From Aureispira sp. CCB-QB1 (GTDB taxonomy: Bacteria > Bacteroidota > Bacteroidia > Chitinophagales > Saprospiraceae): a stretch of DNA of 64,000 bases. Position 1 is the stretch's first letter. Each line of letters begins with the position of its first letter. Both the position numbers and the translations under genes were made by a program. The DNA lies in the NCBI RefSeq assembly GCF_000724545.1, contig NZ_JHBV01000005.1:62001-126000 (forward strand). Direction: 5' to 3'. Below the pieces are notes generated by a model. The model saw only the letters and a list, made by a program, of their open reading frames with translations. It made no database searches and was not told where the DNA came from. Positions 1 through 64,000 of the stretch are shown here, piece by piece.

Positions 1-222
1 GCGTGTTATATCTTGCGACCATCTTTGTTAATGGGGGCTCGCGATGAGTTGAGAATGGGAGAATTGGTAGGTAAATTATTTATGACAGCATTTGCTTTTG
101 CTGTACCAAACAAATACAAGGGTATTGAGGGCAAGCAAGTTGCCAAAGCTATGATCGCAATTATGAATTCTAATAAAGTAGGGTTTCAAATTTTTGAATC
201 AGATGCGCTTCGCACTTTTTAG
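1..222 (+). CDS. NAD(P)-binding oxidoreductase, C-terminal fragment
   Basis: An open frame runs in from the window edge and ends at a TAG at 220-222, so only the last 73 residues are visible. The fragment reads YILRPSLLMGARDE near its start, then a hydrophobic helix and the phrase KYKGIEGKQVAKAMI. This arrangement (a YRPSLLxG strand, a conserved arginine or glutamate, then GxxVAxAM) is typical of the C-terminal part of HTATIP2-like SDR oxidoreductases, sometimes annotated as nucleoside-diphosphate-sugar epimerases. The Rossmann fold with the GxxGxxG motif would lie outside the window, so the family assignment rests on the tail only and the substrate cannot be told. A strong hairpin follows directly. 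Confidence 0.6.
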   Translation, partial: ACYILRPSLLMGARDELRMGELVGKLFMTAFAFAVPNKYKGIEGKQVAKAMIAIMNSNKVGFQIFESDALRTF

Positions 223-226
223 ATTC

Positions 227-278
227 AGTTGAAGATTTAAACTATGAATATGAATACCCATAGTTTAAATCTTCAACT
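227..278. terminator. Bidirectional terminator between convergent genes
   Basis: A perfect 20-bp inverted repeat (227-246 paired with 259-278) encloses a 12-base loop. It lies between the stop codon at 222 and the stop of the convergent aminopeptidase gene at 300. It is AT-rich and lacks a long T-run, but its position suits termination from both sides. Confidence 0.7.
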
Positions 279-299
279 AAACTTTTGGTTATCTTCCTT

Positions 300-2087
300 T
301 TACTCTACACCAACAGCTTGGCATTTATTCCACAACCAAGCTTTCTCCTCTCCTTCCAACGAAGGCGACAAAGCTGCATACACACGTTGATGATACTGAT
401 TCAACCATGCAATTTCTTCTTTTGACATCAAAGATAAATCAATCAATTCCGTTTCGATTGGAAACAAGGTAATGGCATCAAATGCCAAGAAATCTTTATT
501 AATTGGAGAAGGTATACAAAGCATTAAGTTTTCAATTCGAATACCATATGCACCTGTTTTGTAAAAACCTGGCTCATTAGAAGATACAGTTCCCGCTTTT
601 AAAGGAGAGGAACCTCTCAAGGTTGTCGTACTTTCTGCAAACCCTTGAGGGGGCTCATGGACTCTCAAAAAGAAACCAACTCCATGCCCCGTTCCATGTC
701 CATAGTTCAGACCTGCATTCCAAAGATTCATTCTAGCCAGTACATCCAGTTGAACCCCAGTTGTACCTTTAGGAAAATGAGCCGTTTGCAAGGCAATATT
801 ACCTTTCAAAACTAAGGTATAGTGTGTTTTTTGTTGCGCAGTCGGTGTTCCAAAACAGATGGTTCTTGTAATATCTGTTGTTCCATCCAAATATTGCCCA
901 CCACTATCAATCAAGAGCATTCCTTCATTTTTGATGGTAGCGCAAGTTTTTTCTTCGGCACGATAATGCACAATAGCTCCATTGGATTGATACCCTACAA
1001 TTGGCGGAAAGCTCTCGCCTTTGTATAAATCTTGTTGGCTTCTGAAGTAAATTAGCTTATCCGCTACTTCTGTTTCTTTTAAATCTCGATTTTCAACTGT
1101 TTTTTCTAACCAGTTGAAAAAATGAGTTAAAGCAATTCCGTCTTTAACCATTACCGATCTAAAATGAGTTATTTCTGTCTCATTCTTAATCGCCATTATC
1201 GGCATAATAATCGAAGTCCCCTTTATCAAATCCGCTTTGAGAGAAGGCTCAAAAGACCAGCTAAAGTTATTTTTGTCTACAAAAATGGTATCTTTTGCTG
1301 GTAATACACTCAAAGCAGTACCTACAGCATGGTAATCCTTGAGGGATACTCCTGATGCTTTTAATTTACGTTTTAACTCTTCAGGCACTTTATAATCTCT
1401 AATAAACAAGGTTGCCTTTTCTTCACTCACCAATAAATAAGAGAGCACGACAGGAGTATGATCAATATCCCATGCTCGAATGTTCAACAACCAAGCGATT
1501 TCATCCAAACCACTAATAAAATAATGCTCTACTTTTCTTTTTTTCATCTCCGCACGAACTTGCGACAACTTTTCTTCCCTAGACTTACCATTGTAGAAAA
1601 CATCATAATCGTATGCAATTGTGTCAGGCAAAGGGGGACGGTTTTCCCAAACTTTACTACTAATCCGTTCGACATCTTTAATGACAATATCTTTAAGACT
1701 ACAATGAGATTTTAAATAAGCAATTTGTTGTACAGAAAACAAACTTGCTTCTACCCCTATTGTTGCCCTTTCAGGCAATGTATTACACAGCCATTCAACG
1801 TGTTCTGGTGCATGCTGTACTTTTTGTTTGTGCAAGGTAATTCCTGTCCCTTCCAGTTCTGATTCTGCTTGCAAAAAGTATCTGGAATCGGTCCATAAAG
1901 CAGCATAGTCCGCCAAAACAACTAACAGTCCTGCTGACCCTGTAAATCCTGAAAAATAAGTTCGTACTTTCCAATGTTCTGCCACATATTCGCTTTGATG
2001 AGGATCATTAGCAGGGATAATTAAGGCATCAACACCTTCTGATTTCATAGCAACACGCAGTGCTTTCAAACGTTCTTTTATGGTCAT
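300..2087 (-). CDS. Xaa-Pro aminopeptidase (aminopeptidase P, three-domain M24B type)
   Basis: Removes an N-terminal residue that precedes proline; a cytoplasmic metallopeptidase with two metal ions. The 595-residue length fits the three-domain form (two creatinase-like N-terminal domains, the pita-bread catalytic domain and a short C-terminal extension) rather than the shorter E. coli PepP form. The five metal ligands are all visible: D394 (IDSGG), D405 (TDITRT), H468 (GHGTGHGVG), E505 (SNEPGFY) and E519 (RIENL). Their spacing resembles that of human XPNPEP1. There is no signal peptide. The gene stands alone, with a repeat-rich intergenic region upstream and a terminator shared with the convergent gene downstream. 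Confidence 0.95.
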   Translation of the reverse strand: MTIKERLKALRVAMKSEGVDALIIPANDPHQSEYVAEHWKVRTYFSGFTGSAGLLVVLADYAALWTDSRYFLQAESELEGTGITLHKQKVQHAPEHVEWLCNTLPERATIGVEASLFSVQQIAYLKSHCSLKDIVIKDVERISSKVWENRPPLPDTIAYDYDVFYNGKSREEKLSQVRAEMKKRKVEHYFISGLDEIAWLLNIRAWDIDHTPVVLSYLLVSEEKATLFIRDYKVPEELKRKLKASGVSLKDYHAVGTALSVLPAKDTIFVDKNNFSWSFEPSLKADLIKGTSIIMPIMAIKNETEITHFRSVMVKDGIALTHFFNWLEKTVENRDLKETEVADKLIYFRSQQDLYKGESFPPIVGYQSNGAIVHYRAEEKTCATIKNEGMLLIDSGGQYLDGTTDITRTICFGTPTAQQKTHYTLVLKGNIALQTAHFPKGTTGVQLDVLARMNLWNAGLNYGHGTGHGVGFFLRVHEPPQGFAESTTTLRGSSPLKAGTVSSNEPGFYKTGAYGIRIENLMLCIPSPINKDFLAFDAITLFPIETELIDLSLMSKEEIAWLNQYHQRVYAALSPSLEGEEKAWLWNKCQAVGVE

Positions 2088-2112
2088 TTTATTATTTATT
2101 TATTATTTTTAA

Positions 2113-2270
2113 TAGTAGTTACTTAGTAATGCTACTTCGTGGTCGTTCGCTTTGTTACTTGCTACACTACTAGCACAAAGGCCCAAGGTCATGAACCTAG
2201 CGAACTAACTAAAAGCGCAGCGCTCACGAAGTAATCAACGACCACAAAGTAGCAGCGTAGCTAACTACTA
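2113..2270. repeat. Palindromic dispersed repeat, family 1 copy A
   Basis: A 158-bp element with 9-bp terminal inverted repeats TAGTAGTTA (2113-2121) and TAACTACTA (2262-2270). Inside, 2131-2147 (GCTACTTCGTGGTCGTT) pairs with 2237-2253 with one mismatch. The core GCTACTTCGTGGTCGTT recurs near 8164, and related modules (GCTACTGCGTGGT, TAGCACAA, AAGGTCATGA) recur near 19990 and 21040-21190, always between genes. It fills most of the gap between the aminopeptidase gene and the AraC regulator gene. Confidence 0.7.
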
Positions 2271-2463
2271 ATACTAGCAATACTTCATTAAAAATTGCCA
2301 GTAACAGATCGTACTTACTCCAATATTTTTTTCACTAAAAGACCACTCCACAAAAAGCAAGATAATTATTTGACGAAGTGGTGCAACTAATGTAATTACA
2401 TTAACAGAATAAAAGTAAAAACAAGCGTAAATTTATTAGACATTACCAAAAATTAGGAGTCTC

Positions 2464-2492
2464 TTGTTTGCTTTCCAAATTTGTTATATTGG
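2464..2492 (+). promoter_or_regulatory. Candidate Bacteroidota-type promoter of the AraC gene
   Basis: TTG at 2464-2466, an 18-base spacer, then TATATTGG at 2485-2492, close to the Bacteroidota consensus TTG-N19-TAnnTTTG. It places a start of transcription about 20 bases before the ATG at 2519. The match is imperfect, so the call is tentative. Confidence 0.35.
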
Positions 2493-2518
2493 TACACTTA
2501 ACCGCAAATTTCTTACAA

Positions 2519-3382
2519 ATGGACAATATAAAAACCTATCAGCATATCAATGCCTCCAATGCCAAGCTAAGTTTTGGTATTTCTAGAATGGAAGCCATTT
2601 ACACGCAAAGAAAAGGGAAACCAGATGCCCCACATCGACATAATTACTATACAGCCTTGCTCATAAAACAGGCAAAAGGAAAACATTTTATTGATTTTGA
2701 ATCCTATCCACTCAGTGATTTACAAGTTTACTTCATCACGCCAGGGCAAGTACATCAACTCATAGAAGAACAAGTTTCTATAGGGTATTCGATGGTCTTT
2801 TCCGTAGAGTTTTTGATACAAAACAACATTCCTCTTTCTTTTATTGATGATCTTAATCTTTTTAATAATTATAACCAAAATCCACCTTTAGATTTAAATA
2901 TACAGCAATTTGACAAATTAGCTTATTATTGCAACGAAATGATCGCTTGCCAAGACAATACCCACAAATACAAAACAGCAGCAACAGGGGCTTTGTTGAA
3001 ACTATTTTTAATTACCTGCAATCAAATTTGCACCTTGCCTACTGACAACCCTCAACAATTGGAAGCCAGTAATTCTATCTTAAAAAAATTCAAGCAGTTG
3101 GTCGAAAGTAATTATTTGACATGGCATTCTACTTCTGACTATGCCCGTGCTTTAAACATTACACCAGATCACCTCAATAGAACCATTAAATCCTTGATTG
3201 GAAAAACTGCTAAAAATTATATCCAAGCTAGGATAACCATTGCTGCCAAACGATTGTTGTACTTTTCTGATTTGAGTTCCAAAGAGATCGCTTACCAATT
3301 AGGGTTTTCTGAACCTGCTAATTTTAGTGCTTTTTTCAAAAAAAACACGGGCTTATCTCCCTCTCAATTCAAAAAGTCGTGA
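2519..3382 (+). CDS. AraC-family transcriptional regulator
   Basis: DNA-binding regulator of 287 residues. The N-terminal part looks like a cupin-type AraC ligand domain, with PHRHNYYTALLI at its start and the phrase YFITPGQVHQL. The C-terminal 100 residues carry the two helix-turn-helix units of AraC proteins: SDYARALNITPDHLNRTIKS and the signature KEIAYQLGFSEPANFSAFFKK followed by GLSPSQFKK. A longer reading from a TTG at 2468 exists, but ATG 2519 is preferred because the upstream stretch overlaps the likely promoter and gives an unnatural hydrophobic N-terminus. The bestrophin gene starts 46 bases downstream on the same strand and may be its target, which is inference from position only. 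Confidence 0.9.
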   Translation: MDNIKTYQHINASNAKLSFGISRMEAIYTQRKGKPDAPHRHNYYTALLIKQAKGKHFIDFESYPLSDLQVYFITPGQVHQLIEEQVSIGYSMVFSVEFLIQNNIPLSFIDDLNLFNNYNQNPPLDLNIQQFDKLAYYCNEMIACQDNTHKYKTAATGALLKLFLITCNQICTLPTDNPQQLEASNSILKKFKQLVESNYLTWHSTSDYARALNITPDHLNRTIKSLIGKTAKNYIQARITIAAKRLLYFSDLSSKEIAYQLGFSEPANFSAFFKKNTGLSPSQFKKS

Positions 3383-3428
3383 TGCTATCAACAACTCATT
3401 TTATCCATAACTAAAACAATATAACACT

Positions 3429-4415
3429 ATGTACGCCAAACGAAATTATAGTTTTAAAATGACCGCCAATTGGTCCAAAAAACCTTTTTTATATGGATTA
3501 GTCTATGCGACCGCAATCTGTGCCATTCCCATTGTATTAAAAATTAAATTTTCTTTGCCTTGGCAACCTGTCAGTGTTATTGGTATTGCAGTGGCTTTTT
3601 ATTTGGGGTTCAAAAATAACAGTTCTTATGATCGCACTTGGGAAGCTCGAAAAATATGGGGTGCTATAGTCAATCACAGTCGCTCTTTTGGCGCTGCTAC
3701 AATGGCATTTGTTCAAGGAGATGGTCGCGAAACAATCCAAAAAGAACTACTTTATCGGCATATTGCTTGGATGACAGCACTTCGTTATCAACTTCGTTTA
3801 AGCAAGGAATGGGAGCATACACAAGAACGTATCAAAGGACTTTATAATCCTACTGTCTGCGAAAATTATTACCAACAATTAGACACAGAGTTGTTGCAAT
3901 ACATTCAACAAGATGAAGTGGATTATTACAAAACAAAATCCAATATTGCTACTCAAATATTGATACGACAATCCAAACGACTACAAGAACTAAAGGATTT
4001 AGGCTATTTTAATGATTTTAGACATGTGGAGTTTCATGAGTTGATTACAAAACTATATGATGATCAAGGAAAATCTGAGCGCATCAAAAACTTTCCCTTT
4101 CCTAGACAATATGCCTCTACGGCACTATGGCTAACCATGGTCTTTTGTGCCTTGTTGCCCTTTGCTATGTTGGATATTTTTATGGAACCAGCAGGTTGGA
4201 CAATTTTCTTTTGTCCGCTAATTTCAGCTTTACTTATTTGGGTTTATTTTCTGATGGAAAAGATTGGCGATTATTCCGAAAACCCTTTTGAAGGAACGTA
4301 CAACGATGTTCCGATTACTTCTATTGCTAGAGGAATTGAGATTGATTTGAGAGAGATGCTTGACGATACGAATATTCCTGCGCCACTACAACCCCAAAAT
4401 GGCTTTTTGTTATAA
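3429..4415 (+). CDS. Bestrophin-family (UPF0187) membrane channel protein
   Basis: Predicted ion channel of the bacterial bestrophin family in the inner membrane, 328 residues. The N-terminus has the family pattern of a hydrophobic helix (residues about 20-40), the phrase FYLGFKNNSSYDRTWEARKIWG, and then a cytosolic helical part; the conserved region shown here as SSYDRTWEAR is the best marker. Two further hydrophobic segments lie at about residues 235-280, followed by DYSENPFEG and PITSIARGIEIDL, which match the family's C-terminal motif. It follows the AraC gene with a 46-base gap. Bacterial homologues conduct cations; the ion carried here is unknown. Confidence 0.9.
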   Translation: MYAKRNYSFKMTANWSKKPFLYGLVYATAICAIPIVLKIKFSLPWQPVSVIGIAVAFYLGFKNNSSYDRTWEARKIWGAIVNHSRSFGAATMAFVQGDGRETIQKELLYRHIAWMTALRYQLRLSKEWEHTQERIKGLYNPTVCENYYQQLDTELLQYIQQDEVDYYKTKSNIATQILIRQSKRLQELKDLGYFNDFRHVEFHELITKLYDDQGKSERIKNFPFPRQYASTALWLTMVFCALLPFAMLDIFMEPAGWTIFFCPLISALLIWVYFLMEKIGDYSENPFEGTYNDVPITSIARGIEIDLREMLDDTNIPAPLQPQNGFLL

Positions 4416-4554
4416 TCTAATAGATTATCCTACTACTAATAACAACAGTATTGAGCAATAATTGTTCATCGCTTTTTCATAAGTTTTATCCGTTTTTTCA
4501 TATTCCCTAATTGACTGTTTTACTCGATATTTGTAGTTACAAAAACAAACGAAT

Positions 4555-5426
4555 ATGAATCGAAAAAACTTTATAAAAGGGGCTTTGTTAACCAGTTGGG
4601 CAACCATTTTTTCGCCTGCTAGTATCAAAGCTGAATCAAACAAAAAATCCACTTATAATAGATTACTGAATCAAGTTGGATTTAATCATTTACCCAATAA
4701 ACAAGATAAAACGATGAACACAGTATTGCATAAAGCCGATAGTAGAGGAAAAGCTGATCATGGATGGTTGAATAGTTACCACAGCTTTAGTTTTGCGAAT
4801 TATTACAACCCCAACCGAATGAATTTTGGTGTTTTGAGAGTCCTAAACGACGATCGAGTAGCAGCCAATAGAGGTTTTGGAAAGCACCCACATGACAATA
4901 TGGAAATTATCTCTATTCCATTAGAAGGCGACTTGGAACATCAGGACAGTATTGGAACAGTTTCTGTCATTAGAGAAGGCGATGTACAAGTAATGAGTGC
5001 AGGAACTGGAATTTTTCATAGTGAAATGAATAAAAATAAAGATAAAGAAGTCAAATTTTTGCAAATATGGGTCTTTCCAAAAGTTAAGAATGTTGAGCCT
5101 CGGTATGATCAAATTTCTATTCGGGCAATCGAAGAAAAAAACAAGTTCTACCAAGTATTGTCCCCCAACAAAGACGATCAAGGTGTTTGGATATACCAAG
5201 ATGCTTGGTTTCATATGGGAAAATTTGAAAAAGGCAAAAAAGATAGCTATTCGATCAAAAAGAAGGAAATGGTGTCTATATCTTTGTTCTGGAAGGCAAT
5301 GTTAAAGTCGATGGTCAACAATTAGAACGTCGTGATGGCTATGGGATTTGGGATATAGAAAAATTCAACCTAGAAGCTAGTTCAGATGCCAAAGTTTTGG
5401 TCATGGAAGTTCCCATGAATCTCTAA
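4555..5426 (+). pseudogene. Pirin-family protein gene with a one-base frameshift
   Basis: The first frame (4555-5325) encodes a pirin: after an N-terminal stretch that looks like an export signal (MNRKNFIKGALL..., possibly Tat-like) comes KADSRGKADHGWLNSYHSFSF, then the metal-site motif HPHDNMEII and FHSEMN. At about 5264-5266 the frame breaks: the in-frame product ends in unrelated residues at 5325. In the next frame the missing C-terminal barrel continues without interruption as GVYIFVLEGNVKVDGQQL up to EVPMNL and stops at 5424-5426. Adding a single G after AAG at 5263 restores one continuous reading frame (KKKGNGVY). Pirins are cupin-fold iron proteins, some with quercetinase activity. The break may be a real mutation or a sequencing error. 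A good terminator follows. Confidence 0.85.
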
Positions 5427-5455
5427 TGGAATGTTGTACAGGTTGTTAAAAAACG

Positions 5456-5491
5456 ATGGTTCTTCTCAATATTTTGGGAGGAACCATTTTT
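5456..5491 (+). terminator. Rho-independent terminator after pirin
   Basis: A 14-bp stem (5456-5469 with 5474-5487, two G-T pairs) with a 4-base loop, followed by TTTTTATT. It lies 29 bases after the restored pirin stop codon at 5426, which supports the longer, frameshift-corrected gene. Confidence 0.8.
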
Positions 5492-5585
5492 ATTGAATAT
5501 TTTTGGATTTTCAACAGCCTTTATTCTCATTTACGACCAACAATTATTTCATTGATTTACAATTAACTTAAACCCATTTCTCTTT

Positions 5586-7052
5586 ATGCCAAAATTACTA
5601 ATTTTCCTTTGCATCTTCTCTTGTACTTTAACATCAATAAGTGCCCAATATTATGGTGGTTCTAAAAATGACAAAGGGGTTGCTTTTTGTCAAATTGATC
5701 AACAATTTTTTCTTGCTGGTACAACTCGAAGCTTTGGAATGGGAAGTGACGATATTTTTGTTGTAAAAGTTAACGAAGCATGGGAAGATAGTTACCACTC
5801 TGAATGGGGAGATATTCACTTTGATGTAGCAGGGGACATTACGGCAACTTCTGACGGACATTATCTTGTAACAGGGCATTCATGGGACGCTCCTGGAGGA
5901 CGTAGTACGGTCGTTTTGGCTAAATACAATACTTCCAGTCAATTAATTTGGATTGCTTATTTTGGTGACTATCACAACGATTATGTATACAGTGTCAAAG
6001 AAACACAAGATGGAGGATATTTAATGACAGGTATTAATAGAGCACAAGGCGATTTAGGGGCTATTTTCTTAGCTAAAACGGATCAAAACGGTATTTTGCT
6101 TTGGCAAAAATTTTATGACACAGTAACAAGGGACTCTGCTAAAGACATAGGTATGGATGTTGTCGAAGCTAATGATGGTTCTCTTCTCATTTTAGCCACA
6201 ACGAGTTCTTTTATTGGAAAAATAGCCAACTCTTCTGAATATTTTGGTTCTTCAGCGTCTAATATTTTAGTCATTAAAACAGATGCTTTAGGCAACGAAA
6301 TTTGGAGAAAACCTTTTGGCGGTGTTAAACATGACTTTGCTAGAAAAATTATTTCAGATGGTACGGGTCATTTTTATATTGTAGGTTCTAGCATAGAACA
6401 AACCAATGGGAGTTTTGATGTCATTATTTATAAAATAGATAGTAACGGCGATTTGATTTGGCGGAAAAACTTTGGTGGAGATGGCTACGAATATGGCAAT
6501 GATATTGATATTAATGCCAATGGAGAATTACTGGTTACAGGAACGAGTAGTAGTTTTTCAGTAGATGAAAAGCCAGATATTTTTGTCTTAAAATTAAATG
6601 CGAATGGTCAAGAAATCTGGTCAACAACTTTAGGCGGAGAAAATAGTGACTACGGAAATGCGGGAGCATATTTGGCAGATAATTCCATTGGTATTTTAGG
6701 CACTTCCAAAAGCCATTCTAATCAAGATGAGGATTTATATTTTGTGAATATATCGACCACTGATGGTCGTATCCTCAAAGCACTCAATCAAGATAACACC
6801 ATCGAAAATATTGCCCCTATCCTGTTCCCTAATCCAACTCAAACATATATTAATATTGATACCAAAACAAAAAATCAAAATACAACCATCAAATTCAAAC
6901 TCTACGATATTTCAGGAAGGCTGATTCAAGAAGAAATGTTCCAAGGCAATTCTCAAACCATTTATTTTAACAATCGCTTGGCTCAAGGAGTTTATGTCTA
7001 TAGGATTGAAGTGAACGACAAAGGCTATCAGGGCAAGATTATTATTAACTAA
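5586..7052 (+). CDS. Secreted beta-propeller-like protein with T9SS sorting tail
   Basis: Exported protein of 488 residues. It starts with a signal peptide (MPKLLIFLCIFSCTLTSISAQ). Residues about 20-400 consist of repeated blades of 50-60 residues with the pattern G(Y/D)...TG...A.GD..FLAKTD.NG..LW.K.F, seen in Bacteroidota propeller proteins of the delta-60/SBBP kind. The last 75 residues form a Por_Secre_tail domain (LFPNPTQTYINI, LYDISGRLI, LAQGVYVYRIE), which directs passage through the type IX system and anchoring at the surface. Its function is not known; a paralogue is encoded at 15409-16815. It ends 3 bases from the stop of the convergent phosphoesterase gene. Confidence 0.85.
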   Translation: MPKLLIFLCIFSCTLTSISAQYYGGSKNDKGVAFCQIDQQFFLAGTTRSFGMGSDDIFVVKVNEAWEDSYHSEWGDIHFDVAGDITATSDGHYLVTGHSWDAPGGRSTVVLAKYNTSSQLIWIAYFGDYHNDYVYSVKETQDGGYLMTGINRAQGDLGAIFLAKTDQNGILLWQKFYDTVTRDSAKDIGMDVVEANDGSLLILATTSSFIGKIANSSEYFGSSASNILVIKTDALGNEIWRKPFGGVKHDFARKIISDGTGHFYIVGSSIEQTNGSFDVIIYKIDSNGDLIWRKNFGGDGYEYGNDIDINANGELLVTGTSSSFSVDEKPDIFVLKLNANGQEIWSTTLGGENSDYGNAGAYLADNSIGILGTSKSHSNQDEDLYFVNISTTDGRILKALNQDNTIENIAPILFPNPTQTYINIDTKTKNQNTTIKFKLYDISGRLIQEEMFQGNSQTIYFNNRLAQGVYVYRIEVNDKGYQGKIIIN

Positions 7053-7055
7053 TTT

Positions 7056-7922
7056 TTATAAATCATTTATTTCAACAAAAGACCAAGTCAATTGATTGTT
7101 TGCCAAAACATGCTTAAAAATAATAGCAACATCGGCTGCATAAATCGTTTGACCAGTTTGTAATCTATATCCATTTCCCAATCCTGCGGCTAAGTATTCA
7201 ACTCCATCAACCGAAGTTTCGTGGAATGATTTGTACCAAGACCCCGTGTCTCCCATGATGTGAAAAACATTCACTCCTCTTTGTTTGGCATTAACCATTA
7301 AAGGATAGATAGATTTGGTATAACTAGACGAATCATGATAACAATGTGCCATCCAATTTTGAGCCTCATTATGAGCATAAGTAATAGGATTCGATACTCC
7401 TGGTACATCTATAGCAATACCGTGATGTATCAAAAACACCAAATGACCTGACTGTATTGTGTCACAAACAGATTTCACCAAATTATATTGAGCATTTAAT
7501 TTTTCACAATCCAAAGGTGTGATATTTCCATCTAAAACAACAACCGTTAAGCCATTCGCACTATAAGCATAAAAACTTGGGCGTTCTGTAAATTCTTCAA
7601 TCCATTCTAGATTCCCATTTCGTGTATCATGATTTCCCAATGCCCAATGTGTCATCGGATTATCTAAGTCAAACAGGCTATCTAAATATTGCAAGTTAGT
7701 ATACTTCAAGGCTGCTTCAGACCCTACATCTCCCCCCAACCAGATACCATCGAACTGGCTCATGTCCATAGCCTCCAAGCGAAAATCTACTTTTTTCCCA
7801 TCAGGATCTCCTTGATAAGGATGTCCAAAAAATGCATATGTCAATGTGTCTTGAGCATTTGTGCAGACGACAACACTCCCCATTAAGCAGATCGTCCACA
7901 GTATAGTTCTTAATATCGTCAT
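7056..7922 (-). CDS. Exported calcineurin-like metallophosphoesterase
   Basis: Predicted periplasmic phosphoesterase of 288 residues with signal peptide (TILWTICLMGSVVVCTNAQ). Recognisable metallophosphoesterase blocks are LGGDVGSEA (GD block), WALGNHDTRNGN (GNHD block), FLIHHGIAI and HIMGDTGSW. The first block, usually DxH, appears only as FFGHPYQGD, and the last, usually GHxH, is replaced by GDTG, so the metal site is atypical. Only the central GD and GNHD blocks and one histidine block are canonical. It stands alone on this strand and ends almost stop-to-stop against the propeller gene. The substrate cannot be told. Confidence 0.75.
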   Translation of the reverse strand: MTILRTILWTICLMGSVVVCTNAQDTLTYAFFGHPYQGDPDGKKVDFRLEAMDMSQFDGIWLGGDVGSEAALKYTNLQYLDSLFDLDNPMTHWALGNHDTRNGNLEWIEEFTERPSFYAYSANGLTVVVLDGNITPLDCEKLNAQYNLVKSVCDTIQSGHLVFLIHHGIAIDVPGVSNPITYAHNEAQNWMAHCYHDSSSYTKSIYPLMVNAKQRGVNVFHIMGDTGSWYKSFHETSVDGVEYLAAGLGNGYRLQTGQTIYAADVAIIFKHVLANNQLTWSFVEINDL

Positions 7923-8147
7923 GTGTTTTTAATTTACATGGATGTGTCCTAAATAAGATAAGCAATTACAAAATATACGATCTTGCGGTAGCCCTATGCT
8001 GCTACTGCACAGTCGTAAAAACACTTAAAAATACGAATTTAATTGCTCTGGGTATAAATTTTAACAGTAAGATTAGTTCCCCCTACACCTGCTGTTCATT
8101 TGTTTTTCCATTCAAATCATGGCTTTATAATAAGAATACCTTATCTT

Positions 8148-8384
8148 AGTAGTTAGCTGCACTGCTACTTCGTGGTCGTTGATTATTATTCGCTACGCTC
8201 ATGAGAGCGCAAGGCTAGTTCCCTGCGGTCATGAGATCGATATTGCTTAGTTGTTTACTTTTTCACCAAAAAGACAAAAAAGTACATTCATATTACATTG
8301 ATAATCAAAGTCATAACACAAAATACACTAAAGTCACAACTCATTAACTATCAAGCCAATAAAGTTTTTTCTTTCAACAAACTA
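8148..8384. repeat. Palindromic dispersed repeat, family 1 copy B (degenerate)
   Basis: The stretch begins with TAGTAGTTAGCTGCAC and the core GCTACTTCGTGGTCGTTGA (8164-8182), which is shared with copy A. It then has the ACTTTTT(C/T)ACCAAAAAGAC module and a GATAATCAAAG module shared with copies C, D and E. It ends with TCAACAAACTA (8374-8384), one base different from the TCAACGAACTA end of the other copies. A further core-like fragment (CTGCTACTGCACAGTCG) lies just upstream near 8000. It fills most of the 510-bp gap between 7922 and 8433; nothing else was recognised there. Confidence 0.6.
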
Positions 8385-8432
8385 TTGTCATCTTAGATTA
8401 TAAGATATTTAACTCCTATCATACCGTCTACT

Positions 8433-9164
8433 ATGAAATTAAAATTTTATTTTCTTATATCCTTTTTTAGTAGTTTAGTAACCTTTTCCTTATCGGCACA
8501 AACAACAATCAATCTCAAAGCATACTACTTTCCTTATCAGAATTTTTTTGAGCCCATTGTCTACAAATATGTCAATTTAGACAATCCTAATGATATTTTT
8601 TACTGCCTAATGGAAACAAAAATAGTAGACGGAGATACACTAGTCATTACCAATACATTTGACCAAGCTTTTTATGAGGTAGATGCTGGTGAAGAAAAAA
8701 TCACAGCACAGGGCACCGAATTAAGTCGCTATACGATTTATATCACGGGTATTCTTACGCCAACTCGTCCTATACACAAAGATATTTTTCGTTGGCAACA
8801 AACGAATAAGGAAAAAATAAAATGGTCGGCTCGATACAGCAGCCCTTTTGGAGAAGAAAGTATCCGAAAAATGCGCGAATATGTTGGTACTGGTGCTGAT
8901 TATATTTTTCAAAAAAAAACCTATCCAAGTATTTTGTTCAAAGACTCTTATCGACATAGCATAAAAGCCAATAAAAGTGTCCGCACTTCTGATTTTCATC
9001 AACTGTCCTTGTACTGCAAAGGGATTGGATTGGTTGATTATCAGCGCGAGATGGACAATGGTCTTCAACTCCATTATCAGTTAGAAAAAATAATCTCTAA
9101 AGAAGCATGGGATGCACTTAAAAAACAACCTTATGTAACTGAGAAACCCATAAAAAAAATCTAA
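8433..9164 (+). CDS. Exported protein of unknown function
   Basis: A 243-residue protein with a clear signal peptide (MKLKFYFLISFFSSLVTFSLSAQ). The mature part is mixed, with a likely beta-rich N-terminal half (INLKAYYFPY, DTLVITNTFDQAFYEVDAGEEKI) and an alpha-helical C-terminus; it has no cysteine cluster or membrane segment apart from the signal. I do not recognise a family. It is the first of four genes on this strand with gaps of 30, 12 and 22 bases, so it is probably co-transcribed with the DinB-like and oxygenase genes. Confidence 0.75.
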   Translation: MKLKFYFLISFFSSLVTFSLSAQTTINLKAYYFPYQNFFEPIVYKYVNLDNPNDIFYCLMETKIVDGDTLVITNTFDQAFYEVDAGEEKITAQGTELSRYTIYITGILTPTRPIHKDIFRWQQTNKEKIKWSARYSSPFGEESIRKMREYVGTGADYIFQKKTYPSILFKDSYRHSIKANKSVRTSDFHQLSLYCKGIGLVDYQREMDNGLQLHYQLEKIISKEAWDALKKQPYVTEKPIKKI

Positions 9165-9194
9165 ACCAAACTAAAAAAAGCAAACATTCAAAAA

Positions 9195-9737
9195 ATGCAG
9201 AATTTAGAAAAACTTAAATTTCCTATTGGTGAATTCTCCCCTCCTATTCAAATAGACGCCACTACCATAACACACTGGATTACGAGTATAGAAGCCTTTC
9301 CAAATCGGCTTGAAGTATTGGTCAAAAATTTAAGTATTGAGCAACGAAATTGGAAATATCGCCCCGAAGGTTGGAGTATCAAACAGGTCGTACATCATTG
9401 TGCTGATAGCCATATGAATAGCATCATTCGTTTCAAATTAGCATTGACGGAAACAAACCCTAACATTCGCCCTTATTGGGAAAATAGATGGGCAGAGTTA
9501 CCTGATTCTTTGGACAATGACCTCTCTTCTGCTCTATTGTTACTAAAAGGTTTGCATCAAAAATGGGTTTTTCTTCTAAAAGCATTATCTACTCAAGATT
9601 TAGAACGAGAATTCATTCACCCTGAACATGATCGACGTTTTTCTTTAAAAGAAAATATTGGTATTTATGCTTGGCACTGTGACCATCATTTAGCGCATAT
9701 AGAACAGGCGATTAAAGCGAAAGGAGCTTACAATTAA
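9195..9737 (+). CDS. DinB/YfiT-family putative metal-dependent hydrolase
   Basis: A cytoplasmic four-helix-bundle protein of 180 residues. The N-terminus (KFPIGEF..., then ITSIEAFPNRL) and the motif RPEGWSIKQVVHHCADSHMN are the signature of the YfiT branch of the DinB superfamily. The second metal-binding block YAWHCDHHLAHI is near the C-terminus. The three histidines expected to bind nickel or zinc (one in HHCADSH, two in WHCDHHLAH) are present. Members include bacillithiol S-transferases (BstA) of Firmicutes; the thiol used in Bacteroidota is not clear from this sequence. The gene sits 12 bases before a 2OG-Fe(II) oxygenase gene, which suggests translational coupling. Confidence 0.85.
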   Translation: MQNLEKLKFPIGEFSPPIQIDATTITHWITSIEAFPNRLEVLVKNLSIEQRNWKYRPEGWSIKQVVHHCADSHMNSIIRFKLALTETNPNIRPYWENRWAELPDSLDNDLSSALLLLKGLHQKWVFLLKALSTQDLEREFIHPEHDRRFSLKENIGIYAWHCDHHLAHIEQAIKAKGAYN

Positions 9738-9749
9738 AATTTTGCTACA

Positions 9750-10295
9750 ATGAACTACAAACAATTGAGTGACAAGATATGGATTATAGATCGCTTTTTG
9801 TCCCCTAAGGCTTGTGAAGATTTAATTTTTTTTAGTGAAACTAGAGGCTTTGAAGAGGCAGAAGTTAGCCTATCTTCAGGTTCTAAAATGATGAAGGGGA
9901 TACGCAATAATTATCGCTTGATTTATGAAGATCAACAGTTGGCAAAAGAGCTTTGGGAAAAGTTGGCTCCTTTTTGTCCTCATCAGATAGATGGTTGGAA
10001 TGCTGTCGGACTAAATGAGCGTTTTCGCTTCTATCGCTACGAAAAAGGACAACGCTTTAAACGACATATTGATGGGCGTTTTCAACGAAATGAATGGGAA
10101 GAAAGTCGGATTACATTTATGGTTTACTTAAACGATGACTTTCTTGGAGGAGCAACAAAATTTGATGATATTAGCGTCCAACCTCAAATAGGTTCTGCTC
10201 TTTGTTTTATGCACGAACAAAAACATGAGGGCATGCCCATCTTGAGCCACGCTAAATATGTCCTTAGAAGTGACATAATGTATCGGAAAGAATAA
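9750..10295 (+). CDS. 2OG-Fe(II) dioxygenase (prolyl 4-hydroxylase-like)
   Basis: Predicted non-haem iron, 2-oxoglutarate-dependent oxygenase of 181 residues. The double-stranded beta-helix core shows RFYRYEKGQRFKRHIDG with the HxD iron pair, TFMVYLNDDFLGGATKF, the distal histidine in HEQKHEG, and the 2-oxoglutarate-binding arginine in KYVLRSDIMY. This order is typical of small P4H-like proteins annotated as prolyl 4-hydroxylase alpha-subunit homologues. There is no signal peptide. It sits in the 8433-10770 gene run; its substrate is unknown. Confidence 0.85.
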   Translation: MNYKQLSDKIWIIDRFLSPKACEDLIFFSETRGFEEAEVSLSSGSKMMKGIRNNYRLIYEDQQLAKELWEKLAPFCPHQIDGWNAVGLNERFRFYRYEKGQRFKRHIDGRFQRNEWEESRITFMVYLNDDFLGGATKFDDISVQPQIGSALCFMHEQKHEGMPILSHAKYVLRSDIMYRKE

Positions 10296-10317
10296 CTTCA
10301 GTAAGAAACTATAAGTA

Positions 10318-10770
10318 ATGAATAAAGACATCATTCAAGAACGAAGAGATAATTTAGAACAATTTGCTAAAGAAAGCTACCCTGTTATCATTGATTTTGC
10401 AGAGCGTTTAGAACACCATGATCCTTCTTCTATCTTACTTAACTCAGAAGCCATGACGCTTTTTGTTGGTACGGTAGCCGAATTTATGCAATCAGAACCT
10501 GTTGATGCAGAAACAAGGGTATGGATTTCTGTGCGAATTGGGTACTTAATTGGAGAGTATTTGATTCAAAAATACGAAGGGCATTGGGGCGTTAATTTGA
10601 ATGAAAATTCTCCCCAATATGGTCATTATGTCGTCTTTGCTATCTCTCCTACCAACTCTCAAAAAGCCTACCCTGTTGATCCATTTGAAGCTGCCAATGA
10701 GTTTGTCAACCAAGAGCCAGATAGAGATTTGATTTCTTTGATTGAGGAAATTGAATTGATGATTAAGTAA
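10318..10770 (+). CDS. Small cytoplasmic protein of unknown function
   Basis: A 150-residue acidic, mainly helical protein with no signal peptide or membrane segment. The middle part RIGYLIGEYLIQKYEGHWGVNL has the look of a GxxxGE helix followed by a conserved W, as in several DUF families of small bacterial proteins (for example DUF3806-like), but I cannot assign it. It is the last gene of the four-gene run, 22 bases after the oxygenase gene. Confidence 0.65.
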   Translation: MNKDIIQERRDNLEQFAKESYPVIIDFAERLEHHDPSSILLNSEAMTLFVGTVAEFMQSEPVDAETRVWISVRIGYLIGEYLIQKYEGHWGVNLNENSPQYGHYVVFAISPTNSQKAYPVDPFEAANEFVNQEPDRDLISLIEEIELMIK

Positions 10771-10856
10771 ATCTATTGATAACGTTTTTTTTCTCAACCT
10801 TCAATTCAAACGCACGATACACCCTTAGTTACCAAACCTTAACACCCTAAAATTTT

Positions 10857-11921
10857 ATGTCAAAAATCACCCATGTCTATTGGTTTGCTCCTTATAATTT
10901 AACTTGTCCAAGTACTAGATATAGAGGCAAGATGCCACTTGAATACGCCCAAGAAAAGCATAACATAACCTTTGATTTTGTCACACCTAGTCGGTCTCTC
11001 AAAGGGTTGTATGCCTTTGCTAAAATTTATTTTAAAATTTTATTCTTTCGTAAAAAAAATGCACTCATTGTCATACAAAAGATTTGCTCCAATCGTCTTT
11101 ATGCCAATGCATTAAAATTGCTTGTTTTGCTTAAAAATAAGCAGACACTCTACGACTTAGACGATGCTGAATATTTACGTCAAGACACTAAATCACTTCA
11201 CTTTTTTCTCCAACATTGTGAAAAAATTCAAGTTGGAAGCCTTGCTCTAAAAAACTACTGCCTCCAATTCAATCCAAATGTTTATATAGCGACTTCCCCT
11301 GTCTACAGACATACCTCCAAAAAAGTTTCGAAAAATAAAAAAATACACATTGGCTGGGTTGGAGATGTAGGAGATGGCAATAACATATCTCAAAATTTCT
11401 CTCACAAGACCAGTCTTTTTCACATTCTTTTTCCGCAAATTCTACAAATAAAACACCCTTTAAAATTATCTATTATTGGAGTTAAAAAAGCTAGTGATGT
11501 TCCCCAAATAGTTAGATTTTTTGAGCAATCTAAGAATATCGAGCTAGACATTCCATTAAATTTAAACTGGGAAGATGATGCTTGGTTGTATCCTAAAATT
11601 TGTCAATTTGACATTGGTCTTTCTCCGCTTGTGAAGCATCCTTTTAATATTGCCAAATCTGCTTTTAAAGCCAAACAATATCTTTCTTGTGGAGTGCTTA
11701 CTATTGCAAGTAATGTAGGAGAAAATAGCAGATACGTCAAACATGGATACAATGGTTTTATAGCAGATCAACCGAGTGATTTTGTAGACTTTATTCATCA
11801 AGTGGCGACGATGAGTCAAGCTGAATACCGTGTTTACTTAGAAAATGCCTTCAATAGTTATGAAAATTTTTCGATGCATAACTATTGCCTGCTTTTGCTA
11901 CAGAAAAAGAGGGGTACATAA
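10857..11921 (+). CDS. Glycosyltransferase, GT4-like
   Basis: Probably transfers a sugar from a nucleotide sugar. The 354-residue protein has two Rossmann-like halves as in GT-B enzymes. The N-terminal half shows YNLTCPSTRYRGKMP and YDLDDAEYL. The C-terminal donor-binding half has IHIGWVGDVG, then FDIGLSPLVKHPFNIAKSAFKAKQYLSCGV, GENSRYVKHGYNGFIAD. The conserved acidic residue before the last motif (usually E) is less typical. The gene stands alone, 86 bases after the four-gene run, and ends at a terminator shared with kbl. The acceptor (surface polysaccharide or glycoprotein) cannot be inferred. Confidence 0.8.
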   Translation: MSKITHVYWFAPYNLTCPSTRYRGKMPLEYAQEKHNITFDFVTPSRSLKGLYAFAKIYFKILFFRKKNALIVIQKICSNRLYANALKLLVLLKNKQTLYDLDDAEYLRQDTKSLHFFLQHCEKIQVGSLALKNYCLQFNPNVYIATSPVYRHTSKKVSKNKKIHIGWVGDVGDGNNISQNFSHKTSLFHILFPQILQIKHPLKLSIIGVKKASDVPQIVRFFEQSKNIELDIPLNLNWEDDAWLYPKICQFDIGLSPLVKHPFNIAKSAFKAKQYLSCGVLTIASNVGENSRYVKHGYNGFIADQPSDFVDFIHQVATMSQAEYRVYLENAFNSYENFSMHNYCLLLLQKKRGT

Positions 11922-11956
11922 TGTTGTCATCAATATAACATCCATATACCAAAAGT

Positions 11957-11985
11957 GGCTAAAAGCTAGAAGCTTTTAACCACCT
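11957..11985. terminator. Bidirectional terminator between glycosyltransferase and kbl
   Basis: A 13-bp stem (11957-11969 with 11973-11985, one mismatch that becomes a G-T pair on the minus strand) with a 3-base loop, between convergent stop codons at 11921 and 12014. Confidence 0.75.
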
Positions 11986-12013
11986 TAATATATTTCATCG
12001 GAATCAATAAGCG

Positions 12014-13204
12014 TTATTTAATCACGCCTAATTCTTTACCTACTTTCGTGAATGCCGCCACTGCTTTTTCTAAATGATGGCGATCGTGTCCTGCTGAAAT
12101 CTGCACTCGAATTCTTGCCTTTCCTTTAGGTACGACAGGATAATAAAATCCAATAACATAAATTCCTTCCTCCAATAATTTATCAGCCATTTGCTGTGAC
12201 AAAACAGCATCATACAACATAATTGGAACAATTGGATGATCACCAGGAATGATATCAAAACCAGCAGCTGTCATTTCCTGACGGAAATAAGCCGTGTTCT
12301 CTTCTAGTTTATCCCTCAACGCTGTGCTTTCTGTCAGAATATCCAATACCTTGATTGAGGCCCCCACAATAGAAGGTGCTACCGTATTAGAGAATAAATA
12401 TGGGCGAGAACGTTGGCGTAACATTTCTACAATTTCCTTTCGAGCGGCCGTAAATCCACCCGATGCGCCTCCTAAAGCCTTTCCTAAGGTACCCGTAATA
12501 ATATCTACTCGTCCCATAACATCTCTATACTCGTGAACCCCACGCCCTGTCTTTCCCAAAAAGCCAGTAGAATGACATTCGTCAATCATAACCATAGCAT
12601 CGTACTGATCTGCCAAATCACAAATTTTGTCCAACTGTGCAATCGTACCATCCATAGAAAACGAACCATCCGTAACAATAAGACGACGGCGTGCGCCTTG
12701 TGCGGCTTTCAACTGCTCCTCTAAATCATCCATATTATTGTGTTTGTAGCGATAACGAGCTGCTTTACACAAGCGAATTCCATCAATAATAGAAGCATGG
12801 TTTAACTCATCTGAAATAATAGCATCTTCTTTATTCAGAATCGGTTCGAAGACACCTCCGTTGGCATCAAAAGCAGCGGCATAAAGAATAGAATCCTCCA
12901 TACCCAAAAAGTCAGCAATTTTTTGCTCCAACTCTTTGTGAATATCTTGCGTTCCACAAATAAAACGCACCGAAGACATACCATATCCATGCGTATCAAT
13001 AGCTTCTTTGGCAGCTTCAATGACAGCAGGATGAGAAGACAAGCCCAAATAATTGTTGGCACAAAAGTTAATTACTTCTGCTCCTGTGTTCGTTTTAATA
13101 TCTGCGGCTTGAGGTGTTGTAATGACACGTTCCTCCTTGTAAAGTCCAGCGTCTTTTATATCTTGTATTTCTGCTGCTAGAGCATCTTGAACATTCTTAA
13201 ACAT
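12014..13204 (-). CDS. kbl: Glycine C-acetyltransferase (2-amino-3-ketobutyrate CoA ligase)
   Basis: Catalyses 2-amino-3-ketobutyrate plus CoA to glycine plus acetyl-CoA, the second step of threonine breakdown. The 396-residue protein is a fold-type I PLP enzyme of the alpha-oxoamine synthase family. It shows [10 protein letters not shown], the SVRFICGTQ block, [24 protein letters not shown] and the PLP lysine K242 in [14 protein letters not shown], all matching Kbl more than BioF or HemA. Length agrees with E. coli Kbl. It lies 114 bases downstream of the tdh gene on the same strand, the natural pathway pair, probably as one operon. Confidence 0.95.
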
Positions 13205-13335
13205 AGTGTGTATTTTTTTGATAATTTAAATAGCTTCTTGTTAGCAATAGACATTATCACCAAACAAGCAACAAACAATTGCTCATTAAACGAGCTATTA
13301 GATTAAAATCTCCTGTTTTCTGTTGCCAACCAATG

Positions 13336-14319
13336 CTACAAAAACATTCTCTCATCGTACTCAGAAGAACCTTGCGCTTTGATTCGCTTTAGATTAACAA
13401 TCATATCTTCCACCATCGCAGGCAAATCATATTGTTCTTGCCATCCCCAATCGTTGCGAGCATAGGTATCATCCATATTTTCGACCCAGGACTCCGCAAT
13501 TTGCTGACGGAAATCAGGTTTGTACGTAATCTTGAAATCAGGGATATGCTTTGTTATTTCCGCGGCTAGTTCTTCTGCCGAAAAGCTCATAGCACGTACA
13601 TTATAACCATAATGCATCGAGATTTTCTCTAACGGAGCATTCATCAACTCTATTGTTGCACGAATGGCATCAGGCATATACATCATTGGAAGATAAGTAT
13701 CCCGCTCCAAAAAACACTCGTAGGGTTCACCAGCTACGGCTTTGTGAAAAATATCAACGGCATAATCTGTTGTTCCTCCGCCAGGCAATGACTGATAACT
13801 AATCAACCCTGGATAACGTAACGAGCGAACATCTAAATTAAATTTCTTGAAATAATACTGCGCTAAGTGCTCCCCCACTTCTTTGGTGATTCCATACATT
13901 GTTTCTGGTTGCAACACCGTAAACTGTGGCGTTGCCTTTTTAGGCGTTTGTCCTCCAAAAACAGCAATAGAGCTAGGAAAATAGACTTTGTCTAAATTTT
14001 CTTGACGGGCAACTTCCAGCACATTAAACAAACCATTCATGTTCACATCCCAAGTCTGGCGAGGATTTTGCTCTCCTTTGGCTGAGAGCAATGCAGCAAG
14101 ATGGTATATTTGGGTAATCTTATGTTTTTTTACAATGGCTAACAAACGTTCTCCATCCAAAATATTCAACTTTTCAAAATGACCAATAACACTTGTTCTT
14201 GGTGGGTTGATGTCTGATGTGATTACATTTGCAATTCCATAAGTATCTCTTAGAGCATGACTTAACACGGTGCCAATCTGCCCTTCTGAGCCGATTACCA
14301 AAATTTTATCTGCACTCAT
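13336..14319 (-). CDS. tdh: L-threonine 3-dehydrogenase, epimerase (SDR) type
   Basis: Oxidises L-threonine to 2-amino-3-ketobutyrate with NAD+. The 327-residue protein belongs to the extended short-chain dehydrogenase type found in Bacteroidota and animals, not the zinc MDR type of E. coli. It has the NAD motif VIGSEGQIG at the N-terminus, IYHLAALLSAKGE, the catalytic YxxxK in MYGITKEVGEHLA and SLRYPGLIS. The ATG at 14319 is preferred over a start at 14382 because it leaves the usual short lead to the nucleotide-binding strand. It is upstream of kbl on the same strand. The N-terminal extension in the longer reading (MKSQKIKYKT...) is basic and not family-like. Confidence 0.92.
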   Translation of the reverse strand: MSADKILVIGSEGQIGTVLSHALRDTYGIANVITSDINPPRTSVIGHFEKLNILDGERLLAIVKKHKITQIYHLAALLSAKGEQNPRQTWDVNMNGLFNVLEVARQENLDKVYFPSSIAVFGGQTPKKATPQFTVLQPETMYGITKEVGEHLAQYYFKKFNLDVRSLRYPGLISYQSLPGGGTTDYAVDIFHKAVAGEPYECFLERDTYLPMMYMPDAIRATIELMNAPLEKISMHYGYNVRAMSFSAEELAAEITKHIPDFKITYKPDFRQQIAESWVENMDDTYARNDWGWQEQYDLPAMVEDMIVNLKRIKAQGSSEYDERMFL

Positions 14320-14552
14320 TACTAGTAGTAGTTTTTTATTTTTAGGTAAAGTAGTTTTGTACTTGATTTTTTGGCTTTTCAAATATCTACTTTTTTGGTT
14401 AAATACCTTGTATTTTTACCTTAAAAGATGCACTAAAATTGCAGAAGCACCTATTTTTTGCCAACTATCCTGTACTTTTGTTCTTGAATTGAAGCAACAG
14501 CAACACCAATTGCTTCCCTACCAAGGAGCAACTCTAAGAAAGTATAAAATTT

Positions 14553-15380
14553 ATGAAATATATTTACAGTATCCTGTTTATTTTTGTTCTGGCACCTTAT
14601 GTCATTGCCTGTAGTGCCGCTTATCAATATAGTTTGTTTCCCTTAGGGAGTACAGCAGGACAACTTATTTTATTAGAAGTAGAATTGGATCGCTATTTAT
14701 CCAATCCAAGCAATCAAATGATGCAAATGGGTGGAGGACGCCCTTTTGAGAATACCCCAGCTATTGAAGTTCGTTGGAAGGGAACGCTAAAAGTTTTTAC
14801 CTATCAAATGGGCGAAATGGTTTTGAATACAGATCTAGGCGTTATAGATATTTTAGATTCAGATTATGAAGAAGCCTTACTTCCCTATTTTCAGAAAGCT
14901 TATGAAGCCGCCCGTGTTTTGCCTATGTTTGAAGCAGCTGTCTTGGAAAATGTAGGCTATTGTCACCATGATAGAAGTTGTACTTTTATGGAACTGCGCA
15001 TTGACACTCAACAGGTCAAGTTTTATGCTTCTTCTAATGAGGAAGGCTACGAAGACAAATCCTGTCTTGTGCCTTTTGCTGAAAAAACATTGTTAAAAGT
15101 AGAAAATCAGACTAAGATTAAGTTTACTGATTTTGATAATGTCGAAAAAGAATTTCAAGTGGATTTTTTCCGACTCTGGAGCCCACAAACCATCCGCCGT
15201 TATACTGTTGGTGGACAAACGGTACAAGTGTTTACCATTGGAAGAGGTGACAAAAGTCGTTATTATGAAACCAAAGAAACAGAATGGAAAACACCTGTTT
15301 TAGAAACAATAGGGCATTATATTCAAGGAAAGGACGTTGTTTTTCATGGACAACGGTTTGATTTCTTCCATGTTTTTTAA
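14553..15380 (+). CDS. Probable exported lipoprotein of unknown function
   Basis: A 275-residue protein that begins with a hydrophobic signal (MKYIYSILFIFVLAPYVIAC); the cysteine at about residue 20, preceded by VIA, could be a lipobox. The mature part is acidic with a cysteine-containing stretch (GYCHHDRSC) and no repeated structure. I do not recognise the family. It reads away from tdh, and 28 bases separate it from the stop of the convergent propeller gene. Confidence 0.75.
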   Translation: MKYIYSILFIFVLAPYVIACSAAYQYSLFPLGSTAGQLILLEVELDRYLSNPSNQMMQMGGGRPFENTPAIEVRWKGTLKVFTYQMGEMVLNTDLGVIDILDSDYEEALLPYFQKAYEAARVLPMFEAAVLENVGYCHHDRSCTFMELRIDTQQVKFYASSNEEGYEDKSCLVPFAEKTLLKVENQTKIKFTDFDNVEKEFQVDFFRLWSPQTIRRYTVGGQTVQVFTIGRGDKSRYYETKETEWKTPVLETIGHYIQGKDVVFHGQRFDFFHVF

Positions 15381-15408
15381 TGTACAGGTCACTCTATAAC
15401 TCTGCCTT

Positions 15409-16815
15409 TTACTGCTTTGCAATCGACTTCATATCAATAATCTTTCCTTCCTTATCTTTGAGTACAATCCAATATTGTCCTGTTTCTAGATGACGAATAT
15501 CTATTGTATTCTGTTTGATAACAGGTCGTGAAACTCGCCCTAATTTATCTACAATCTCAACTTGTTGAAAATGAATTGTAGAGGATAGATAAATATAATC
15601 ATTAGAAGGGTTGGGGTATACTAATAGTTCATTCTGTAACAACGGTAATGTTGAAATGGCTGTATTAGGGCTGAATGAATCGTAAATAATATAATACTGA
15701 TCACTTGCTTGTCGATTCGTAAAACCAGATATAATAAATCGTCCATCGTTCCTTACTTGAATATCAATTCCCATATCAAAAGAAGTCCCGCCATAATAGC
15801 GTTCGTTTTTAATTCCTCCGATTGAATCAATTTCCATAACAAATAAATCGGTGCCTTGTATAGCGTTGTTGTACATATATCCTGTTACAAAAATTTCATT
15901 AAGAGATTTTACTACTAAATCAAAAATAGCATCTCCATTATTTGTTTTGGGTATCGTTCCTTGCCAAAGGACATTCCCTTGCAAATCTGCACGAATCAAA
16001 TAAGGATCGAAAGCGGTCGAAGTTGCCGTCCCCATTTCTCCTACTATAATTAACTGGTTATCATAAATTAGAGCTTGCTTGCAACCGCCATTATAAGGAT
16101 TGGCTACCACTGTATCCCAGAGCATATTCCCCGATGCATCACAACCAACAATAGCCACATTATAATTACCAGCAGGTTGCAATTGATCGCCGACCAAGAG
16201 GTATCCACCCTGAGGTTTTTCTATCGCAACCATTCCAATATCATTTCCTCCCAAGTCGTGCACCTGCATCCAATCAAAATAGTTTTTATTATCAAACTTT
16301 GAAATCAAAAAATCATTGCCAATTCGATTGGGCAGAGACGCAAAACCAGAAACAACAAAACCTCCATCCTGCGTAGCCTTGATATCAAAAAACTGTTCGG
16401 TTTGTCCTGTTTGTCCATAGGTCTCAAAAGATTCAAAGATGCCTAGAGTATCCACAATTAATATAAAACCATCTATATCACTCGTCAAGATATTATGCGT
16501 TTCTCCTGCAATAATTAACTTACCTCCCTTATAAATCATATTATTAGGGTAATCATTTTCAGATCCTCCAAAATAGCGAATTGGAACCATCGTATTTCCC
16601 AAAGAATCAACCCTTATCAAGGTAACATCTGCCCCACCATTCGTTCCAGTATTGGTAAACCCAACTACCCAAAAAGAACCATCTGCCATTGGATAGGTTG
16701 CAATTGCTTTTTCATTGACCAAAGTATCTCCAAAAATAAGTTCTACTTGTGCATGCACATTCGCCATAATATTTAGAAAAAGGCATACCAATAAAATTTT
16801 CTTTAAATGGTTCAT
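15409..16815 (-). CDS. Secreted beta-propeller-like protein with T9SS sorting tail
   Basis: Exported protein of 468 residues and a paralogue of the product at 5586-7052. It has a signal peptide (KILLVCLFLNIMANVHAQ), seven or so repeats of the kind GG..VSGFA......FLISKFD.....W, and a C-terminal T9SS tail (LLVYPNPSNDYIYL, VEIVDKLGRV, LETGQYWIVLKDKEGKII). The repeats suggest a propeller fold on the cell surface or in the medium. The function is unknown. It is the only gene on this strand between the convergent gene at 14553 and the divergent coiled-coil protein gene at 17100. Confidence 0.85.
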   Translation of the reverse strand: MNHLKKILLVCLFLNIMANVHAQVELIFGDTLVNEKAIATYPMADGSFWVVGFTNTGTNGGADVTLIRVDSLGNTMVPIRYFGGSENDYPNNMIYKGGKLIIAGETHNILTSDIDGFILIVDTLGIFESFETYGQTGQTEQFFDIKATQDGGFVVSGFASLPNRIGNDFLISKFDNKNYFDWMQVHDLGGNDIGMVAIEKPQGGYLLVGDQLQPAGNYNVAIVGCDASGNMLWDTVVANPYNGGCKQALIYDNQLIIVGEMGTATSTAFDPYLIRADLQGNVLWQGTIPKTNNGDAIFDLVVKSLNEIFVTGYMYNNAIQGTDLFVMEIDSIGGIKNERYYGGTSFDMGIDIQVRNDGRFIISGFTNRQASDQYYIIYDSFSPNTAISTLPLLQNELLVYPNPSNDYIYLSSTIHFQQVEIVDKLGRVSRPVIKQNTIDIRHLETGQYWIVLKDKEGKIIDMKSIAKQ

Positions 16816-16976
16816 AATTTTTTATTTTAAGGATGGTTCCCTTTGTTATGCAACTTAAGAGCATACTACATTGAATATGGTGGTATTCGTTTTTTTTGTT
16901 TCAGTACTTATAAAAATACGCTAATATTTTTTAAAACTTATGTTCATTCCAATAAAATCATTTATTTTCTTGTGCT

Positions 16977-17007
16977 TGTTTGGGCAGATTGCTTAAATTT
17001 AGTTTTC
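16977..17007 (+). promoter_or_regulatory. Candidate promoter of the coiled-coil protein gene
   Basis: TTG (16977-16979), a 20-base spacer, then TAGTTTTC (17000-17007), one base from TAnnTTTG. It lies 93 bases before the ATG at 17100. A fragment of repeat family 1 (CGTTGATACCACGCAGTAATG, about 17041-17061) lies between promoter and gene. Confidence 0.35.
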
Positions 17008-17099
17008 TATTATTCTAGTAGTCTATTTACTTAATACTCCGTTGATACCACGCAGTAATGTTTTACGACTCATAACAATCTAATCATAATCCATCCACA

Positions 17100-18110
17100 A
17101 TGACTGATGCCAATAACAATCCTTTAGAGGTAAACGATTCTACCCCCAAAGAGACACTCCCTAAGAAAAAAAATAATCAGATTATAATTATTGTTACCCT
17201 ACTTTTATTGGTCGTTTTTGCAGTGGGGTATTACTTTGTGTCTACCAAAAATGTAGCAGAAGAAAAAATTATTACGCTAGAACAAGCTGCACATCAATCG
17301 GATAGTTTATACAATGAATTAAAAGTTGAACTGGCTAGATACAAACAAGAAAATGAAGAATTGTATGCTCAAATTGCTCGAAAAGAGGCGGAGCTAGAAA
17401 GTCAGTATTCCAAAATAAAGCGCTTGATAGAACAAGCTCAAAAAGATAAAGCTGCTCGCCGAAAAATTCAATTAAAATTAAAAAATCTAGATTTAGAACT
17501 CGAAAATATGCGTGTTTATGTCGATGAACAGACCCTTGATTTGAATGAATTACGAGCTGAAAATCGCCGTCTCAAAAAAGAAAAAGAATTGTTAGACAAA
17601 CAGTACGCTAAAGAGTTGGAAGAACGCAAACGACTCGCCGAAGAAGGAAAAAACCTACAAGATACCAACGAAGAACTCAACAAAAAAATAAATACGGCTT
17701 CTGTTCTACAAACCAACAATGTACATGCCAAGGGCTTGCGCTTAAAAAATAATGGTGACCGACGTGGCATCAATTCTGCCAAACGTACGGAGTTTATAGA
17801 GGTTTGTTTTGATATTGTCAAAAACGAAGTCTGCGAACCTGGAGCCAACCGCTTTTATTTGCGCTTAATTGATCCCTCTGGTGCTGTTGTTAGTGACCCC
17901 AATAGAGGTTCGGGCAAGCTTACCTTATTTGAAGAAACGGCAACCATTAGTTACACTACCAGCAAAATATTTGAGTACAATCCTTCTGTCAAAAATCTTT
18001 GTATAGAATGGTACGCTTATCCCAATACGCCGTTTCGAGCAGGAACCTATAGAATTGAGTTGTATAACAAAGGGCGCTTGGTAGGTACCTACGATTTTAA
18101 TACGAAGTAA
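17100..18110 (+). CDS. Membrane-anchored coiled-coil protein with C-terminal beta domain
   Basis: A 336-residue protein. A short charged cytoplasmic N-terminus (residues 1-26) is followed by a single membrane segment (IIIIVTLLLLVVFAVGYYFV, about 28-48). Residues 55-200 form a long coiled coil rich in K, E, R and L (with several ENEELYAQ-like heptads). Residues 205-336 form a beta-rich domain that starts with NVHAKGLRLKNNGDRRG and ends KGRLVGTYDFNTK, with paired strands in between (FIEVCFDI, GANRFYLRLID, NLCIEWYAYP). I do not know a name for it. The layout suggests an inner-membrane protein with a periplasmic domain held away from the membrane. Confidence 0.75.
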   Translation: MTDANNNPLEVNDSTPKETLPKKKNNQIIIIVTLLLLVVFAVGYYFVSTKNVAEEKIITLEQAAHQSDSLYNELKVELARYKQENEELYAQIARKEAELESQYSKIKRLIEQAQKDKAARRKIQLKLKNLDLELENMRVYVDEQTLDLNELRAENRRLKKEKELLDKQYAKELEERKRLAEEGKNLQDTNEELNKKINTASVLQTNNVHAKGLRLKNNGDRRGINSAKRTEFIEVCFDIVKNEVCEPGANRFYLRLIDPSGAVVSDPNRGSGKLTLFEETATISYTTSKIFEYNPSVKNLCIEWYAYPNTPFRAGTYRIELYNKGRLVGTYDFNTK

Positions 18111-18121
18111 TGCTAAAAATC

Positions 18122-18157
18122 GAAGGAGGACACCTCACACTTGAAATGTCCTCCTTC
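18122..18157. terminator. Terminator after the coiled-coil protein gene
   Basis: An 11-bp GC-rich perfect stem (18122-18132 with 18147-18157) and a 14-base loop between convergent stops at 18110 and 18184. The downstream T-run is poor, so either factor-assisted or bidirectional use is likely. Confidence 0.65.
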
Positions 18158-18183
18158 TACTATTAAGAAATATTCATTTTTGA

Positions 18184-18936
18184 TTACAATCCTATTCCAC
18201 CATTTCCTGTTCCCATTTTATGCTCTATCTCCTCCTTAAATTCATCCATTGTCTTTTTACTATATGACTCAGGAACAATAAAAGCATCCTCGTCTAAATT
18301 TTCTTTGATAACATCAATAGCGGTAATCTTAATGAGCATTCCCTCTACTCGCATCTCAAACCCTAGAGGAAATCCTTGCATCACTCCCAATGTTTTTTCT
18401 ACTTGCGAAAGGGCGGTAGGGCGTAACTTTTCAGTTAAATAAACAATCAGTTTGTCACTGCTTCCATCCCCCATCTCTAACTCTGCCTTGTAACAAGGGT
18501 ACTTTGCTATCTTTTGTTTTTTGTTTTTAAAGTACTTTACCTCTACATCTTTTGTTGGTGCTTGATTTCTGCCGCCAGCTTCTTTCAATTCTTTTAGAAA
18601 ATCACTGTCTTCATCAATAGATACAGCCGTTTTTTCATAAAAAGTAGGGACATCCATCAACAAGGTAAACAGATTTTCTGTCATATTATTAATCAATTGA
18701 AAACTTGCCATTCCTCCCATAATGGAAATATCCATTTTAGAGTCTTTTCCTTTTAGGTATAAATTAATAAGAGAACTATTGGCAAATTGAGCCGCTTCGG
18801 GCATACCCTCTACCTCAATTTTGTATTTGATAATACCTTCATCAAAATTGGCAGGCTTCTTCTTTTGTGCACTTGCAGATGTAATAATCCCCAAACCAAT
18901 AATCAGTGCTAATAGGAAGTTCATTCTTTGTTTCAT
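18184..18936 (-). CDS. Exported DUF4412-like protein (tandem paralogue 3)
   Basis: A 250-residue exported protein with signal peptide (MNFLLALIIGLGIITSASAQ). It shares its whole plan with the two genes upstream at 19044 and 20161: Q-x-K-x-x-...-G-x-I-x-Y-x-I, a middle K-x-A-x-Y-x-C-Y-K-A region (here KYPCYKAELEMGDG), then LIVYLTEKLRPTALSQ, GFPLGFEMRVEGM and a short C-terminal helix. The single cysteine in this segment is conserved in all three. The family looks like the Bacteroidota exported domain often called DUF4412; function unknown. The three genes read the same way with gaps of about 107 and 400 bases. Confidence 0.75.
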   Translation of the reverse strand: MKQRMNFLLALIIGLGIITSASAQKKKPANFDEGIIKYKIEVEGMPEAAQFANSSLINLYLKGKDSKMDISIMGGMASFQLINNMTENLFTLLMDVPTFYEKTAVSIDEDSDFLKELKEAGGRNQAPTKDVEVKYFKNKKQKIAKYPCYKAELEMGDGSSDKLIVYLTEKLRPTALSQVEKTLGVMQGFPLGFEMRVEGMLIKITAIDVIKENLDEDAFIVPESYSKKTMDEFKEEIEHKMGTGNGGIGL

Positions 18937-19043
18937 ATGTATCTGTTTTGTTTAGTAGGCAAAAATTTATTGTTAGGGGCATTATTATAATATACTGCAT
19001 CGAAGCACAAAAAGTTAGAAAAGTAAGCTATTTTATTAATTTC

Positions 19044-19736
19044 TTAACGATTCTTTTCTATTTCTTGCTTAGCAGCTTTTTCCAAACCATCTACTGTTGT
19101 CAACTCATAGCCCTCTGGTATACTTAAAGAAAAAGCCCCATCACTTGGCGTTCTAGAACTAACTTTATCAGCCATAACACGAACTGTTGTACCTTCATGA
19201 CGCACAATAATCCCAAGTGGAAATCCTTTTATTTCATCTACTAGATAAGTTGCAAAAGGGTCTCCTTTAGGTGTAATCTTATCGGTAATATACAGAATAA
19301 TGTTGGCACCAGATTCTTTATCCTTCATCAAGACTTTCTGACAAGTATAACCTGCAATCGTTTTAGTGTCTTCTGTATGACGCATAGGGTTTTTAGCCGC
19401 CTTTTCCATATCCGCTTTAGCTTCTGCCAACTTATTTTTTTCTAGTTGAAGTGCTTTTTTTTGCCCTAAGACATCCATTAAAGACAATCCTTTTTCTGCC
19501 TTATGATCTACTACTAAACTAACGGTGTTGGTGCCTCCTGCTACTTTTGCAACTGCCTTGGTTTTCTGACCTTTGAAAGCTACTTGCAACGAAGAACCCA
19601 TCGTTAAAAATGCTGCGGCAGGTTCATCACTATCAACACTAATAGAGTAACTAATATAACCATCCGTAAGTGCAGATTGAGCCTGTGCAGAAACAGCCAA
19701 TACCATAATTGTAAATGTCAATACTAAAAGACGCAT
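19044..19736 (-). CDS. Exported DUF4412-like protein (tandem paralogue 2)
   Basis: A 230-residue exported protein from the ATG at 19736 (MRLLVLTFTIMVLAVSAQAQ is the signal peptide; the nine residues of the longer reading before it are charged). It has GYTCQKVLMKDKESGANIILYITDKITPKGDP and GFPLGIIVRHEG, which match the corresponding blocks in the neighbours. The C-terminus has PEGYELTTVDGLEKA, comparable to PEGYTKMTEEDLKN in the gene upstream. The sequence is clearly diverged from its paralogues, so the duplications are old. Function unknown. Confidence 0.75.
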   Translation of the reverse strand: MRLLVLTFTIMVLAVSAQAQSALTDGYISYSISVDSDEPAAAFLTMGSSLQVAFKGQKTKAVAKVAGGTNTVSLVVDHKAEKGLSLMDVLGQKKALQLEKNKLAEAKADMEKAAKNPMRHTEDTKTIAGYTCQKVLMKDKESGANIILYITDKITPKGDPFATYLVDEIKGFPLGIIVRHEGTTVRVMADKVSSRTPSDGAFSLSIPEGYELTTVDGLEKAAKQEIEKNR

Positions 19737-19827
19737 AAATTTTTTATTAGATAAATAGTCCACTTCTTTTTAGTTGCCAGCAAAACATTAAAAGCACCTT
19801 GTGTTAACTAATTTTACTATTACTTAG

Positions 19828-20011
19828 TAGTTCGTTGATTTTTTACTTTTTTACCAAAAAGACAAAAAAGCAAATTTATATTAGTTTGATAATCAAAATT
19901 TTAACACAAAACGCAACGAATGCACAACTTACTGATCATCAACTGCGAAGCACTCATGCAATAAACTAATAAAGTTTAGCTTCGCTGCTACTGCGTGGTT
20001 TCAACGAACTA
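19828..20011. repeat. Palindromic dispersed repeat, family 1 copy C
   Basis: A 184-bp element bounded by perfect 11-bp terminal inverted repeats TAGTTCGTTGA (19828-19838) and TCAACGAACTA (20001-20011). It contains the module TTTTTTACCAAAAAGACAAA, the stem arm TTAGTTTGATAATC (about 19881-19894), and the core GCTGCTACTGCGTGGTT near its right end. It runs in the opposite sense to copies D and E. It lies in the 424-bp gap between two of the tandem paralogues and has no coding potential. Confidence 0.8.
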
Positions 20012-20160
20012 TTGATTACTAAAAGAAGCGGATTAATAATTAGGAATTTATTTAAGAACATTATCATCAGTCATTTACAATAGTACTGTCATTGCAAACA
20101 ACCAACCATTAAATTTGATAACAAAACACCAAAAATTAGTGCTACTAAGAATGCCCCATC

Positions 20161-20868
20161 TTACAGACCTAACGTTCCACCCATATTTTTGAGATCTTCT
20201 TCTGTCATTTTAGTGTAACCTTCAGGAACCTTCGTATTGAAGATTTTTTTAGATAATTTATCCAAGGAAATATTAACTGCTTCAATCTTAAACTTCATTC
20301 CTTCTGCTTCCACTTCCCATGCCAAAGGAAAACCTTTCAAGCCAGAAAACTTCATCATATCCATATCCCCCAGATTGCCTGGTTTAATTTTTTCTGTGAT
20401 ATACACAATAACAGGATTGGGTGAACCTTCTACGGTCATTTTAGCCTCTTGGCATTTATACCCTGCAATTTTTTTATACGTTTTGGTATACTCTACCTGT
20501 GGTGGCTTTTGGTTGACGTTTTTAGATTCTTCAGCCGTTTTTTCCATAGACTCGTTGTTCATTTCCATAAACTTCTTTTGTCCCATCATATCCATCAACA
20601 ACAAACCTTTTTTATCCTTATTGTCAAAACGACCATCTATTTTTATCATTCCGCTCATTACATCTCCAACAACTTTGGCATTATTAGGAGTAAAAAACAG
20701 ATCTATAGTAGATCCAGTTAATGCCGCTGCCATTCCACCTTCGGCAGTAATTGTATATTTTACATGTGCCTCATCAACTGTTTTCGATTTCTTTTTCTGT
20801 GCAAATGTTGGTGCTGATATGGCGACCAATAAGAGGCTAAATGTAAAAAGTTTTAATACTGATTTCAT
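20161..20868 (-). CDS. Exported DUF4412-like protein (tandem paralogue 1)
   Basis: A 235-residue exported protein with a standard signal peptide (MKSVLKLFTFSLLLVAISAPTFAQ). Blocks shared with the two downstream genes are VDEAHVKYTITAEGG, GYKCQEAKM, PVIVYITEKIKPGNLG, LKGFPLAWEVEAEGMKFKIEAV and PEGYTKMTEEDLKNMGG. No catalytic motif is visible. The lysine-rich stretch right after the signal (KKKSKTVDE) also occurs in paralogue 3 (KKKPANFDE). Function unknown; a lipid- or envelope-related role would be pure guesswork. Confidence 0.75.
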   Translation of the reverse strand: MKSVLKLFTFSLLLVAISAPTFAQKKKSKTVDEAHVKYTITAEGGMAAALTGSTIDLFFTPNNAKVVGDVMSGMIKIDGRFDNKDKKGLLLMDMMGQKKFMEMNNESMEKTAEESKNVNQKPPQVEYTKTYKKIAGYKCQEAKMTVEGSPNPVIVYITEKIKPGNLGDMDMMKFSGLKGFPLAWEVEAEGMKFKIEAVNISLDKLSKKIFNTKVPEGYTKMTEEDLKNMGGTLGL

Positions 20869-21033
20869 TGTATTGTATTTTTAAAAGATTAGTAAGTAGG
20901 TGATTATGCTTTTCCATCTAAGCAACGCTCTAATTCACGAATAGTTTCAGATCTTATTGCTTTAATTCTTATTATACAAAAGGAATACCACAAATGTTTT
21001 CTTACCTGTTTTTTCAATTCTATTAAGATATTA

Positions 21034-21186
21034 ATCCTCCGTTAATTAGTTTGCTTTGTTACACCTTCGGTCGTGAGCTCGCTATGCTCGGTTCGCTCAT
21101 GACCTTGGGCTTTTGTGCTATTAGCACAAGCCTACTCGGCAAGTTTAGTTACCTGCGGTGCTACTGCGTGGTTCCACGGAGTAATT
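21034..21186. repeat. Palindromic dispersed repeat, family 1 variant copy
   Basis: An element of about 150 bp with ends CTCCG (21037-21041) and CGGAG (21177-21181) instead of TAGTTCGTTGA. It shares the inner modules with the other copies: TTGCTTTGTTAC and the TAGCACAA and GACCTTGGGC modules of copy A (some inverted), and GGTGCTACTGCGTGGTT as in copy C. An inner palindrome is GCTATTAGC (21117-21125). It fills most of the 372-bp gap upstream of the NTF2-like gene; I see nothing else in that gap. Confidence 0.5.
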
Positions 21187-21240
21187 AATAGCTTTTTTAA
21201 AAGAATAGCACTATAAGATAGGATACCCTCTAAGACCTGT

Positions 21241-22176
21241 TTATTTTTTCTTTTTTCTTCGAGCCGCACGTTGTTCTTTTTTAGATTTTGGTAAACCTCC
21301 CATAGCAACTAGCTTTTTGAAATCTTTTACCAAGTCATTGGGCACCATGATAGCTAAATCATAATGTTTGATTTTCCAAACACCATCTTTTTTTACCAAA
21401 ACCCCTGATCCACGACAAGTTCCCATTTGAGTATCGAGCATTTCCTCAAACCAAGCTGTTTTTTGATTGTTACTAAAATAAATTTCACGCTTAGAAGCAG
21501 TAAATGCCCAAGCAGTATCGCGCTCAAAGGCAAACTTCGACCACTCTCTCAATTCGTCTCTCAACCAACGTTCCGAGGCATCTGTCCCTAAGTAAATGCC
21601 ATCTTCTGTCATTGCTCCAAAGAAAGCATCGGCATCCGCTGTCGCTGAAGCTTCGTGCCAATGGTTCAAGACGTTCTCAACCATCCCCTTGTTCTCCACA
21701 ACCGTTTCTTCTCTGATACAATTTTCTTTTCGACGCGTATCTGTGATGTTTGTAATTAGCCAAGTTCCTTTTTCAGATTTCCCTAAGGTAAATACATTGA
21801 CTCCACAATGACTCAACTGATTCGTTGCCCCTGTAAACATCGTATATTCAGTCCATACAATTGCCAAATTATCATCTTGACTAATATCATAGTTCCATAA
21901 ACGCTCATCATAAACGTATTTTTTGGCAATTACACGCTTCATAAATGTCAAAAAAGAAGCTTTAGGCACCGCTTGAATTTTGGGAGTGCCGTTTTGAGTT
22001 AGTGTTGTAAAAAGCACGCATTGATCGTGCATCAATTGATCTAATGCTGTCGTGTCTTTAGCCTCCATGGCAACAAAAAAATTATCTATTACTTTTCTAA
22101 TTTCTCCCTTCGATTGAGCCTGAATAGCATTACTCCAAAGAGCAATCAACAATGTAAAAATTAAATTATATTTCAT
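21241..22176 (-). CDS. Exported protein with two NTF2/SnoaL-like domains
   Basis: A 311-residue exported protein from the ATG at 22176 (signal MKYNLIFTLLIALWSNAIQAQ). Residues about 25-160 and 170-290 each have the cone-shaped NTF2-like pattern: helix (IRKVIDNFFVAMEAKDTTALDQLMHD; VENVLNHWHEASATADADAFFGAM), then beta strands ending in KGTWLITNITD and DGVWKIKHYDLA. The second copy (YLGTDASERWLRDELREW) is typical of SnoaL_3. The tail is strongly basic (KKEQRAARRKKKK). Fold known, function not. Tandem duplication of the domain is plain. Confidence 0.8.
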   Translation of the reverse strand: MKYNLIFTLLIALWSNAIQAQSKGEIRKVIDNFFVAMEAKDTTALDQLMHDQCVLFTTLTQNGTPKIQAVPKASFLTFMKRVIAKKYVYDERLWNYDISQDDNLAIVWTEYTMFTGATNQLSHCGVNVFTLGKSEKGTWLITNITDTRRKENCIREETVVENKGMVENVLNHWHEASATADADAFFGAMTEDGIYLGTDASERWLRDELREWSKFAFERDTAWAFTASKREIYFSNNQKTAWFEEMLDTQMGTCRGSGVLVKKDGVWKIKHYDLAIMVPNDLVKDFKKLVAMGGLPKSKKEQRAARRKKKK

Positions 22177-22472
22177 ACTATTTATTAATATTTTAATACT
22201 CAACAAAATGACCTAAGCAGTCGGCGTTGTTCTAATAAAACTACTAGATCAATATAATCCTAAGATAATTTTTTTTGTTAAAAAAATAAGTCGTAACTCA
22301 TATTCATCTTCTATAAACAAAGAGATATACGACTTACGACTTAAAAGCAACGACGAAAACAACTGTTTAAGCAAGCACTCAAAATGATTCGTAAACATTT
22401 TGTCTGTCTTTTGAGTTTAGCTCAATCAAAATCCAATGCAAAATATAATTTAAACAAATTCTGCTTCCTGAC

Positions 22473-23216
22473 TTATAGCTTCCGCATATTAATTAACTCC
22501 ATAAACAACGTTTTTTTACGCCTAGACACTTCTACTTCTGAGCCATCCCCCATTCTAATTTTATTCTTCGTTTTCATAAACTGTTGAATATGACTAAGAT
22601 TAATTAAGTGCGATTGGTGTACTCTAAAAAAACCTTCGGAAGCCAATAGTTCCTCAAACTCTTTCAAAGTTTTGGGAGCGACAATTTTTTTGCCAGTAGC
22701 TAGATAAATAATGGTATAATTACTACTTGCCTCACAACGAATAATTTCAGAAATGCGCACAAAATGAAATTCATCTACAGAAGGAATCGCAATTTTATCA
22801 AACTTGTTTTCCTTATACAATTCAAACATACTATCGACGCTCTGTGCAGAATTTTCATTACTCGACTGTTGCACCTTGCCTACGGCATCAATTAACTCCA
22901 AAGGATCAATTGGTTTCAGCAAATAGTCAATAGCAGAATATTTAAAAGCCTTGAGGGCATATTCATCATAAGCTGTTGTAAACACCAAATTAAAATTAAT
23001 TTTTGGCAAACGTTTGAGCAAGTCAAAACCTGTTCCATCATTCATTTTGATGTCTAAAAACACCAAATCTACCTTTTTGCTAGCAATTAATTTTAGTCCC
23101 TCTTCTACGCCGTCTGCTGTCCCTACTACATTAACGTCAGGACAATGCATTTGCAAAAATTTCATCAGCGTTATTTGAGCTGCTTGCTCATCATCTATAA
23201 TTACCGTGTCAATCAT
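22473..23216 (-). CDS. LytTR-family response regulator
   Basis: A 247-residue response regulator. The receiver domain (1-120) has the acid pair D8-D9, phosphoacceptor D55 in VFLDIKMND, the T in VFTTAYDEYA and the lysine in DYLLKPI. The DNA-binding part (about 140-245) is a LytTR domain with EFHFVRISEIIRCEASSNYTIIYLATGKK and FFRVHQSHLINLSHIQQF. It lies 9 bases after the histidine kinase gene on the same strand and is surely its partner. It is expected to bind DNA as a dimer; target genes unknown. Confidence 0.93.
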   Translation of the reverse strand: MIDTVIIDDEQAAQITLMKFLQMHCPDVNVVGTADGVEEGLKLIASKKVDLVFLDIKMNDGTGFDLLKRLPKINFNLVFTTAYDEYALKAFKYSAIDYLLKPIDPLELIDAVGKVQQSSNENSAQSVDSMFELYKENKFDKIAIPSVDEFHFVRISEIIRCEASSNYTIIYLATGKKIVAPKTLKEFEELLASEGFFRVHQSHLINLSHIQQFMKTKNKIRMGDGSEVEVSRRKKTLFMELINMRKL

Positions 23217-23225
23217 GTTGTTTTA

Positions 23226-25190
23226 TTAAGCTTTAAATTTGATTGGCAACAACAACTCAACCTGTGTTCCTGTTGCGTTTCCTTCTGCATCTTTTAAATC
23301 AAGTACTTTTATAAAAGGACCTGTTATCTTTTCTTTTATCGTTAAATAACGCAAGCGTTGTTCTGTAATCTTAATCCCCAAAGACTCCTGCCCTTCTTCC
23401 GTTTTAAAAGCCGCAGCAGCCACTCTGCCGATGCCATTGTCTTTGATGGTGCATTTGATCATAGTATTATTATAATCTTCAAACTTAATCAACAAAGTTC
23501 CTTTTTCGGACTTACGCAATAAGCCATGGATAATTGCATTCTCAATAAAAGGCTGAATGACCAATGGTGGAATCATCACAAAATGAGCATCTTCAATTCC
23601 TTCCTCATCTAGCTCATAATCGAAGGCTTCTTTAAAACGACGTTGTTCCAACTCAATATAGTTGTCTAGAAATTCAATTTCCTGACGCAATGGGATATAA
23701 GCCTGTCTAGAGTTTTGCAAAATGCGGCGCATCAAGCGAGAAAATTTAGCCAAATAAATACTCGCTTCTGCATTGTTGTCTGTTGCAATCAAACTTTGGA
23801 TAGAGTTCAAAGAATTGAACATAAAGTGAGGGTTCATTTGCGAACGCAATGCCCGTTGTTCTAATTCTGTTTCTCGTATCTGTGTTTTTAATTTGTCTTG
23901 TCGAAACACCAACAAACCAATGGTTATAATAAGTAGCAAACCACTAATCAATGCTACAATGATATAACGATTTTGCGTGTTCTCTAACTCTTGATTTCGA
24001 CGACTCTCTTCATTTAACTTGACAATCAATTCATTCTTTTCTTCCAACTCTGCATTTTCTCGTTCCAACTCCCTCGTCTTATGTTTGATTTGAATTTCTG
24101 CTATTTCTCTGTTCTTGTCTTGATTAAAAATAGAATCTTTTACAACATGATATTTTCTATAGTAATCCATGGCTTCTTTGTGTCGTCCACTACCTCTATA
24201 AACATCTGACAAGCTTTGATAAACATCTTTGGTCAATACCATTGCCCTTGCATTTCGAGCAATCGGCATTGCTTTTAACAAATACCCTTCTGCCTTTTTG
24301 TATTGCCCCCGATCCAATTCTACTTTTGCCATTCCTTGCAATACTTGCGCAATACCAATAACATCATTCAGTTCTGTATAGCCTTCCTCTGCTTTTTTGA
24401 AATAAGCAATGGCTTGATCGTTGAATTGTTCAGAATTGGACAATAAGCCTAAAGCATAATTTCCATAAGCAACACCTCTAGTATTCGACATCTTCTTGCT
24501 TAGTTCCAACCCTGCCTTCATCAAGTCATTGGCTTGTGTCCAAGCATCCTTTTGCATATAAATTAGCCCTTGCTCTGTATAAATCAAAGCAGCTAAATTT
24601 TTATCTTTTTCTTTTCCCAGATAAGTAGAAGCCTTGTTATAATAGAGTACGGCTTTGTTCGTATCTTGCAAGTTGGCATAGGACTTACCGATATGGTAAT
24701 AGCCCAATGCCAAGCTTTTTTTATTGCTTACTTGTTTTGCTATATTAATGGACTTAATGCTATACTCAATGGCTTTGTAAGCATAACCTTTAACGCTGTA
24801 AATTAAACTCAACCTTGCGTAAGCCATTGCCTTCAAAATTGGACGATTCAAATAATCAGCGATTTGAATGGCTTCCGTTACCTTCTTGATCGCCAGCTCA
24901 TATTGACCAAAACCAAAACTCAACAAACCTTGATCATTCAGTACATTTCCCATCCCTATTGAAAGGGAATCCTTTTGTGCCAACTGGTAGGCTTCTTCGC
25001 AATAGCGCTTGGCACGTTTAACATCTCTATTATAATAAATAGTGGTCAACTGATTATAAGCAGCAATCCGCTTCACTCGATCTACCTCCTTATTCAAGGC
25101 CTGTTCTTTAAGCTCCTTGATTAGAGAAGAAGATTGCCCAACACTCCACTGAGTTCCTAGTAATAAAATTATACAAAAAAGATAGTTCAT
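23226..25190 (-). CDS. TPR-containing LytS-like sensor histidine kinase
   Basis: A 654-residue membrane sensor. A signal peptide (1-18) leads to a periplasmic region with about eight tetratricopeptide repeats (30-350, for example ALGYYHIGKSYANLQDTNKAVLYYNKA). A coiled coil (355-405) and one membrane segment (409-429) follow. The His_kinase domain (PF06580 type) has the phosphoacceptor H455 in RSQMNPHFMFNSLNSIQSL. The ATPase part has the N box VIQPFIENAIIHGLL and the G box CTIKDNGIGR. This is the usual Bacteroidota design; the signal it reads is unknown. It is followed after 9 bases by its LytTR regulator, and it begins 3 bases after the membrane protein gene at 25194. Confidence 0.93.
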   Translation of the reverse strand: MNYLFCIILLLGTQWSVGQSSSLIKELKEQALNKEVDRVKRIAAYNQLTTIYYNRDVKRAKRYCEEAYQLAQKDSLSIGMGNVLNDQGLLSFGFGQYELAIKKVTEAIQIADYLNRPILKAMAYARLSLIYSVKGYAYKAIEYSIKSINIAKQVSNKKSLALGYYHIGKSYANLQDTNKAVLYYNKASTYLGKEKDKNLAALIYTEQGLIYMQKDAWTQANDLMKAGLELSKKMSNTRGVAYGNYALGLLSNSEQFNDQAIAYFKKAEEGYTELNDVIGIAQVLQGMAKVELDRGQYKKAEGYLLKAMPIARNARAMVLTKDVYQSLSDVYRGSGRHKEAMDYYRKYHVVKDSIFNQDKNREIAEIQIKHKTRELERENAELEEKNELIVKLNEESRRNQELENTQNRYIIVALISGLLLIITIGLLVFRQDKLKTQIRETELEQRALRSQMNPHFMFNSLNSIQSLIATDNNAEASIYLAKFSRLMRRILQNSRQAYIPLRQEIEFLDNYIELEQRRFKEAFDYELDEEGIEDAHFVMIPPLVIQPFIENAIIHGLLRKSEKGTLLIKFEDYNNTMIKCTIKDNGIGRVAAAAFKTEEGQESLGIKITEQRLRYLTIKEKITGPFIKVLDLKDAEGNATGTQVELLLPIKFKA

Positions 25191-25193
25191 TGA

Positions 25194-25712
25194 TTAAGAT
25201 TCTGTTCGCTGATTTTTGCTATAATAACACAGCCAACCTGTCGTTACAACTATAGTAAACAATAAATAAAGAGCGCTTAATGCGATTCCTTCAATTTCAA
25301 AATTAGTAATTAATAAGCTGCCTATTAAAAATACTGCGCCTAAAAAAATAATTCGAGGAATAAGTATTAATAGAGTAACAAAAAAAATTACCACAAAACT
25401 TGATAGCCACCATACGACGATATTACCAACCCACTGTATCCATTCCGCTTTCGTTTTAACCTTAAGAAAAGCTTGTGCGCTATCTAGTATTAATAGCAAC
25501 AACACCCAAGTACCTGCTTGTATAAAAGCAATATAACTCTCTGAAGTTAAAACACGCATAAGGTCATTTCTACTGCTTACTAGTGAAGTAGTACTAGTAT
25601 ACAAAACAATAGTCAATGCAATATTTAAAAAGCCAACTACAAACAAATAAAAAGGATAGTTGAATTTTGGTTTGACCTCTGCAATCCCGTTATCCAGTAA
25701 TTCATCTTCCAT
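25194..25712 (-). CDS. Five-helix membrane protein in the kinase operon
   Basis: A 172-residue protein made almost wholly of five hydrophobic helices (about 20-43, 56-77, 88-118, 122-140, 143-165) with short loops. The N-terminus is acidic (MEDELLDNGIAEV). No family is recognised. Its stop codon is 3 bases before the kinase start and its start is 24 bases after the stop of the exported protein gene, so it is almost certainly co-transcribed with the two-component pair. A role as a signal input partner of the kinase is a guess from position. Confidence 0.75.
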   Translation of the reverse strand: MEDELLDNGIAEVKPKFNYPFYLFVVGFLNIALTIVLYTSTTSLVSSRNDLMRVLTSESYIAFIQAGTWVLLLLILDSAQAFLKVKTKAEWIQWVGNIVVWWLSSFVVIFFVTLLILIPRIIFLGAVFLIGSLLITNFEIEGIALSALYLLFTIVVTTGWLCYYSKNQRTES

Positions 25713-25736
25713 CTCTCAACAAGCTATTTTCAGTGT

Positions 25737-26783
25737 TTACTTTCCTTTCTTAAGCGCTACCTCTTGCCGAATAAATCGTCCACTAGGCTGTAAAATATAG
25801 TAAATTCGTTGTTTCTCATTTCCTTTTTTGTAATACTCTTGTTCTGTAAGATCCGTTCCATATTCAATTACAGAACGACTTGAACGCATTTCTATCGTAG
25901 AATCAACCAAAAAATGACTGGTCATTTTTTCTCGCCACTGCTGTCCATTGTATTCCAAATCAAGATTTTTTCCAACCTTACAAGCATCCAACAAATGTCC
26001 TGCATAATCATATGTCAATAGAAAGGTAACATCGTAATGATCCCATCCTGTATCTTCTTCAAAATTGACTAAAAGCCCAACATAGGTAGACATTCTGTAA
26101 ACACAACATAAAGCCGTATAGTGCATCTCGTGGGGCTTATAATTTTGTGGTTTTATAGCCAAATAATTAAAACTCCCTTCTGGTTTTAGTTGGATAGGAT
26201 TCATAATGTAACGCTTTGCCAAACGATAAGGAATTATTTTTTTATAATCCTCTTTAGCAGATTTTTTAGTTCCGTTCTTCCAACGAAATCCTTTCTGTTG
26301 AATTCCTTCGTGTACCACAAAAGGCAAGGCTGGTTCCAAATCAAAATAATTCAAAAACTCTTGAAAGCGTCGAATGTTGTCAAAACGATAAGGAATTAAT
26401 TGTCCGATAGGTGCCTCAATTGCTGTTAGATCAAAGGTATAACGACGATTTTTGAGGATATTTTCCCAAGTTCCATCTATCGTTTGCCAATCGGCACTAT
26501 AAGTTCCGACAAAAATAGAAGGATTTTGATTGTCGATTCGATCTACTTCTCTCAATACGATTGTATTTCCCTCTCTCAACTCCCCCTCTATAGCTACACT
26601 CTTGCGGTATTTATCATAAAAATAAGCTCCTGTCACGTTTACACCCGACTGTTTTAATTCCATAGTAATGGAATATTCTTTGTTTACAGAACCTTTAAAA
26701 AAATGATATAAGGTATCTGATTTTTGTCCATAAACACCAAACGTTATCAAGAGCAATAACAGTAAATGCAATAATTTCCTCAT
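25737..26783 (-). CDS. Exported protein of unknown function, first gene of the kinase operon
   Basis: A 348-residue protein with a signal peptide (KLLHLLLLLLITFGVYGQ). The N-terminal half is strand-rich with repeats of the kind ITMELKQSGVNVTGAYFY and GNTIVLREVD, which resembles small lipocalin-like or DUF-type exported domains; the C-terminal half contains a conserved-looking YDYAGHLLDACKVGKN stretch. I cannot name the family. It is the first gene of the four-gene run 26783 to 22473 with gaps of 24, 3 and 9 bases. Confidence 0.7.
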   Translation of the reverse strand: MRKLLHLLLLLLITFGVYGQKSDTLYHFFKGSVNKEYSITMELKQSGVNVTGAYFYDKYRKSVAIEGELREGNTIVLREVDRIDNQNPSIFVGTYSADWQTIDGTWENILKNRRYTFDLTAIEAPIGQLIPYRFDNIRRFQEFLNYFDLEPALPFVVHEGIQQKGFRWKNGTKKSAKEDYKKIIPYRLAKRYIMNPIQLKPEGSFNYLAIKPQNYKPHEMHYTALCCVYRMSTYVGLLVNFEEDTGWDHYDVTFLLTYDYAGHLLDACKVGKNLDLEYNGQQWREKMTSHFLVDSTIEMRSSRSVIEYGTDLTEQEYYKKGNEKQRIYYILQPSGRFIRQEVALKKGK

Positions 26784-26958
26784 GCTGCTACAATCGTCTA
26801 AAACTAAGAATGCGTCTAAGGTAAGATATTTAAAAGAGAAATAGAAAAGGAATGTAATCTAAGAATTACTAAACGAGTATTTGGCATTTGTTTCGATTAT
26901 TTGGAGGGTTAGGTAGCATTCTTTGCTAAAATTTAGCTAAGTTAGAAGCCTATTTTTA

Positions 26959-27573
26959 TTAAAATTTTACTCCCAATAGCAGTAAAAAATTAACAATAGA
27001 TGGCTGTGTTCTTCCTTCATGTCCCCCCGTAAAATATCGAAACATTGTTCCCAAAGAAAGATAACCTACACGATACTTTAATTCCATATTGGCTTGTGCT
27101 CCCCAATAAGATAGATCAGTGGTATAAATACTTGGACCAAGATTCAGATTCACTTCTACACCGCTTTTCTCTCCCGTTCTAAATAAACTACAAAATCCAG
27201 CTGCTCCAATATCGACGTACCAACCACCATTGGCAACATCAACTCCTGCGCCCAACCATGTCGCTTGAAATCCTAATTGATAACGTGTATGTCCAGTATA
27301 ATACCATTTATTTCCAAATCGTCCACTAAAAGCATGAGCACTCTTCCAACTAGCCGGTTCTGTTTTTATAGAGTGAGACTTAAAAGCAATGGAGCGTTCT
27401 TCATAAACCAAAGACATTCCTACCCCCAAATCTACCCAAAAACCATTCTTAAAAACTCTATCTTCAGGAAGCTTTTCCAGCTCCCAAACTGGTTCATCAT
27501 CCAATTCACTTTGCGCACAAATATTATTTCCCCAAAAAAAGAGACAAATGATGAACAATATACATTTTGTCAT
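26959..27573 (-). CDS. Predicted small outer-membrane beta-barrel protein
   Basis: A 204-residue exported protein with signal peptide (CILFIICLFFWGNNICAQ). The mature region alternates polar and aromatic residues in 8-10 residue strands (GFWVDLGVGMSLVY, TRYQLGFQATWLGAG, GWYVDIGAAG, VEVNLNLGP) and ends in aromatic residue F (LLLLGVKF), as outer-membrane barrels do. No family name is assigned. It stands alone and reads away from the histone-deacetylase-like gene. Confidence 0.7.
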   Translation of the reverse strand: MTKCILFIICLFFWGNNICAQSELDDEPVWELEKLPEDRVFKNGFWVDLGVGMSLVYEERSIAFKSHSIKTEPASWKSAHAFSGRFGNKWYYTGHTRYQLGFQATWLGAGVDVANGGWYVDIGAAGFCSLFRTGEKSGVEVNLNLGPSIYTTDLSYWGAQANMELKYRVGYLSLGTMFRYFTGGHEGRTQPSIVNFLLLLGVKF

Positions 27574-27701
27574 GTTTTTCTATTTACTAGAGTTATGCAA
27601 TTTTTAGAAATTTTATTTCCATAAAAAGAAAATAATCCTAAAAAGATAAGAACAAAAAAACTATTTATCCGTTTTTTCTCTGTAAAAATCCTTCAAAATC
27701 A

Positions 27702-28607
27702 ATGCTTAAAATTGCCTTTTCTTCTATTTATAAATACACTCTTCCCGAAGGACATCGTTTTCCGATGTCTAAATACGAACTCATTCCAGCCCAATTATTA
27801 CATCAAGGCATTATAGAGCAAGAGCATTTTTTTGAGCCCCAACCCTTAGAAGAAACTTGGATTTTGCGCACGCACGACAAAGCCTATTGGCAAAGCTTAA
27901 AGGAACTCAGTATTAGCCCTAAAGCTGCCCGAAAAATTGGTTTTCCTATTCGCAAAAGTTTGATTGATCGAGGTCGAGTGATTGCGCAAGGAACCATCGA
28001 CTGTGCGTTGTATGCAAAACAATATGGTGTTGCGATGAATGTTGCGGGAGGCACGCACCACTCTTTTCGTGATAGAGGCGAAGGTTTCTGTGTATTAAAC
28101 GACTTTGCGATTGCTTCTAATTATCTCCTAGACAATCAATTGGCACAACAAATTTTGATTATTGATCTAGATGTTCACCAAGGTAATGGTACTGCCAAGA
28201 TTTTTGAACAAGAGCCAAGAGTATTTACTTTTTCTATGCATGGCGCTAAAAATTATCCGCTCCAAAAAGAAAACTCAGACTTAGATATTCCACTCGAAGA
28301 TGGTCTGAAAGACGAGCCTTACCTAGACTTGGTTCGTGCTTACATTCCTCGGTTATTAGAAGAAGTTCAACCTGATTTGGTGTTTTATTTGTCTGGTGTT
28401 GATGTCTTAGCTTCTGACAAATTAGGTCGTTTGAGCTTGAGCATTGAAGGGTGTAAAATACGAGATCAGCTCGTTTTTGAATATTGCAAAGCAGCCAACA
28501 TTCCTGTCGCCGTTAGTATGGGAGGTGGCTATTCTCCCAAATTAGCACATATTGTCGATGCCCATTGCAATACTTTTAAAATGGCTCAAGAGGTATTTTT
28601 TGATTAA
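27702..28607 (+). CDS. Histone-deacetylase-family deacetylase
   Basis: A 301-residue zinc amidohydrolase of the arginase/HDAC fold, as in bacterial acetoin-utilisation-like and acetylpolyamine deacetylases. It has the HH pair H119-H120 (GGTHHSFRDRGEG), zinc ligands D157 and H159 in IIDLDVHQGNGTA, D234 in YLSGVDVLASDKLG, and the catalytic Y of SMGGGYS near the C-terminus. All key residues are present, so it should be active on an acetylated amine; the substrate is not clear. Its stop overlaps the stop of the convergent rhomboid gene by a few bases. Confidence 0.9.
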   Translation: MLKIAFSSIYKYTLPEGHRFPMSKYELIPAQLLHQGIIEQEHFFEPQPLEETWILRTHDKAYWQSLKELSISPKAARKIGFPIRKSLIDRGRVIAQGTIDCALYAKQYGVAMNVAGGTHHSFRDRGEGFCVLNDFAIASNYLLDNQLAQQILIIDLDVHQGNGTAKIFEQEPRVFTFSMHGAKNYPLQKENSDLDIPLEDGLKDEPYLDLVRAYIPRLLEEVQPDLVFYLSGVDVLASDKLGRLSLSIEGCKIRDQLVFEYCKAANIPVAVSMGGGYSPKLAHIVDAHCNTFKMAQEVFFD

Positions 28608-29290
28608 AATATCGTACTAAGATAAAGTTTTATTTGATCTATAAAATCCAATAACAATTTGGGTTGAAATATCAATAAAAAAACAAATCCCCATACCGAT
28701 CCCCAATAGTGCGCATCATGCCCAATGTTGTCGTTACCTTGCTTACTTTTGTAAGCCGAATAAGCCAAATACAAGCCACCAAATATAAAAGCAGGAATTC
28801 TTATTGGTATAAAAATGATTCCAATTCCTCCTAATGGACTCAATAAAATAGTAGCAAACACAACACTAGAAACGGCTCCTGAAGCTCCTAGAGCGTTATA
28901 AGAAGAACTATATCTATGTTTGTAAAATGAATAGACAGACGACATGGCTAATCCCGTGAGATATAGTGTAAGGTATAAAATTGGTCCCATCAATGGACCA
29001 AAATATCTTGTACTCTTCAAATCCATTTCCAATTGTCCTCCAAACATATACAGCACAAAACTATTGAGTCCTAGATGCACCCAATCCTTGTGAATGAGTC
29101 CATGACTAAAAAAACGATACCACTGATTGTATTTATCAATGGCATACGCATTAAACAACATGCGACGTTTTTCGTCGGAGTCTTCCATATACCGATAAGA
29201 GGTATAAATTGTAATGGCCAATATTAGATAGGTTAACGGTGCTTCGTGCAAAGCAGGCTCGTTACTCAATTGCAAAAATAAGCTATTCAT
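28604..29290 (-). CDS. Rhomboid-family intramembrane serine protease
   Basis: A 228-residue polytopic inner-membrane protein with about six membrane segments. The catalytic serine is S137 in ALGASGAVSSVV (GxSGx motif) and the catalytic histidine is probably H194 in GHDAHYWGSVWG. The loop after the first helix has the family pattern FSHGLIHKDWVHLGLNSFVLYMFG. It cleaves membrane-spanning segments of target proteins. The gene overlaps the convergent deacetylase gene at the stop codons (TTAA) and lies upstream of nothing else on this strand. Confidence 0.9.
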   Translation of the reverse strand: MNSLFLQLSNEPALHEAPLTYLILAITIYTSYRYMEDSDEKRRMLFNAYAIDKYNQWYRFFSHGLIHKDWVHLGLNSFVLYMFGGQLEMDLKSTRYFGPLMGPILYLTLYLTGLAMSSVYSFYKHRYSSSYNALGASGAVSSVVFATILLSPLGGIGIIFIPIRIPAFIFGGLYLAYSAYKSKQGNDNIGHDAHYWGSVWGFVFLLIFQPKLLLDFIDQIKLYLSTIF

Positions 29291-29344
29291 GGATGTTTGT
29301 TAATTGTATATAAAGGTTTTAGAAGTTTGGCTAAAACAATATAG

Positions 29345-30055
29345 CTACTTTTTAATAGCACTAATAATTTCTTGGTTCAAAATATCACTTTCAATTTCAC
29401 CATCTTTCAAACGAATAATCCGATGAGCATGTTCGGCAATATCAGGTTCGTGTGTTACCAAAATAACGGTATTTCCATTGTTATGAATTTCTTCAAACAA
29501 AGCCATTATTTCAATAGAGGTTTTTGAGTCTAAATTTCCTGTTGGCTCATCTGCTAGAATAATTGATGGATTATTGACCAAAGCTCTAGCTACTGCCACT
29601 CGTTGTCGCTGTCCACCAGACAATTCATTAGGTTTGTGATGCACTCGATCTCCTAGTCCTACCGATTCTAATACCGCTTGAGCTTTCGCCAAACGATCTG
29701 ATTTTTTCATACCAGAGTAAACCAAAGGCAAAGCTACATTTTCTAAAGAAGACAATCTTGGGATTAAATTAAAGGTCTGAAAGACAAAACCAATCTCTTT
29801 GTTTCGAATCTCTGCTAATTCATCATCTACCAAAGTAGATACATTTTGATTGTTCAACAGATAAGTACCCGCAGAAGGAGTGTCTAAACAACCTAACATA
29901 TTCATCAAGGTTGATTTACCTGATCCTGATGGTCCCATCAAAGCTACATATTCGTTGCGTTTAATATTCAATGTTACCCCTCGAAGCGCATGCACAACTT
30001 GCTCCCCCATTTGGTAACTTTTTTTGACATTTTGAATGTCTATGACTCGTTGCAT
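29345..30055 (-). CDS. ABC transporter ATP-binding protein (LolD/MacB type)
   Basis: A 236-residue ATPase. It has Walker [10 protein letters not shown], the Q-loop [11 protein letters not shown], the signature [15 protein letters not shown], Walker [14 protein letters not shown] and the H-loop [13 protein letters not shown]. The phrase [18 protein letters not shown] is typical of the MacB/LolD group that works with MacB-type permeases in export of lipoproteins, peptides or antibiotics. The ATG at 30055 is chosen because the longer reading to 30196 lies inside msrB. No permease gene is present in this window. It begins 4 bases after the msrB stop codon, so the two are probably co-transcribed. 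Confidence 0.92.
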
Positions 30056-30059
30056 GGTA

Positions 30060-30455
30060 TTATTTTTTAGGCACAAAATCCAAAGATACAGAATTGATAC
30101 AATAACGCACGCCTGTTGGTGGAGGACCATCGTTGAAAATATGCCCCAAATGACTTTCACAGGTAGAACAAACCAACTCCACTCGTCGCATACCATGGCT
30201 ATTATCTGCTCGTTGCGTAATGTTCGCCGTTTCTAACTCTCCCCAAAAAGAAGGCCAGCCACATCCTGAATGATACTTATTGGTAGAATCAAACAAAGGT
30301 GTTTTGCAAGCATTACACAAATACGTCCCTTCTTCTTCATGATTATAATACGCTCCTGTAAAAGCTCGTTCAGTGCCAGCTTGTCTCAATACGTTATACT
30401 CTAAGTCAGAAAGTTGATTTTTCCATTCTGCTTCTGTCTTATTTATTTTTTTCAT
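30060..30455 (-). CDS. msrB: Peptide-methionine (R)-S-oxide reductase MsrB
   Basis: Reduces methionine-R-sulfoxide in proteins. The 131-residue length and motifs fit Msr[48 protein letters not shown] and the catalytic cysteine C119 in [12 protein letters not shown]. The zinc cysteines C47, C50, C96 and C99 are present. No signal peptide, so the enzyme is cytosolic. It is followed by the ABC ATPase gene after 4 bases. Confidence 0.95.
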
Positions 30456-30601
30456 TATTGACCGTTTTCTAGTTGTTCAAAGTTTGAAATTACATGTTAT
30501 GCTTATAGGTTTTATTCGTATTATTGCATAGGTATAATAATACCCCTTAAAACATTATTATTAACAATAAAAAGTAATAATCGTTCTGTTCTTAACATCA
30601 A

Positions 30602-30775
30602 TAGTTCGTTGAAAAACTTTATTAGTTTGATAATCAGCAAGTTGCGTCTTTGTTGCGTTTTGTGTTAAAATTTTGATTATCAAACTAATATAAATGTGCT
30701 TTTTTATCTTTTTGGTAAAAAAGTAAAAAACTAAGCTTGCGCCCTCATGAGCGTAGCGAACTAATCAACGAACTA
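30602..30775. repeat. Palindromic dispersed repeat, family 1 copy D
   Basis: A 174-bp element with perfect 11-bp terminal inverted repeats TAGTTCGTTGA (30602-30612) and TCAACGAACTA (30765-30775). An internal 15-bp perfect stem pairs 30621-30635 with 30675-30689. The left 130 bases match copy E nearly base for base; the last 40 bases (AGCTTGCGCCCTCATGAGCG) belong to a second module. It fills the middle of the 412-bp gap between msrB and the membrane protein gene; nothing else was seen there. Confidence 0.85.
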
Positions 30776-30867
30776 CTATAACATAGATATAATAATCAAC
30801 CACTCTTTCATATTTCAATAAAGATACAATTGTCCTTTGCATCTCATCTAAGAAATCGACCAAAACA

Positions 30868-31404
30868 ATGGAACAACTCGACGAACATCTAAGCTCTACG
30901 AATCTCAACACACCTCCTAGTTTTAGGCAACTAGGAATTACTTTTTTCATTTATTTTATACTCTTAATTTTCAGTATTGTTATCTATACGACAATATTTG
31001 AAACGTTTGGTTTATTTAGCCTATTAAACCAATTTCAAGATACAATAAAATTTCCAATCAGACCTGTCCTATTACTTTTTGTCCTAGAAGGCTTGGTTAT
31101 TTTTTCCAATTACTATTTGCAGGGACGTTTGTACGAACTATTTCACCAATCCATTTCAAAAGCCGTACTTATTCCTATTTTATGTTGGGTAATCATCATA
31201 GGTGGCACTTTCATGTACGACACGTACCAAAGTATTCCTATTAACCTAAATATTTTCATAAGGTTAGGGACATTGCTGGGTTGGTATGGCACTCTGTGCT
31301 TAATTATTGCGTATTATTTTCAACATTCTAATAGAAAGCTATATTACAGTTTGCTATTTCTACATTGGATTTTGTATGCCCTTATATTTTATTTCACGTT
31401 CTAG
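30868..31404 (+). CDS. Five-helix membrane protein of unknown function
   Basis: A 178-residue protein with a charged cytoplasmic start (MEQLDEHLSSTNLNTPP) followed by five hydrophobic segments at about 25-48, 65-87, 95-118, 125-147 and 155-177. No motif is recognised. It stands alone. Confidence 0.65.
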   Translation: MEQLDEHLSSTNLNTPPSFRQLGITFFIYFILLIFSIVIYTTIFETFGLFSLLNQFQDTIKFPIRPVLLLFVLEGLVIFSNYYLQGRLYELFHQSISKAVLIPILCWVIIIGGTFMYDTYQSIPINLNIFIRLGTLLGWYGTLCLIIAYYFQHSNRKLYYSLLFLHWILYALIFYFTF

Positions 31405-31520
31405 TACTTTGCTAGCTGCTAATAAAAACGATTAATTAACAGTTTAGTGTGAACAATGTTGGTTTAAAAGTATTAATTTTAATACAAGTTTTTTTTACAG
31501 AGTATCACCAAACAGCATTC

Positions 31521-32498
31521 ATGAAAATCATACCTATTCTTAGTCTTTTTTTGCTATTCATTTTATCAACGGCTTGCGAAAAAGAATTCATCCCTGAAAC
31601 TACCTACGACGGTCCAGAGCTTGTTGTAGAAGGTTATATTAGTGTAGGTCCAGGAGCATTACCGCCTTATGTCATTCTAACCAAAAGCATTGAATATTCC
31701 TCAACGATTGGCAGTGATATTTTAACTGATATTTTTGTCCATGATGCAGAAGTTAGCATTTCGGATGGCAATAACAAAGTGCAATTACAAGAACTATGCG
31801 TAAGCGATCTTCAGGCACTCCCCCCCTTTCTTCGAGATGCAATCCTTCAAGCTATCGGAATACCCAACAACTTTGACTCTACAGGATTTGATATTTGTGT
31901 CTATACCGATTTATTGGGGATTGTTGGCTTGGGAGTCGATGTAAAAGAAGGAGGAAGTTATGATTTAGAAATTAAAACAGATGATTTTAATACTGTCACC
32001 GCTACGACAACCATTCCTTACGCTGTTATCGTAGATTCTCTGACCTATATCAACCATCCTAGCTATCCAGCCAATGATTCGTTAGTAGAAGTAGCTGCTC
32101 ATTTCAAAGATCCAGTTGGTCCCAATTATTATAGAGGTTTTTCCAAACGAAATAACGAACCTTTTTACCCTTCTAGTACACGAGGCACCAACGGGTCGGT
32201 GAGTGACGATAATATCTTTGATGGGCAAGAATTTAGCTTTGGAGTTATTCGTGGGCAAGATCCTTTTGGAGATTTTGACTTTGATACTTTTGGTTATTTT
32301 TGGCGGGGCGATACGGTTACTTTTCGTGCGGCAAACATTGATTATGCCCACTTCCGATTTTGGCAAACACTAGAGTATAATTCAGGTTCTCAAGGACCTT
32401 TTGGCACCTACACTCGTATTGAGTCCAACATTAAAGGTGGTTTGGGAATCTGGGGCGGTATGTCCTATCGTGATTACACCTTGATGATTCCTGAATAG
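31521..32498 (+). CDS. DUF4249-family outer-membrane lipoprotein
   Basis: A 325-residue lipoprotein from the ATG at 31521; the lipobox is LSTAC with the cysteine about residue 19. The N-terminal domain (ELVVEGYISVGPGALPPYVILTKSIEY, then VHDAEVSISDG) is the start of DUF4249, an Ig-like exported family that almost always accompanies a TonB-dependent receptor in Bacteroidota. Middle and end follow the family (SYDLEIKTDDFNTVTATTTIP, YYRGFSKRNNEPF). The upstream reading from 31449 adds a second hydrophobic stretch and is less likely. The receptor gene follows after 114 bases with its own promoter-like motif. Confidence 0.85.
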   Translation: MKIIPILSLFLLFILSTACEKEFIPETTYDGPELVVEGYISVGPGALPPYVILTKSIEYSSTIGSDILTDIFVHDAEVSISDGNNKVQLQELCVSDLQALPPFLRDAILQAIGIPNNFDSTGFDICVYTDLLGIVGLGVDVKEGGSYDLEIKTDDFNTVTATTTIPYAVIVDSLTYINHPSYPANDSLVEVAAHFKDPVGPNYYRGFSKRNNEPFYPSSTRGTNGSVSDDNIFDGQEFSFGVIRGQDPFGDFDFDTFGYFWRGDTVTFRAANIDYAHFRFWQTLEYNSGSQGPFGTYTRIESNIKGGLGIWGGMSYRDYTLMIPE

Positions 32499-32584
32499 AT
32501 TGCCGACATAAAAACGCTTCTATAGAATTTGTAAAAAAGTCAAAAATTAGCCCATCAGTATCCTAAAACTGTTTATAAAATCCC

Positions 32585-32592
32585 TAGTTTTG
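32585..32592 (+). promoter_or_regulatory. Candidate -7 promoter element of the TonB receptor gene
   Basis: TAGTTTTG, a perfect match to the Bacteroidota -7 motif TAnnTTTG, 20 bases before the ATG at 32613. The matching -33 TTG is not clear, so the promoter may be weak or activated. Confidence 0.4.
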
Positions 32593-32612
32593 CACATACA
32601 AAAACAACAGGG

Positions 32613-34505
32613 ATGCAATTCTATTTAATTTTATGGTGTTTACTTTTCTTGAGTACTCCTATTATGGCACAACAAGACAGTACCATCTTAACCGATCATA
32701 GTGATACGATTATTCTTGAAAAAAGTCGCTTGCCCGACTTTGGGCTAGGACACAATACCAAACACTTAGGCAAAGAAGTTTTAAGTACTTATAGTAGTCG
32801 AAATTTAGCGCAAGTACTTCAATTAGAGAGTACTTTTTTTGTCAAAAACTATGGCCCAAGTGGTATTAGCAGCCTATCTGGACGAGGTGGTGGTGCTAGC
32901 CATACCGCTGTTTTATGGGAAGGCTTTAACATCCAAAGCCCCATGTTGGGTCAAGCTGATATTTCCTTACTTCCTGCTGTTTTTGTAGACTATGTAGACA
33001 TTCAGTATGGTGGCGAATCTGCCTTATTTGGCAATAGTTCTATTGGAGGCGCCTTGCACCTTGGAACCAATTCAAAATTTGGTAGAGGCTGGCATTTTGA
33101 AGGGAATTTGCACGGAGGTTCTTTTGAGGATATTGGTCAACAATTCAACTTAAGTTACAGCAATCATTGGTATTCGGGCAGTATTCGTTCTTTTTATCAT
33201 AATGCTAAAAACAATTATCTATTTAAAGATATTAATGCCTTTGGTTTTCCTAAGCCTATCAAAGAGCAAACCAACGCTCGTTTGCAACAATGGGGGATTT
33301 TGCAAGAGCACAATGTCAAGTTTAAGAAGCATCAATTGGGAATCAAAGCGTGGTATCAAGACAGCAAACGTCAAATTCCTCCCCCTTTATTATTGAGCAG
33401 TAGTAATGATTTTCAAAAAGATGAAGCATTGCGATTGGTTGCTCATTGGAAAACCTATTTTGATACGCAAGTTTGGAAAGCTCGATCCGCCCTATTCTTA
33501 GAATCCCTGCATTTTCAAAGTGATGCTGTTAACTCCTTGAGTAAGATATTAAGTTCTATTTCTGAAATTGAAAATAAATGGTATTTAAACAATTTACACC
33601 ACTTCAATTTTGGCTTGAACTACAGCTTTTTTAAAGCCAGTTCTGGAGGCTATACTCAAGATCCACAACAACACCGACTTGCGCTTTTTGGTGCGTATAA
33701 GTTTACAAGCGCCCAAAAGAAATGGGCAGGCACGTTTTCTATAAGAGAAGAGTTGGTCAATAACAATCTAATTACACCAGCAGCATCCTTAGGAGGCACC
33801 TGGAATTTTTACAAAAAGTTCCGACTAAACTTACACTTATCCCATAACTACCGTTTGCCCACGTTTAATGACTTATATTGGAACACATTAGGAAATAGCA
33901 ACCTAAAACCTGAATATAGTTGGAATAGTGAATTGGGGCTTTGTCTACCATTTTGGTTCAAACAGTTTCATATTGAAACAACGATAACTGGATTTTGTAA
34001 TTTGGTAAACGATTGGATTTTATGGTCTCCCAATACAGCGGGCTTGTGGCGACCAAGTAACGTTGAACAAGTTTGGGCACGAGGAATGGAATTAAATGTG
34101 CAAGGAAAATTTCATTGGAAACAATGGCAATTCAAAGCGGCCGCTAATTACGCATTTACACAAAGCACTCGCACCAAAGGCTCCGAACAATCTACCATTG
34201 GCAAACAGCTTATTTATACCCCAGCACACAATGCCAATATACGACTACAAGTTCAATACCGTCAAACCAGTTTGTTGTATCAGCATAGCGTAACGTCCTT
34301 GCGGTATATTGATAATGCTAATACAGAAATATTACCTCTATTCCACGTTGGGTATCTGCGCTTGAATCAACGTTTTAGTTTTAAAAACACTTCTGCAAAT
34401 CTTTACTTACAAATCAATAACTTATTTGGAGAAGATTATCAAGTTGTTAGTAACCGAGCAATGCCTTGGCAACAATTTGAACTGGGAATCGGAGTTCGAT
34501 TATAG
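32613..34505 (+). CDS. TonB-dependent outer-membrane receptor (BtuB-like)
   Basis: A 630-residue outer-membrane transporter with signal peptide (FYLILWCLLFLSTPIMAQ). The plug domain (about 50-150) has SRNLAQVLQLESTFFVKNYGPSGISSLSGRGG, HTAVLWEGFNIQSPMLGQAD and VDIQYGGESALFGNSSIGGALHL. The rest is a long beta barrel of alternating strands that ends with aromatic residues and L (FELGIGVRL). It lacks the N-terminal CarboxypepD_reg domain of SusC proteins and is closest in plan to BtuB-like receptors. It probably works with the DUF4249 lipoprotein encoded just upstream; the substrate is unknown. Confidence 0.9.
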   Translation: MQFYLILWCLLFLSTPIMAQQDSTILTDHSDTIILEKSRLPDFGLGHNTKHLGKEVLSTYSSRNLAQVLQLESTFFVKNYGPSGISSLSGRGGGASHTAVLWEGFNIQSPMLGQADISLLPAVFVDYVDIQYGGESALFGNSSIGGALHLGTNSKFGRGWHFEGNLHGGSFEDIGQQFNLSYSNHWYSGSIRSFYHNAKNNYLFKDINAFGFPKPIKEQTNARLQQWGILQEHNVKFKKHQLGIKAWYQDSKRQIPPPLLLSSSNDFQKDEALRLVAHWKTYFDTQVWKARSALFLESLHFQSDAVNSLSKILSSISEIENKWYLNNLHHFNFGLNYSFFKASSGGYTQDPQQHRLALFGAYKFTSAQKKWAGTFSIREELVNNNLITPAASLGGTWNFYKKFRLNLHLSHNYRLPTFNDLYWNTLGNSNLKPEYSWNSELGLCLPFWFKQFHIETTITGFCNLVNDWILWSPNTAGLWRPSNVEQVWARGMELNVQGKFHWKQWQFKAAANYAFTQSTRTKGSEQSTIGKQLIYTPAHNANIRLQVQYRQTSLLYQHSVTSLRYIDNANTEILPLFHVGYLRLNQRFSFKNTSANLYLQINNLFGEDYQVVSNRAMPWQQFELGIGVRL

Positions 34506-34523
34506 TTTAACTTAAAACAAAAA

Positions 34524-34550
34524 ACTCTCAAGAAACAATTTCTTGAGAGT
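34524..34550 (+). terminator. Terminator after the TonB receptor gene
   Basis: A 12-bp perfect stem (34524-34535 with 34539-34550) and a 3-base loop lie 18 bases after the receptor stop codon. An A-run precedes it and no T-run follows closely, so a role from the opposite side (convergent gene ending at 34603) is also possible. Confidence 0.7.
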
Positions 34551-34602
34551 CATTCAATCTGTTATTAAAGTCTTGCCTACAATATTCATTCATGAAGAAC
34601 AT

Positions 34603-35559
34603 CTATAGAGAATTGGGCAAGAACGCTTTATTTTTACGCAATGAAATTTTCACATACTCCTTAGCAGGAAATTTCAAATTTTTAGCGTTTGCTTTTTCTA
34701 GTTGTACAGAGGTTTTAATTTGAGCCAAGGAATACTCTTTAGAACCAGCTTTGTATACTCCTACCAAACGATTCAAAACATCACCCATGATAGCCGAAAA
34801 GTCTTCTGCTGCTACCAAGTCTGCCTTTCCATCAATCTCCTCCACCGTATGACAAACAACGTCTAAGATAATTTCTCTTCTTTTTATTTTGTTTTGGACA
34901 TCTTGTGGTAGATTTGTCCACCAATATTGCAATGTTTTGATATTGTCATTGGTAACATTTTTTTCTCTTAGAAAAATATCTGCTGTAAACTCTTGCAATT
35001 TTACAGGAACTTGTTTTACCAAACGAATATTGGTTGCATGTTCTCCTTCTTGTGGATTTTTTTGACCATCAATCAGGGTTGTACTAACAGTATATTTCAT
35101 TTCTGTTTCAGAACCAATAATTTGTTCTAAAGCTTCACCTGTATTTTCTATTTGTGAGTCATTTAATTGAGGGTTAATATCCTTTTTATCGTTTGTACGA
35201 ATATTAGATACCACTTCAATATCTATTTCGTTTGATTTAATCTGAGATTGAACAGGTTTAGGCAAACTATCCCACCAAGATTCTAATTCTTTGACATTAG
35301 CGTCGGACAATTTGGCTTCTTTTTGTTCATTTTTGGCACGAATCAAACGAATTTCGTGTTCTTGAATTGGCACAGAAATCGTCATTTCTTCGTCTATAGC
35401 AGTTGTTGAAGAAGTAGTATTCAGTGCTAAGTTTTCATTGTTAACAATAGCGCTATCGTCATCATTAGCAGCAACTGGTGCAGCATCATTGGCACATCCA
35501 GTTAGCAAAATTGCTACAAAGGAAGTTAAGATGATGTTATATATAAATGTGTCTTTCAT
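34603..35559 (-). CDS. Lipoprotein with an internally duplicated helical motif
   Basis: A 318-residue lipoprotein (lipobox LLTGC, cysteine at about residue 22). Two related segments stand out: NVKELESWWDSLPKPVQSQI and NIKTLQYWWTNLPQDVQNKI, each followed by K-x-x-E-I-x-(I/L)-x-V-V. Each segment is followed by a short region with E-x-L and I-x-G residues (EALEQIIGSE; DVLNRLVGV). The duplication suggests a two-domain protein. I do not recognise the family. It is transcribed away from the receptor and sits 51 bases downstream of the membrane subtilase gene on the same strand. Confidence 0.7.
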   Translation of the reverse strand: MKDTFIYNIILTSFVAILLTGCANDAAPVAANDDDSAIVNNENLALNTTSSTTAIDEEMTISVPIQEHEIRLIRAKNEQKEAKLSDANVKELESWWDSLPKPVQSQIKSNEIDIEVVSNIRTNDKKDINPQLNDSQIENTGEALEQIIGSETEMKYTVSTTLIDGQKNPQEGEHATNIRLVKQVPVKLQEFTADIFLREKNVTNDNIKTLQYWWTNLPQDVQNKIKRREIILDVVCHTVEEIDGKADLVAAEDFSAIMGDVLNRLVGVYKAGSKEYSLAQIKTSVQLEKANAKNLKFPAKEYVKISLRKNKAFLPNSL

Positions 35560-35610
35560 AATTTCTTATTAATCATTACCAATAATACAGCAAAAATATT
35601 GCCAAAAACA

Positions 35611-37167
35611 CTATTTCTTTAACAAACTTTTAACGGCATTTGCAGGATGAATTAACGCACCTGTAACTTTAGTATTACGAGTCTCTAGACCTGTTTGTTT
35701 CAATATTTTATAGGCTTCTTCGGTTGTTAACTTAGGTTGAATAGATTTCATAAGCCCCAACAACCCCGCCACATAGGGAGTCGCCATAGAAGTTCCATTA
35801 AAATATTCGTATTTATTATTTGGAATAGTAGAGTAAATATCTACTCCTGGAGCTGCGATTCCCATTTTTAGACCGCTAACATCATTGCTGAATACTGCTT
35901 TATCCAAATCTGGTGCTAATGCTGCTACTGTAATCACTCCATCGACAGAAGCAGGTGCTCGTTTTCTGGCATCTATATTTTCATTTCCAGCAGCCACTAC
36001 TACAATACCTCCCTTTTTGTTCGCATACTTGACAGCCTGTTTGTATGCTCTTTGAGATTGCGCTGTAGCAGGTCCGCCAAGAGACATTGACAAAACATCT
36101 GCCCCATTATCCGCCGCCAATAACATTCCATTAATGATTGTTCGTTGTGTTGTATTGCCATATTTGCCAAATACTTTTACACTAGTTACCTCTACAAAAT
36201 CGCCTGTTGGTGCAAACGAAGCGATTCCTATACCATTGTTAGAAACAGCCGCTGCAATCCCTGCACAATGCGTTCCGTGTCCATGAGGATCCGTATTATG
36301 ATCGGTCGAAATAGATACAAAGCTGCTGTTTAAATCTTCGTGTTTTGCGTCTACCCCTGTATCAATGATTGCAATTTTTGCTTTTTTCTTAGGTTGTATT
36401 TTTTGCGTTGCCAATAATTCATACAATGCCTCTACATCCATGGCTTCATGTCCCCAAACTTTTTCTACATCTGGATCATTTGCTGTATATTTCTTTTTCT
36501 TGCGAGCCGGCACATCTTTAGCTATACTTTCTGAAGGATCCAACGATAACACTTCATTCGCTTCAATATGATCAATTAAATTACTCGCTTTAAACGTAGC
36601 AACAATCGCATCGTAATGTGCAATTTGATTGGTGGGGATATTAACTGCATAATAATCGTCCAAGTCTGTGCTTGCGCCATCTTTAAGAGCAAAAGCAGGC
36701 TCTAGCTTTAGCTGATATTGATCAATAATAGTTTGTAATTCGGACAATTGATGACCATTACTAACTTCTACCAACAACTCATTGTCAGGGTCTAAACCAT
36801 CTATATTAGTAGAAGTTGATGTTGTCTGTTCCAAAGCATCTGACTCGGCAAATGGGAACCAATCAATTCCTCTTACACCACAATAGTATCCTATGGTCAT
36901 TAAAATCAACATAGGAATAAAAATAATCTTGCTGCTACTAAAAGTATTTAGAAAAAAGCCTGCTCCAAACAGAAAGATAATGTTGATCGCAAGTGTTGAC
37001 CAAGAAACAACTCCTGGCATTAGCAACGCCATTCCCAAATAAAGTCCAAACGAACTTAAGAATAGCTTTCCAAAAATTCCTCGTATCTCATTGTTTTCTT
37101 TAAACAGAAACCAAAAAGCCAAAGAAACAAAAGAAGCCAAAAATATAATTAATGTGAGCATACTCAT
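35611..37167 (-). CDS. Polytopic membrane S8 (subtilisin-like) serine protease
   Basis: A 518-residue protein that begins with about four membrane segments (residues 3-22, 33-52, 57-75 and 80-96). A linker with possible propeptide (110-230) follows, then a peptidase S8 domain with the full triad: D269 (IAIIDTGVDAKHED), H297 (HGHGTHCAGIAAA) and S460 (FNGTSMATPYVAGLLGL), plus the oxyanion asparagine N395 (VAAGNEN). The catalytic domain should face the periplasm. Subtilases with four N-terminal helices and no plain signal peptide are unusual. The gene is followed by a lipoprotein gene and is preceded by the small protein gene at 37313. The substrate is unknown. Confidence 0.85.
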   Translation of the reverse strand: MSMLTLIIFLASFVSLAFWFLFKENNEIRGIFGKLFLSSFGLYLGMALLMPGVVSWSTLAINIIFLFGAGFFLNTFSSSKIIFIPMLILMTIGYYCGVRGIDWFPFAESDALEQTTSTSTNIDGLDPDNELLVEVSNGHQLSELQTIIDQYQLKLEPAFALKDGASTDLDDYYAVNIPTNQIAHYDAIVATFKASNLIDHIEANEVLSLDPSESIAKDVPARKKKKYTANDPDVEKVWGHEAMDVEALYELLATQKIQPKKKAKIAIIDTGVDAKHEDLNSSFVSISTDHNTDPHGHGTHCAGIAAAVSNNGIGIASFAPTGDFVEVTSVKVFGKYGNTTQRTIINGMLLAADNGADVLSMSLGGPATAQSQRAYKQAVKYANKKGGIVVVAAGNENIDARKRAPASVDGVITVAALAPDLDKAVFSNDVSGLKMGIAAPGVDIYSTIPNNKYEYFNGTSMATPYVAGLLGLMKSIQPKLTTEEAYKILKQTGLETRNTKVTGALIHPANAVKSLLKK

Positions 37168-37312
37168 CCTATTGTGTTATCTATTTCTTTAATTAATGCC
37201 CTTTTTATCAAAAGGTTACCTTTTTTGTAGTTCTTACAGTTGTTTGAACATAGTCATAAATAATACTTCGTTGATTTTTTAACGAAGCAATCCATAAAAG
37301 CGGTTGCACTTT

Positions 37313-37528
37313 TTACATTATATTAAACTCCAAAATTTTTATAGTAGTTCCCCACATAAAAATTGAAATACCTCCAGCTACTTTTTTTGCTTCTACCACT
37401 ACCTTTAAGCCATCTTTTTGCAATGCTTTAGGCATTTCTTGCGGTTTCCACTTATTGCCATTCTCATCTATAATTCCCCAAAAACCACCCGATAAATTCT
37501 GATGTGTTACAGTTCCTTTTATTTTCAT
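37313..37528 (-). CDS. Small basic protein of unknown function
   Basis: A 71-residue protein with no signal peptide. The sequence GGFWGIIDENGNKWKPQEMPKAL, KDGLKVVVEAKK and SIFMWGTTIKILEFNI reads like a small five-strand beta barrel (OB-like), of the kind seen in short lipoprotein-like domains with a conserved LP-x-x-L-x-x-DG-L pattern. Family not assigned. It is read toward the subtilase gene, with a small hairpin between them (37266-37287). Confidence 0.6.
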   Translation of the reverse strand: MKIKGTVTHQNLSGGFWGIIDENGNKWKPQEMPKALQKDGLKVVVEAKKVAGGISIFMWGTTIKILEFNIM

Positions 37529-37558
37529 GGAGTGTCTTTATTTGTTTGAGTGTGTTAA

Positions 37559-37588
37559 TTTGTTTATACTAATAATAACGTATATTTG
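37559..37588 (+). promoter_or_regulatory. Bacteroidota-type promoter of the CAP-domain gene
   Basis: TTTG (37559-37562), an 18-base spacer, and a perfect TAnnTTTG (TATATTTG, 37581-37588). This predicts transcription starting near 37595 and rules out a start codon at 37586, supporting the ATG at 37670. Confidence 0.65.
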
Positions 37589-37669
37589 CCACAATCTCGT
37601 TGTCCCTTATCCTATTTTTTTACCTTTTTCTACAAAAAGAAATCAAAATCCGATAAAAAACCATTTAAT

Positions 37670-38479
37670 ATGACCAATATTTCCGATTTAGAATTAGAAA
37701 TTTTAGAATTAATCAACCAACACAGAGCAAGCCTAAACCTCACTCCACTCAGCATTCATCCCTCTATACAAAATTCTAGTTTTCAACACTCTACCAACAT
37801 AGCAAAAGAAAACATTCCCTTTGGTCATGAGGGATTTTCTGAACGTGCCAATACACTAGTTCAAGTGTTGAATGGTTCGGCTGCTGCCGAGAATGTAGCA
37901 ATGGGACAACGGAGTGCTAAAGAAGTTGTAGACGGTTGGCTAAATAGCTCTGGACATCGCAATAATATTGAAGGAGACTTCAATTTAACAGGTATTTCTA
38001 TTGTTAAAAATTCTCAAAATGAAAATATTTTCACACAGCTTTTTATCAAAGCTCCTGTAACTAATTTAGACACCTTAGAACCTTCTCAAGAAGGAACCAC
38101 AGATGTTAATTTAAACTACGCTATCTTAAAACTGATTAATAAACATCGATCAGGACAATATCTTCCCCCATTGCAAATCAATCCACATATACAAGCTATT
38201 GCCACACAACACGCACAAGCTATGGCTTCAGGAAAAATACCTTTTGGACACCAAGGTTTTGAAGATCGTGCCAAGCAACTATTGAGTAAGCTACATGGCT
38301 CTAGTGTAGCCGAAAATGTGGCATCTGGTCAAGAAAATGCGCCATCAATTGTCAATAGTTGGTTGGATAGCAGCAGCCATCGCAACAATATTGAAGGGGA
38401 TTTTAATCTAACTGGCATTGGAATAGCTAAAAGTGAGACCCAAAAAGTGTTTTATTGTCAAATTTTGATAAAAAAATAA
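37670..38479 (+). CDS. Protein with two CAP (SCP/PR-1-like) domains
   Basis: A 269-residue protein with two copies of the bacterial CAP domain. Copy 1 (about 5-120): LELINQHRASLNLTPLSI, FGHEGFSERANTLV, SAAAENVAMGQRSAKEVVDGWLNSSGHRNNIEGDFNLTGI. Copy 2 (about 145-268): ILKLINKHRSGQYLPPLQI, FGHQGFEDRAKQLL, SVAENVASGQENAPSIVNSWLDSSSHRNNIEGDFNLTGI. Both keep the H/E residues of the CAP cavity. There is no signal peptide from the chosen ATG, although CAP proteins are normally exported; a longer reading (from a TTG at 37586) would add a hydrophobic stretch but lies in the promoter. Function unknown. A good terminator follows. Confidence 0.85.
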   Translation: MTNISDLELEILELINQHRASLNLTPLSIHPSIQNSSFQHSTNIAKENIPFGHEGFSERANTLVQVLNGSAAAENVAMGQRSAKEVVDGWLNSSGHRNNIEGDFNLTGISIVKNSQNENIFTQLFIKAPVTNLDTLEPSQEGTTDVNLNYAILKLINKHRSGQYLPPLQINPHIQAIATQHAQAMASGKIPFGHQGFEDRAKQLLSKLHGSSVAENVASGQENAPSIVNSWLDSSSHRNNIEGDFNLTGIGIAKSETQKVFYCQILIKK

Positions 38480-38502
38480 AAGCTACTCAAATTGAGTAGC
38501 TT
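38480..38502 (+). terminator. Terminator after the CAP-domain gene
   Basis: An 11-bp palindrome (38480-38490 with 38492-38502) directly after the stop codon, followed by ATCTTTAGG. It overlaps the stop and is well placed. Confidence 0.7.
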
Positions 38503-38670
38503 ATCTTTAGGTTTAGTTTATTTGTTTGTATTTTTAGCTATGATTATATGGGTAACCTAGGAACTTTTAGCACCTAAGTGCTAGGAATATTTCTTGTGTT
38601 TGGTAGCTCTTAATGCAACTCTACCAACTTATGTTACCGCTGTGTTAAAATAATTCTATTTTTTTTCTTT

Positions 38671-39612
38671 TTATAACGTAGGTTTCACTTCCAAATCTTC
38701 TTCTTCTACCACTGCATCCTCAAACACCCCATTGGTTTGTGACACCAAGTATCCACCCAATAAAATAAGTATACCTGCTATAAGTAAACTCAAAGAGGAA
38801 CTATTCCCATCCAGCAAAATCCCTATTAAAGCTGTAAAAAGAGGAGTGGTATAAATATAGGTGCTTACAATAGAAGCATCCAAAACTTTGAGCGCAAATG
38901 TATTTAACAAAAAGGTAATAAATGTAATACAAATCAAAATAAACCCTAACGCAATCCAAACATTCGTATTAAATTCGCTCCATTCGATACTGGTCAAGCC
39001 CCATCCCCATACAGGAAACAGGTAGACCATACCAAATGTAAACAACCACCTTAAAATTGTTAGGGGATGATATTTGAGCAACAAAGGACGAATCAGTGTC
39101 AAATAAATAGCATATGCCCCAGCACTAGCTCCAACCATCATATTTCCTAATAATGGATTCTTAGCATCATTGACCAACCCTGTATCGCCCCAAATCAAAA
39201 AAACACCACCAATCGAAGCAATAAAAACGCCTACTAATTTTCCCACCTCTATCTCTCCCCTAGCAATAATGGCGAATAGTATCAAAAATAAAGGGGAAGT
39301 TAATGTCAGTAGTGATGCATTGATTGGAGTAGTTAATGCCAAACCTCCAAAAAACAAAACATTACTAATTGTAATTCCAAATAATGAACAAACAGCCAAC
39401 AACAGCAAGTCTTTTCCATCTACTTTTTCTCGAACACTAATAAATTGAACTGTTCCAAAAATCAAAGCGGCAAAAATGGCACGCAACAAAGTTAGTTCAA
39501 ATGGAGAAATGTACGCAGCGGCATCATTGGCAACAGTATAGCTACCTGCATATAACAAAGACTCTAATATGAGAAAAAAATGTGCTAAATATTCTTTTTT
39601 CATCCGTTCCAA
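38671..39612 (-). CDS. EamA-family DMT transporter
   Basis: A 313-residue inner-membrane protein with ten hydrophobic segments in two EamA halves (about 8-145 and 160-295). The first half starts with HFFLILESLLYAGSYTVANDAAAYISPFELTLLRAIFAALIF and the second with YAIYLTLIRPLLLKYHPLTILRWLFTFG. Members carry out drug, metabolite or amino-acid efflux; nothing here tells the substrate. The C-terminus is acidic (EDAVVEEEDLEV). An alternative start three codons later (M4) is equally possible. Confidence 0.9.
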   Translation of the reverse strand: MERMKKEYLAHFFLILESLLYAGSYTVANDAAAYISPFELTLLRAIFAALIFGTVQFISVREKVDGKDLLLLAVCSLFGITISNVLFFGGLALTTPINASLLTLTSPLFLILFAIIARGEIEVGKLVGVFIASIGGVFLIWGDTGLVNDAKNPLLGNMMVGASAGAYAIYLTLIRPLLLKYHPLTILRWLFTFGMVYLFPVWGWGLTSIEWSEFNTNVWIALGFILICITFITFLLNTFALKVLDASIVSTYIYTTPLFTALIGILLDGNSSSLSLLIAGILILLGGYLVSQTNGVFEDAVVEEEDLEVKPTL

Positions 39613-40221
39613 TTTTTATTTATTTCTTGCTATAACCAACTCTTATATAAACCTTTGCAGCAAAAAATGGGGATTCACTTTTAATTCATAATGAAGATAC
39701 TATTTTTTGATTATTGGAGTCACATTTCATCAAAAAAATAGCTTTAAATCCTCTATTCAGAATCTTTTTTAGCACCTAAGACTGAACACAGTTCTATTTT
39801 TATTGTTTTAATAGCACTACTTTGTGAAAAAATCACATCAGTTTGACCTATTATTAGACAAAGTGGTTGTTTGCAAAAAAGTCAAACCATCTCCCTACAA
39901 GATAGTTTGACCAAAGCAATAGCTAAAGAAGTATTTAGCTCATCATTTATACATTTATAATAATGCTGTGTCCCTAAAAGGTTACAAAAAACTTAGAAAT
40001 GTGTCTTACAACTGAGCGGTACTTGTATCTTGGAAAGACTCTTTGAAAATCATCACTTGTTCTAACAAACGTAGGAACGATTTGTCAAAGAACGCTTTTT
40101 TTTTACTAACTTCGCTTTGGGGCAACTTAGCAATTCTGTATCTAATTTTTATTTATCAACAAAGCCTATACAGCAACAATTTGCAGATTGCCTTATTCGA
40201 ATCATTAAAACTAAGAAAACA
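39613..40221. other. Long intergenic region upstream of yqgE
   Basis: About 600 bases without a convincing gene. A frame of 60 codons at 40043 is likely chance. The segment GTTTGACC..GTCAAAC (39858-39910) contains inverted TTTGAC words. TTTG at 40081-40084 and TAACTTCG at 40107-40114 (22-base spacer) are a plausible promoter for yqgE. Nothing else was recognised. Confidence 0.4.
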
Positions 40222-40782
40222 TTGAGCAGAAATAAAGAGGAAGAATTGAAATCTGGACAACTATTGGTGGCAGAACCTTTTTTGATGGATCCTAACTTCA
40301 AAAGAGGTGTCATTTTATTGTGCGATCACCAACAGGATGGTTCTTTTGGTTTTATTTTAAACAAACCAATTGAAATGAATATCAATGACTTAATTTCAAG
40401 CTTCCCTGAATTTGAATCTGAAGTATACTATGGCGGTCCTGTCCAAACTGACACCATTCATTATTTGCATACTAAGGGTGATTTACTGCCTAATAGTATC
40501 AAAGTACTTTCAGGCGTTTATTGGGGAGGTGATTTTGATCAACTCAAATCGTTTATTGAAATGGGGAAAATACAACCTAAAGACATTCGTTTCTTTGTTG
40601 GATATTCTGGTTGGTCAGCAGGACAACTAAGAGAAGAACAAAAAATATTATCTTGGATGACAGTAAATGGGCATATTGACTACGTATTTGGTGATAATAA
40701 GGAGCTTTGGAAAAACGTATTAGAAGAACAAGGTGGCACCTATAGTATTATTGCTCAAATTCCTACTCCCATTCTCAACTAA
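40222..40782 (+). CDS. yqgE: YqgE/AlgH-family protein
   Basis: A UPF0301 family protein of unknown molecular role. Family landmarks are GQLLVAEPFLMDPNFKRGVILLCDHQQDGSFGFILNKP, VYYGGPVQTDTIHYLH, VLSGVYWGGDFDQLKSF and RFFVGYSGWSAGQLREE. No ATG precedes the family start, so a TTG is used; TTG 40222 gives 187 residues, the usual family size, while TTG 40117 would add 35 residues of non-conserved sequence next to the likely promoter. The gene ends at a strong terminator. Start choice is uncertain; the identity is not. Confidence 0.85.
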   Translation: MSRNKEEELKSGQLLVAEPFLMDPNFKRGVILLCDHQQDGSFGFILNKPIEMNINDLISSFPEFESEVYYGGPVQTDTIHYLHTKGDLLPNSIKVLSGVYWGGDFDQLKSFIEMGKIQPKDIRFFVGYSGWSAGQLREEQKILSWMTVNGHIDYVFGDNKELWKNVLEEQGGTYSIIAQIPTPILN

Positions 40783-40808
40783 CCCATCCACTATTTCCCT
40801 AAAAAAGA

Positions 40809-40843
40809 AAAAGCTATTTTGATATCGTATCAAAATAGCTTTT
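40809..40843 (+). terminator. Rho-independent terminator after yqgE
   Basis: A perfect 16-bp stem (40809-40824 with 40828-40843) with a 3-base loop; the stem base ends in TTTT. Confidence 0.85.
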
Positions 40844-41082
40844 GTGTTTATTGATCGAGAAATAGGACATTTTCTCTTTTTTAACTTAACGTGGTAATGG
40901 AAAATCTTTCATGACTAAAATGAATTTTGTGTAGTGTGATAGTTTAATTATTCATGTAGAAAAGTGTTTACCTTTCATTCTATAAATTTACAAAAAATTA
41001 ACGACTTTTTTCCTATACTTCATCATTTTTTTATTCAATACCAATGAATTAATAGATGTTATCCCTCGCCTTTTTTATCAAA

Positions 41083-41126
41083 AAAAATGACCACTTCTAA
41101 CAATTTAATAAGAAGCAGCCATTTTT
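41083..41126 (-). terminator. Terminator for the lipoprotein subtilase gene (minus strand)
   Basis: Arms at 41083-41098 and 41111-41126. As RNA on the minus strand all 16 pairs form if G-U pairs are allowed, and an eight-base U-run follows; on the plus strand the same arms have mismatches. So it probably ends the transcript of the gene at 41322-42584, giving a 3' untranslated tail of about 200 bases. The rest of the 40844-41321 gap shows two copies of TTGATTGTCAA-like words and nothing else. Confidence 0.65.
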
Positions 41127-41321
41127 AATTATGCTATTATAGTGTGGTTATGGATTAGTAGCTTGTTTCTGTTTAGCCTTATCATTGGTGGTTCTTCAAA
41201 GGCACTACATTATAGATTGTCAATCAAAACACTCATCAAGTCTAAAAAATAACAAATTGATTGTCAAACATTAAAAAGCTAAGCATAATCCATAAGTAAG
41301 TATTTAGTCTAAATTGTCTAT

Positions 41322-42584
41322 CTATCGAACAGCAATGGGATAAGATGCTCCACGGTTAGAAACCGATCCAGAGCTCCTTGGCAACGCATTGCGTACTTGC
41401 ATAATACCTGCTACGTGTGGTGTTGCCATAGATGTACCACTCAATGTTGCGTACCCTCCATTCAAATAAGTGGAATAAACACTACTACCTGTTGCAATAA
41501 AATCGCATGGTCCTCTTCCGTAATTGGAGAAGGAAGACCAGTTTCTAGAGCAAGTCATGGAAGCAACCGTCAATACATTTGGTGCATTAACACAAGCTGG
41601 TTGATAGTATTTTGCATGAGCACTACTATTTCCTGCCGCAGAAGCAACGCGAGTGCCAGCATTACTCAAGCTATTTAAGATGGTTCTATAAGAAGAGCCT
41701 GTAGAACAACCATTTCCATAGTAGCCCCCCAAAGACATATTCACAACATCTCCTGCCAAGTCGTTGCTAGCCACATGGTTTAACCCACTAAGAATTCCAC
41801 TAGTAGAACCACTTCCGCTACAACTAAATACTTTTACGGCAACAACAGGCGCGTTAGCAGCAACTCCCACAACACCGATAGAATTATTTCGAGCAGCAGC
41901 GGTTCCTGCTACATGTGTTCCGTGCCCATTACAATCATTTGCAGTTCCTCCCGCAAATGTTGCCGAATAAGATGTTTGAACATTCAAATCAGGGTGGTCT
42001 AAATCAATACCAGTATCTACAATCCAAATCCATCGAGCAGTTCCAGCATTCGCAGCTCCCCCTGCTCTAGTAATCCCACAAGGCGTTGTTTGTGCTCTTG
42101 CTCCGCTGTTGTCTATGCTCTCAATTTTAAAATCTGGCAAAGATTCTTCACGGTCATGTTCTAAAGAAGCTACCTTGTTATTTTTGGACAATTTTTCATA
42201 CTCAGCTTCTGTCAATTGAATAGCAAACCCAGACATTACTGCCGTATAGTATGCCAGAACTTTGGTAGGATCAATTTCTTGGTCAATTAAAAAACGATTC
42301 AACTGATCAATGACTATCGTTGATTTTTCCTTCATAAATTGGCTTTTAGCAGCTCTATCTGTAAAAGGTCCATTGGCATAAGATATTGCTGGCGCAACAG
42401 CTGCATCTTTCAAAATAACAATGTATTGATTAGGTATTATTTTTCCCTCATTACTAACAGGCGTAACTACTTCTGCTGCTGCTACGTTTTGGACTTGTTG
42501 AGGTGCATCTTTGTTACAAGAAAAAAGTAATAATGGTAAAACTGCGAGAATAGTAAAAAGCTTTACTAATGTAATCCCTTTCAT
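41322..42584 (-). CDS. Subtilisin-family (proteinase K-like) lipoprotein protease
   Basis: A 420-residue secreted protease. The lipobox LLLFSC puts the acylated cysteine at about residue 23. Residues about 50-148 form an I9 propeptide (IPNQYIVILKD..., SGFAIQLTEAEYEKL). The S8 domain has D190 (WIVDTGIDLDHPD), H221 (CNGHGTHVAGTAA), an oxyanion N in SAAGNSSAHA and S385 (LSGTSMATPHVAGIM). The cysteine-rich mature domain and GTSMATPHVAG motif fit the proteinase K group. It is probably surface-attached. A minus-strand terminator lies about 200 bases past the stop. Confidence 0.93.
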   Translation of the reverse strand: MKGITLVKLFTILAVLPLLLFSCNKDAPQQVQNVAAAEVVTPVSNEGKIIPNQYIVILKDAAVAPAISYANGPFTDRAAKSQFMKEKSTIVIDQLNRFLIDQEIDPTKVLAYYTAVMSGFAIQLTEAEYEKLSKNNKVASLEHDREESLPDFKIESIDNSGARAQTTPCGITRAGGAANAGTARWIWIVDTGIDLDHPDLNVQTSYSATFAGGTANDCNGHGTHVAGTAAARNNSIGVVGVAANAPVVAVKVFSCSGSGSTSGILSGLNHVASNDLAGDVVNMSLGGYYGNGCSTGSSYRTILNSLSNAGTRVASAAGNSSAHAKYYQPACVNAPNVLTVASMTCSRNWSSFSNYGRGPCDFIATGSSVYSTYLNGGYATLSGTSMATPHVAGIMQVRNALPRSSGSVSNRGASYPIAVR

Positions 42585-43418
42585 AATAGTGTGTGTTAAA
42601 TGTGTTATTAAAATAAATTAGGTTAATGGTGTTCTTAGACTAAACACTTACAATTTATAGATAGATAAATAGTTAATTCATTATAATAGGACGTCAATAG
42701 CCTGCTTTAATTCTAGTGAATTAAAGGGTATTGATTAAAATACAAACCAATAAAAGGGGCACACCTAAGGCTATATTACAACTCTTGTATAGAAATTGTA
42801 ACAGCTCTAATGTGATTTTTCAATAAAGCGAATGGATAAAAAATAGTATCCTACTCTGCCAAACCCAGAGGATAATTACTCAAAACTTAATTAGTTAATT
42901 TTCAGGCACTTTAGGACATAAAATTTCTTATCAAAAAAGCCGTTCACGACATTTTTAGATTGTCTAAAAGTGACCGTTTTCATTTCGGTAACAATTGTGT
43001 GCTAAAAATTCAACTTACATTGAAAATACTCTTTAAAGAGGAAAAAGAGTTTGATAGTATTTATAAAATCAGTACAGTACTACTTTTTTATAGACAGTTG
43101 ATTATTCTGCTTTCAAAAAGTATTGGTATTTTTTATTCTTGTGTTTTTATTTTTTTCACAATATATGTATTTAAAAAATAAAATACTAGTTTTTTATTTG
43201 TTTTGTTTTTAAAAATTTAAAATTTTATGATAAATACTTCTTATAACATGAATAATAAGCTATAGAAATAGTTGATTGTATTACAAGTCTCGTTTCCAAA
43301 GAGTAATGCCCTTTTTGAGGAGATGAATTTGACAAAATAAAAAACAGCCCTAAGGCTGTTTCGATTTTCATTGGCATACATTTTTTTATTGACCATTTCA
43401 GAATCTTTCCCTCAACGC
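42585..43418. other. Gene-poor region of about 830 bases
   Basis: No gene is convincing here. A frame of 73 codons at 42960-43181 starts at TTG, has no ribosome-binding signal and reads as AT-rich noise, so I leave it out. An imperfect hairpin with an upper stem TTTTAGA-TTG-TCTAAAA (42953-42969) and a lower stem continuing to 42980 ends in TTTTC. The stretch 43130-43260 is extremely AT-rich. Confidence 0.4.
43342..43361 (-). terminator. Terminator of the TIGR03032 gene
   Basis: An 8-bp GC-containing stem (43342-43349 with 43354-43361) with loop CTAA. On the minus strand the U-rich tail TTTTTATTTTG follows directly, 58 bases after the stop codon at 43419. Confidence 0.75.
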
Positions 43419-44504
43419 TTATTTTTGGGGAGGTGTTGACTTAGACCAATAAGTCGTATCGGGCAACATTAAGGCTCTTTGGTGTGCGTCAGTATAAGTA
43501 TTGATAATATTCGGACGACTCGCATTCGGCAAAATTTGCACATCGTAAATTTCATCAACACTAGACAACCAATTTAAGTTTGCTACTACCTTTCCCGAAG
43601 GCAAATGAACAACTTTAATTCCTGCCGCATCAGATTCCTTTGAAATTTTCAAGTGCTTAAAAGTAGAAGATTTTTTTCGCAGTTTAGAGGTTCCTATAAA
43701 TAGATATTCTCCATATTTAGTCATCCCTCGAACAAAGCCTGGCACTTGAGTCACTACATCATATTTTCCAGTTGCGGGGTCTACACAAACCAACTGCTCC
43801 TTTGCTGATAATAAAACATAAAGTTTTCCATCGTATAAGCGGGGCGCATGTGGCATTGCCAAACCGCTCGCAATAATTTCATTGCTGGCCACATCCATCA
43901 AAACTCCACCACCAATAATATTATCTCGCCAACTCTGAAGTGTATTTCCCGTACCTAGGGCAGAAATGTAGATAGGTTCTCCATCTTGCATTGCTAAGCC
44001 ATTTAAATGACAGCGATCTTCTGAAGCTAATTTATCAATGAAATGAGGCTTCCAGACAGGACGAAAGCTATAATCCGAGTCTATCTTACAAAGACAAGAG
44101 AACGAAGTATTCACCCCCCACAAAGCATCCTTTCCATAATGCAAATCATGCATATCCAAATGCCCTGTATAATACGTTGCTCTAGGCAAGTACAACGCAT
44201 CATATGTATTTGGTTTGGCGGGATATGTCTCTGCTAGTCGCTTTGAATTCGCCAAAATAATCACCTCATTTTCAGTGGCTATTGCCATTTTATTGTCCTT
44301 TACGGCTATCCCCATTGCACGTTTAAACGTTCGAGGCAACTGCACCAATTGATTGCGATTCGTAGCACTAACTAAGACTACTTTTCCTGCTTGATAAGTA
44401 CTTACTACGATGGTGCAGTTGAGTTGCATCAATAACTCTGGCAAATTAGGACTGTGTGTACAAGCAAAAGGTGGTAATGTATTGGTGTTTATATTTTGAT
44501 TCAT
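43419..44504 (-). CDS. TIGR03032-family protein
   Basis: A 361-residue cytoplasmic protein. The sequence FACTHSPNLPELLMQLNCTIVVSTYQAGKVVLVSA at the start, MGIAVKDNKMAIATENEVIIL, YTGHLDMHDLHYGKDALWGVNTSFSCL and RCHLNGLAMQDGEPIYISALG are the signature of TIGR03032, a family of uncertain role often found near genes for carbohydrate or peptide modification. A beta-propeller fold is likely. No neighbour on its strand belongs to a known pathway; the gene is isolated here. Confidence 0.88.
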   Translation of the reverse strand: MNQNINTNTLPPFACTHSPNLPELLMQLNCTIVVSTYQAGKVVLVSATNRNQLVQLPRTFKRAMGIAVKDNKMAIATENEVIILANSKRLAETYPAKPNTYDALYLPRATYYTGHLDMHDLHYGKDALWGVNTSFSCLCKIDSDYSFRPVWKPHFIDKLASEDRCHLNGLAMQDGEPIYISALGTGNTLQSWRDNIIGGGVLMDVASNEIIASGLAMPHAPRLYDGKLYVLLSAKEQLVCVDPATGKYDVVTQVPGFVRGMTKYGEYLFIGTSKLRKKSSTFKHLKISKESDAAGIKVVHLPSGKVVANLNWLSSVDEIYDVQILPNASRPNIINTYTDAHQRALMLPDTTYWSKSTPPQK

Positions 44505-44602
44505 TCTAGTTTAATGCTTATTTTGCTAATACTGCATAAGTTTCAATTATTAATACCCTATTGATTTCCAATAGAATAACAAACTATCGTATACGCAATA
44601 TA

Positions 44603-45619
44603 TTATTTTAATAATTTATCTTCTTTGTATTGATAAGTACCTTTTAAGTCACCATTTTCTTTATAATAAGAGCAAGTGCCATTTTTCTTATCCTTTAGAA
44701 AGTACTCTTCGCTCAATACCTTGCCATTCTCATAATAACTTGTCCAAGTTTTTTCTTTCAGTCCATCTATCAAATAGCCTTTTGACCTTAGTTTTCCAGT
44801 AGGATAGTAAAAAATAACCTCTCCTGTTTCTATACCTTTTTCATAGGTCTTGGACATTTTTAACGTTCCAAATTCGTAATAAGAACTCCAAACGCCATCT
44901 TTTAAGCCATCTTTATAATTCTGTACTGCCTCCAAAGCCCCATTGGCATAATACAACTTCCACGTTTTATCTTTTCGGTTTTCTTCTATATCAATTTCTT
45001 CAACAATCCAATAATAGGATTTATCTTTCAAATCTTTATTCAAATCAGGGCTAACAATAACATCTGCAACGGCTCGAAAAAATCGACTGGCTTGTAAAGT
45101 TCCATTTTTATAAAAAACAGAACAAGCACCAGATAATTGTCCTCTCGAATAATTTTCGGTTGTTCTTAATTGCCCATGCCCAAAGTAAGTTTTCCAAGAA
45201 CCATGCTTTACCCCTTGCTCAAAACTACCTTCTTTCCCCAGTTGTCCATGCTCGTGATAATACTTCCAAGTACCTTCTTGCGCATCATTTATAAATTTTC
45301 CTTCAGAAAGCAGTTTTCCACTTTCATAATAATATTTAAAATCACCTTCTCGCTGCCCATTCGACCAATACCCTTCCAACTCTACTTCCTTGTTATCATA
45401 ATAAAATAACCATTTGCCATCAGGCTCATTATGCTTATAATTTCCCTTGCCACTAATTTCTCCATTCGGATGATAAAATGTCCATACCCCTTCACGCTGA
45501 TTATCAATAACCTTTCCCTCTTCTTTAAGTTGTCCATTATCATGATAAGCCTGCTCTATTTCTTGCCCAAGACTTAACAAAGAATAAAACATCAGTATAA
45601 CTAAAAGCAATCCATTCAT
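44603..45619 (-). CDS. MORN-repeat (YwqK-like) protein
   Basis: A 338-residue protein with signal peptide (LLLVILMFYSLLSLGQ) and about eleven MORN-type repeats of 22-24 residues (pattern YYENGxLxxEGxYxxGxxxGxWxxYY; e.g. YHDNGQLKEEGKVIDNQREG). Such proteins are annotated as YwqK-type antitoxins, but nothing here shows a toxin next to it. The repeats are interrupted by an unrelated stretch at about residues 195-215. It begins 8 bases after the stop codon of the NhaC-type antiporter gene and is probably translationally coupled to it. Confidence 0.85.
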   Translation of the reverse strand: MNGLLLVILMFYSLLSLGQEIEQAYHDNGQLKEEGKVIDNQREGVWTFYHPNGEISGKGNYKHNEPDGKWLFYYDNKEVELEGYWSNGQREGDFKYYYESGKLLSEGKFINDAQEGTWKYYHEHGQLGKEGSFEQGVKHGSWKTYFGHGQLRTTENYSRGQLSGACSVFYKNGTLQASRFFRAVADVIVSPDLNKDLKDKSYYWIVEEIDIEENRKDKTWKLYYANGALEAVQNYKDGLKDGVWSSYYEFGTLKMSKTYEKGIETGEVIFYYPTGKLRSKGYLIDGLKEKTWTSYYENGKVLSEEYFLKDKKNGTCSYYKENGDLKGTYQYKEDKLLK

Positions 45620-45627
45620 TGTAATCG

Positions 45628-47862
45628 TTATTTTTCTGCCATTGTTTCTAAATTGGAACTAGGGACTTCTTTCCCAAATAGCATGACAGCTCCAAACATC
45701 AAGGCTATTCCAACAACAAAGCTGATGATAAAAGGAATACCAAATGCCGTAGAAACATAGGTCATTGTAATACTAATACTTCCTACTGTCAACGCATAAG
45801 GAAGTTGCGTTTTGACGTGATCTATATGGTTACAATTCGATGCCAGCGAGCTAAGGATGGTTGTATCCGAAATAGGAGAACAATGGTCGCCCAATACAGA
45901 AGCAGCTAAAACCACTGCAATGACATTATACAGCAACTCCATTGCCGTTTCTAGTGGCAAACCTGCGTTTTGGCTGATACTCCAACAAAGAGGAATAGCG
46001 ATTGGGTATAAAATAGCCATGGTACTCCAACTTGACCCTGTTGAAAAAGCGATGACAGCAGCCAAAATAAACACAACAACAGGAACCATATAAGGACTCA
46101 AACTATCTCCCAAGGTAGTCGTTAAAAATTCTGCGGTAGATAACTCTTCTGTTGTCGTTGCCAAAGCCCATGCTAAAATCAAAATCAACAAGGCTGGCAT
46201 CATTGTTTTGAACCCAGCGACAACCGTTTCAATAGCGTCCGAAAGTTTCATAATACCCTGAGCTACTGTCAAAATCAATGCTAAGACAATAGCCGACATA
46301 GACGCCCAAAGCAATGCGGCATAAGAGTCAGAGTTTCCTATTAAGATACCCATTTTTCGAACAAAACCTGCCTCTCCTGAAGATTCCAGCAGTTGCATTT
46401 TTGACCAAACTTCCCCCCATCCATTGTGCGCTACCTGTACTCCATTTTCTACTAATGCACTATACGAAGCCTGCATCCCTGTATCAATCAACCCCATCAA
46501 AGTTCCGAACACGACCATTAAAATTGGTAAGAATCCGTTTATCCAACGATGTGGCGCTCCTTCCACAGGTTCTAACTCTTCCATATCATCGTCACTTAAT
46601 GCTTCTCCCTCAGTATCAAACACACGACCAGTTGTTCTTGCGCGGCACTCCGCTTTATACATTCCTCCATAATCTCTTCCTGTAAAAATAATGATTAGAA
46701 TAAAAATCAATGTAAAAAACGAATAAAACGAATAAGGCAACGAACTCAAAAACATAGAGTACGCAGATGGAGGATTCTCCAAGCCAGACAACAAGGGCAT
46801 TGCATCACTGATATAGTTCAACTCTGCTCCAATCCAAGTGGTTATAAAAGCAACCGCAGATATAGGTGCGGCAGTACTATCGACAATATAAGCTAATTTT
46901 TCTCTCGATATTTTGTACTTATCGGTCAATGGACGAATCGTATTTCCGACAATTAAGCTATTGGCATAATCGTCGAAAAAGATAGCAACTCCCAACAACC
47001 AAGCGACAAATTGAGTGCTTTTAGGGCCCTTCGCCAAAGGTGCCAGCTTTTTTACCACACCTGCCATTCCTCCATTTCTAGAAATAATAGCAACCACTCC
47101 TCCTATCATAATTGAAAATACAATGACGGACAAATGGCTCGAATTATTCAAGGCTCCAATAATATAATGGTCAATAACACTAAAGAAGCTTTTAAGCAAA
47201 CCATAGGGTGTTAGTTGCATCCCTCCAATGACCCAAGCTCCTGCCAAAATCCCCATAAATAAAGCCAATAATACTTGGCGGAAAATCAAAGCTAAAAAGA
47301 TGGCTACTAGTGGCGGTATAATTGACCACCACAAGGGAATGGCTTGAATACGCAAGCCTCCATTTTTATATTTTTGCACGTGCACTAACTGTGTGTGCTG
47401 GTTGTCTAGACAAATAATTTCGTCTTCTTTGGGATGAGTTAATGGATCACAATCTGCACAATTTTTAACTTTGCAAGCTCTGTATTTTGAGCGTACAGAT
47501 ACTAATTCTCCTGCATAGGAAGCCTCATAATCCAAATGAGCAACGCCCTTTTCAAATAGAACAACTTTTGTCGACCCACCGAGTTCTATTGTTGAGGCAA
47601 ACTGATTCGGAATGGTTGACTGTCGGTAAACGTTCTTAGCTATAATGGTTAACTGATTGGCTTCAAACTGTAAATCAAAATCCAAAAGCCCTAAGGTATC
47701 TATAACAGGTCGTGTTGGTTCGGGATCAGCTTGAACAATTGAATTGCTATCAACGTTGTTTAAAGTATCTACTTGCTGAACAGTATTGCTATCGGTTGGA
47801 TTTTGAGCAAAGATGGCAGTTATACTCAAAATAATGAACAAAAAAGTAACTATAAGTCTCAT
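45628..47862 (-). CDS. NhaC-type Na+/H+ antiporter with an exported N-terminal domain
   Basis: A 744-residue protein. It starts with a cleavable signal peptide (MRLIVTFLFIILSITAIFAQ), then a periplasmic domain (about 25-170) with ACKVKNCADCDP and Thr/Asp-rich linkers. The core (about 180-735) is an ion transporter of the NhaC family with roughly twelve helices. Family landmarks are WVIGGMQLTPYGLLKSF, FFDDYANSLIVGNTIRPLTD, SREKLAYIVDSTAAPISAVAFITTWIGAE and FSTGSSWSTMAILYPIAIPLCW. It probably exchanges sodium for protons or carries a small carboxylate. The N-terminal domain is not part of NhaC. The MORN protein gene follows after 8 bases. Confidence 0.9.
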   Translation of the reverse strand: MRLIVTFLFIILSITAIFAQNPTDSNTVQQVDTLNNVDSNSIVQADPEPTRPVIDTLGLLDFDLQFEANQLTIIAKNVYRQSTIPNQFASTIELGGSTKVVLFEKGVAHLDYEASYAGELVSVRSKYRACKVKNCADCDPLTHPKEDEIICLDNQHTQLVHVQKYKNGGLRIQAIPLWWSIIPPLVAIFLALIFRQVLLALFMGILAGAWVIGGMQLTPYGLLKSFFSVIDHYIIGALNNSSHLSVIVFSIMIGGVVAIISRNGGMAGVVKKLAPLAKGPKSTQFVAWLLGVAIFFDDYANSLIVGNTIRPLTDKYKISREKLAYIVDSTAAPISAVAFITTWIGAELNYISDAMPLLSGLENPPSAYSMFLSSLPYSFYSFFTLIFILIIIFTGRDYGGMYKAECRARTTGRVFDTEGEALSDDDMEELEPVEGAPHRWINGFLPILMVVFGTLMGLIDTGMQASYSALVENGVQVAHNGWGEVWSKMQLLESSGEAGFVRKMGILIGNSDSYAALLWASMSAIVLALILTVAQGIMKLSDAIETVVAGFKTMMPALLILILAWALATTTEELSTAEFLTTTLGDSLSPYMVPVVVFILAAVIAFSTGSSWSTMAILYPIAIPLCWSISQNAGLPLETAMELLYNVIAVVLAASVLGDHCSPISDTTILSSLASNCNHIDHVKTQLPYALTVGSISITMTYVSTAFGIPFIISFVVGIALMFGAVMLFGKEVPSSNLETMAEK

Positions 47863-48339
47863 TGTGCGTTTTTACTTAAAAGAGAAGTATGAAGTTCTAT
47901 CAATTTAACATGTGAGTAGAAGTATAAAAGTTAATATTGGACTACTTCATGTTAAAATTGTGTAATAAAGGTAATATTTTTTTGAAAACAGATGAAGTTA
48001 GTTCTATCCTAAATTAGAATCATCTATTTATTTGCGCTTATTGCATCCCAACAAAAGCATACAGCACAAAGAATTAAAGGCAACCAAAACCAATTCAGCC
48101 CAAACGACTGGTTAAACACTCTTAGTAAGAACTGTTTAGCCTATACCAAGAGTAAATCAATAAACAATAGCATATTGAACCTTTACGATTCGCTTGATAT
48201 AATCATTAATATAAGGCTCAAAATTTTGCAATTTGCCCGATTCGCTCTATTTTTCTAGGGATATGCTTTTCGTAGAAGCAATCTCCCCCATTCAACACAG
48301 AGCAATTTACCTGTGGATGTTAAACTAAATTAATTTATT
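47863..48339. other. Intergenic region between divergent genes
   Basis: No gene was seen in these 477 bases. It holds the promoter of the plus-strand lipoprotein gene (see 48225-48255). Nothing else was recognised. Confidence 0.5.
48225..48255 (+). promoter_or_regulatory. Candidate promoter of the lipoprotein gene at 48340
   Basis: TTTG (48225-48228), a 19-base spacer, then TATTTTTC (48248-48255), one base from TAnnTTTG. Spacing is exactly as expected for the Bacteroidota sigma factor, about 85 bases before the ATG. Confidence 0.5.
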
Positions 48340-48942
48340 ATGATAAGATACCTATTAATATTATCTACCGTTTTATTGATTGTAAGTTGTAAAAAGAAAT
48401 ATAGTTCTTCGGATACAACGGATGCTACAGATTCGACGCAAGTTGATTCTAACACCTTGGTTTCGGATGTCAACTGGGGTGATGAGGAGGAAGCTATTTA
48501 TGTTGAAGAAGAACCCGAAAAGAAAAAGCGCACTCATCGTTCTTCCTCTAACCGTAACCATCGTAGTGGTGGTGGAGGTGGCACTGCCGACACAGATGTT
48601 GATGTGATTAAATACAAAAACCATACTCGAGATGGGGATCGTCCTAGTGATTTTGCAACAGCCATTATCTATCCTGCTATTCGTATGGTTTATAGCGACA
48701 ACTTTGCAAAACCCAAGGCTACTGTTTTGAATGCTCAAAAAGATGGAGAGCGTCATACGATTGACTTGGCCATCACATGGAAAGATCATTGGACTCCTAA
48801 ATATAAAATCGAAGGCACTTTAGAAGTTAATACAGATGGTAGCGATGCCAAATTTACGATCACCAATAAAAACACCGAAGCCGAAGTGCTTGAACTTACC
48901 GAAGATAATTTTCAAACGGAAATCACACTACCTTCGTTATAA
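48340..48942 (+). CDS. Small lipoprotein of unknown function
   Basis: A 200-residue lipoprotein: lipobox LLIVSC with the acylated cysteine at about residue 17. Then a low-complexity Thr/Asp/Ser region (TTDATDST), an acidic-basic segment EEPEKKKRTHRSSSNRNH and a glycine run (RSGGGGGTAD). The C-terminal 100 residues look beta-rich (ATAIIYPAIRMVY, HTIDLAITWKDHWTPKYKIEGTLEVN). Not assigned. A strong terminator follows. Confidence 0.7.
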   Translation: MIRYLLILSTVLLIVSCKKKYSSSDTTDATDSTQVDSNTLVSDVNWGDEEEAIYVEEEPEKKKRTHRSSSNRNHRSGGGGGTADTDVDVIKYKNHTRDGDRPSDFATAIIYPAIRMVYSDNFAKPKATVLNAQKDGERHTIDLAITWKDHWTPKYKIEGTLEVNTDGSDAKFTITNKNTEAEVLELTEDNFQTEITLPSL

Positions 48943-48974
48943 TCTGATAAAATACCCCCACTTATACTTCCCAG

Positions 48975-49018
48975 CCTGTCCGTTTTAACCATTCTTTTAT
49001 ATGGTTAAAATAGACAGG
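48975..49018 (+). terminator. Terminator after the lipoprotein gene
   Basis: A stem of CCTGTC (48975-48980) with GACAGG (49013-49018) and TTTTAACCAT with ATGGTTAAAA (49001-49010), interrupted by a 2-base bulge on each side, followed by TTGTTTTATTTTG. Confidence 0.75.
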
Positions 49019-49126
49019 TTGTTTTATTTTGATTTGGAATCATTTTTGGTTTTTGCTTAACTTTATTTAGAAGTCATACACGTTTCAGTTGAGTCAACTA
49101 CAAAACATAATATATACAATCTAACT

Positions 49127-50641
49127 ATGAAATTACAAGTACCTTATTTACCTTTTATTACAAAATCATTCTTTTCTCTACCTTTTATTGTAGTCTATTT
49201 ATTACTACTTTTCACTAATTTTAGTCATGCTCAAGATCAAAAAATACTAAAAGGAAAACAAATATCAGGAACAACCATTAATGACGAGCAATTAACATTT
49301 TTGATGAGCCATCAGGAAGCTCTCAAAGAATTTGAAAAGCCTGCTTCTTTGAGTATGATGGAAATTCCAGTTAAAGTACATATTGTCAAAAGTACGACCT
49401 CCAATTCTGCCAGTATCGAAGAGATTAAAGAAGCCTTTGCCAAACTCAACAAATACTTTGTGCAAATTTATGTCCAATTTGTTCCATTGGGTGACTTTAA
49501 CTATATCTCAAATGACAAGTATTTTGACTTTAACAAGGAAGATGAAAATGCTCTTTGTGGCAGTAACGATTCTAAAAATGTCATCAACTTGTATATTGTT
49601 GGAAGTATTTCAGACGGTCCCCTAAAATTCTGTGGTTATACATATTATCCTGAGGATTTAGAAAAAAATACGGATCGTATATTCCTAGCCAACGAATGTT
49701 TATCAGATGGTGTTTCGCTCGCTCGTCAAATGGGACACTATTTTACATTGTTCTCTACTTCTGGACTCAATGTATCTGAAACGCAAGAGTGGGTGAATGG
49801 CGAAAACTGTGCAACCGAAGGAGACTTGATTTGCGACACGCCAGCTGATCCTGGTTTGGATTTAAGTTCTGTTGATGATCGTTGTGGGTATATTGGAAAA
49901 AAACAAGATCAATCGGGCAGAAAACGTTTTTATAAGCCAGATACCAAAAACTTAATGTCTGATAATCCTCGTTTGTATTGCTGCGATCATTTTACAGAGC
50001 AACAATATCAAAAAATGCTTTATGCTGCCATCAATCTAAGAAATTACTTAACCTTTCCTAAAAGTCAATACTCCAAACGTCAATTAAAAGTTTTAGCAGC
50101 CGAAAAAGGTTTGAGTGGGCAAGTTTCGGTCTTTATGCAAGGAACTGAAATGCCTGTGGTTCGCAATGGGAATATGTATATCAACGAAAAAGAACTTTAT
50201 CCAACCAATACCACCTACAACATTGCTGTTGTCAACAATCAAAAAGGCTATATTTATGTCATTGAAGGCGATGCAGAAAGAGGCATTTATTTGCAATACC
50301 CCAAAAAAGGAGACAAAGTATTTTTTAAAGGAGAAACAACAGCTGAATTTATTGTTCCCTCTAATTTAGAACGTCTAAAAGTAGACGAACTAAAAGGTAA
50401 GGACGGAAAAAATCATATTGTTGTTTTATTCTCAAAAAAGCAATTAAGAATCGAGCAGCTTATTGATGAAATGAATAGCATAGAGGAGTATTTGGATGTC
50501 GTTCAACGAATATATACCGTTATTGGAACGGATTTGATTCCTTCTAAAAACTTAGTCTATCAAAAAAATGGCATCCAAGTTCAAGGAATTGCAACCGATC
50601 AACAAATCATGCCTGTTATCATTGAATACAAACAACCATAA
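49127..50641 (+). CDS. Exported M43 (pappalysin)-like protein with a degenerate zinc site
   Basis: A 504-residue exported protein (hydrophobic signal to about residue 35, ending SHAQ). Residues about 75-305 follow the M43 plan: IPVKVHIVKS, FAKLNKYFVQIYVQF, NVINLYIVGSI, TDRIFLANEC, GENCATEGDLICDTPADPG and the Met-turn region KNLMSDNPRLYCC...FTEQQYQKM. But the site that should read HExxHxxGxxH reads RQMGHYFTLFS at residues 200-210 (H200R, E201Q, G207T, H210S). Only H204 is kept. So the protease is probably inactive and may bind a partner or ligand instead. The C-terminal 180 residues (GLSGQVSVFMQGTEMPVV, KKGDKVFFKGE) contain possible carboxypeptidase-regulatory-like strands. Confidence 0.75.
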   Translation: MKLQVPYLPFITKSFFSLPFIVVYLLLLFTNFSHAQDQKILKGKQISGTTINDEQLTFLMSHQEALKEFEKPASLSMMEIPVKVHIVKSTTSNSASIEEIKEAFAKLNKYFVQIYVQFVPLGDFNYISNDKYFDFNKEDENALCGSNDSKNVINLYIVGSISDGPLKFCGYTYYPEDLEKNTDRIFLANECLSDGVSLARQMGHYFTLFSTSGLNVSETQEWVNGENCATEGDLICDTPADPGLDLSSVDDRCGYIGKKQDQSGRKRFYKPDTKNLMSDNPRLYCCDHFTEQQYQKMLYAAINLRNYLTFPKSQYSKRQLKVLAAEKGLSGQVSVFMQGTEMPVVRNGNMYINEKELYPTNTTYNIAVVNNQKGYIYVIEGDAERGIYLQYPKKGDKVFFKGETTAEFIVPSNLERLKVDELKGKDGKNHIVVLFSKKQLRIEQLIDEMNSIEEYLDVVQRIYTVIGTDLIPSKNLVYQKNGIQVQGIATDQQIMPVIIEYKQP

Positions 50642-50929
50642 GTTTGCTACAAAAATTGTGAGCTCACCCCAAAAACACCTAAACCCCTAATTTACAATAC
50701 CTTAAAACAAAAACAATTTCTTAAACTAACAAAAAGCGACGCGATTCAGGCTAATATAAATTACTTGTTTTTTGAATTTGAAATCCAATAGAATAGTTTT
50801 TGTTTCTTTAGTAGACATCTATCATTTTGTGTCCTTTGATAACATACTTCATGATTTTTATTTAACAGCCAAAGGACTTTATTTCTTAACAACTTTGGAT
50901 TTGAACATCCTTTACAAAGCGTTAATTCA

Positions 50930-52717
50930 ATGAAAAATATCCTATTTCTACTCTTATTCCTTTGTTGCTATACCGCACAATTAACTGCACAACGAGAATT
51001 TGAATACATCAATCCTCCTAGTATACAACATCAAGATTATACCATTGACATTGATAATATTATCTCTAAAGAGGATTATTGCAAATTTAGATTAACCATT
51101 TATAACAACACCGAGTATTACCAAGCTTTTGATTTGAGCAAAGTAGGTTTTATTTATGAAAATATTGGAACTTATTACCCAAAGAAAGGCACTATTAAAA
51201 TTATTCCTCCTGATGAAAAGATTTCTCATACAATACGAATTGATGGCAACATGAATTATATGGTCGAGCAATTCCAAGTTGCCCTAGAAGGCTTGTTCTA
51301 CGCTTCTGGTGGTACTCCTGTAGAAGTCGCAGCTCGCTCTTTAGAAGCTGGTAAAGCAATTGATTCCAAACAACTAGAAGTCGAAATCAAAAAGGTGAAT
51401 AACAAAAAAGGACGTTTTAGTTTTGCGATGAATGGTCAGTATAAGGGGGGCAAAAAAGAGTTTGTGACAATTGATCCTACTGAATTAAAGGCAACAGATG
51501 CCGAGCAACAATCTATTGATGCCAAGGTGGGAAATAAAAAGCGTTTGGTGCTTCAAAACGGCAAAAAATTCAACATCAATGGCGACTTTGAGAGCAATAG
51601 CTCTTCTCTTCAGTTAGATTGGACAGATGTTATTACTAGCTATACCTTGACAGCACAACCCAAAACAGTTGTATCTATTTATCATACAGCACCTGTATCG
51701 ACTCCCGCTGTTACTTCAACAACAACGACCACGACGACTCAAACAGTTCAAACAGTAGAAACGGCATCCAACACACCAACTCCAACTCCTACGCCTACGC
51801 CTACGCCTAGACCTGCGGCTAAAAACAATTGCGCGCCACACGTTGCTCCCTTGGGAGGGCAACCTGTCAAAATTACAATTTTCTCAGAAGAGGGCGAGTG
51901 TTTTCAAGTACGAGCATTGGGACAATACGTAAATCCAAATTATGCTAGTAGGGTTACCTTTGGTTTCCCTATTGTTGGAAAAGTTGCGATAACAATGGAA
52001 AATGGCGCTACATTCGATAAAAGCATTTTATTGAATAATGATATTTATGAGGTAACGTACAAAATTAAGAAAAACAAGAAAGGTAAGTATGTTACCAAAA
52101 TGCTATTAGGCACTGTTGGTTCTACTGGACCTACCGCTCAAGAATTAGCAGAACAATCTGCTGCGAATTTAGAAAAATTCAAACGTGAGCAAGAAGCTAA
52201 AAGCAACGCCCAACTAGAGGATCATAGAAGAAGAATTGCGGCATTAGATGCTAAGACTGAAACAAAAACAGAAACCTATAGTAACAACAATAGCAACAAT
52301 TCAAGCTATTCGAGCAGTTCGAGTCATTCAACAACCTCTTCTTCTATTTCCAATAATAATCGCAGTAGCTCCAGCAAAAGAATGTCTGGGCAAATGCATT
52401 TAAGATTTATGGAAGGTTCTACTCCATTGACCAATATGCGTGTAGAAGTGAGTACGCTCTCTGGATGGACAGGTTCTGGTGTAACCGACTCCAATGGTGA
52501 TGTGTATATTGATGCAACCAATTTGAATACTAAAAACATTAACATTTACGCCAAAAATAGTAGAGCAGAATACAAACTAGCTAATATTGTAAAACTTGAT
52601 GATAACTTGTTTGCTTTGATTGAACCTGCTACTTTATTATTAAATACGACAAATAAAATGATTAATGCCGCCGAATCGGGTGATACTGATGCTATCTTAG
52701 AAGATATGGGTTGGTAA
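50930..52717 (+). CDS. Exported protein with Pro-Thr and Ser-rich linkers
   Basis: A 595-residue exported protein with signal peptide (NILFLLLFLCCYTAQLTAQ). Residues 20-240 form a beta-rich domain. A low-complexity stretch follows at about 255-295 with TTTTTT and TPTPTPTPTPTP. A second globular region lies at about 300-400 (APLGGQPVKITIFSEEGECFQVRALGQYV). Residues about 455-490 are a Ser/Asn-rich run. The last 100 residues (GQMHLRFMEGSTPLTNMRVEVSTLSGWTGSGVTDSNGDVYIDA) look like a carboxypeptidase-regulatory or CarboxypepD-type domain. No named family. The Pro-Thr tract may act as a spacer to hold the protein away from the surface. Confidence 0.7.
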   Translation: MKNILFLLLFLCCYTAQLTAQREFEYINPPSIQHQDYTIDIDNIISKEDYCKFRLTIYNNTEYYQAFDLSKVGFIYENIGTYYPKKGTIKIIPPDEKISHTIRIDGNMNYMVEQFQVALEGLFYASGGTPVEVAARSLEAGKAIDSKQLEVEIKKVNNKKGRFSFAMNGQYKGGKKEFVTIDPTELKATDAEQQSIDAKVGNKKRLVLQNGKKFNINGDFESNSSSLQLDWTDVITSYTLTAQPKTVVSIYHTAPVSTPAVTSTTTTTTTQTVQTVETASNTPTPTPTPTPTPRPAAKNNCAPHVAPLGGQPVKITIFSEEGECFQVRALGQYVNPNYASRVTFGFPIVGKVAITMENGATFDKSILLNNDIYEVTYKIKKNKKGKYVTKMLLGTVGSTGPTAQELAEQSAANLEKFKREQEAKSNAQLEDHRRRIAALDAKTETKTETYSNNNSNNSSYSSSSSHSTTSSSISNNNRSSSSKRMSGQMHLRFMEGSTPLTNMRVEVSTLSGWTGSGVTDSNGDVYIDATNLNTKNINIYAKNSRAEYKLANIVKLDDNLFALIEPATLLLNTTNKMINAAESGDTDAILEDMGW

Positions 52718-52753
52718 GAATGCCATCAAAATAGTCACACGACCAAACCTGAG

Positions 52754-52860
52754 GGTTGAATGGAAGGTTTTTATAATAAGTAATCGTTCAAAAAATAATA
52801 ACAAAAAATGAGATTATTTTTTCTGACCTCTTACTTAATGCCGAACATTCAACCTTTTTT
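52754..52860 (+). terminator. Terminator arms with the family 2 element in the loop
   Basis: The arms 52754-52762 and 52846-52854 pair perfectly and TTTTTT follows. It lies 37 bases after the stop at 52717. The 83-base loop contains the family 2 element. The hairpin could still fold, but with a much longer loop, so its strength is uncertain. Confidence 0.5.
52777..52837 (-). repeat. Short dispersed element, family 2 copy 1
   Basis: A 61-bp element with 7-bp terminal inverted repeats TAAGTAA (52777-52783) and TTACTTA (52831-52837). Its reverse complement is nearly the same as 55617-55679. It is inserted in the loop of a hairpin whose arms GGTTGAATG (52754-52762) and CATTCAACC (52846-52854) are perfect and are followed by TTTTTT. 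Confidence 0.8.
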
Positions 52861-52880
52861 AATTTCACAATTGCCCCCCA

Positions 52881-53894
52881 TCAAAGCCAAGGTAATTGTA
52901 TGCTGTCTGGTGTGTTATAATACGCTCTTGCTTTTATTTGAGCATCTTTGGGTACTTCTTCTAAAGTCAAAACAGGCGACAAACAAACATCCTTTTCAGC
53001 TGCCCAATCAGCCCATTCTTCCCTAGTTTTGGTCAAAAATAAGGCTTCTACCAAGTCATAAGCAAAAACAGAAGTTGATAATTCCCCAAAGTGCTCTCGT
53101 TGCCAATCGGGTTTTTCAACTGCCAAACAAAAGCGATTCCAGAAACGGACTTCTAATGCCCCCAAAGCAACCCACTGCCCTCCCTTACATGGATACACAT
53201 TGTAATTAACTAGACCTCCATTTAACAAACGTATTTCTTGGGGATTGACTCCGCCTAATAACTGCGCATACGGAAAGGTTAACAAAGGAGCGACACCATC
53301 TAGCATAGCGATATCTATATATTGTCCCTTACCTTCTACAAGTGCTGCTAGGCAAGCGGTTACTAACATATATGAACCGCCTGCAACATCTGCAATTTGT
53401 ACACCAGGAATAACAGGCTTTCCTCGTTCATCTCTAATTAAATCTAGAACTCCTGTACATGCCAAATAATTCAAATCATGCCCCGCTTTCAACGCATAAG
53501 GACCTTTTTGACCGTATCCAGTCAACGAAATATAAATCAAATTAGGGTTTACCTTTTTCAAATCTTCGTAAGCCAAGCCCCAACGCTGCATCACCTCTGG
53601 TCGAAATTGTTCCACCAAGATATCTGCTTCTCGAACCATTTGCAAAATTTGGGGTCGATGCTCTTTAGATCGGTAATCAATGATAATAGATTTCTTTGTA
53701 GCATTCAACATCGTATACAACAGAGCCTCTCCATTTTTAAAGGGGGGATAATGACGTGTTTCATCCAACTTAGAGGGATGTTCTATTTTGATAACTTCTG
53801 CCCCCATTTTTGCCAATAAATCTGTTGCCAAGGGACCAGGTAGCAACAAACTAAAGTCTAAAATTCGTTTCCCTTTTAATGCGTTTGATAACAT
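52881..53894 (-). CDS. Family III CoA-transferase / alpha-methylacyl-CoA racemase
   Basis: A 337-residue CaiB/BaiF enzyme from the ATG at 53894. It starts LSNALKGKRILDFSLLLPGPLATDLLAKMGAEVIKIEHP and continues with NATKKSIIIDYRS, VREADILVEQFRPEVMQRWGL and YISLTGYGQKGPYALKAGHDLNYLACTGVL. The His of AGHDLNY and the Asp of QIADVAGGSY match the catalytic pair of alpha-methylacyl-CoA racemase better than the CoA-transferase Asp. So racemisation of branched acyl-CoA is favoured. A longer reading to 53987 would add 31 residues that are not family-like. It stands alone on this strand. Confidence 0.85.
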   Translation of the reverse strand: MLSNALKGKRILDFSLLLPGPLATDLLAKMGAEVIKIEHPSKLDETRHYPPFKNGEALLYTMLNATKKSIIIDYRSKEHRPQILQMVREADILVEQFRPEVMQRWGLAYEDLKKVNPNLIYISLTGYGQKGPYALKAGHDLNYLACTGVLDLIRDERGKPVIPGVQIADVAGGSYMLVTACLAALVEGKGQYIDIAMLDGVAPLLTFPYAQLLGGVNPQEIRLLNGGLVNYNVYPCKGGQWVALGALEVRFWNRFCLAVEKPDWQREHFGELSTSVFAYDLVEALFLTKTREEWADWAAEKDVCLSPVLTLEEVPKDAQIKARAYYNTPDSIQLPWL

Positions 53895-54217
53895 GTTTTT
53901 ATTTTTAATAGTCGGCTGATTGTCTACGGTGCTACTTCGTGATTTAAGCAGACTAATGTACTTTAAATCATTAACTTTTATTAACACCTAACTTAAATTT
54001 TTAATAAAGCTACTTTATTTATAACTAAAAATTTAGTTATTCTTATATTTGGATAGTAAGGAATCGATCTCAATACAAATTTTGATGACATACTTGCCTC
54101 AAGCACCTCCAATAACCATTGTTTTACGTCGTGCCCAAATCAGTAATTTTTGTAGTCTACTTAAATCGTTAAAAGATTCCAATTAAGCAACATTTTTATT
54201 ATCAAAAAAAACATCCA
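53895..54217. other. Intergenic region between divergent genes
   Basis: A 323-base region with no gene. It contains a core fragment of repeat family 1 (GTGCTACTTCGTGATTT, about 53929-53945) and a perfect TAnnTTTG (TATATTTG, 54044-54051) 174 bases before the amidohydrolase start; the latter lacks a clear TTG partner. Confidence 0.4.
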
Positions 54218-55507
54218 ATGAAACAAATTCCAACCGTACTCTTTCTCCTATTTTTGATGTACAATACATACGCACAAAAAACAACTTCTTCGCAACGACT
54301 GTTATTATTAATAGAAGATGTCACCGTCATTCCAATGCACATTAACAAAGTTTTGGAACATCAAGATGTTATTCTTGAAGATGGCGTTATTATACAAATA
54401 AGAAAGCATACCGACCAAGATACAAGTACCTATAGTTTAGGTCGTATAGATGGTCGTAACAAATTTTTAGTCCCATCTTTTTCAGATGCACACGTTCATT
54501 TGCCCGAAGAGGAAAACCTAGAACGAGTTTTTCTAATGAATATCATGAATGGCGTTACCACACTTCGTTCTATGCGAGGAGAAGCTTGGCATTTAGACAT
54601 TGACAAGAACGCTCCATTTACCCCAAGGCTATATCTCTCAACCCCTGTTATCAGCCGTAGTGATAGCCTTAGCCCTAGAATGGCTGAAAATTTACTAGCT
54701 CAATATAAACAATCTGGCTATGATTTTGTCAAAATAATGAGTGTCAAAGATCCAACTACTTTTGATTATCTCGTTGGTGCCTCTAAAAAACATCAATTGC
54801 CCCTTGCAGGACATTGCCCTTCGAATATCAACATTTTTAATGTTAGCAATAGCGGCGTTTTTCAAAGCATTGAGCATTTAGGAGGCTTTTTTACATTGAC
54901 AACAATGGAAGAGATTCAACATGCGGTGGACGCTAGTCTTGCTGGCAATGTTTATCACTGTCCAACGTTTGGCTGGTATTATACAGGACAAATACCTCCT
55001 ACCGATTTAAGAAAAAGACCAGGCACAAAGTATGTTCCTTCATCTTGGATTGAGAAATGGGAAAAACAAATTTCAGAACACGAGGTTGAAACTAGTAAAG
55101 AAGGGCGTCAAAAAGAACGTACCATTTCTGCACAACGCTTTAAGAGTCGTTTGATGTACCTAGGTTTTATTTATCGACAAGGTGGTCAATTACTTTTGGG
55201 TGCTGATGCTTCTGGTATTTATGGTATTCCCGGATTCGATGTGCATGCGGAAATGCAACATTATGCCAATGCAGATGTTTCTAATTATGACATTCTAAAA
55301 ACCACCTGTTATAACTTATCTAAAGTTTTTGGTGAGGAAAAAAATTGGGGTACTATAAAAGTCGGTTGTCAATCAGATATGGTTTTATTAAATGCCAACC
55401 CTTTGGAAGACATCAAGAATACCAACAAAATTGAAGGAGTTATTTTTAAAGGAAATTACTACACACAGGATTATTTGAAAAAACGACTAGAACAAATAGC
55501 AAAATAA
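54218..55507 (+). CDS. Exported amidohydrolase (imidazolonepropionase-like)
   Basis: A 429-residue exported metal-dependent hydrolase with signal peptide (VLFLLFLMYNTYAQ). It has the HxH pair in SFSDAHVHLPEEE, a lysine in YDFVKIMSVKD that may be carbamylated, H in AGHCPSN, H in IEHLGGFF and D in LLGADASGI. The final strands (GTIKVGCQSDMVLLNANPLEDI) are the usual beta-sandwich end of amidohydrolases. The substrate is unknown; such exported enzymes are common in marine Bacteroidota. Confidence 0.88.
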   Translation: MKQIPTVLFLLFLMYNTYAQKTTSSQRLLLLIEDVTVIPMHINKVLEHQDVILEDGVIIQIRKHTDQDTSTYSLGRIDGRNKFLVPSFSDAHVHLPEEENLERVFLMNIMNGVTTLRSMRGEAWHLDIDKNAPFTPRLYLSTPVISRSDSLSPRMAENLLAQYKQSGYDFVKIMSVKDPTTFDYLVGASKKHQLPLAGHCPSNINIFNVSNSGVFQSIEHLGGFFTLTTMEEIQHAVDASLAGNVYHCPTFGWYYTGQIPPTDLRKRPGTKYVPSSWIEKWEKQISEHEVETSKEGRQKERTISAQRFKSRLMYLGFIYRQGGQLLLGADASGIYGIPGFDVHAEMQHYANADVSNYDILKTTCYNLSKVFGEEKNWGTIKVGCQSDMVLLNANPLEDIKNTNKIEGVIFKGNYYTQDYLKKRLEQIAK

Positions 55508-55616
55508 GAATTGGTTTTATAATCTAGACAAGCAACCATCTAAAACAGTATAATTTGACAATCTTAATACATGAATCTTTTTTACCCCTAGCCTATTTTG
55601 TGTAAAATTGTTCTCA

Positions 55617-55679
55617 TAAGTAAGAGGTCAGAAAAAATAATCCCATTTTTTGTTCTTATTTTATTTGAACGATTACTTA
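55617..55679 (+). repeat. Short dispersed element, family 2 copy 2
   Basis: A 63-bp element with terminal repeats TAAGTAA (55617-55623) and TTACTTA (55673-55679). It matches the reverse complement of copy 1 except for two substitutions and a two-base length difference; the segments GAGGTCAGAAAAAATAATC and TTTGAACGATTACTTA are the same. It lies between the amidohydrolase and methyltransferase genes; no gene overlaps it. Confidence 0.85.
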
Positions 55680-55774
55680 AGTTGTACTAATGATAAATGC
55701 CCCATATTTTTGACAGTAGTCCGCTAATTGACACATTTTTTAGCGGACTATTTTTTATTCTTTAAACATTTAAT

Positions 55775-56374
55775 ATGCTGCTCCAAATTATCCGAAAGTT
55801 TGATCTTGTTGGCAAGTTTTATGCTAGTAGTCTAGGAAAAAAATGGATCCACAACAAATTAAAAACTGTTCTTCCTCATTTAAACCAACAGGAAGAAAAT
55901 CTAGATATAGGTTGTGGTAATGGAATGATTACACACACTTTACGTCAAAAAGGTTTTTCTTGTACTCCTTTGGATGTAGCTGATTTGTCAATTATTCCAA
56001 GCGTCCATGTAGTTGTATACGATGGCATTTCCATGCCTTTTCAAGAACAAACCTTTGACACAGCACTGTTGTTGACTGTTTTACATCATACGCCTGACCC
56101 CGTTTTGGTATTAAAAGAAACAGCTCGCATTGCTAAAAAAATTGTTATTATTGAAGATATTTATAGTAATAAAATACAACAATATATGACCTATGCAATG
56201 GATACCTTAGTCAATTTAGGGCATTCTAGTATGACTTATCAAAACAAGTCTGATAGCGAGTGGAGAGCTACTTTCGAGGAGTTGGGATTGGAACTCATAG
56301 AAGTTACTAGCAAACCAGTTTTATTGTTTTTTAGGCAAGCAACTTATGTGTTGCAGCATGCTACCAAATCATAA
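55775..56374 (+). CDS. Class I SAM-dependent methyltransferase
   Basis: A 199-residue methyltransferase. The SAM-binding motif is NLDIGCGNGMITHTL, the acidic motif II region is CTPLDVADLS and motif IV is FDTALLLTVLHHTPDPVLVLKETARIA. A C-terminal helix-rich segment follows (QYMTYAMDTLVNLGHSS, EWRATFEELGLELI). No target can be read from the sequence. The ATG at 55775 gives a reasonable lead to the binding domain. It stands alone. Confidence 0.85.
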   Translation: MLLQIIRKFDLVGKFYASSLGKKWIHNKLKTVLPHLNQQEENLDIGCGNGMITHTLRQKGFSCTPLDVADLSIIPSVHVVVYDGISMPFQEQTFDTALLLTVLHHTPDPVLVLKETARIAKKIVIIEDIYSNKIQQYMTYAMDTLVNLGHSSMTYQNKSDSEWRATFEELGLELIEVTSKPVLLFFRQATYVLQHATKS

Positions 56375-56468
56375 AATAGCTCTATTTTTCTAATTACCTT
56401 CTTGACATTACTCGACTGAAAACCAAGCAGTAGCAGCACAACAAACTAAACAAAGCAATCTCACAAAG

Positions 56469-56630
56469 TAAGTAAGTGGACAGAAAAAAGTATAGTTAAA
56501 AATGTAATTGTTTTTAGTGCTGTTCAAAGAAAAAAATTGAAGTTTTAGCGGGCTAAAACGAGATTTTTTGATGAAGAACAGTGCAAAAAGAATTCTATTT
56601 TGCCTATAAATTTTTATGAACGATTACTTA
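56469..56630 (+). repeat. Short dispersed element, family 2 copy 3 (long form)
   Basis: A 162-bp element with the same ends as copies 1 and 2: TAAGTAAGTGGACAGAAAAAA at 56469 and TTTATGAACGATTACTTA ending at 56630. The interior is different and longer and contains the perfect palindrome GTTTTAGC-GG-GCTAAAAC (about 56542-56559) and the words GCTGTTC and GAACAG on either side. It lies between the methyltransferase and lipoprotein genes. A fragment of family 1 (AACCAAGCAGTAGCAGCA, about 56421-56438) lies just upstream. Confidence 0.75.
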
Positions 56631-56687
56631 AATCATATTAGTTTGAAACACACGAATCATATACCATACATATACTTAGCACAACTT

Positions 56688-57182
56688 ATGAATACGAACT
56701 TAACGACCAATATTTTAATCCTAATTATAATAACTTTATTCACTGCCTGTACTAGCAACAAAAACAACACAATGCAAAAAGAACAGTACTTGCCAGATAT
56801 TATCAAAAATGTTGAATTAGGAATGCCTCAAAGTGCCGTGCTTCGCCTTAGAAAAAAGGCTTATATTGTTAACTCTGTGCAAGAAACTCCTAGGGAAATT
56901 TATACCGAAGACTTAGAAACGTCTAGTTATACTTCCGTTTATTATCTTTTTGAAAAAACAGGCAACAAAGCATTGGTCGAAATCAATATCTTGCATCAAG
57001 ATAAAGCAGCAGCGGAACAGACTATTAACAACTACTTTGGAATATCCAAAAACAAAAAACAAAACCAATGGCATAAAACTTTAAAAAATGGTCGCATCGT
57101 TCACGCAACTTGGCGCAAGAAAAAAGTGTTTATCTATTTAGATGAAAAAGAAATAAAGGTCGAAAATATACGCGAACAGTAG
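56688..57182 (+). CDS. Small lipoprotein of unknown function
   Basis: A 164-residue lipoprotein from the ATG at 56688: TTNILILIIITLFTAC is the signal with lipobox LFTAC. A longer reading from 56616 begins inside the family 2 element and is not likely. The mature protein is charged, with MPQSAVLRLRKKAYIVNSVQE and TSVYYLFEKTGNKALVEINIL. Not assigned. Confidence 0.7.
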   Translation: MNTNLTTNILILIIITLFTACTSNKNNTMQKEQYLPDIIKNVELGMPQSAVLRLRKKAYIVNSVQETPREIYTEDLETSSYTSVYYLFEKTGNKALVEINILHQDKAAAEQTINNYFGISKNKKQNQWHKTLKNGRIVHATWRKKKVFIYLDEKEIKVENIREQ

Positions 57183-57321
57183 TTTTTCTATAAAAAAAAG
57201 CAGAAATTTGTACCTGATTCATAGGAGGACTGCTTTAGTCTATTTCTCCTGTAGTAGAGCCTGTCGAAATACTTAGGGAACTTAAGATAGACTCTTAAAA
57301 TACTAAATATAAAAACATAAA

Positions 57322-57975
57322 ATGAAACCAATCAAAGTATATCATAAAGACGACGGTAATCACCATCAACCCGACCACAATTGTGGTCCTAATTGCAACC
57401 ATGAACATCATCAACATGATGTTACAGAAGATACGAAGGTTTTTAAAGAAGATAAAGTCAGAATTATTCCTGAAAAAAAAGCCAATCGAATTACATTTGA
57501 AAATTTCATACAATTTTTCCCATTGGTAGAATTGCCCTATACAATCACCTCTGATACACAACGTTTAATCAGCCAAAAATGTGATCCACTTTCAGCAACT
57601 TGGATGTTTAATTTTGTGTTGGATAAAGATGCGGTTATTGATGAATACACCGAATATATGCCTTGTTTTTCGATCCCTGATACACCAGGCTTTTTTGCTA
57701 TTGTTTTTTGGGAAGCAGGCATCGAAGGATCTACTTATTATCTAACTACTTTTTCTAAAAATGGAATTTTAATTGATAAAAAGAAGATCGCGGGAACTAA
57801 ATACGAACAAGATGGGTTGTATCAAATGGTTTGCACAATCAGCCCTACTTGGTTGTTTAGTTGTGCAGAAGGGCGTTTAGACGCTGAGGGAAATACCGCT
57901 CCAGTATCTTCCGATGACAATCACCTCCATACTTCTTTACAATTGACAGGAGATGGAGAAATTGTTCCGATTTAA
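57322..57975 (+). CDS. Protein with a His/Cys-rich N-terminus
   Basis: A 217-residue protein without a signal peptide. Residues about 9-34 read DDGNHHQPDHNCGPNCNHEH and HQHD, a dense cluster of histidines and cysteines likely to bind metal. The rest is an alpha-beta domain with FENFIQFFPLVELPYTI, MFNFVLDKDAVIDEYTEYMPCFSI, GFFAIVFWEAGIEGSTYYLTTF and LHTSLQLTGDGEI. I do not recognise it. It is isolated, 139 bases after the lipoprotein gene. Confidence 0.7.
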   Translation: MKPIKVYHKDDGNHHQPDHNCGPNCNHEHHQHDVTEDTKVFKEDKVRIIPEKKANRITFENFIQFFPLVELPYTITSDTQRLISQKCDPLSATWMFNFVLDKDAVIDEYTEYMPCFSIPDTPGFFAIVFWEAGIEGSTYYLTTFSKNGILIDKKKIAGTKYEQDGLYQMVCTISPTWLFSCAEGRLDAEGNTAPVSSDDNHLHTSLQLTGDGEIVPI

Positions 57976-58211
57976 TAACCAACCCTTAATATCTTGCATT
58001 TAATCGTTGGTCTTATATTTACAATTACTTAAAAATATTTATACAAAAACACTATAAAAACTACATAAGGATAATCCTAGTTTTCTACCTAACCAATAGA
58101 GATTCTATGGATTAAAGTTGTTTTTCAAGTTTAGAAAACAATCTATAAGTATATAAATATCCAATACTTTATACAAAATATCCTTATTAGCCCAACCAGA
58201 AATAAAAATTA

Positions 58212-61211
58212 ATGACAAAAAAAAAGAAAGGCTCTAATAAAAAAGGAAAAAACTTACCTGTACACCTTTTAGAGAAAAAAATAATTGATTTGTTTAGCAA
58301 ACAGATCACTTCACGATTTGATGCCAAAGGCATTATTGGTAAATTAAGAATTTCAAATTCTAAAGATTCCGTTCAACACACCTTAGATAAATTGGTCGAG
58401 AAGGGAAAAATTGAAAAAGCCAGTCGTGGTAAATACAAATGGAATAAAGCCGCTAAAACAGCGAAGAAAGATAAACGAAACAATGCTCAAACGACTATTG
58501 GTAGAGTAGATGCGACTCGTAGCGGCTCTGCTTATATTATCAGTGAAGATTTAGAGCAAGATATTTTTGTTCCTGCCCATAAATTAATGGGGGCTCTCAA
58601 TGGCGATACTGTAGAAGTATCGTGGTATATGGCTCGAAAGGACAAACCAGAGGGACAAGTCATTCAAGTCCTTGAACGCAAATCTGAAAACTTTATCGGT
58701 ACCTTATCCTTGTCTGATAAATTTGCTTTTGTTATTCCTGATAACCCTAATATGCAAACCGATATTTTTGTTCCACTAAAATATGTCCCCAAGGAAGCAG
58801 AAGATGGTGCAAAAGTAGTTGTAACGATTGTAAAATGGGCAACAGACAACAAGAATAATCCAGAAGGAAAGGTGACGACTTACTTTGGAACAGAAGGAGG
58901 AAATGATATTGAGATGAAATCGATCTTAATTCAAAAAGGGTTTAATCTAACTTTTCCTCCAGAAGTACTCAAAGAAAACGCTGCTATTGATACCGAAGTC
59001 AAGCAAAGTGAAATTGATAAGCGTAGAGATATGCGTGCCATTACCACATTTACAATTGACCCTGCGACAGCCAAAGACTTTGATGATGCTTTGTCTATTG
59101 AATTATTAGAGAATGGTAATTACGAAATTGGAATTCATATTGCCGATGTAGGGCATTATGTCTTGCCTGGTTCTGAGTTAGACAAAGAAGCTGCAAGAAG
59201 AACAACTTCTGTTTATTTAGTGGATCGCGTACTACCTATGTTGCCTGAGAAACTATCCAATGGTGTTTGTTCGTTACGACCCAATGAGGAAAAATTAACC
59301 TTCTCTGCGGTTTTTGAAATGAATAAGCAAGGTAGTATTATTAATGAATGGTTTGGTAAAACCGCTATTTATTCTGATCGTCGTTTTACTTATGAGGAAG
59401 CGCAAGAACGCATAGAATCTGGTGAAGGGGACTACGCTCAAGAATTGCAACTACTCAATGGCTTGGCGTATAAATTACGAGCACAACGTTTCAAAAAAGG
59501 AGCGATCAACTTTGAATCGCCTGAAGTTCGCTTCAAACTAGATGAAAATGGTGTTCCGCTTGAAGTATACCTAAAAACTAGAAAAGATGCCCATATGTTG
59601 GTCGAAGACTTTATGTTATTGGCTAATAGACGGGTTGGAGCACTAATGGATGGCTTGCACGAAAAAACAGGCATTCAATGGCCTATGGTTTATCGTATTC
59701 ACGACGAACCAGATATGGAGCGAGTTCATAACTTCACTGATTTTGCAGCTCAGATGGGCTACAAGATGAAGATTGAATCTCCCGAACAAGTAAAAAAAGC
59801 TTTTGGAAAAATGCTGAAAGAAGCGGAAGGAAAACCAGAAGCGGATATTTTGCAACAACTAGCCATTCGCACTATGGCTAAAGCGGTCTACTCGACCAAC
59901 AATATTGGGCATTATGGTCTTGGTTTTGCAACTTACTCGCATTTCACGTCTCCTATTCGACGCTATGCAGATGTGCTAGGACACCGTATTTTGTTCGACT
60001 ATTTGAGTGACAACAACAAGCGAATGAACGCACAGAAATTAGAAGAGTTATGCAAACATATTTCTAAAAAAGAGCGCGATGCTATGGAAGCAGAACGAGA
60101 GTCTGTAAAATACAAACAGGCGGAATTCTTAGAAAATCATGTAGGCGAAAAGTTTGAAGGAACTATTTCTGGAATTACAGACCATGGTATTTATGTTAGC
60201 ATCAAAGCCAATTTCTGTGAAGGGATGATTCGCTACGAGAAAATGTTTGATGACTTTAGCCCTGATGAACATCATTTCCAAATCAAGTCTCCTTCAATTA
60301 CTTATCGAATGGGAGATAATGTTTGGGTTAGTGTCTTGGGCGCTAATAAATTTAAACGACAAGTTGATTTAGAATTGCTAGACCCTGAAGATGAGGCGAA
60401 CCGACCTCCTGTTCGAGAAGAAGTAAAGGAACTAACATTTGCAGAACAAGAAGTAGCCAATAAAGCACAAGAAGTTGCTTCGGAGGTTGCTAAAGAGGCT
60501 CCTGCTCCTAAAAATGAACCTAAAAAAGGTATTAAAAGAGTTAAGGTCGTTCAAGAACCTAAAAAGGGTAGAAAAAATGTTCAATCTACTTATAATGCGA
60601 AGAACGAACCTTTCGAAGCTTTGTTGCCTGATGTTCAAAAAGCATTTAACAAAAGCCATATCAAAAATATTGCGAAGCAGAAAAATGCAAAATGGAGATA
60701 TGAAATTGCTCCTTCTGCTCCAATGCCAGACTCTGTCTTGTTGTTGCATTTCAACCCAGAAGCGGCTTTAAACAAAGGATATCGTGGTCAAAAATTAATC
60801 TCCAAACATCCTTTCAAGCCGCAAGGAAGCACCAAAACGTTCTTCAAAACTTACTTCCCTCAAGAAAGACTTTCAGAGGGATATTTGTCTCCTTTCCGTT
60901 CTTTGGATGACAAACAACTCTCTAAAAAAGATATTGAATTGAGTTTGCCAATTTTTGAAGCTTTCATTCAGTTATTAAAGCCTAAAAAAATTGTTTCCTT
61001 CTCAGTTCCTATGGTAGAAACCTTGCAAAAGAATAATTATCTAAGCAATCTTGAAGAAGAGGAAGTTACAGATCAAGGACGTACGGTTATTACCTCTAGA
61101 GGTATTTTGAATGTTGGTGAATTAAAAATTCCAATTTATTTCGTTCCTAGACCTTCCTCCCGTTTACTAAAGGGACTAAAAACCTTGGCTTGGGAATGGG
61201 CATTGACTTAA
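58212..61211 (+). CDS. rnr: Ribonuclease R with a C-terminal extension
   Basis: A 999-residue 3'-5' exoribonuclease. An N-terminal winged helix (about 17-78) and two cold-shock OB domains (95-245) precede the RNB nuclease domain (275-605), with active-site acids D283, D289, D291 and D292 in TIDPATAKDFDDALSIE and later SHFTSPIRRYADVLGHR. An S1 domain lies at about 665-745 (GEKFEGTISGITDHGIYVSI). After a Lys/Glu-rich linker (750-790) comes a further domain of 212 residues (788-999) not found in standard RNase R: VLLLHFNPEA, GYLSPFRSLDDK, PIFEAFIQLLKPKKIVSFS and PIYFVPRPSSRLLKGLKTLAW. This tail resembles a uracil-DNA glycosylase-like fold (see findings). A TTG at 57994 and TATATTTA at 58014 may be its promoter. 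Confidence 0.93.
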   Translation: MTKKKKGSNKKGKNLPVHLLEKKIIDLFSKQITSRFDAKGIIGKLRISNSKDSVQHTLDKLVEKGKIEKASRGKYKWNKAAKTAKKDKRNNAQTTIGRVDATRSGSAYIISEDLEQDIFVPAHKLMGALNGDTVEVSWYMARKDKPEGQVIQVLERKSENFIGTLSLSDKFAFVIPDNPNMQTDIFVPLKYVPKEAEDGAKVVVTIVKWATDNKNNPEGKVTTYFGTEGGNDIEMKSILIQKGFNLTFPPEVLKENAAIDTEVKQSEIDKRRDMRAITTFTIDPATAKDFDDALSIELLENGNYEIGIHIADVGHYVLPGSELDKEAARRTTSVYLVDRVLPMLPEKLSNGVCSLRPNEEKLTFSAVFEMNKQGSIINEWFGKTAIYSDRRFTYEEAQERIESGEGDYAQELQLLNGLAYKLRAQRFKKGAINFESPEVRFKLDENGVPLEVYLKTRKDAHMLVEDFMLLANRRVGALMDGLHEKTGIQWPMVYRIHDEPDMERVHNFTDFAAQMGYKMKIESPEQVKKAFGKMLKEAEGKPEADILQQLAIRTMAKAVYSTNNIGHYGLGFATYSHFTSPIRRYADVLGHRILFDYLSDNNKRMNAQKLEELCKHISKKERDAMEAERESVKYKQAEFLENHVGEKFEGTISGITDHGIYVSIKANFCEGMIRYEKMFDDFSPDEHHFQIKSPSITYRMGDNVWVSVLGANKFKRQVDLELLDPEDEANRPPVREEVKELTFAEQEVANKAQEVASEVAKEAPAPKNEPKKGIKRVKVVQEPKKGRKNVQSTYNAKNEPFEALLPDVQKAFNKSHIKNIAKQKNAKWRYEIAPSAPMPDSVLLLHFNPEAALNKGYRGQKLISKHPFKPQGSTKTFFKTYFPQERLSEGYLSPFRSLDDKQLSKKDIELSLPIFEAFIQLLKPKKIVSFSVPMVETLQKNNYLSNLEEEEVTDQGRTVITSRGILNVGELKIPIYFVPRPSSRLLKGLKTLAWEWALT

Positions 61212-61264
61212 TTATTACCTTGATTTTCATAATCCTCTAACATTGTTCGTGGATTATTTTATAT

Positions 61265-61304
61265 AAACTCTGCTGCTCTTTAAATGGGTAGCAGAGTTTT
61301 TTTT
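61265..61304 (+). terminator. Terminator after rnr
   Basis: A 10-bp stem (61265-61274 with 61290-61299), followed by a run of eight T. An upstream start codon at 61284 for the next gene would lie within this hairpin. Confidence 0.85.
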
Positions 61305-61331
61305 ATTGTAACTGATTCCTTAAATTTAGGC

Positions 61332-61778
61332 ATGAAACGAACCATTCTACTATTTGGCAGCTTAACCATTGCTTTGTTACTCCTCTTTCAAGTGAGCAAG
61401 TATTCTTTGTGGCACCAACCCTCCCACCTAGAGTTTTATATTGTTTGCATTGGTCTTTTGTTTATAGGCATTGGAATTGCTTTAAGTCGTTTTTTTACCA
61501 AAAAAAATATTTACAATCCAACGGGGACACCAATTCCTAATAGCACTCAAATTCCTAAGGAAATTGATCAAGCTAAACTAAAGGAAACAGGATTAAGCAA
61601 AAGAGAGTACGAGATATTATTACTCATCGCAGATGGTCTATCCAATAACGAAATTGCTCAACAGCTTTTTATTTCAGAAAGTACGGTCAAAACACATGTT
61701 TCCAAAATTCTTTCTAAGTTAGATGCCAAAAGAAGAACACAAGCTGTTCAAATTAGTCGGTCGCTGAAAATCATCTAA
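61332..61778 (+). CDS. Membrane-anchored LuxR-type transcription regulator
   Basis: A 148-residue protein from the ATG at 61332. Two membrane segments (about 4-20 and 33-51) precede a linker and a C-terminal GerE/LuxR helix-turn-helix domain ([56 protein letters not shown]). There is no receiver domain. The usual start at 61284 is rejected because it lies in the rnr terminator. A membrane-tethered DNA-binding domain would sense a signal at the membrane; the signal is unknown. Confidence 0.85.
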
Positions 61779-61938
61779 AACTACCCTGAGGACTCTAAAA
61801 TCAATGGTACTAAAGTATGATTTTGCTATTTCAGTCGCAAATCGTCCTTAAGTACTAGTATTTTTTCTAAATAATCTCCGATGTTTGGGTTGTTCAAAAA
61901 ATTCAATTTGCATTAACAATTACTAAAAAACTTCGATT

Positions 61939-62364
61939 ATGAAAGAAAAATTAAAACCAGTATTAGCGGTTATTTTAGGGCTATCTTTTGCTTTTTTAAT
62001 TATTATATTGAGCCAAATGCTAGGGCATATCCTCTATCCTATTCCAGATCAATTCAAAAATATTGATTTTTCAGATCCTGCCAACCGCCCTCAATTAGAA
62101 GCACTCATGGCAATGGCTCCTACAGGTTCTTTAATTATCGTATTAGTAGGTTATATGTTAGCCGCTTTTGGTGGAGGTTTTTTAGCAGCAAAGATAGATC
62201 CAACACGCACAACAAAACTTGGTTTAATCGTTGGTACTTTGTTAACCTTAGCAGGGATTTCTAATCTAATGATGATTCCACATCCCATATGGTTTGTCCT
62301 AATTAACTTGCCAAGTTACCTATTGTTTGCATGGCTAGGAAGTCGCACCGTTAATCCCCAATAA
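61939..62364 (+). CDS. Four-helix membrane protein of unknown function
   Basis: A 141-residue protein with hydrophobic helices at about 7-31, 62-84, 93-112 and 115-134. The loop after helix 1 (YPIPDQFKNIDFSDPANRPQLEALMAM) is polar. Not assigned. It follows the LuxR-type gene by 160 bases and may belong to the same cluster of small membrane proteins. Confidence 0.65.
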   Translation: MKEKLKPVLAVILGLSFAFLIIILSQMLGHILYPIPDQFKNIDFSDPANRPQLEALMAMAPTGSLIIVLVGYMLAAFGGGFLAAKIDPTRTTKLGLIVGTLLTLAGISNLMMIPHPIWFVLINLPSYLLFAWLGSRTVNPQ

Positions 62365-62373
62365 TAGTTACAA

Positions 62374-62513
62374 TAGTTCGTTGAAAAACTTTATTAGTTT
62401 GATAATTAGCAAGTTACGCCTTTGCTGTGTTTTGTGTTAAAGTTTTAATTATCAAACTAATATAAATGTGCTTTTTTGTCTTTTTGGTAAAAAAGTAAAA
62501 AATCAACGAACTA
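62374..62513. repeat. Palindromic dispersed repeat, family 1 copy E
   Basis: A 140-bp element with perfect 11-bp terminal inverted repeats TAGTTCGTTGA (62374-62384) and TCAACGAACTA (62503-62513). The internal 15-bp stem pairs 62393-62407 with 62447-62461. It is the shortest complete copy. It sits between two small membrane protein genes and fills the gap. Confidence 0.85.
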
Positions 62514-62531
62514 CTAAGTTAACTACTTATC

Positions 62532-63023
62532 ATGAAAAAGACTATCTTTCGATATGGCTGTCGAGCAGGAATTACAATAACAACATTTAGTACCATCAAC
62601 TGGTTTTTATTTTCGGACTTACTAGATTATTCTAGTAGCGAAATTGTTGGTTATTTATCTATTTTAGTAGCTTTATCAACCATTCCACTTAGCATACGAT
62701 ATTATCAACAGCAACATTCTAAACAGCCCCTCTCTCTTAAAGAAATATGGAGTCTTGGAATCGGTATTTCTACCGTTGCAGCAACATTTATGTACTTATA
62801 TAGTGCGCTATTTTTTCATTATATGGGAGATGATTTTATGCAATGGACACAAGCCAATATGGATTCTACGCAGTGGCAACAAATGCAAGCACAAATGGCA
62901 ACCATGCCTAGTTACTTTTTAAGTCCTTGGTTTCAAGCTTTTGTTATGTTTGCAACCGTATTTCTGATTGGTGTTATCATCACGATTATCTGTACTTTGG
63001 TTGTAAAGCTACGTCCAAACTAA
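62532..63023 (+). CDS. DUF4199-like membrane protein
   Basis: A 163-residue protein with four hydrophobic helices (about 10-30, 38-58, 72-95, 132-158). The opening FRYGCRAGITITTFSTINWF, EIVGYLSILVALSTIPLSIRYY and SLKEIWSLGIGISTVAATFMYLYSALFFHYM are typical of DUF4199, a small Bacteroidota membrane family. Function unknown. Its stop overlaps that of the convergent helicase gene. Confidence 0.75.
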   Translation: MKKTIFRYGCRAGITITTFSTINWFLFSDLLDYSSSEIVGYLSILVALSTIPLSIRYYQQQHSKQPLSLKEIWSLGIGISTVAATFMYLYSALFFHYMGDDFMQWTQANMDSTQWQQMQAQMATMPSYFLSPWFQAFVMFATVFLIGVIITIICTLVVKLRPN

Positions 63024-64000
63024 AAATGTTGCTGATAAAAATCTACCACTCGCTCATCAACAAAAATATCTTGTGGGCGCAATGGACGACGCAACACAAT
63101 TCCTTCTAATGTTCTGCAACGGCTCAAGGCAACATACGTTTGACCATATTCAAAGGCTCCTTTGCCCATATCAATAATTACTCGGTCAAAAGTTTTGCCT
63201 TGGCTCTTGTGAATGGTCATAGCCCAAGCCAATCGAAGCGGATATTGAGTAAACGTACCAATATTTTCCGTCTCAATCTCGTTTTTATCGTTCAATTTGT
63301 GGCGTACGACATCCCATTCAAAAGGTTCTACATCAATATATCCTACGGTTCCATTCGGTTTAAGTATCATTACTTTTATAGAATTTGCGGTCAAGTCATG
63401 TACCATTCCTACTGTTCCATTAACATAGCGCTTTTTAGGGTCATTTTTTAGAAACATCACTTGAGCACCTACTTTTAAGTTTAGAGGTGTTTCTGCGGGC
63501 AATACGGATACAGAACCTGTGATTTTCGCCAAATACGAAAATGTTTCCGTTCCTAACTCCTCTAATTTTTGCTTGTTAATCTTGTCTACTTCTGCATTTC
63601 GAGCCGATAGGATGACATAAAAATCTTCATCTTCTAAAGTTTCTTGATACCGCTCATTCAGGTCATTAAATTCGTCCTCATCAATACGGCGCAACCGAAT
63701 AGCATCCAAGAGGCGTATAAAACGCAAGTTATCTTGACGATACACCTCTCTCAATTCTATCATATTAATTTCTAACTCCTGAAACACCTCCGCAGAAAAG
63801 AAATAAGGGCTTTCGTACTGTTGTTGGAACAGTATTTTTTCTTCTCTCGACGCGATGACAGGCGGTAATTGGAACAAATCCCCAAAAAAGATCATTTGAA
63901 CCCCACCAAAAGGCGCTGGATTTCCTCGATTTACCCGCAAAAAGAAGTCAATTTGTTCTATCATATCTGCTCGAACCATTGAAATTTCGTCTATTACAAT
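63020..64000 (-). CDS. PIF1-like DNA helicase, C-terminal fragment
   Basis: An open frame runs in from the window edge at 64000 and ends at 63020; at least 326 residues are present. The first visible residues, IVIDEISMVRADM, are the Walker B motif, so the Walker A motif lies outside. Then IFFGDLFQLPPV (helicase motif III), ELREVYRQDNLRFIRLLDAIR, VLSARNAEVDKIN and, near the C-terminus, LAWAMTIHKSQGKTFDRVIIDMG and YVALSRCRTLEGIVLRRPL (motifs V and VI). This is the 5'-3' superfamily 1B (PIF1/RecD) type. The domain with NGTVGMVHDL is the usual SH3-like insert. There is no stop or frame break. Confidence 0.9.
   Translation of the reverse strand: MVIDEISMVRADMIEQIDFFLRVNRGNPAPFGGVQMIFFGDLFQLPPVIASREEKILFQQQYESPYFFSAEVFQELEINMIELREVYRQDNLRFIRLLDAIRLRRIDEDEFNDLNERYQETLEDEDFYVILSARNAEVDKINKQKLEELGTETFSYLAKITGSVSVLPAETPLNLKVGAQVMFLKNDPKKRYVNGTVGMVHDLTANSIKVMILKPNGTVGYIDVEPFEWDVVRHKLNDKNEIETENIGTFTQYPLRLAWAMTIHKSQGKTFDRVIIDMGKGAFEYGQTYVALSRCRTLEGIVLRRPLRPQDIFVDERVVDFYQQHF

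Follow-up and report, generated by a model that had tools for sequence, protein, structure and literature searches.

RNase R is one of the main enzymes by which structured RNA, and the mRNA of stalled ribosomes, are degraded. In Aureispira sp. CCB-QB1 (Bacteroidota; Saprospiraceae), the gene for this enzyme encodes an extra C-terminal domain, and the question is what this domain is, how it came to be there and what it might do. A preliminary description had compared it with the uracil-DNA glycosylase (UDG) superfamily and had supposed that it binds rather than excises bases. Here, we examined this idea in a window of 64,000 nucleotides (contig NZ_JHBV01000005.1, positions 62,001 to 126,000 of the forward strand); all coordinates below are those of the window.

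Organization of the RNase R gene

A single uninterrupted open reading frame of 999 codons (58212-61211, plus strand) codes for RNase R, a linker and the extra C-terminal domain. The RNase R equivalog model TIGR02063 covers residues 20-723 with 679 bits against a cut-off of 597.85, and the order of the core domains according to Pfam is cold-shock, cold-shock, RNB and S1. The parts of the gene are as follows:

58212..60380, plus strand: RNase R core, residues 1-723 (Pfam and TIGR02063 matches), with an N-terminal helix-turn-helix-like part, cold-shock domains at 97-153 and 173-249, RNB at 271-599 and S1 at 644-721
60381..60605, plus strand: charged linker rich in Lys, Glu and Ala, residues 724-798, variable and fast-evolving (pN/pS 0.26-0.55)
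60606..61208, plus strand: predicted UDG-fold domain, residues 799-999, about 200 residues (AlphaFold2 and Foldseek against PDB; the Saprospira grandis homologue likewise)
60735..60758, plus strand: VLLLHFNP, residues 842-849, putative counterpart of motif A (by motif register; strand 55-59 in the model)
60879..60932, plus strand: predicted strand 2 and the following loop, GYLSPFRSLDDKQLSKKD, residues 890-907 (alignments A2 and A4)
60972..61004, plus strand: predicted strand 3, LLKPKKIVSFS, residues 921-931, with Phe-Ser invariant in 11 tails
61146..61163, plus strand: putative motif B equivalent PRPSSR, residues 979-984, without His (alignments; compare MPSSSAR of family 2)
61209..61211, plus strand: stop codon

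The preliminary description had placed an extra C-terminal segment at 60573-61211, and positions 60573-61208 indeed code for residues 788-999 in the same 999-residue frame, with all the motif letters named at that time present in them. The extra domain itself stands, but not its start at residue 788: the first modelled helix begins at about residue 799, and residues 788-793, assigned here to the linker, have a pLDDT below 50 in the AlphaFold2 model.

No Pfam or NCBIfam family matched residues 788-999 above its cut-off, nor was there a match among PDB sequences. When the PDB sequences were compared with a profile of eight tails, merely two matches were obtained (E 0.42 and 1.5), both of them unrelated. 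A likeness to thymidylate kinase (E 0.002-0.007 over about 50 residues) was rejected because it was short, local and under the curated cut-offs. A SEFIR match in one of the eight tail members (E 1e-4) was also set aside, having no backing from the fold searches.

As for the neighbouring genes, a 217-residue open reading frame (57322-57975, plus strand) has a His-rich start, HHQPDHNCGPNCNHEHHQHD, is possibly metal-binding and has no Pfam match at E 0.01. Directly 3' of rnr lies a gene (61284-61778, plus strand) whose short product has hydrophobic stretches along with a LuxR-type helix-turn-helix (GerE, E 1.6e-21), and a gene for a PIF1-like helicase (63020-64000, minus strand; E 1e-12) extends past the window end.

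Predicted fold of the C-terminal domain

Residues 788-999 of the window protein were modelled by AlphaFold2 from an 8-row alignment with a pLDDT of 82.5 and a pTM of 0.83. The tail of S. grandis, which is 23% identical to the window tail, was modelled from an 11-row alignment with a pLDDT of 91.2 and a pTM of 0.88; the two alignments overlap, so these runs are not fully independent. In Foldseek searches of the PDB with the window model, the UDG superfamily accounted for 8 of the 9 matches at E<=0.001 and for 47 of the best 50 rows, including chains of family 4, Mug/TDG, UdgX and SMUG1, and a family 4 UDG was at the top (4zby, E 4.7e-5). The non-UDG rows were the molybdenum insertase Cnx1E and gephyrin (6rms at rank 4, 9gw9 at ranks 13 and 15). 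With the S. grandis model, all 19 matches at E<=0.001 and 33 of the best 50 rows belonged to the UDG superfamily; the best matches were of family 2 (Mug/TDG), and 9gw9_B appeared at rank 30. Thus a UDG-superfamily top match in the PDB, which the preliminary description had named as support for its idea, was obtained with both models. When a viral library was searched by Foldseek, one of the three matches at E<=0.001, and four of the first seven, were annotated as uracil-DNA glycosylase or glycosylase-like, the rest of the first seven including a phage G protein, an unnamed protein and a DNA polymerase.

The TM-scores to UDG chains were about 0.4-0.5 with rmsd of about 6-10 A, values that show the predicted domain to be a distant or distorted member of the superfamily. 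In the window model, the pLDDT drops below 50 in the loop that follows motif A (tail residues 64-72), and a long beta hairpin precedes the last strand. A UDG-like alpha/beta/alpha fold of the tail domain is well supported by these models, although not beyond doubt at such TM-scores.

Comparison with UDG families

None of the UDG models in Pfam and NCBIfam matched the window tail, and none of those in Pfam matched the eight members of alignment A2. We then compared the tail with ten UDG sets by hhalign. In local mode, P was 0.2-0.63 for nine sets and 0.017 for one, the UDG-like protein L228; in global mode, P ranged from 0.16 to 0.93, the highest value being that of L228. Among 60 column shuffles per set, the real score was reached by 7-50 shuffles for nine sets and by none for L228, and the summed score was 142.9 as compared with a shuffled mean of 132.3 and a shuffled maximum of 147.5. 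L228 is over the Pfam UDG cut-off, and by profile its family comes nearest to the RNase R tail. A local comparison of the tail with an alignment of five sequences of this family gave a P of 0.026, the score being reached by none of 100 shuffles, and FNP of the tail was aligned on MDP, FVPRPS on IPHPS. As the best of ten tests, the L228 match may be taken as support, but not as proof, for a relationship to UDGs.

L228 together with L237-L242 represents a rare family of UDG-like proteins of about 270-330 residues, which was present in 6 of 295 class genomes and whose motifs are degenerate (GMDP or AMD.., PHPSG or PHIS).

As positive controls, known UDG sets were compared pairwise by the same procedure. 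Of the ten pairs, six reached P<0.05 and two P<0.001; the pair of family 1 and E. coli Mug had a P of 0.32. The L228 family gave P<0.05 with three of six UDG sets. Since four of the ten true UDG pairs were over P 0.05, the profile test has limited power. Judged by profile, the tail links to the UDG sets less well than true members do. The sequence does not establish its place in the superfamily, and its probable membership rests on the predicted fold.

Active-site motifs

According to the cited sources, motifs A and B are GQDPY and HPSPLS in family 1 and GINPG and MPSSSAR in family 2 (Mug/TDG) (PMC10359453), the Asn in motif 1 of family 2 has been proposed to activate or position water, the His of motif 2 (motif B) is missing from families 2 and 6 (PMC5387724), and an FeS cluster is a feature of families 4 and 5 (PMC8307549). 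The E. coli Mug sequence itself reads GINPG...LPNPSGLSR.

Thirteen distinct tails were read, 12 of which extend to motif B. The motif A site has the form x[F/M]NPx in ten tails and AWL in the other three (S. grandis and a congener), and none of the 13 has the GINPG glycines. At the motif B site, His is found in none of the 12 tails; PxP[STG]xR is present in six and PSATSR in one, and the other five are different. With the motifs placed by their register in the models and by non-significant alignments, such as that of the tail with E. coli Mug in which NP was aligned on NP, Asn848 would be in the place of the family 2 motif A Asn. Elsewhere in the domain, the Pro, Ser and Asp columns within residues 890-907 are invariant in 11 tails (alignments A2 and A4). 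Cys is absent from the window tail and varies from 0 to 4 across the 11 tails of A4.

The preliminary description had compared the motif B site with HPSxLL, which is the pattern of families 1 and 4; the family 2 type (Mug/TDG) is nearer. It had also read the missing motif B His as a sign of inactivity. The absence itself holds for all 12 tails, but family 2 also lacks this His, so that its loss alone is no proof of an inactive domain. The absent glycines of GINPG and the loss of Asn-Pro in S. grandis and its congener argue more strongly that the chemistry has been lost or altered.

Distribution and origin of the fusion

In a survey of the family, a 206-residue RNB/S1 probe was searched against 248 genomes, 233 of which had a match. 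Among the matches listed, all but the weakest, RNase R frames of 975-1032 residues were found in eight genomes of three genera (g1, g57 and g76), and all remaining RNase R rows listed were of at most 869 residues, the 869-residue frame being that of G046. A search with the tail in 150 family genomes listed 22 places: five genomes had clear homologues, each inside an RNase R frame, and 17 matches were weak (E 0.002-0.09). Twelve of the weak matches, and one more from another search, were translated; all 13 were of the same peptide type with an in-frame stop in each, and they were rejected as the probable antisense strand of a single conserved gene. The weak matches outside this translated set were L009, L013, L019, L021 and L023, and the long frame at L021 is unlike RNase R. 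In a profile search of 395 class genomes, the own genome was the sole real match for the tail, and the other nine matches were fragments (E 0.001-0.08), five of which contain stops. Genome contigs searched with the tail alone gave no match.

When named genomes were searched with an alignment of S1 plus tail, the tail was present in 10 of 44 relatives, comprising Aureispira MAGs, S. grandis Lewin and DSM 2844, and Saprospiraceae MAGs (L065 ends at a contig edge, and in L073 the tail is in a different frame). In the remaining 34 relatives, the match has ended by roughly the last residues of S1. Twelve of these sequences were read, and all stop 99-121 residues past the AERxS motif; a few of the others (e.g. 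L081 and L099) lie too close to a contig end to be judged by the match alone. Among the 80 relatives kept out of 102 from viral contigs, no match extended past query residue 132, that is, all were without the tail. The tail had no match in phage and plasmid records and none under E 0.06 in PHROGs. Within the genomes searched, the tail at the end of RNase R is limited to the Aureispira/Saprospira lineage of marine bacteria; the same fusion, which the preliminary description had expected to be sought in relatives, was found there in eight family genomes and in 10 of the 44 named relatives.

One of these records, a MAG titled Saprospira grandis DSM 2844 (L069), has a tail very unlike that of the DSM 2844 record L071 (29% and 94% identity, respectively, to the S. 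grandis Lewin tail in alignment A4), and the label of this MAG is therefore doubtful.

We reconstructed a tree from 53 RNase R core sequences, 48 of them different, trimmed at the end of S1 and with full bootstraps. A single branch (ultrafast bootstrap 96, SH-aLRT 92) separates all 18 tail-bearing rows from the others, and 95% of 200 bootstrap trees concur; the 35 tail-less rows are a selection made of the best family-survey matches and some loci from the S1 plus tail search. A quicker tree, in which as many as about 30 residues past S1 were left on the cores, gave an SH-aLRT of 91 for the tail-bearing side. The nearest named relatives of the window RNase R in the core tree are uncultured Aureispira. 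Since the tail-bearing cores fall on one side of a supported branch, one gain suffices.

Constraint, composition and charge

Between the window gene and four relatives, pN/pS was 0.18-0.47 in the tail domain, 0.09-0.23 in the core and 0.26-0.55 in the linker, figures that are rough because synonymous sites are near saturation (pS 0.57-0.79). Purifying selection acts on the tail domain, which has changed faster than the core. These pN/pS values, together with the 13 distinct tails read, indicate that the extra domain is more than chance. The core and the tail are alike in GC (0.380 and 0.365) and GC3 (0.31 and 0.32), so that no sign of a recent import is left. The folded domain of the window protein is basic (residues 801-999, net charge +10, pI 9.7), and the net charge of the last 199 residues ranges from -7 to +10 in seven tails. 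The value of -7 is that of L064 (Aureispira), which has an extra acidic end, DTDDNDDDFDQE, after its UDG-fold domain.

Possible functions of the domain

The reading that we favour is that the domain binds nucleic acid instead of excising bases. In its full form, to which we give about an even chance, the domain would be a degenerate UDG-fold module that binds RNA or the ribosome in place of the K/R-rich tail of RNase R, with base excision lost after one ancestral fusion. In a common ancestor of Aureispira and Saprospira, a UDG-superfamily gene, whole or in part, would have been fused to rnr at its 3' end, and this fusion would have been retained in the lineage ever since. The domain would have lost base excision, and its old DNA-binding face would now grip nucleic acid, RNA or the ribosome being the likeliest target. 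It would thereby replace the K/R-rich tail that docks E. coli RNase R on SmpB/tmRNA and on stalled ribosomes, and docking by the domain would deliver RNA to the RNB channel. According to a review, which adds a caution on the truncation used, the K/R-rich C-terminal region of RNase R binds SmpB and is needed for ribosome association (PMC12320835). In support of this placement, the UDG-fold domain occupies, on its linker, the position of the K/R-rich region, and in the window protein it is basic (net +10, pI 9.7). For the superfamily, action on RNA is reported in the case of SMUG1 in rRNA quality control (PMC7826747). The genome also has two genes matching PF03167, one of which is family 1-like (GQDPY, HPSPL), so that DNA uracil repair need not depend on the RNase R domain. 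On the other hand, the inconstant charge (-7 to +10) counts against this reading, as does the motif A Asn-Pro, which survives in 10 of 13 tails and could reflect retained catalysis. The modest TM-scores (0.4-0.5) also weigh against it, as do the sequence profiles, by which the tail is linked to the UDG sets less well than these are to each other.

Because the charge varies within the lineage, a protein-docking role stays a real rival, in which the domain would serve as a protein-protein module for docking, stability control or self-association without contact to nucleic acid. We consider this rather unlikely. The motif letters that would face nucleic acid are unconserved in the clade and the structural-looking Trp, Leu-Leu, Pro and Phe-Ser are conserved, which together with the varying charge would suit such a module, and the stability of E. 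coli RNase R is governed, according to the review, by SmpB binding to S1 and the C-terminal region (PMC12320835). However, the UDG chains in the Foldseek lists are mostly DNA glycosylases, and the window tail is basic. An active glycosylase of the family 2 type, which would remove damaged or modified bases and couple base detection to RNA decay, appears improbable: the GINPG glycines are gone in all 13 tails, the three tails of S. grandis and its congener lack Asn-Pro and yet it is the S. grandis tail that was modelled with higher confidence, and the loop after motif A is below a pLDDT of 50 in the window model. What speaks for activity is the Asn-Pro in 10 of 13 tails and Pro-x-Pro-[Ser/Thr/Gly]-x-Arg in 6 of 12, as well as two reports from the literature: families 2 and 6 are without the motif B His (PMC5387724), and SMUG1, which also belongs to the superfamily, reportedly processes modified RNA (PMC7826747).

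It is also quite unlikely, in our view, that the domain is a reader of abnormal RNA bases, with a UDG-type pocket and with or without glycosylase chemistry, that passes flagged RNA to the exonuclease; if so, the protein would be a one-protein bacterial machine for the disposal of damaged RNA. A different alpha/beta fold that only looks like UDG is likewise quite unlikely. Such a fold would agree with the weak profile results (local P 0.2-0.63 for 9 of 10 UDG sets; global P never below 0.16 and 0.93 for L228), set against 6 of 10 pairs of known UDG sets that fall below P 0.05 in this local comparison, and also with the molybdenum-insertase/gephyrin chains among the Foldseek matches and TM-scores of 0.4-0.5. 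But UDG families rank first for two divergent models, the L228 family outscores every one of 100 column shuffles in the local comparison, where its motifs A and B line up with those of the tail, and 4 of 10 true UDG pairs likewise have P over 0.05. The simplest reading is that a decayed glycosylase now serves to dock substrate or the ribosome.

Relationship to known systems

The window protein shares the full CSD-RNB-S1 core of RNase R (TIGR02063; RNase II/RNB family) over the equivalog cut-off, but it has a folded C-terminal domain of about 200 residues, in contrast to the unstructured K/R-rich region described in the review (PMC12320835). With family 2 (Mug/TDG), the domain has in common the predicted fold, Asn-Pro in 10 of 13 tails and a motif B without His; it differs by lacking the GINPG glycines and any Pfam UDG match, by its long beta hairpin and by the fusion to an exoribonuclease. 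Although a UDG of family 4 was the best PDB match of the window model (4zby), the tail has neither GE(A/G)PG nor HPSxxxR, and the window tail is without Cys, unlike a family that holds an FeS cluster (PMC8307549). Human SMUG1 is likewise a UDG-superfamily protein reported in rRNA surveillance and quality control, but it is a separate catalytic enzyme and a partner of dyskerin, and a nuclease fusion is unmentioned in the abstract of that article (PMC7826747).

Among the open-access titles and abstract openings listed, there was no report of an RNase R-UDG fusion, which is weak evidence of absence as most subscription papers lie outside this literature. RNase R and the UDG fold are each well known, and their fusion is the new part. 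The review ascribes the docking of E. coli RNase R to a floppy basic tail (PMC12320835). With a folded domain from a superfamily that recognizes bases in the position of this tail, the lineage may offer a rigid counterpart of the targeting device for study, and the domain would be an unusual reuse of a DNA-repair fold in RNA decay.
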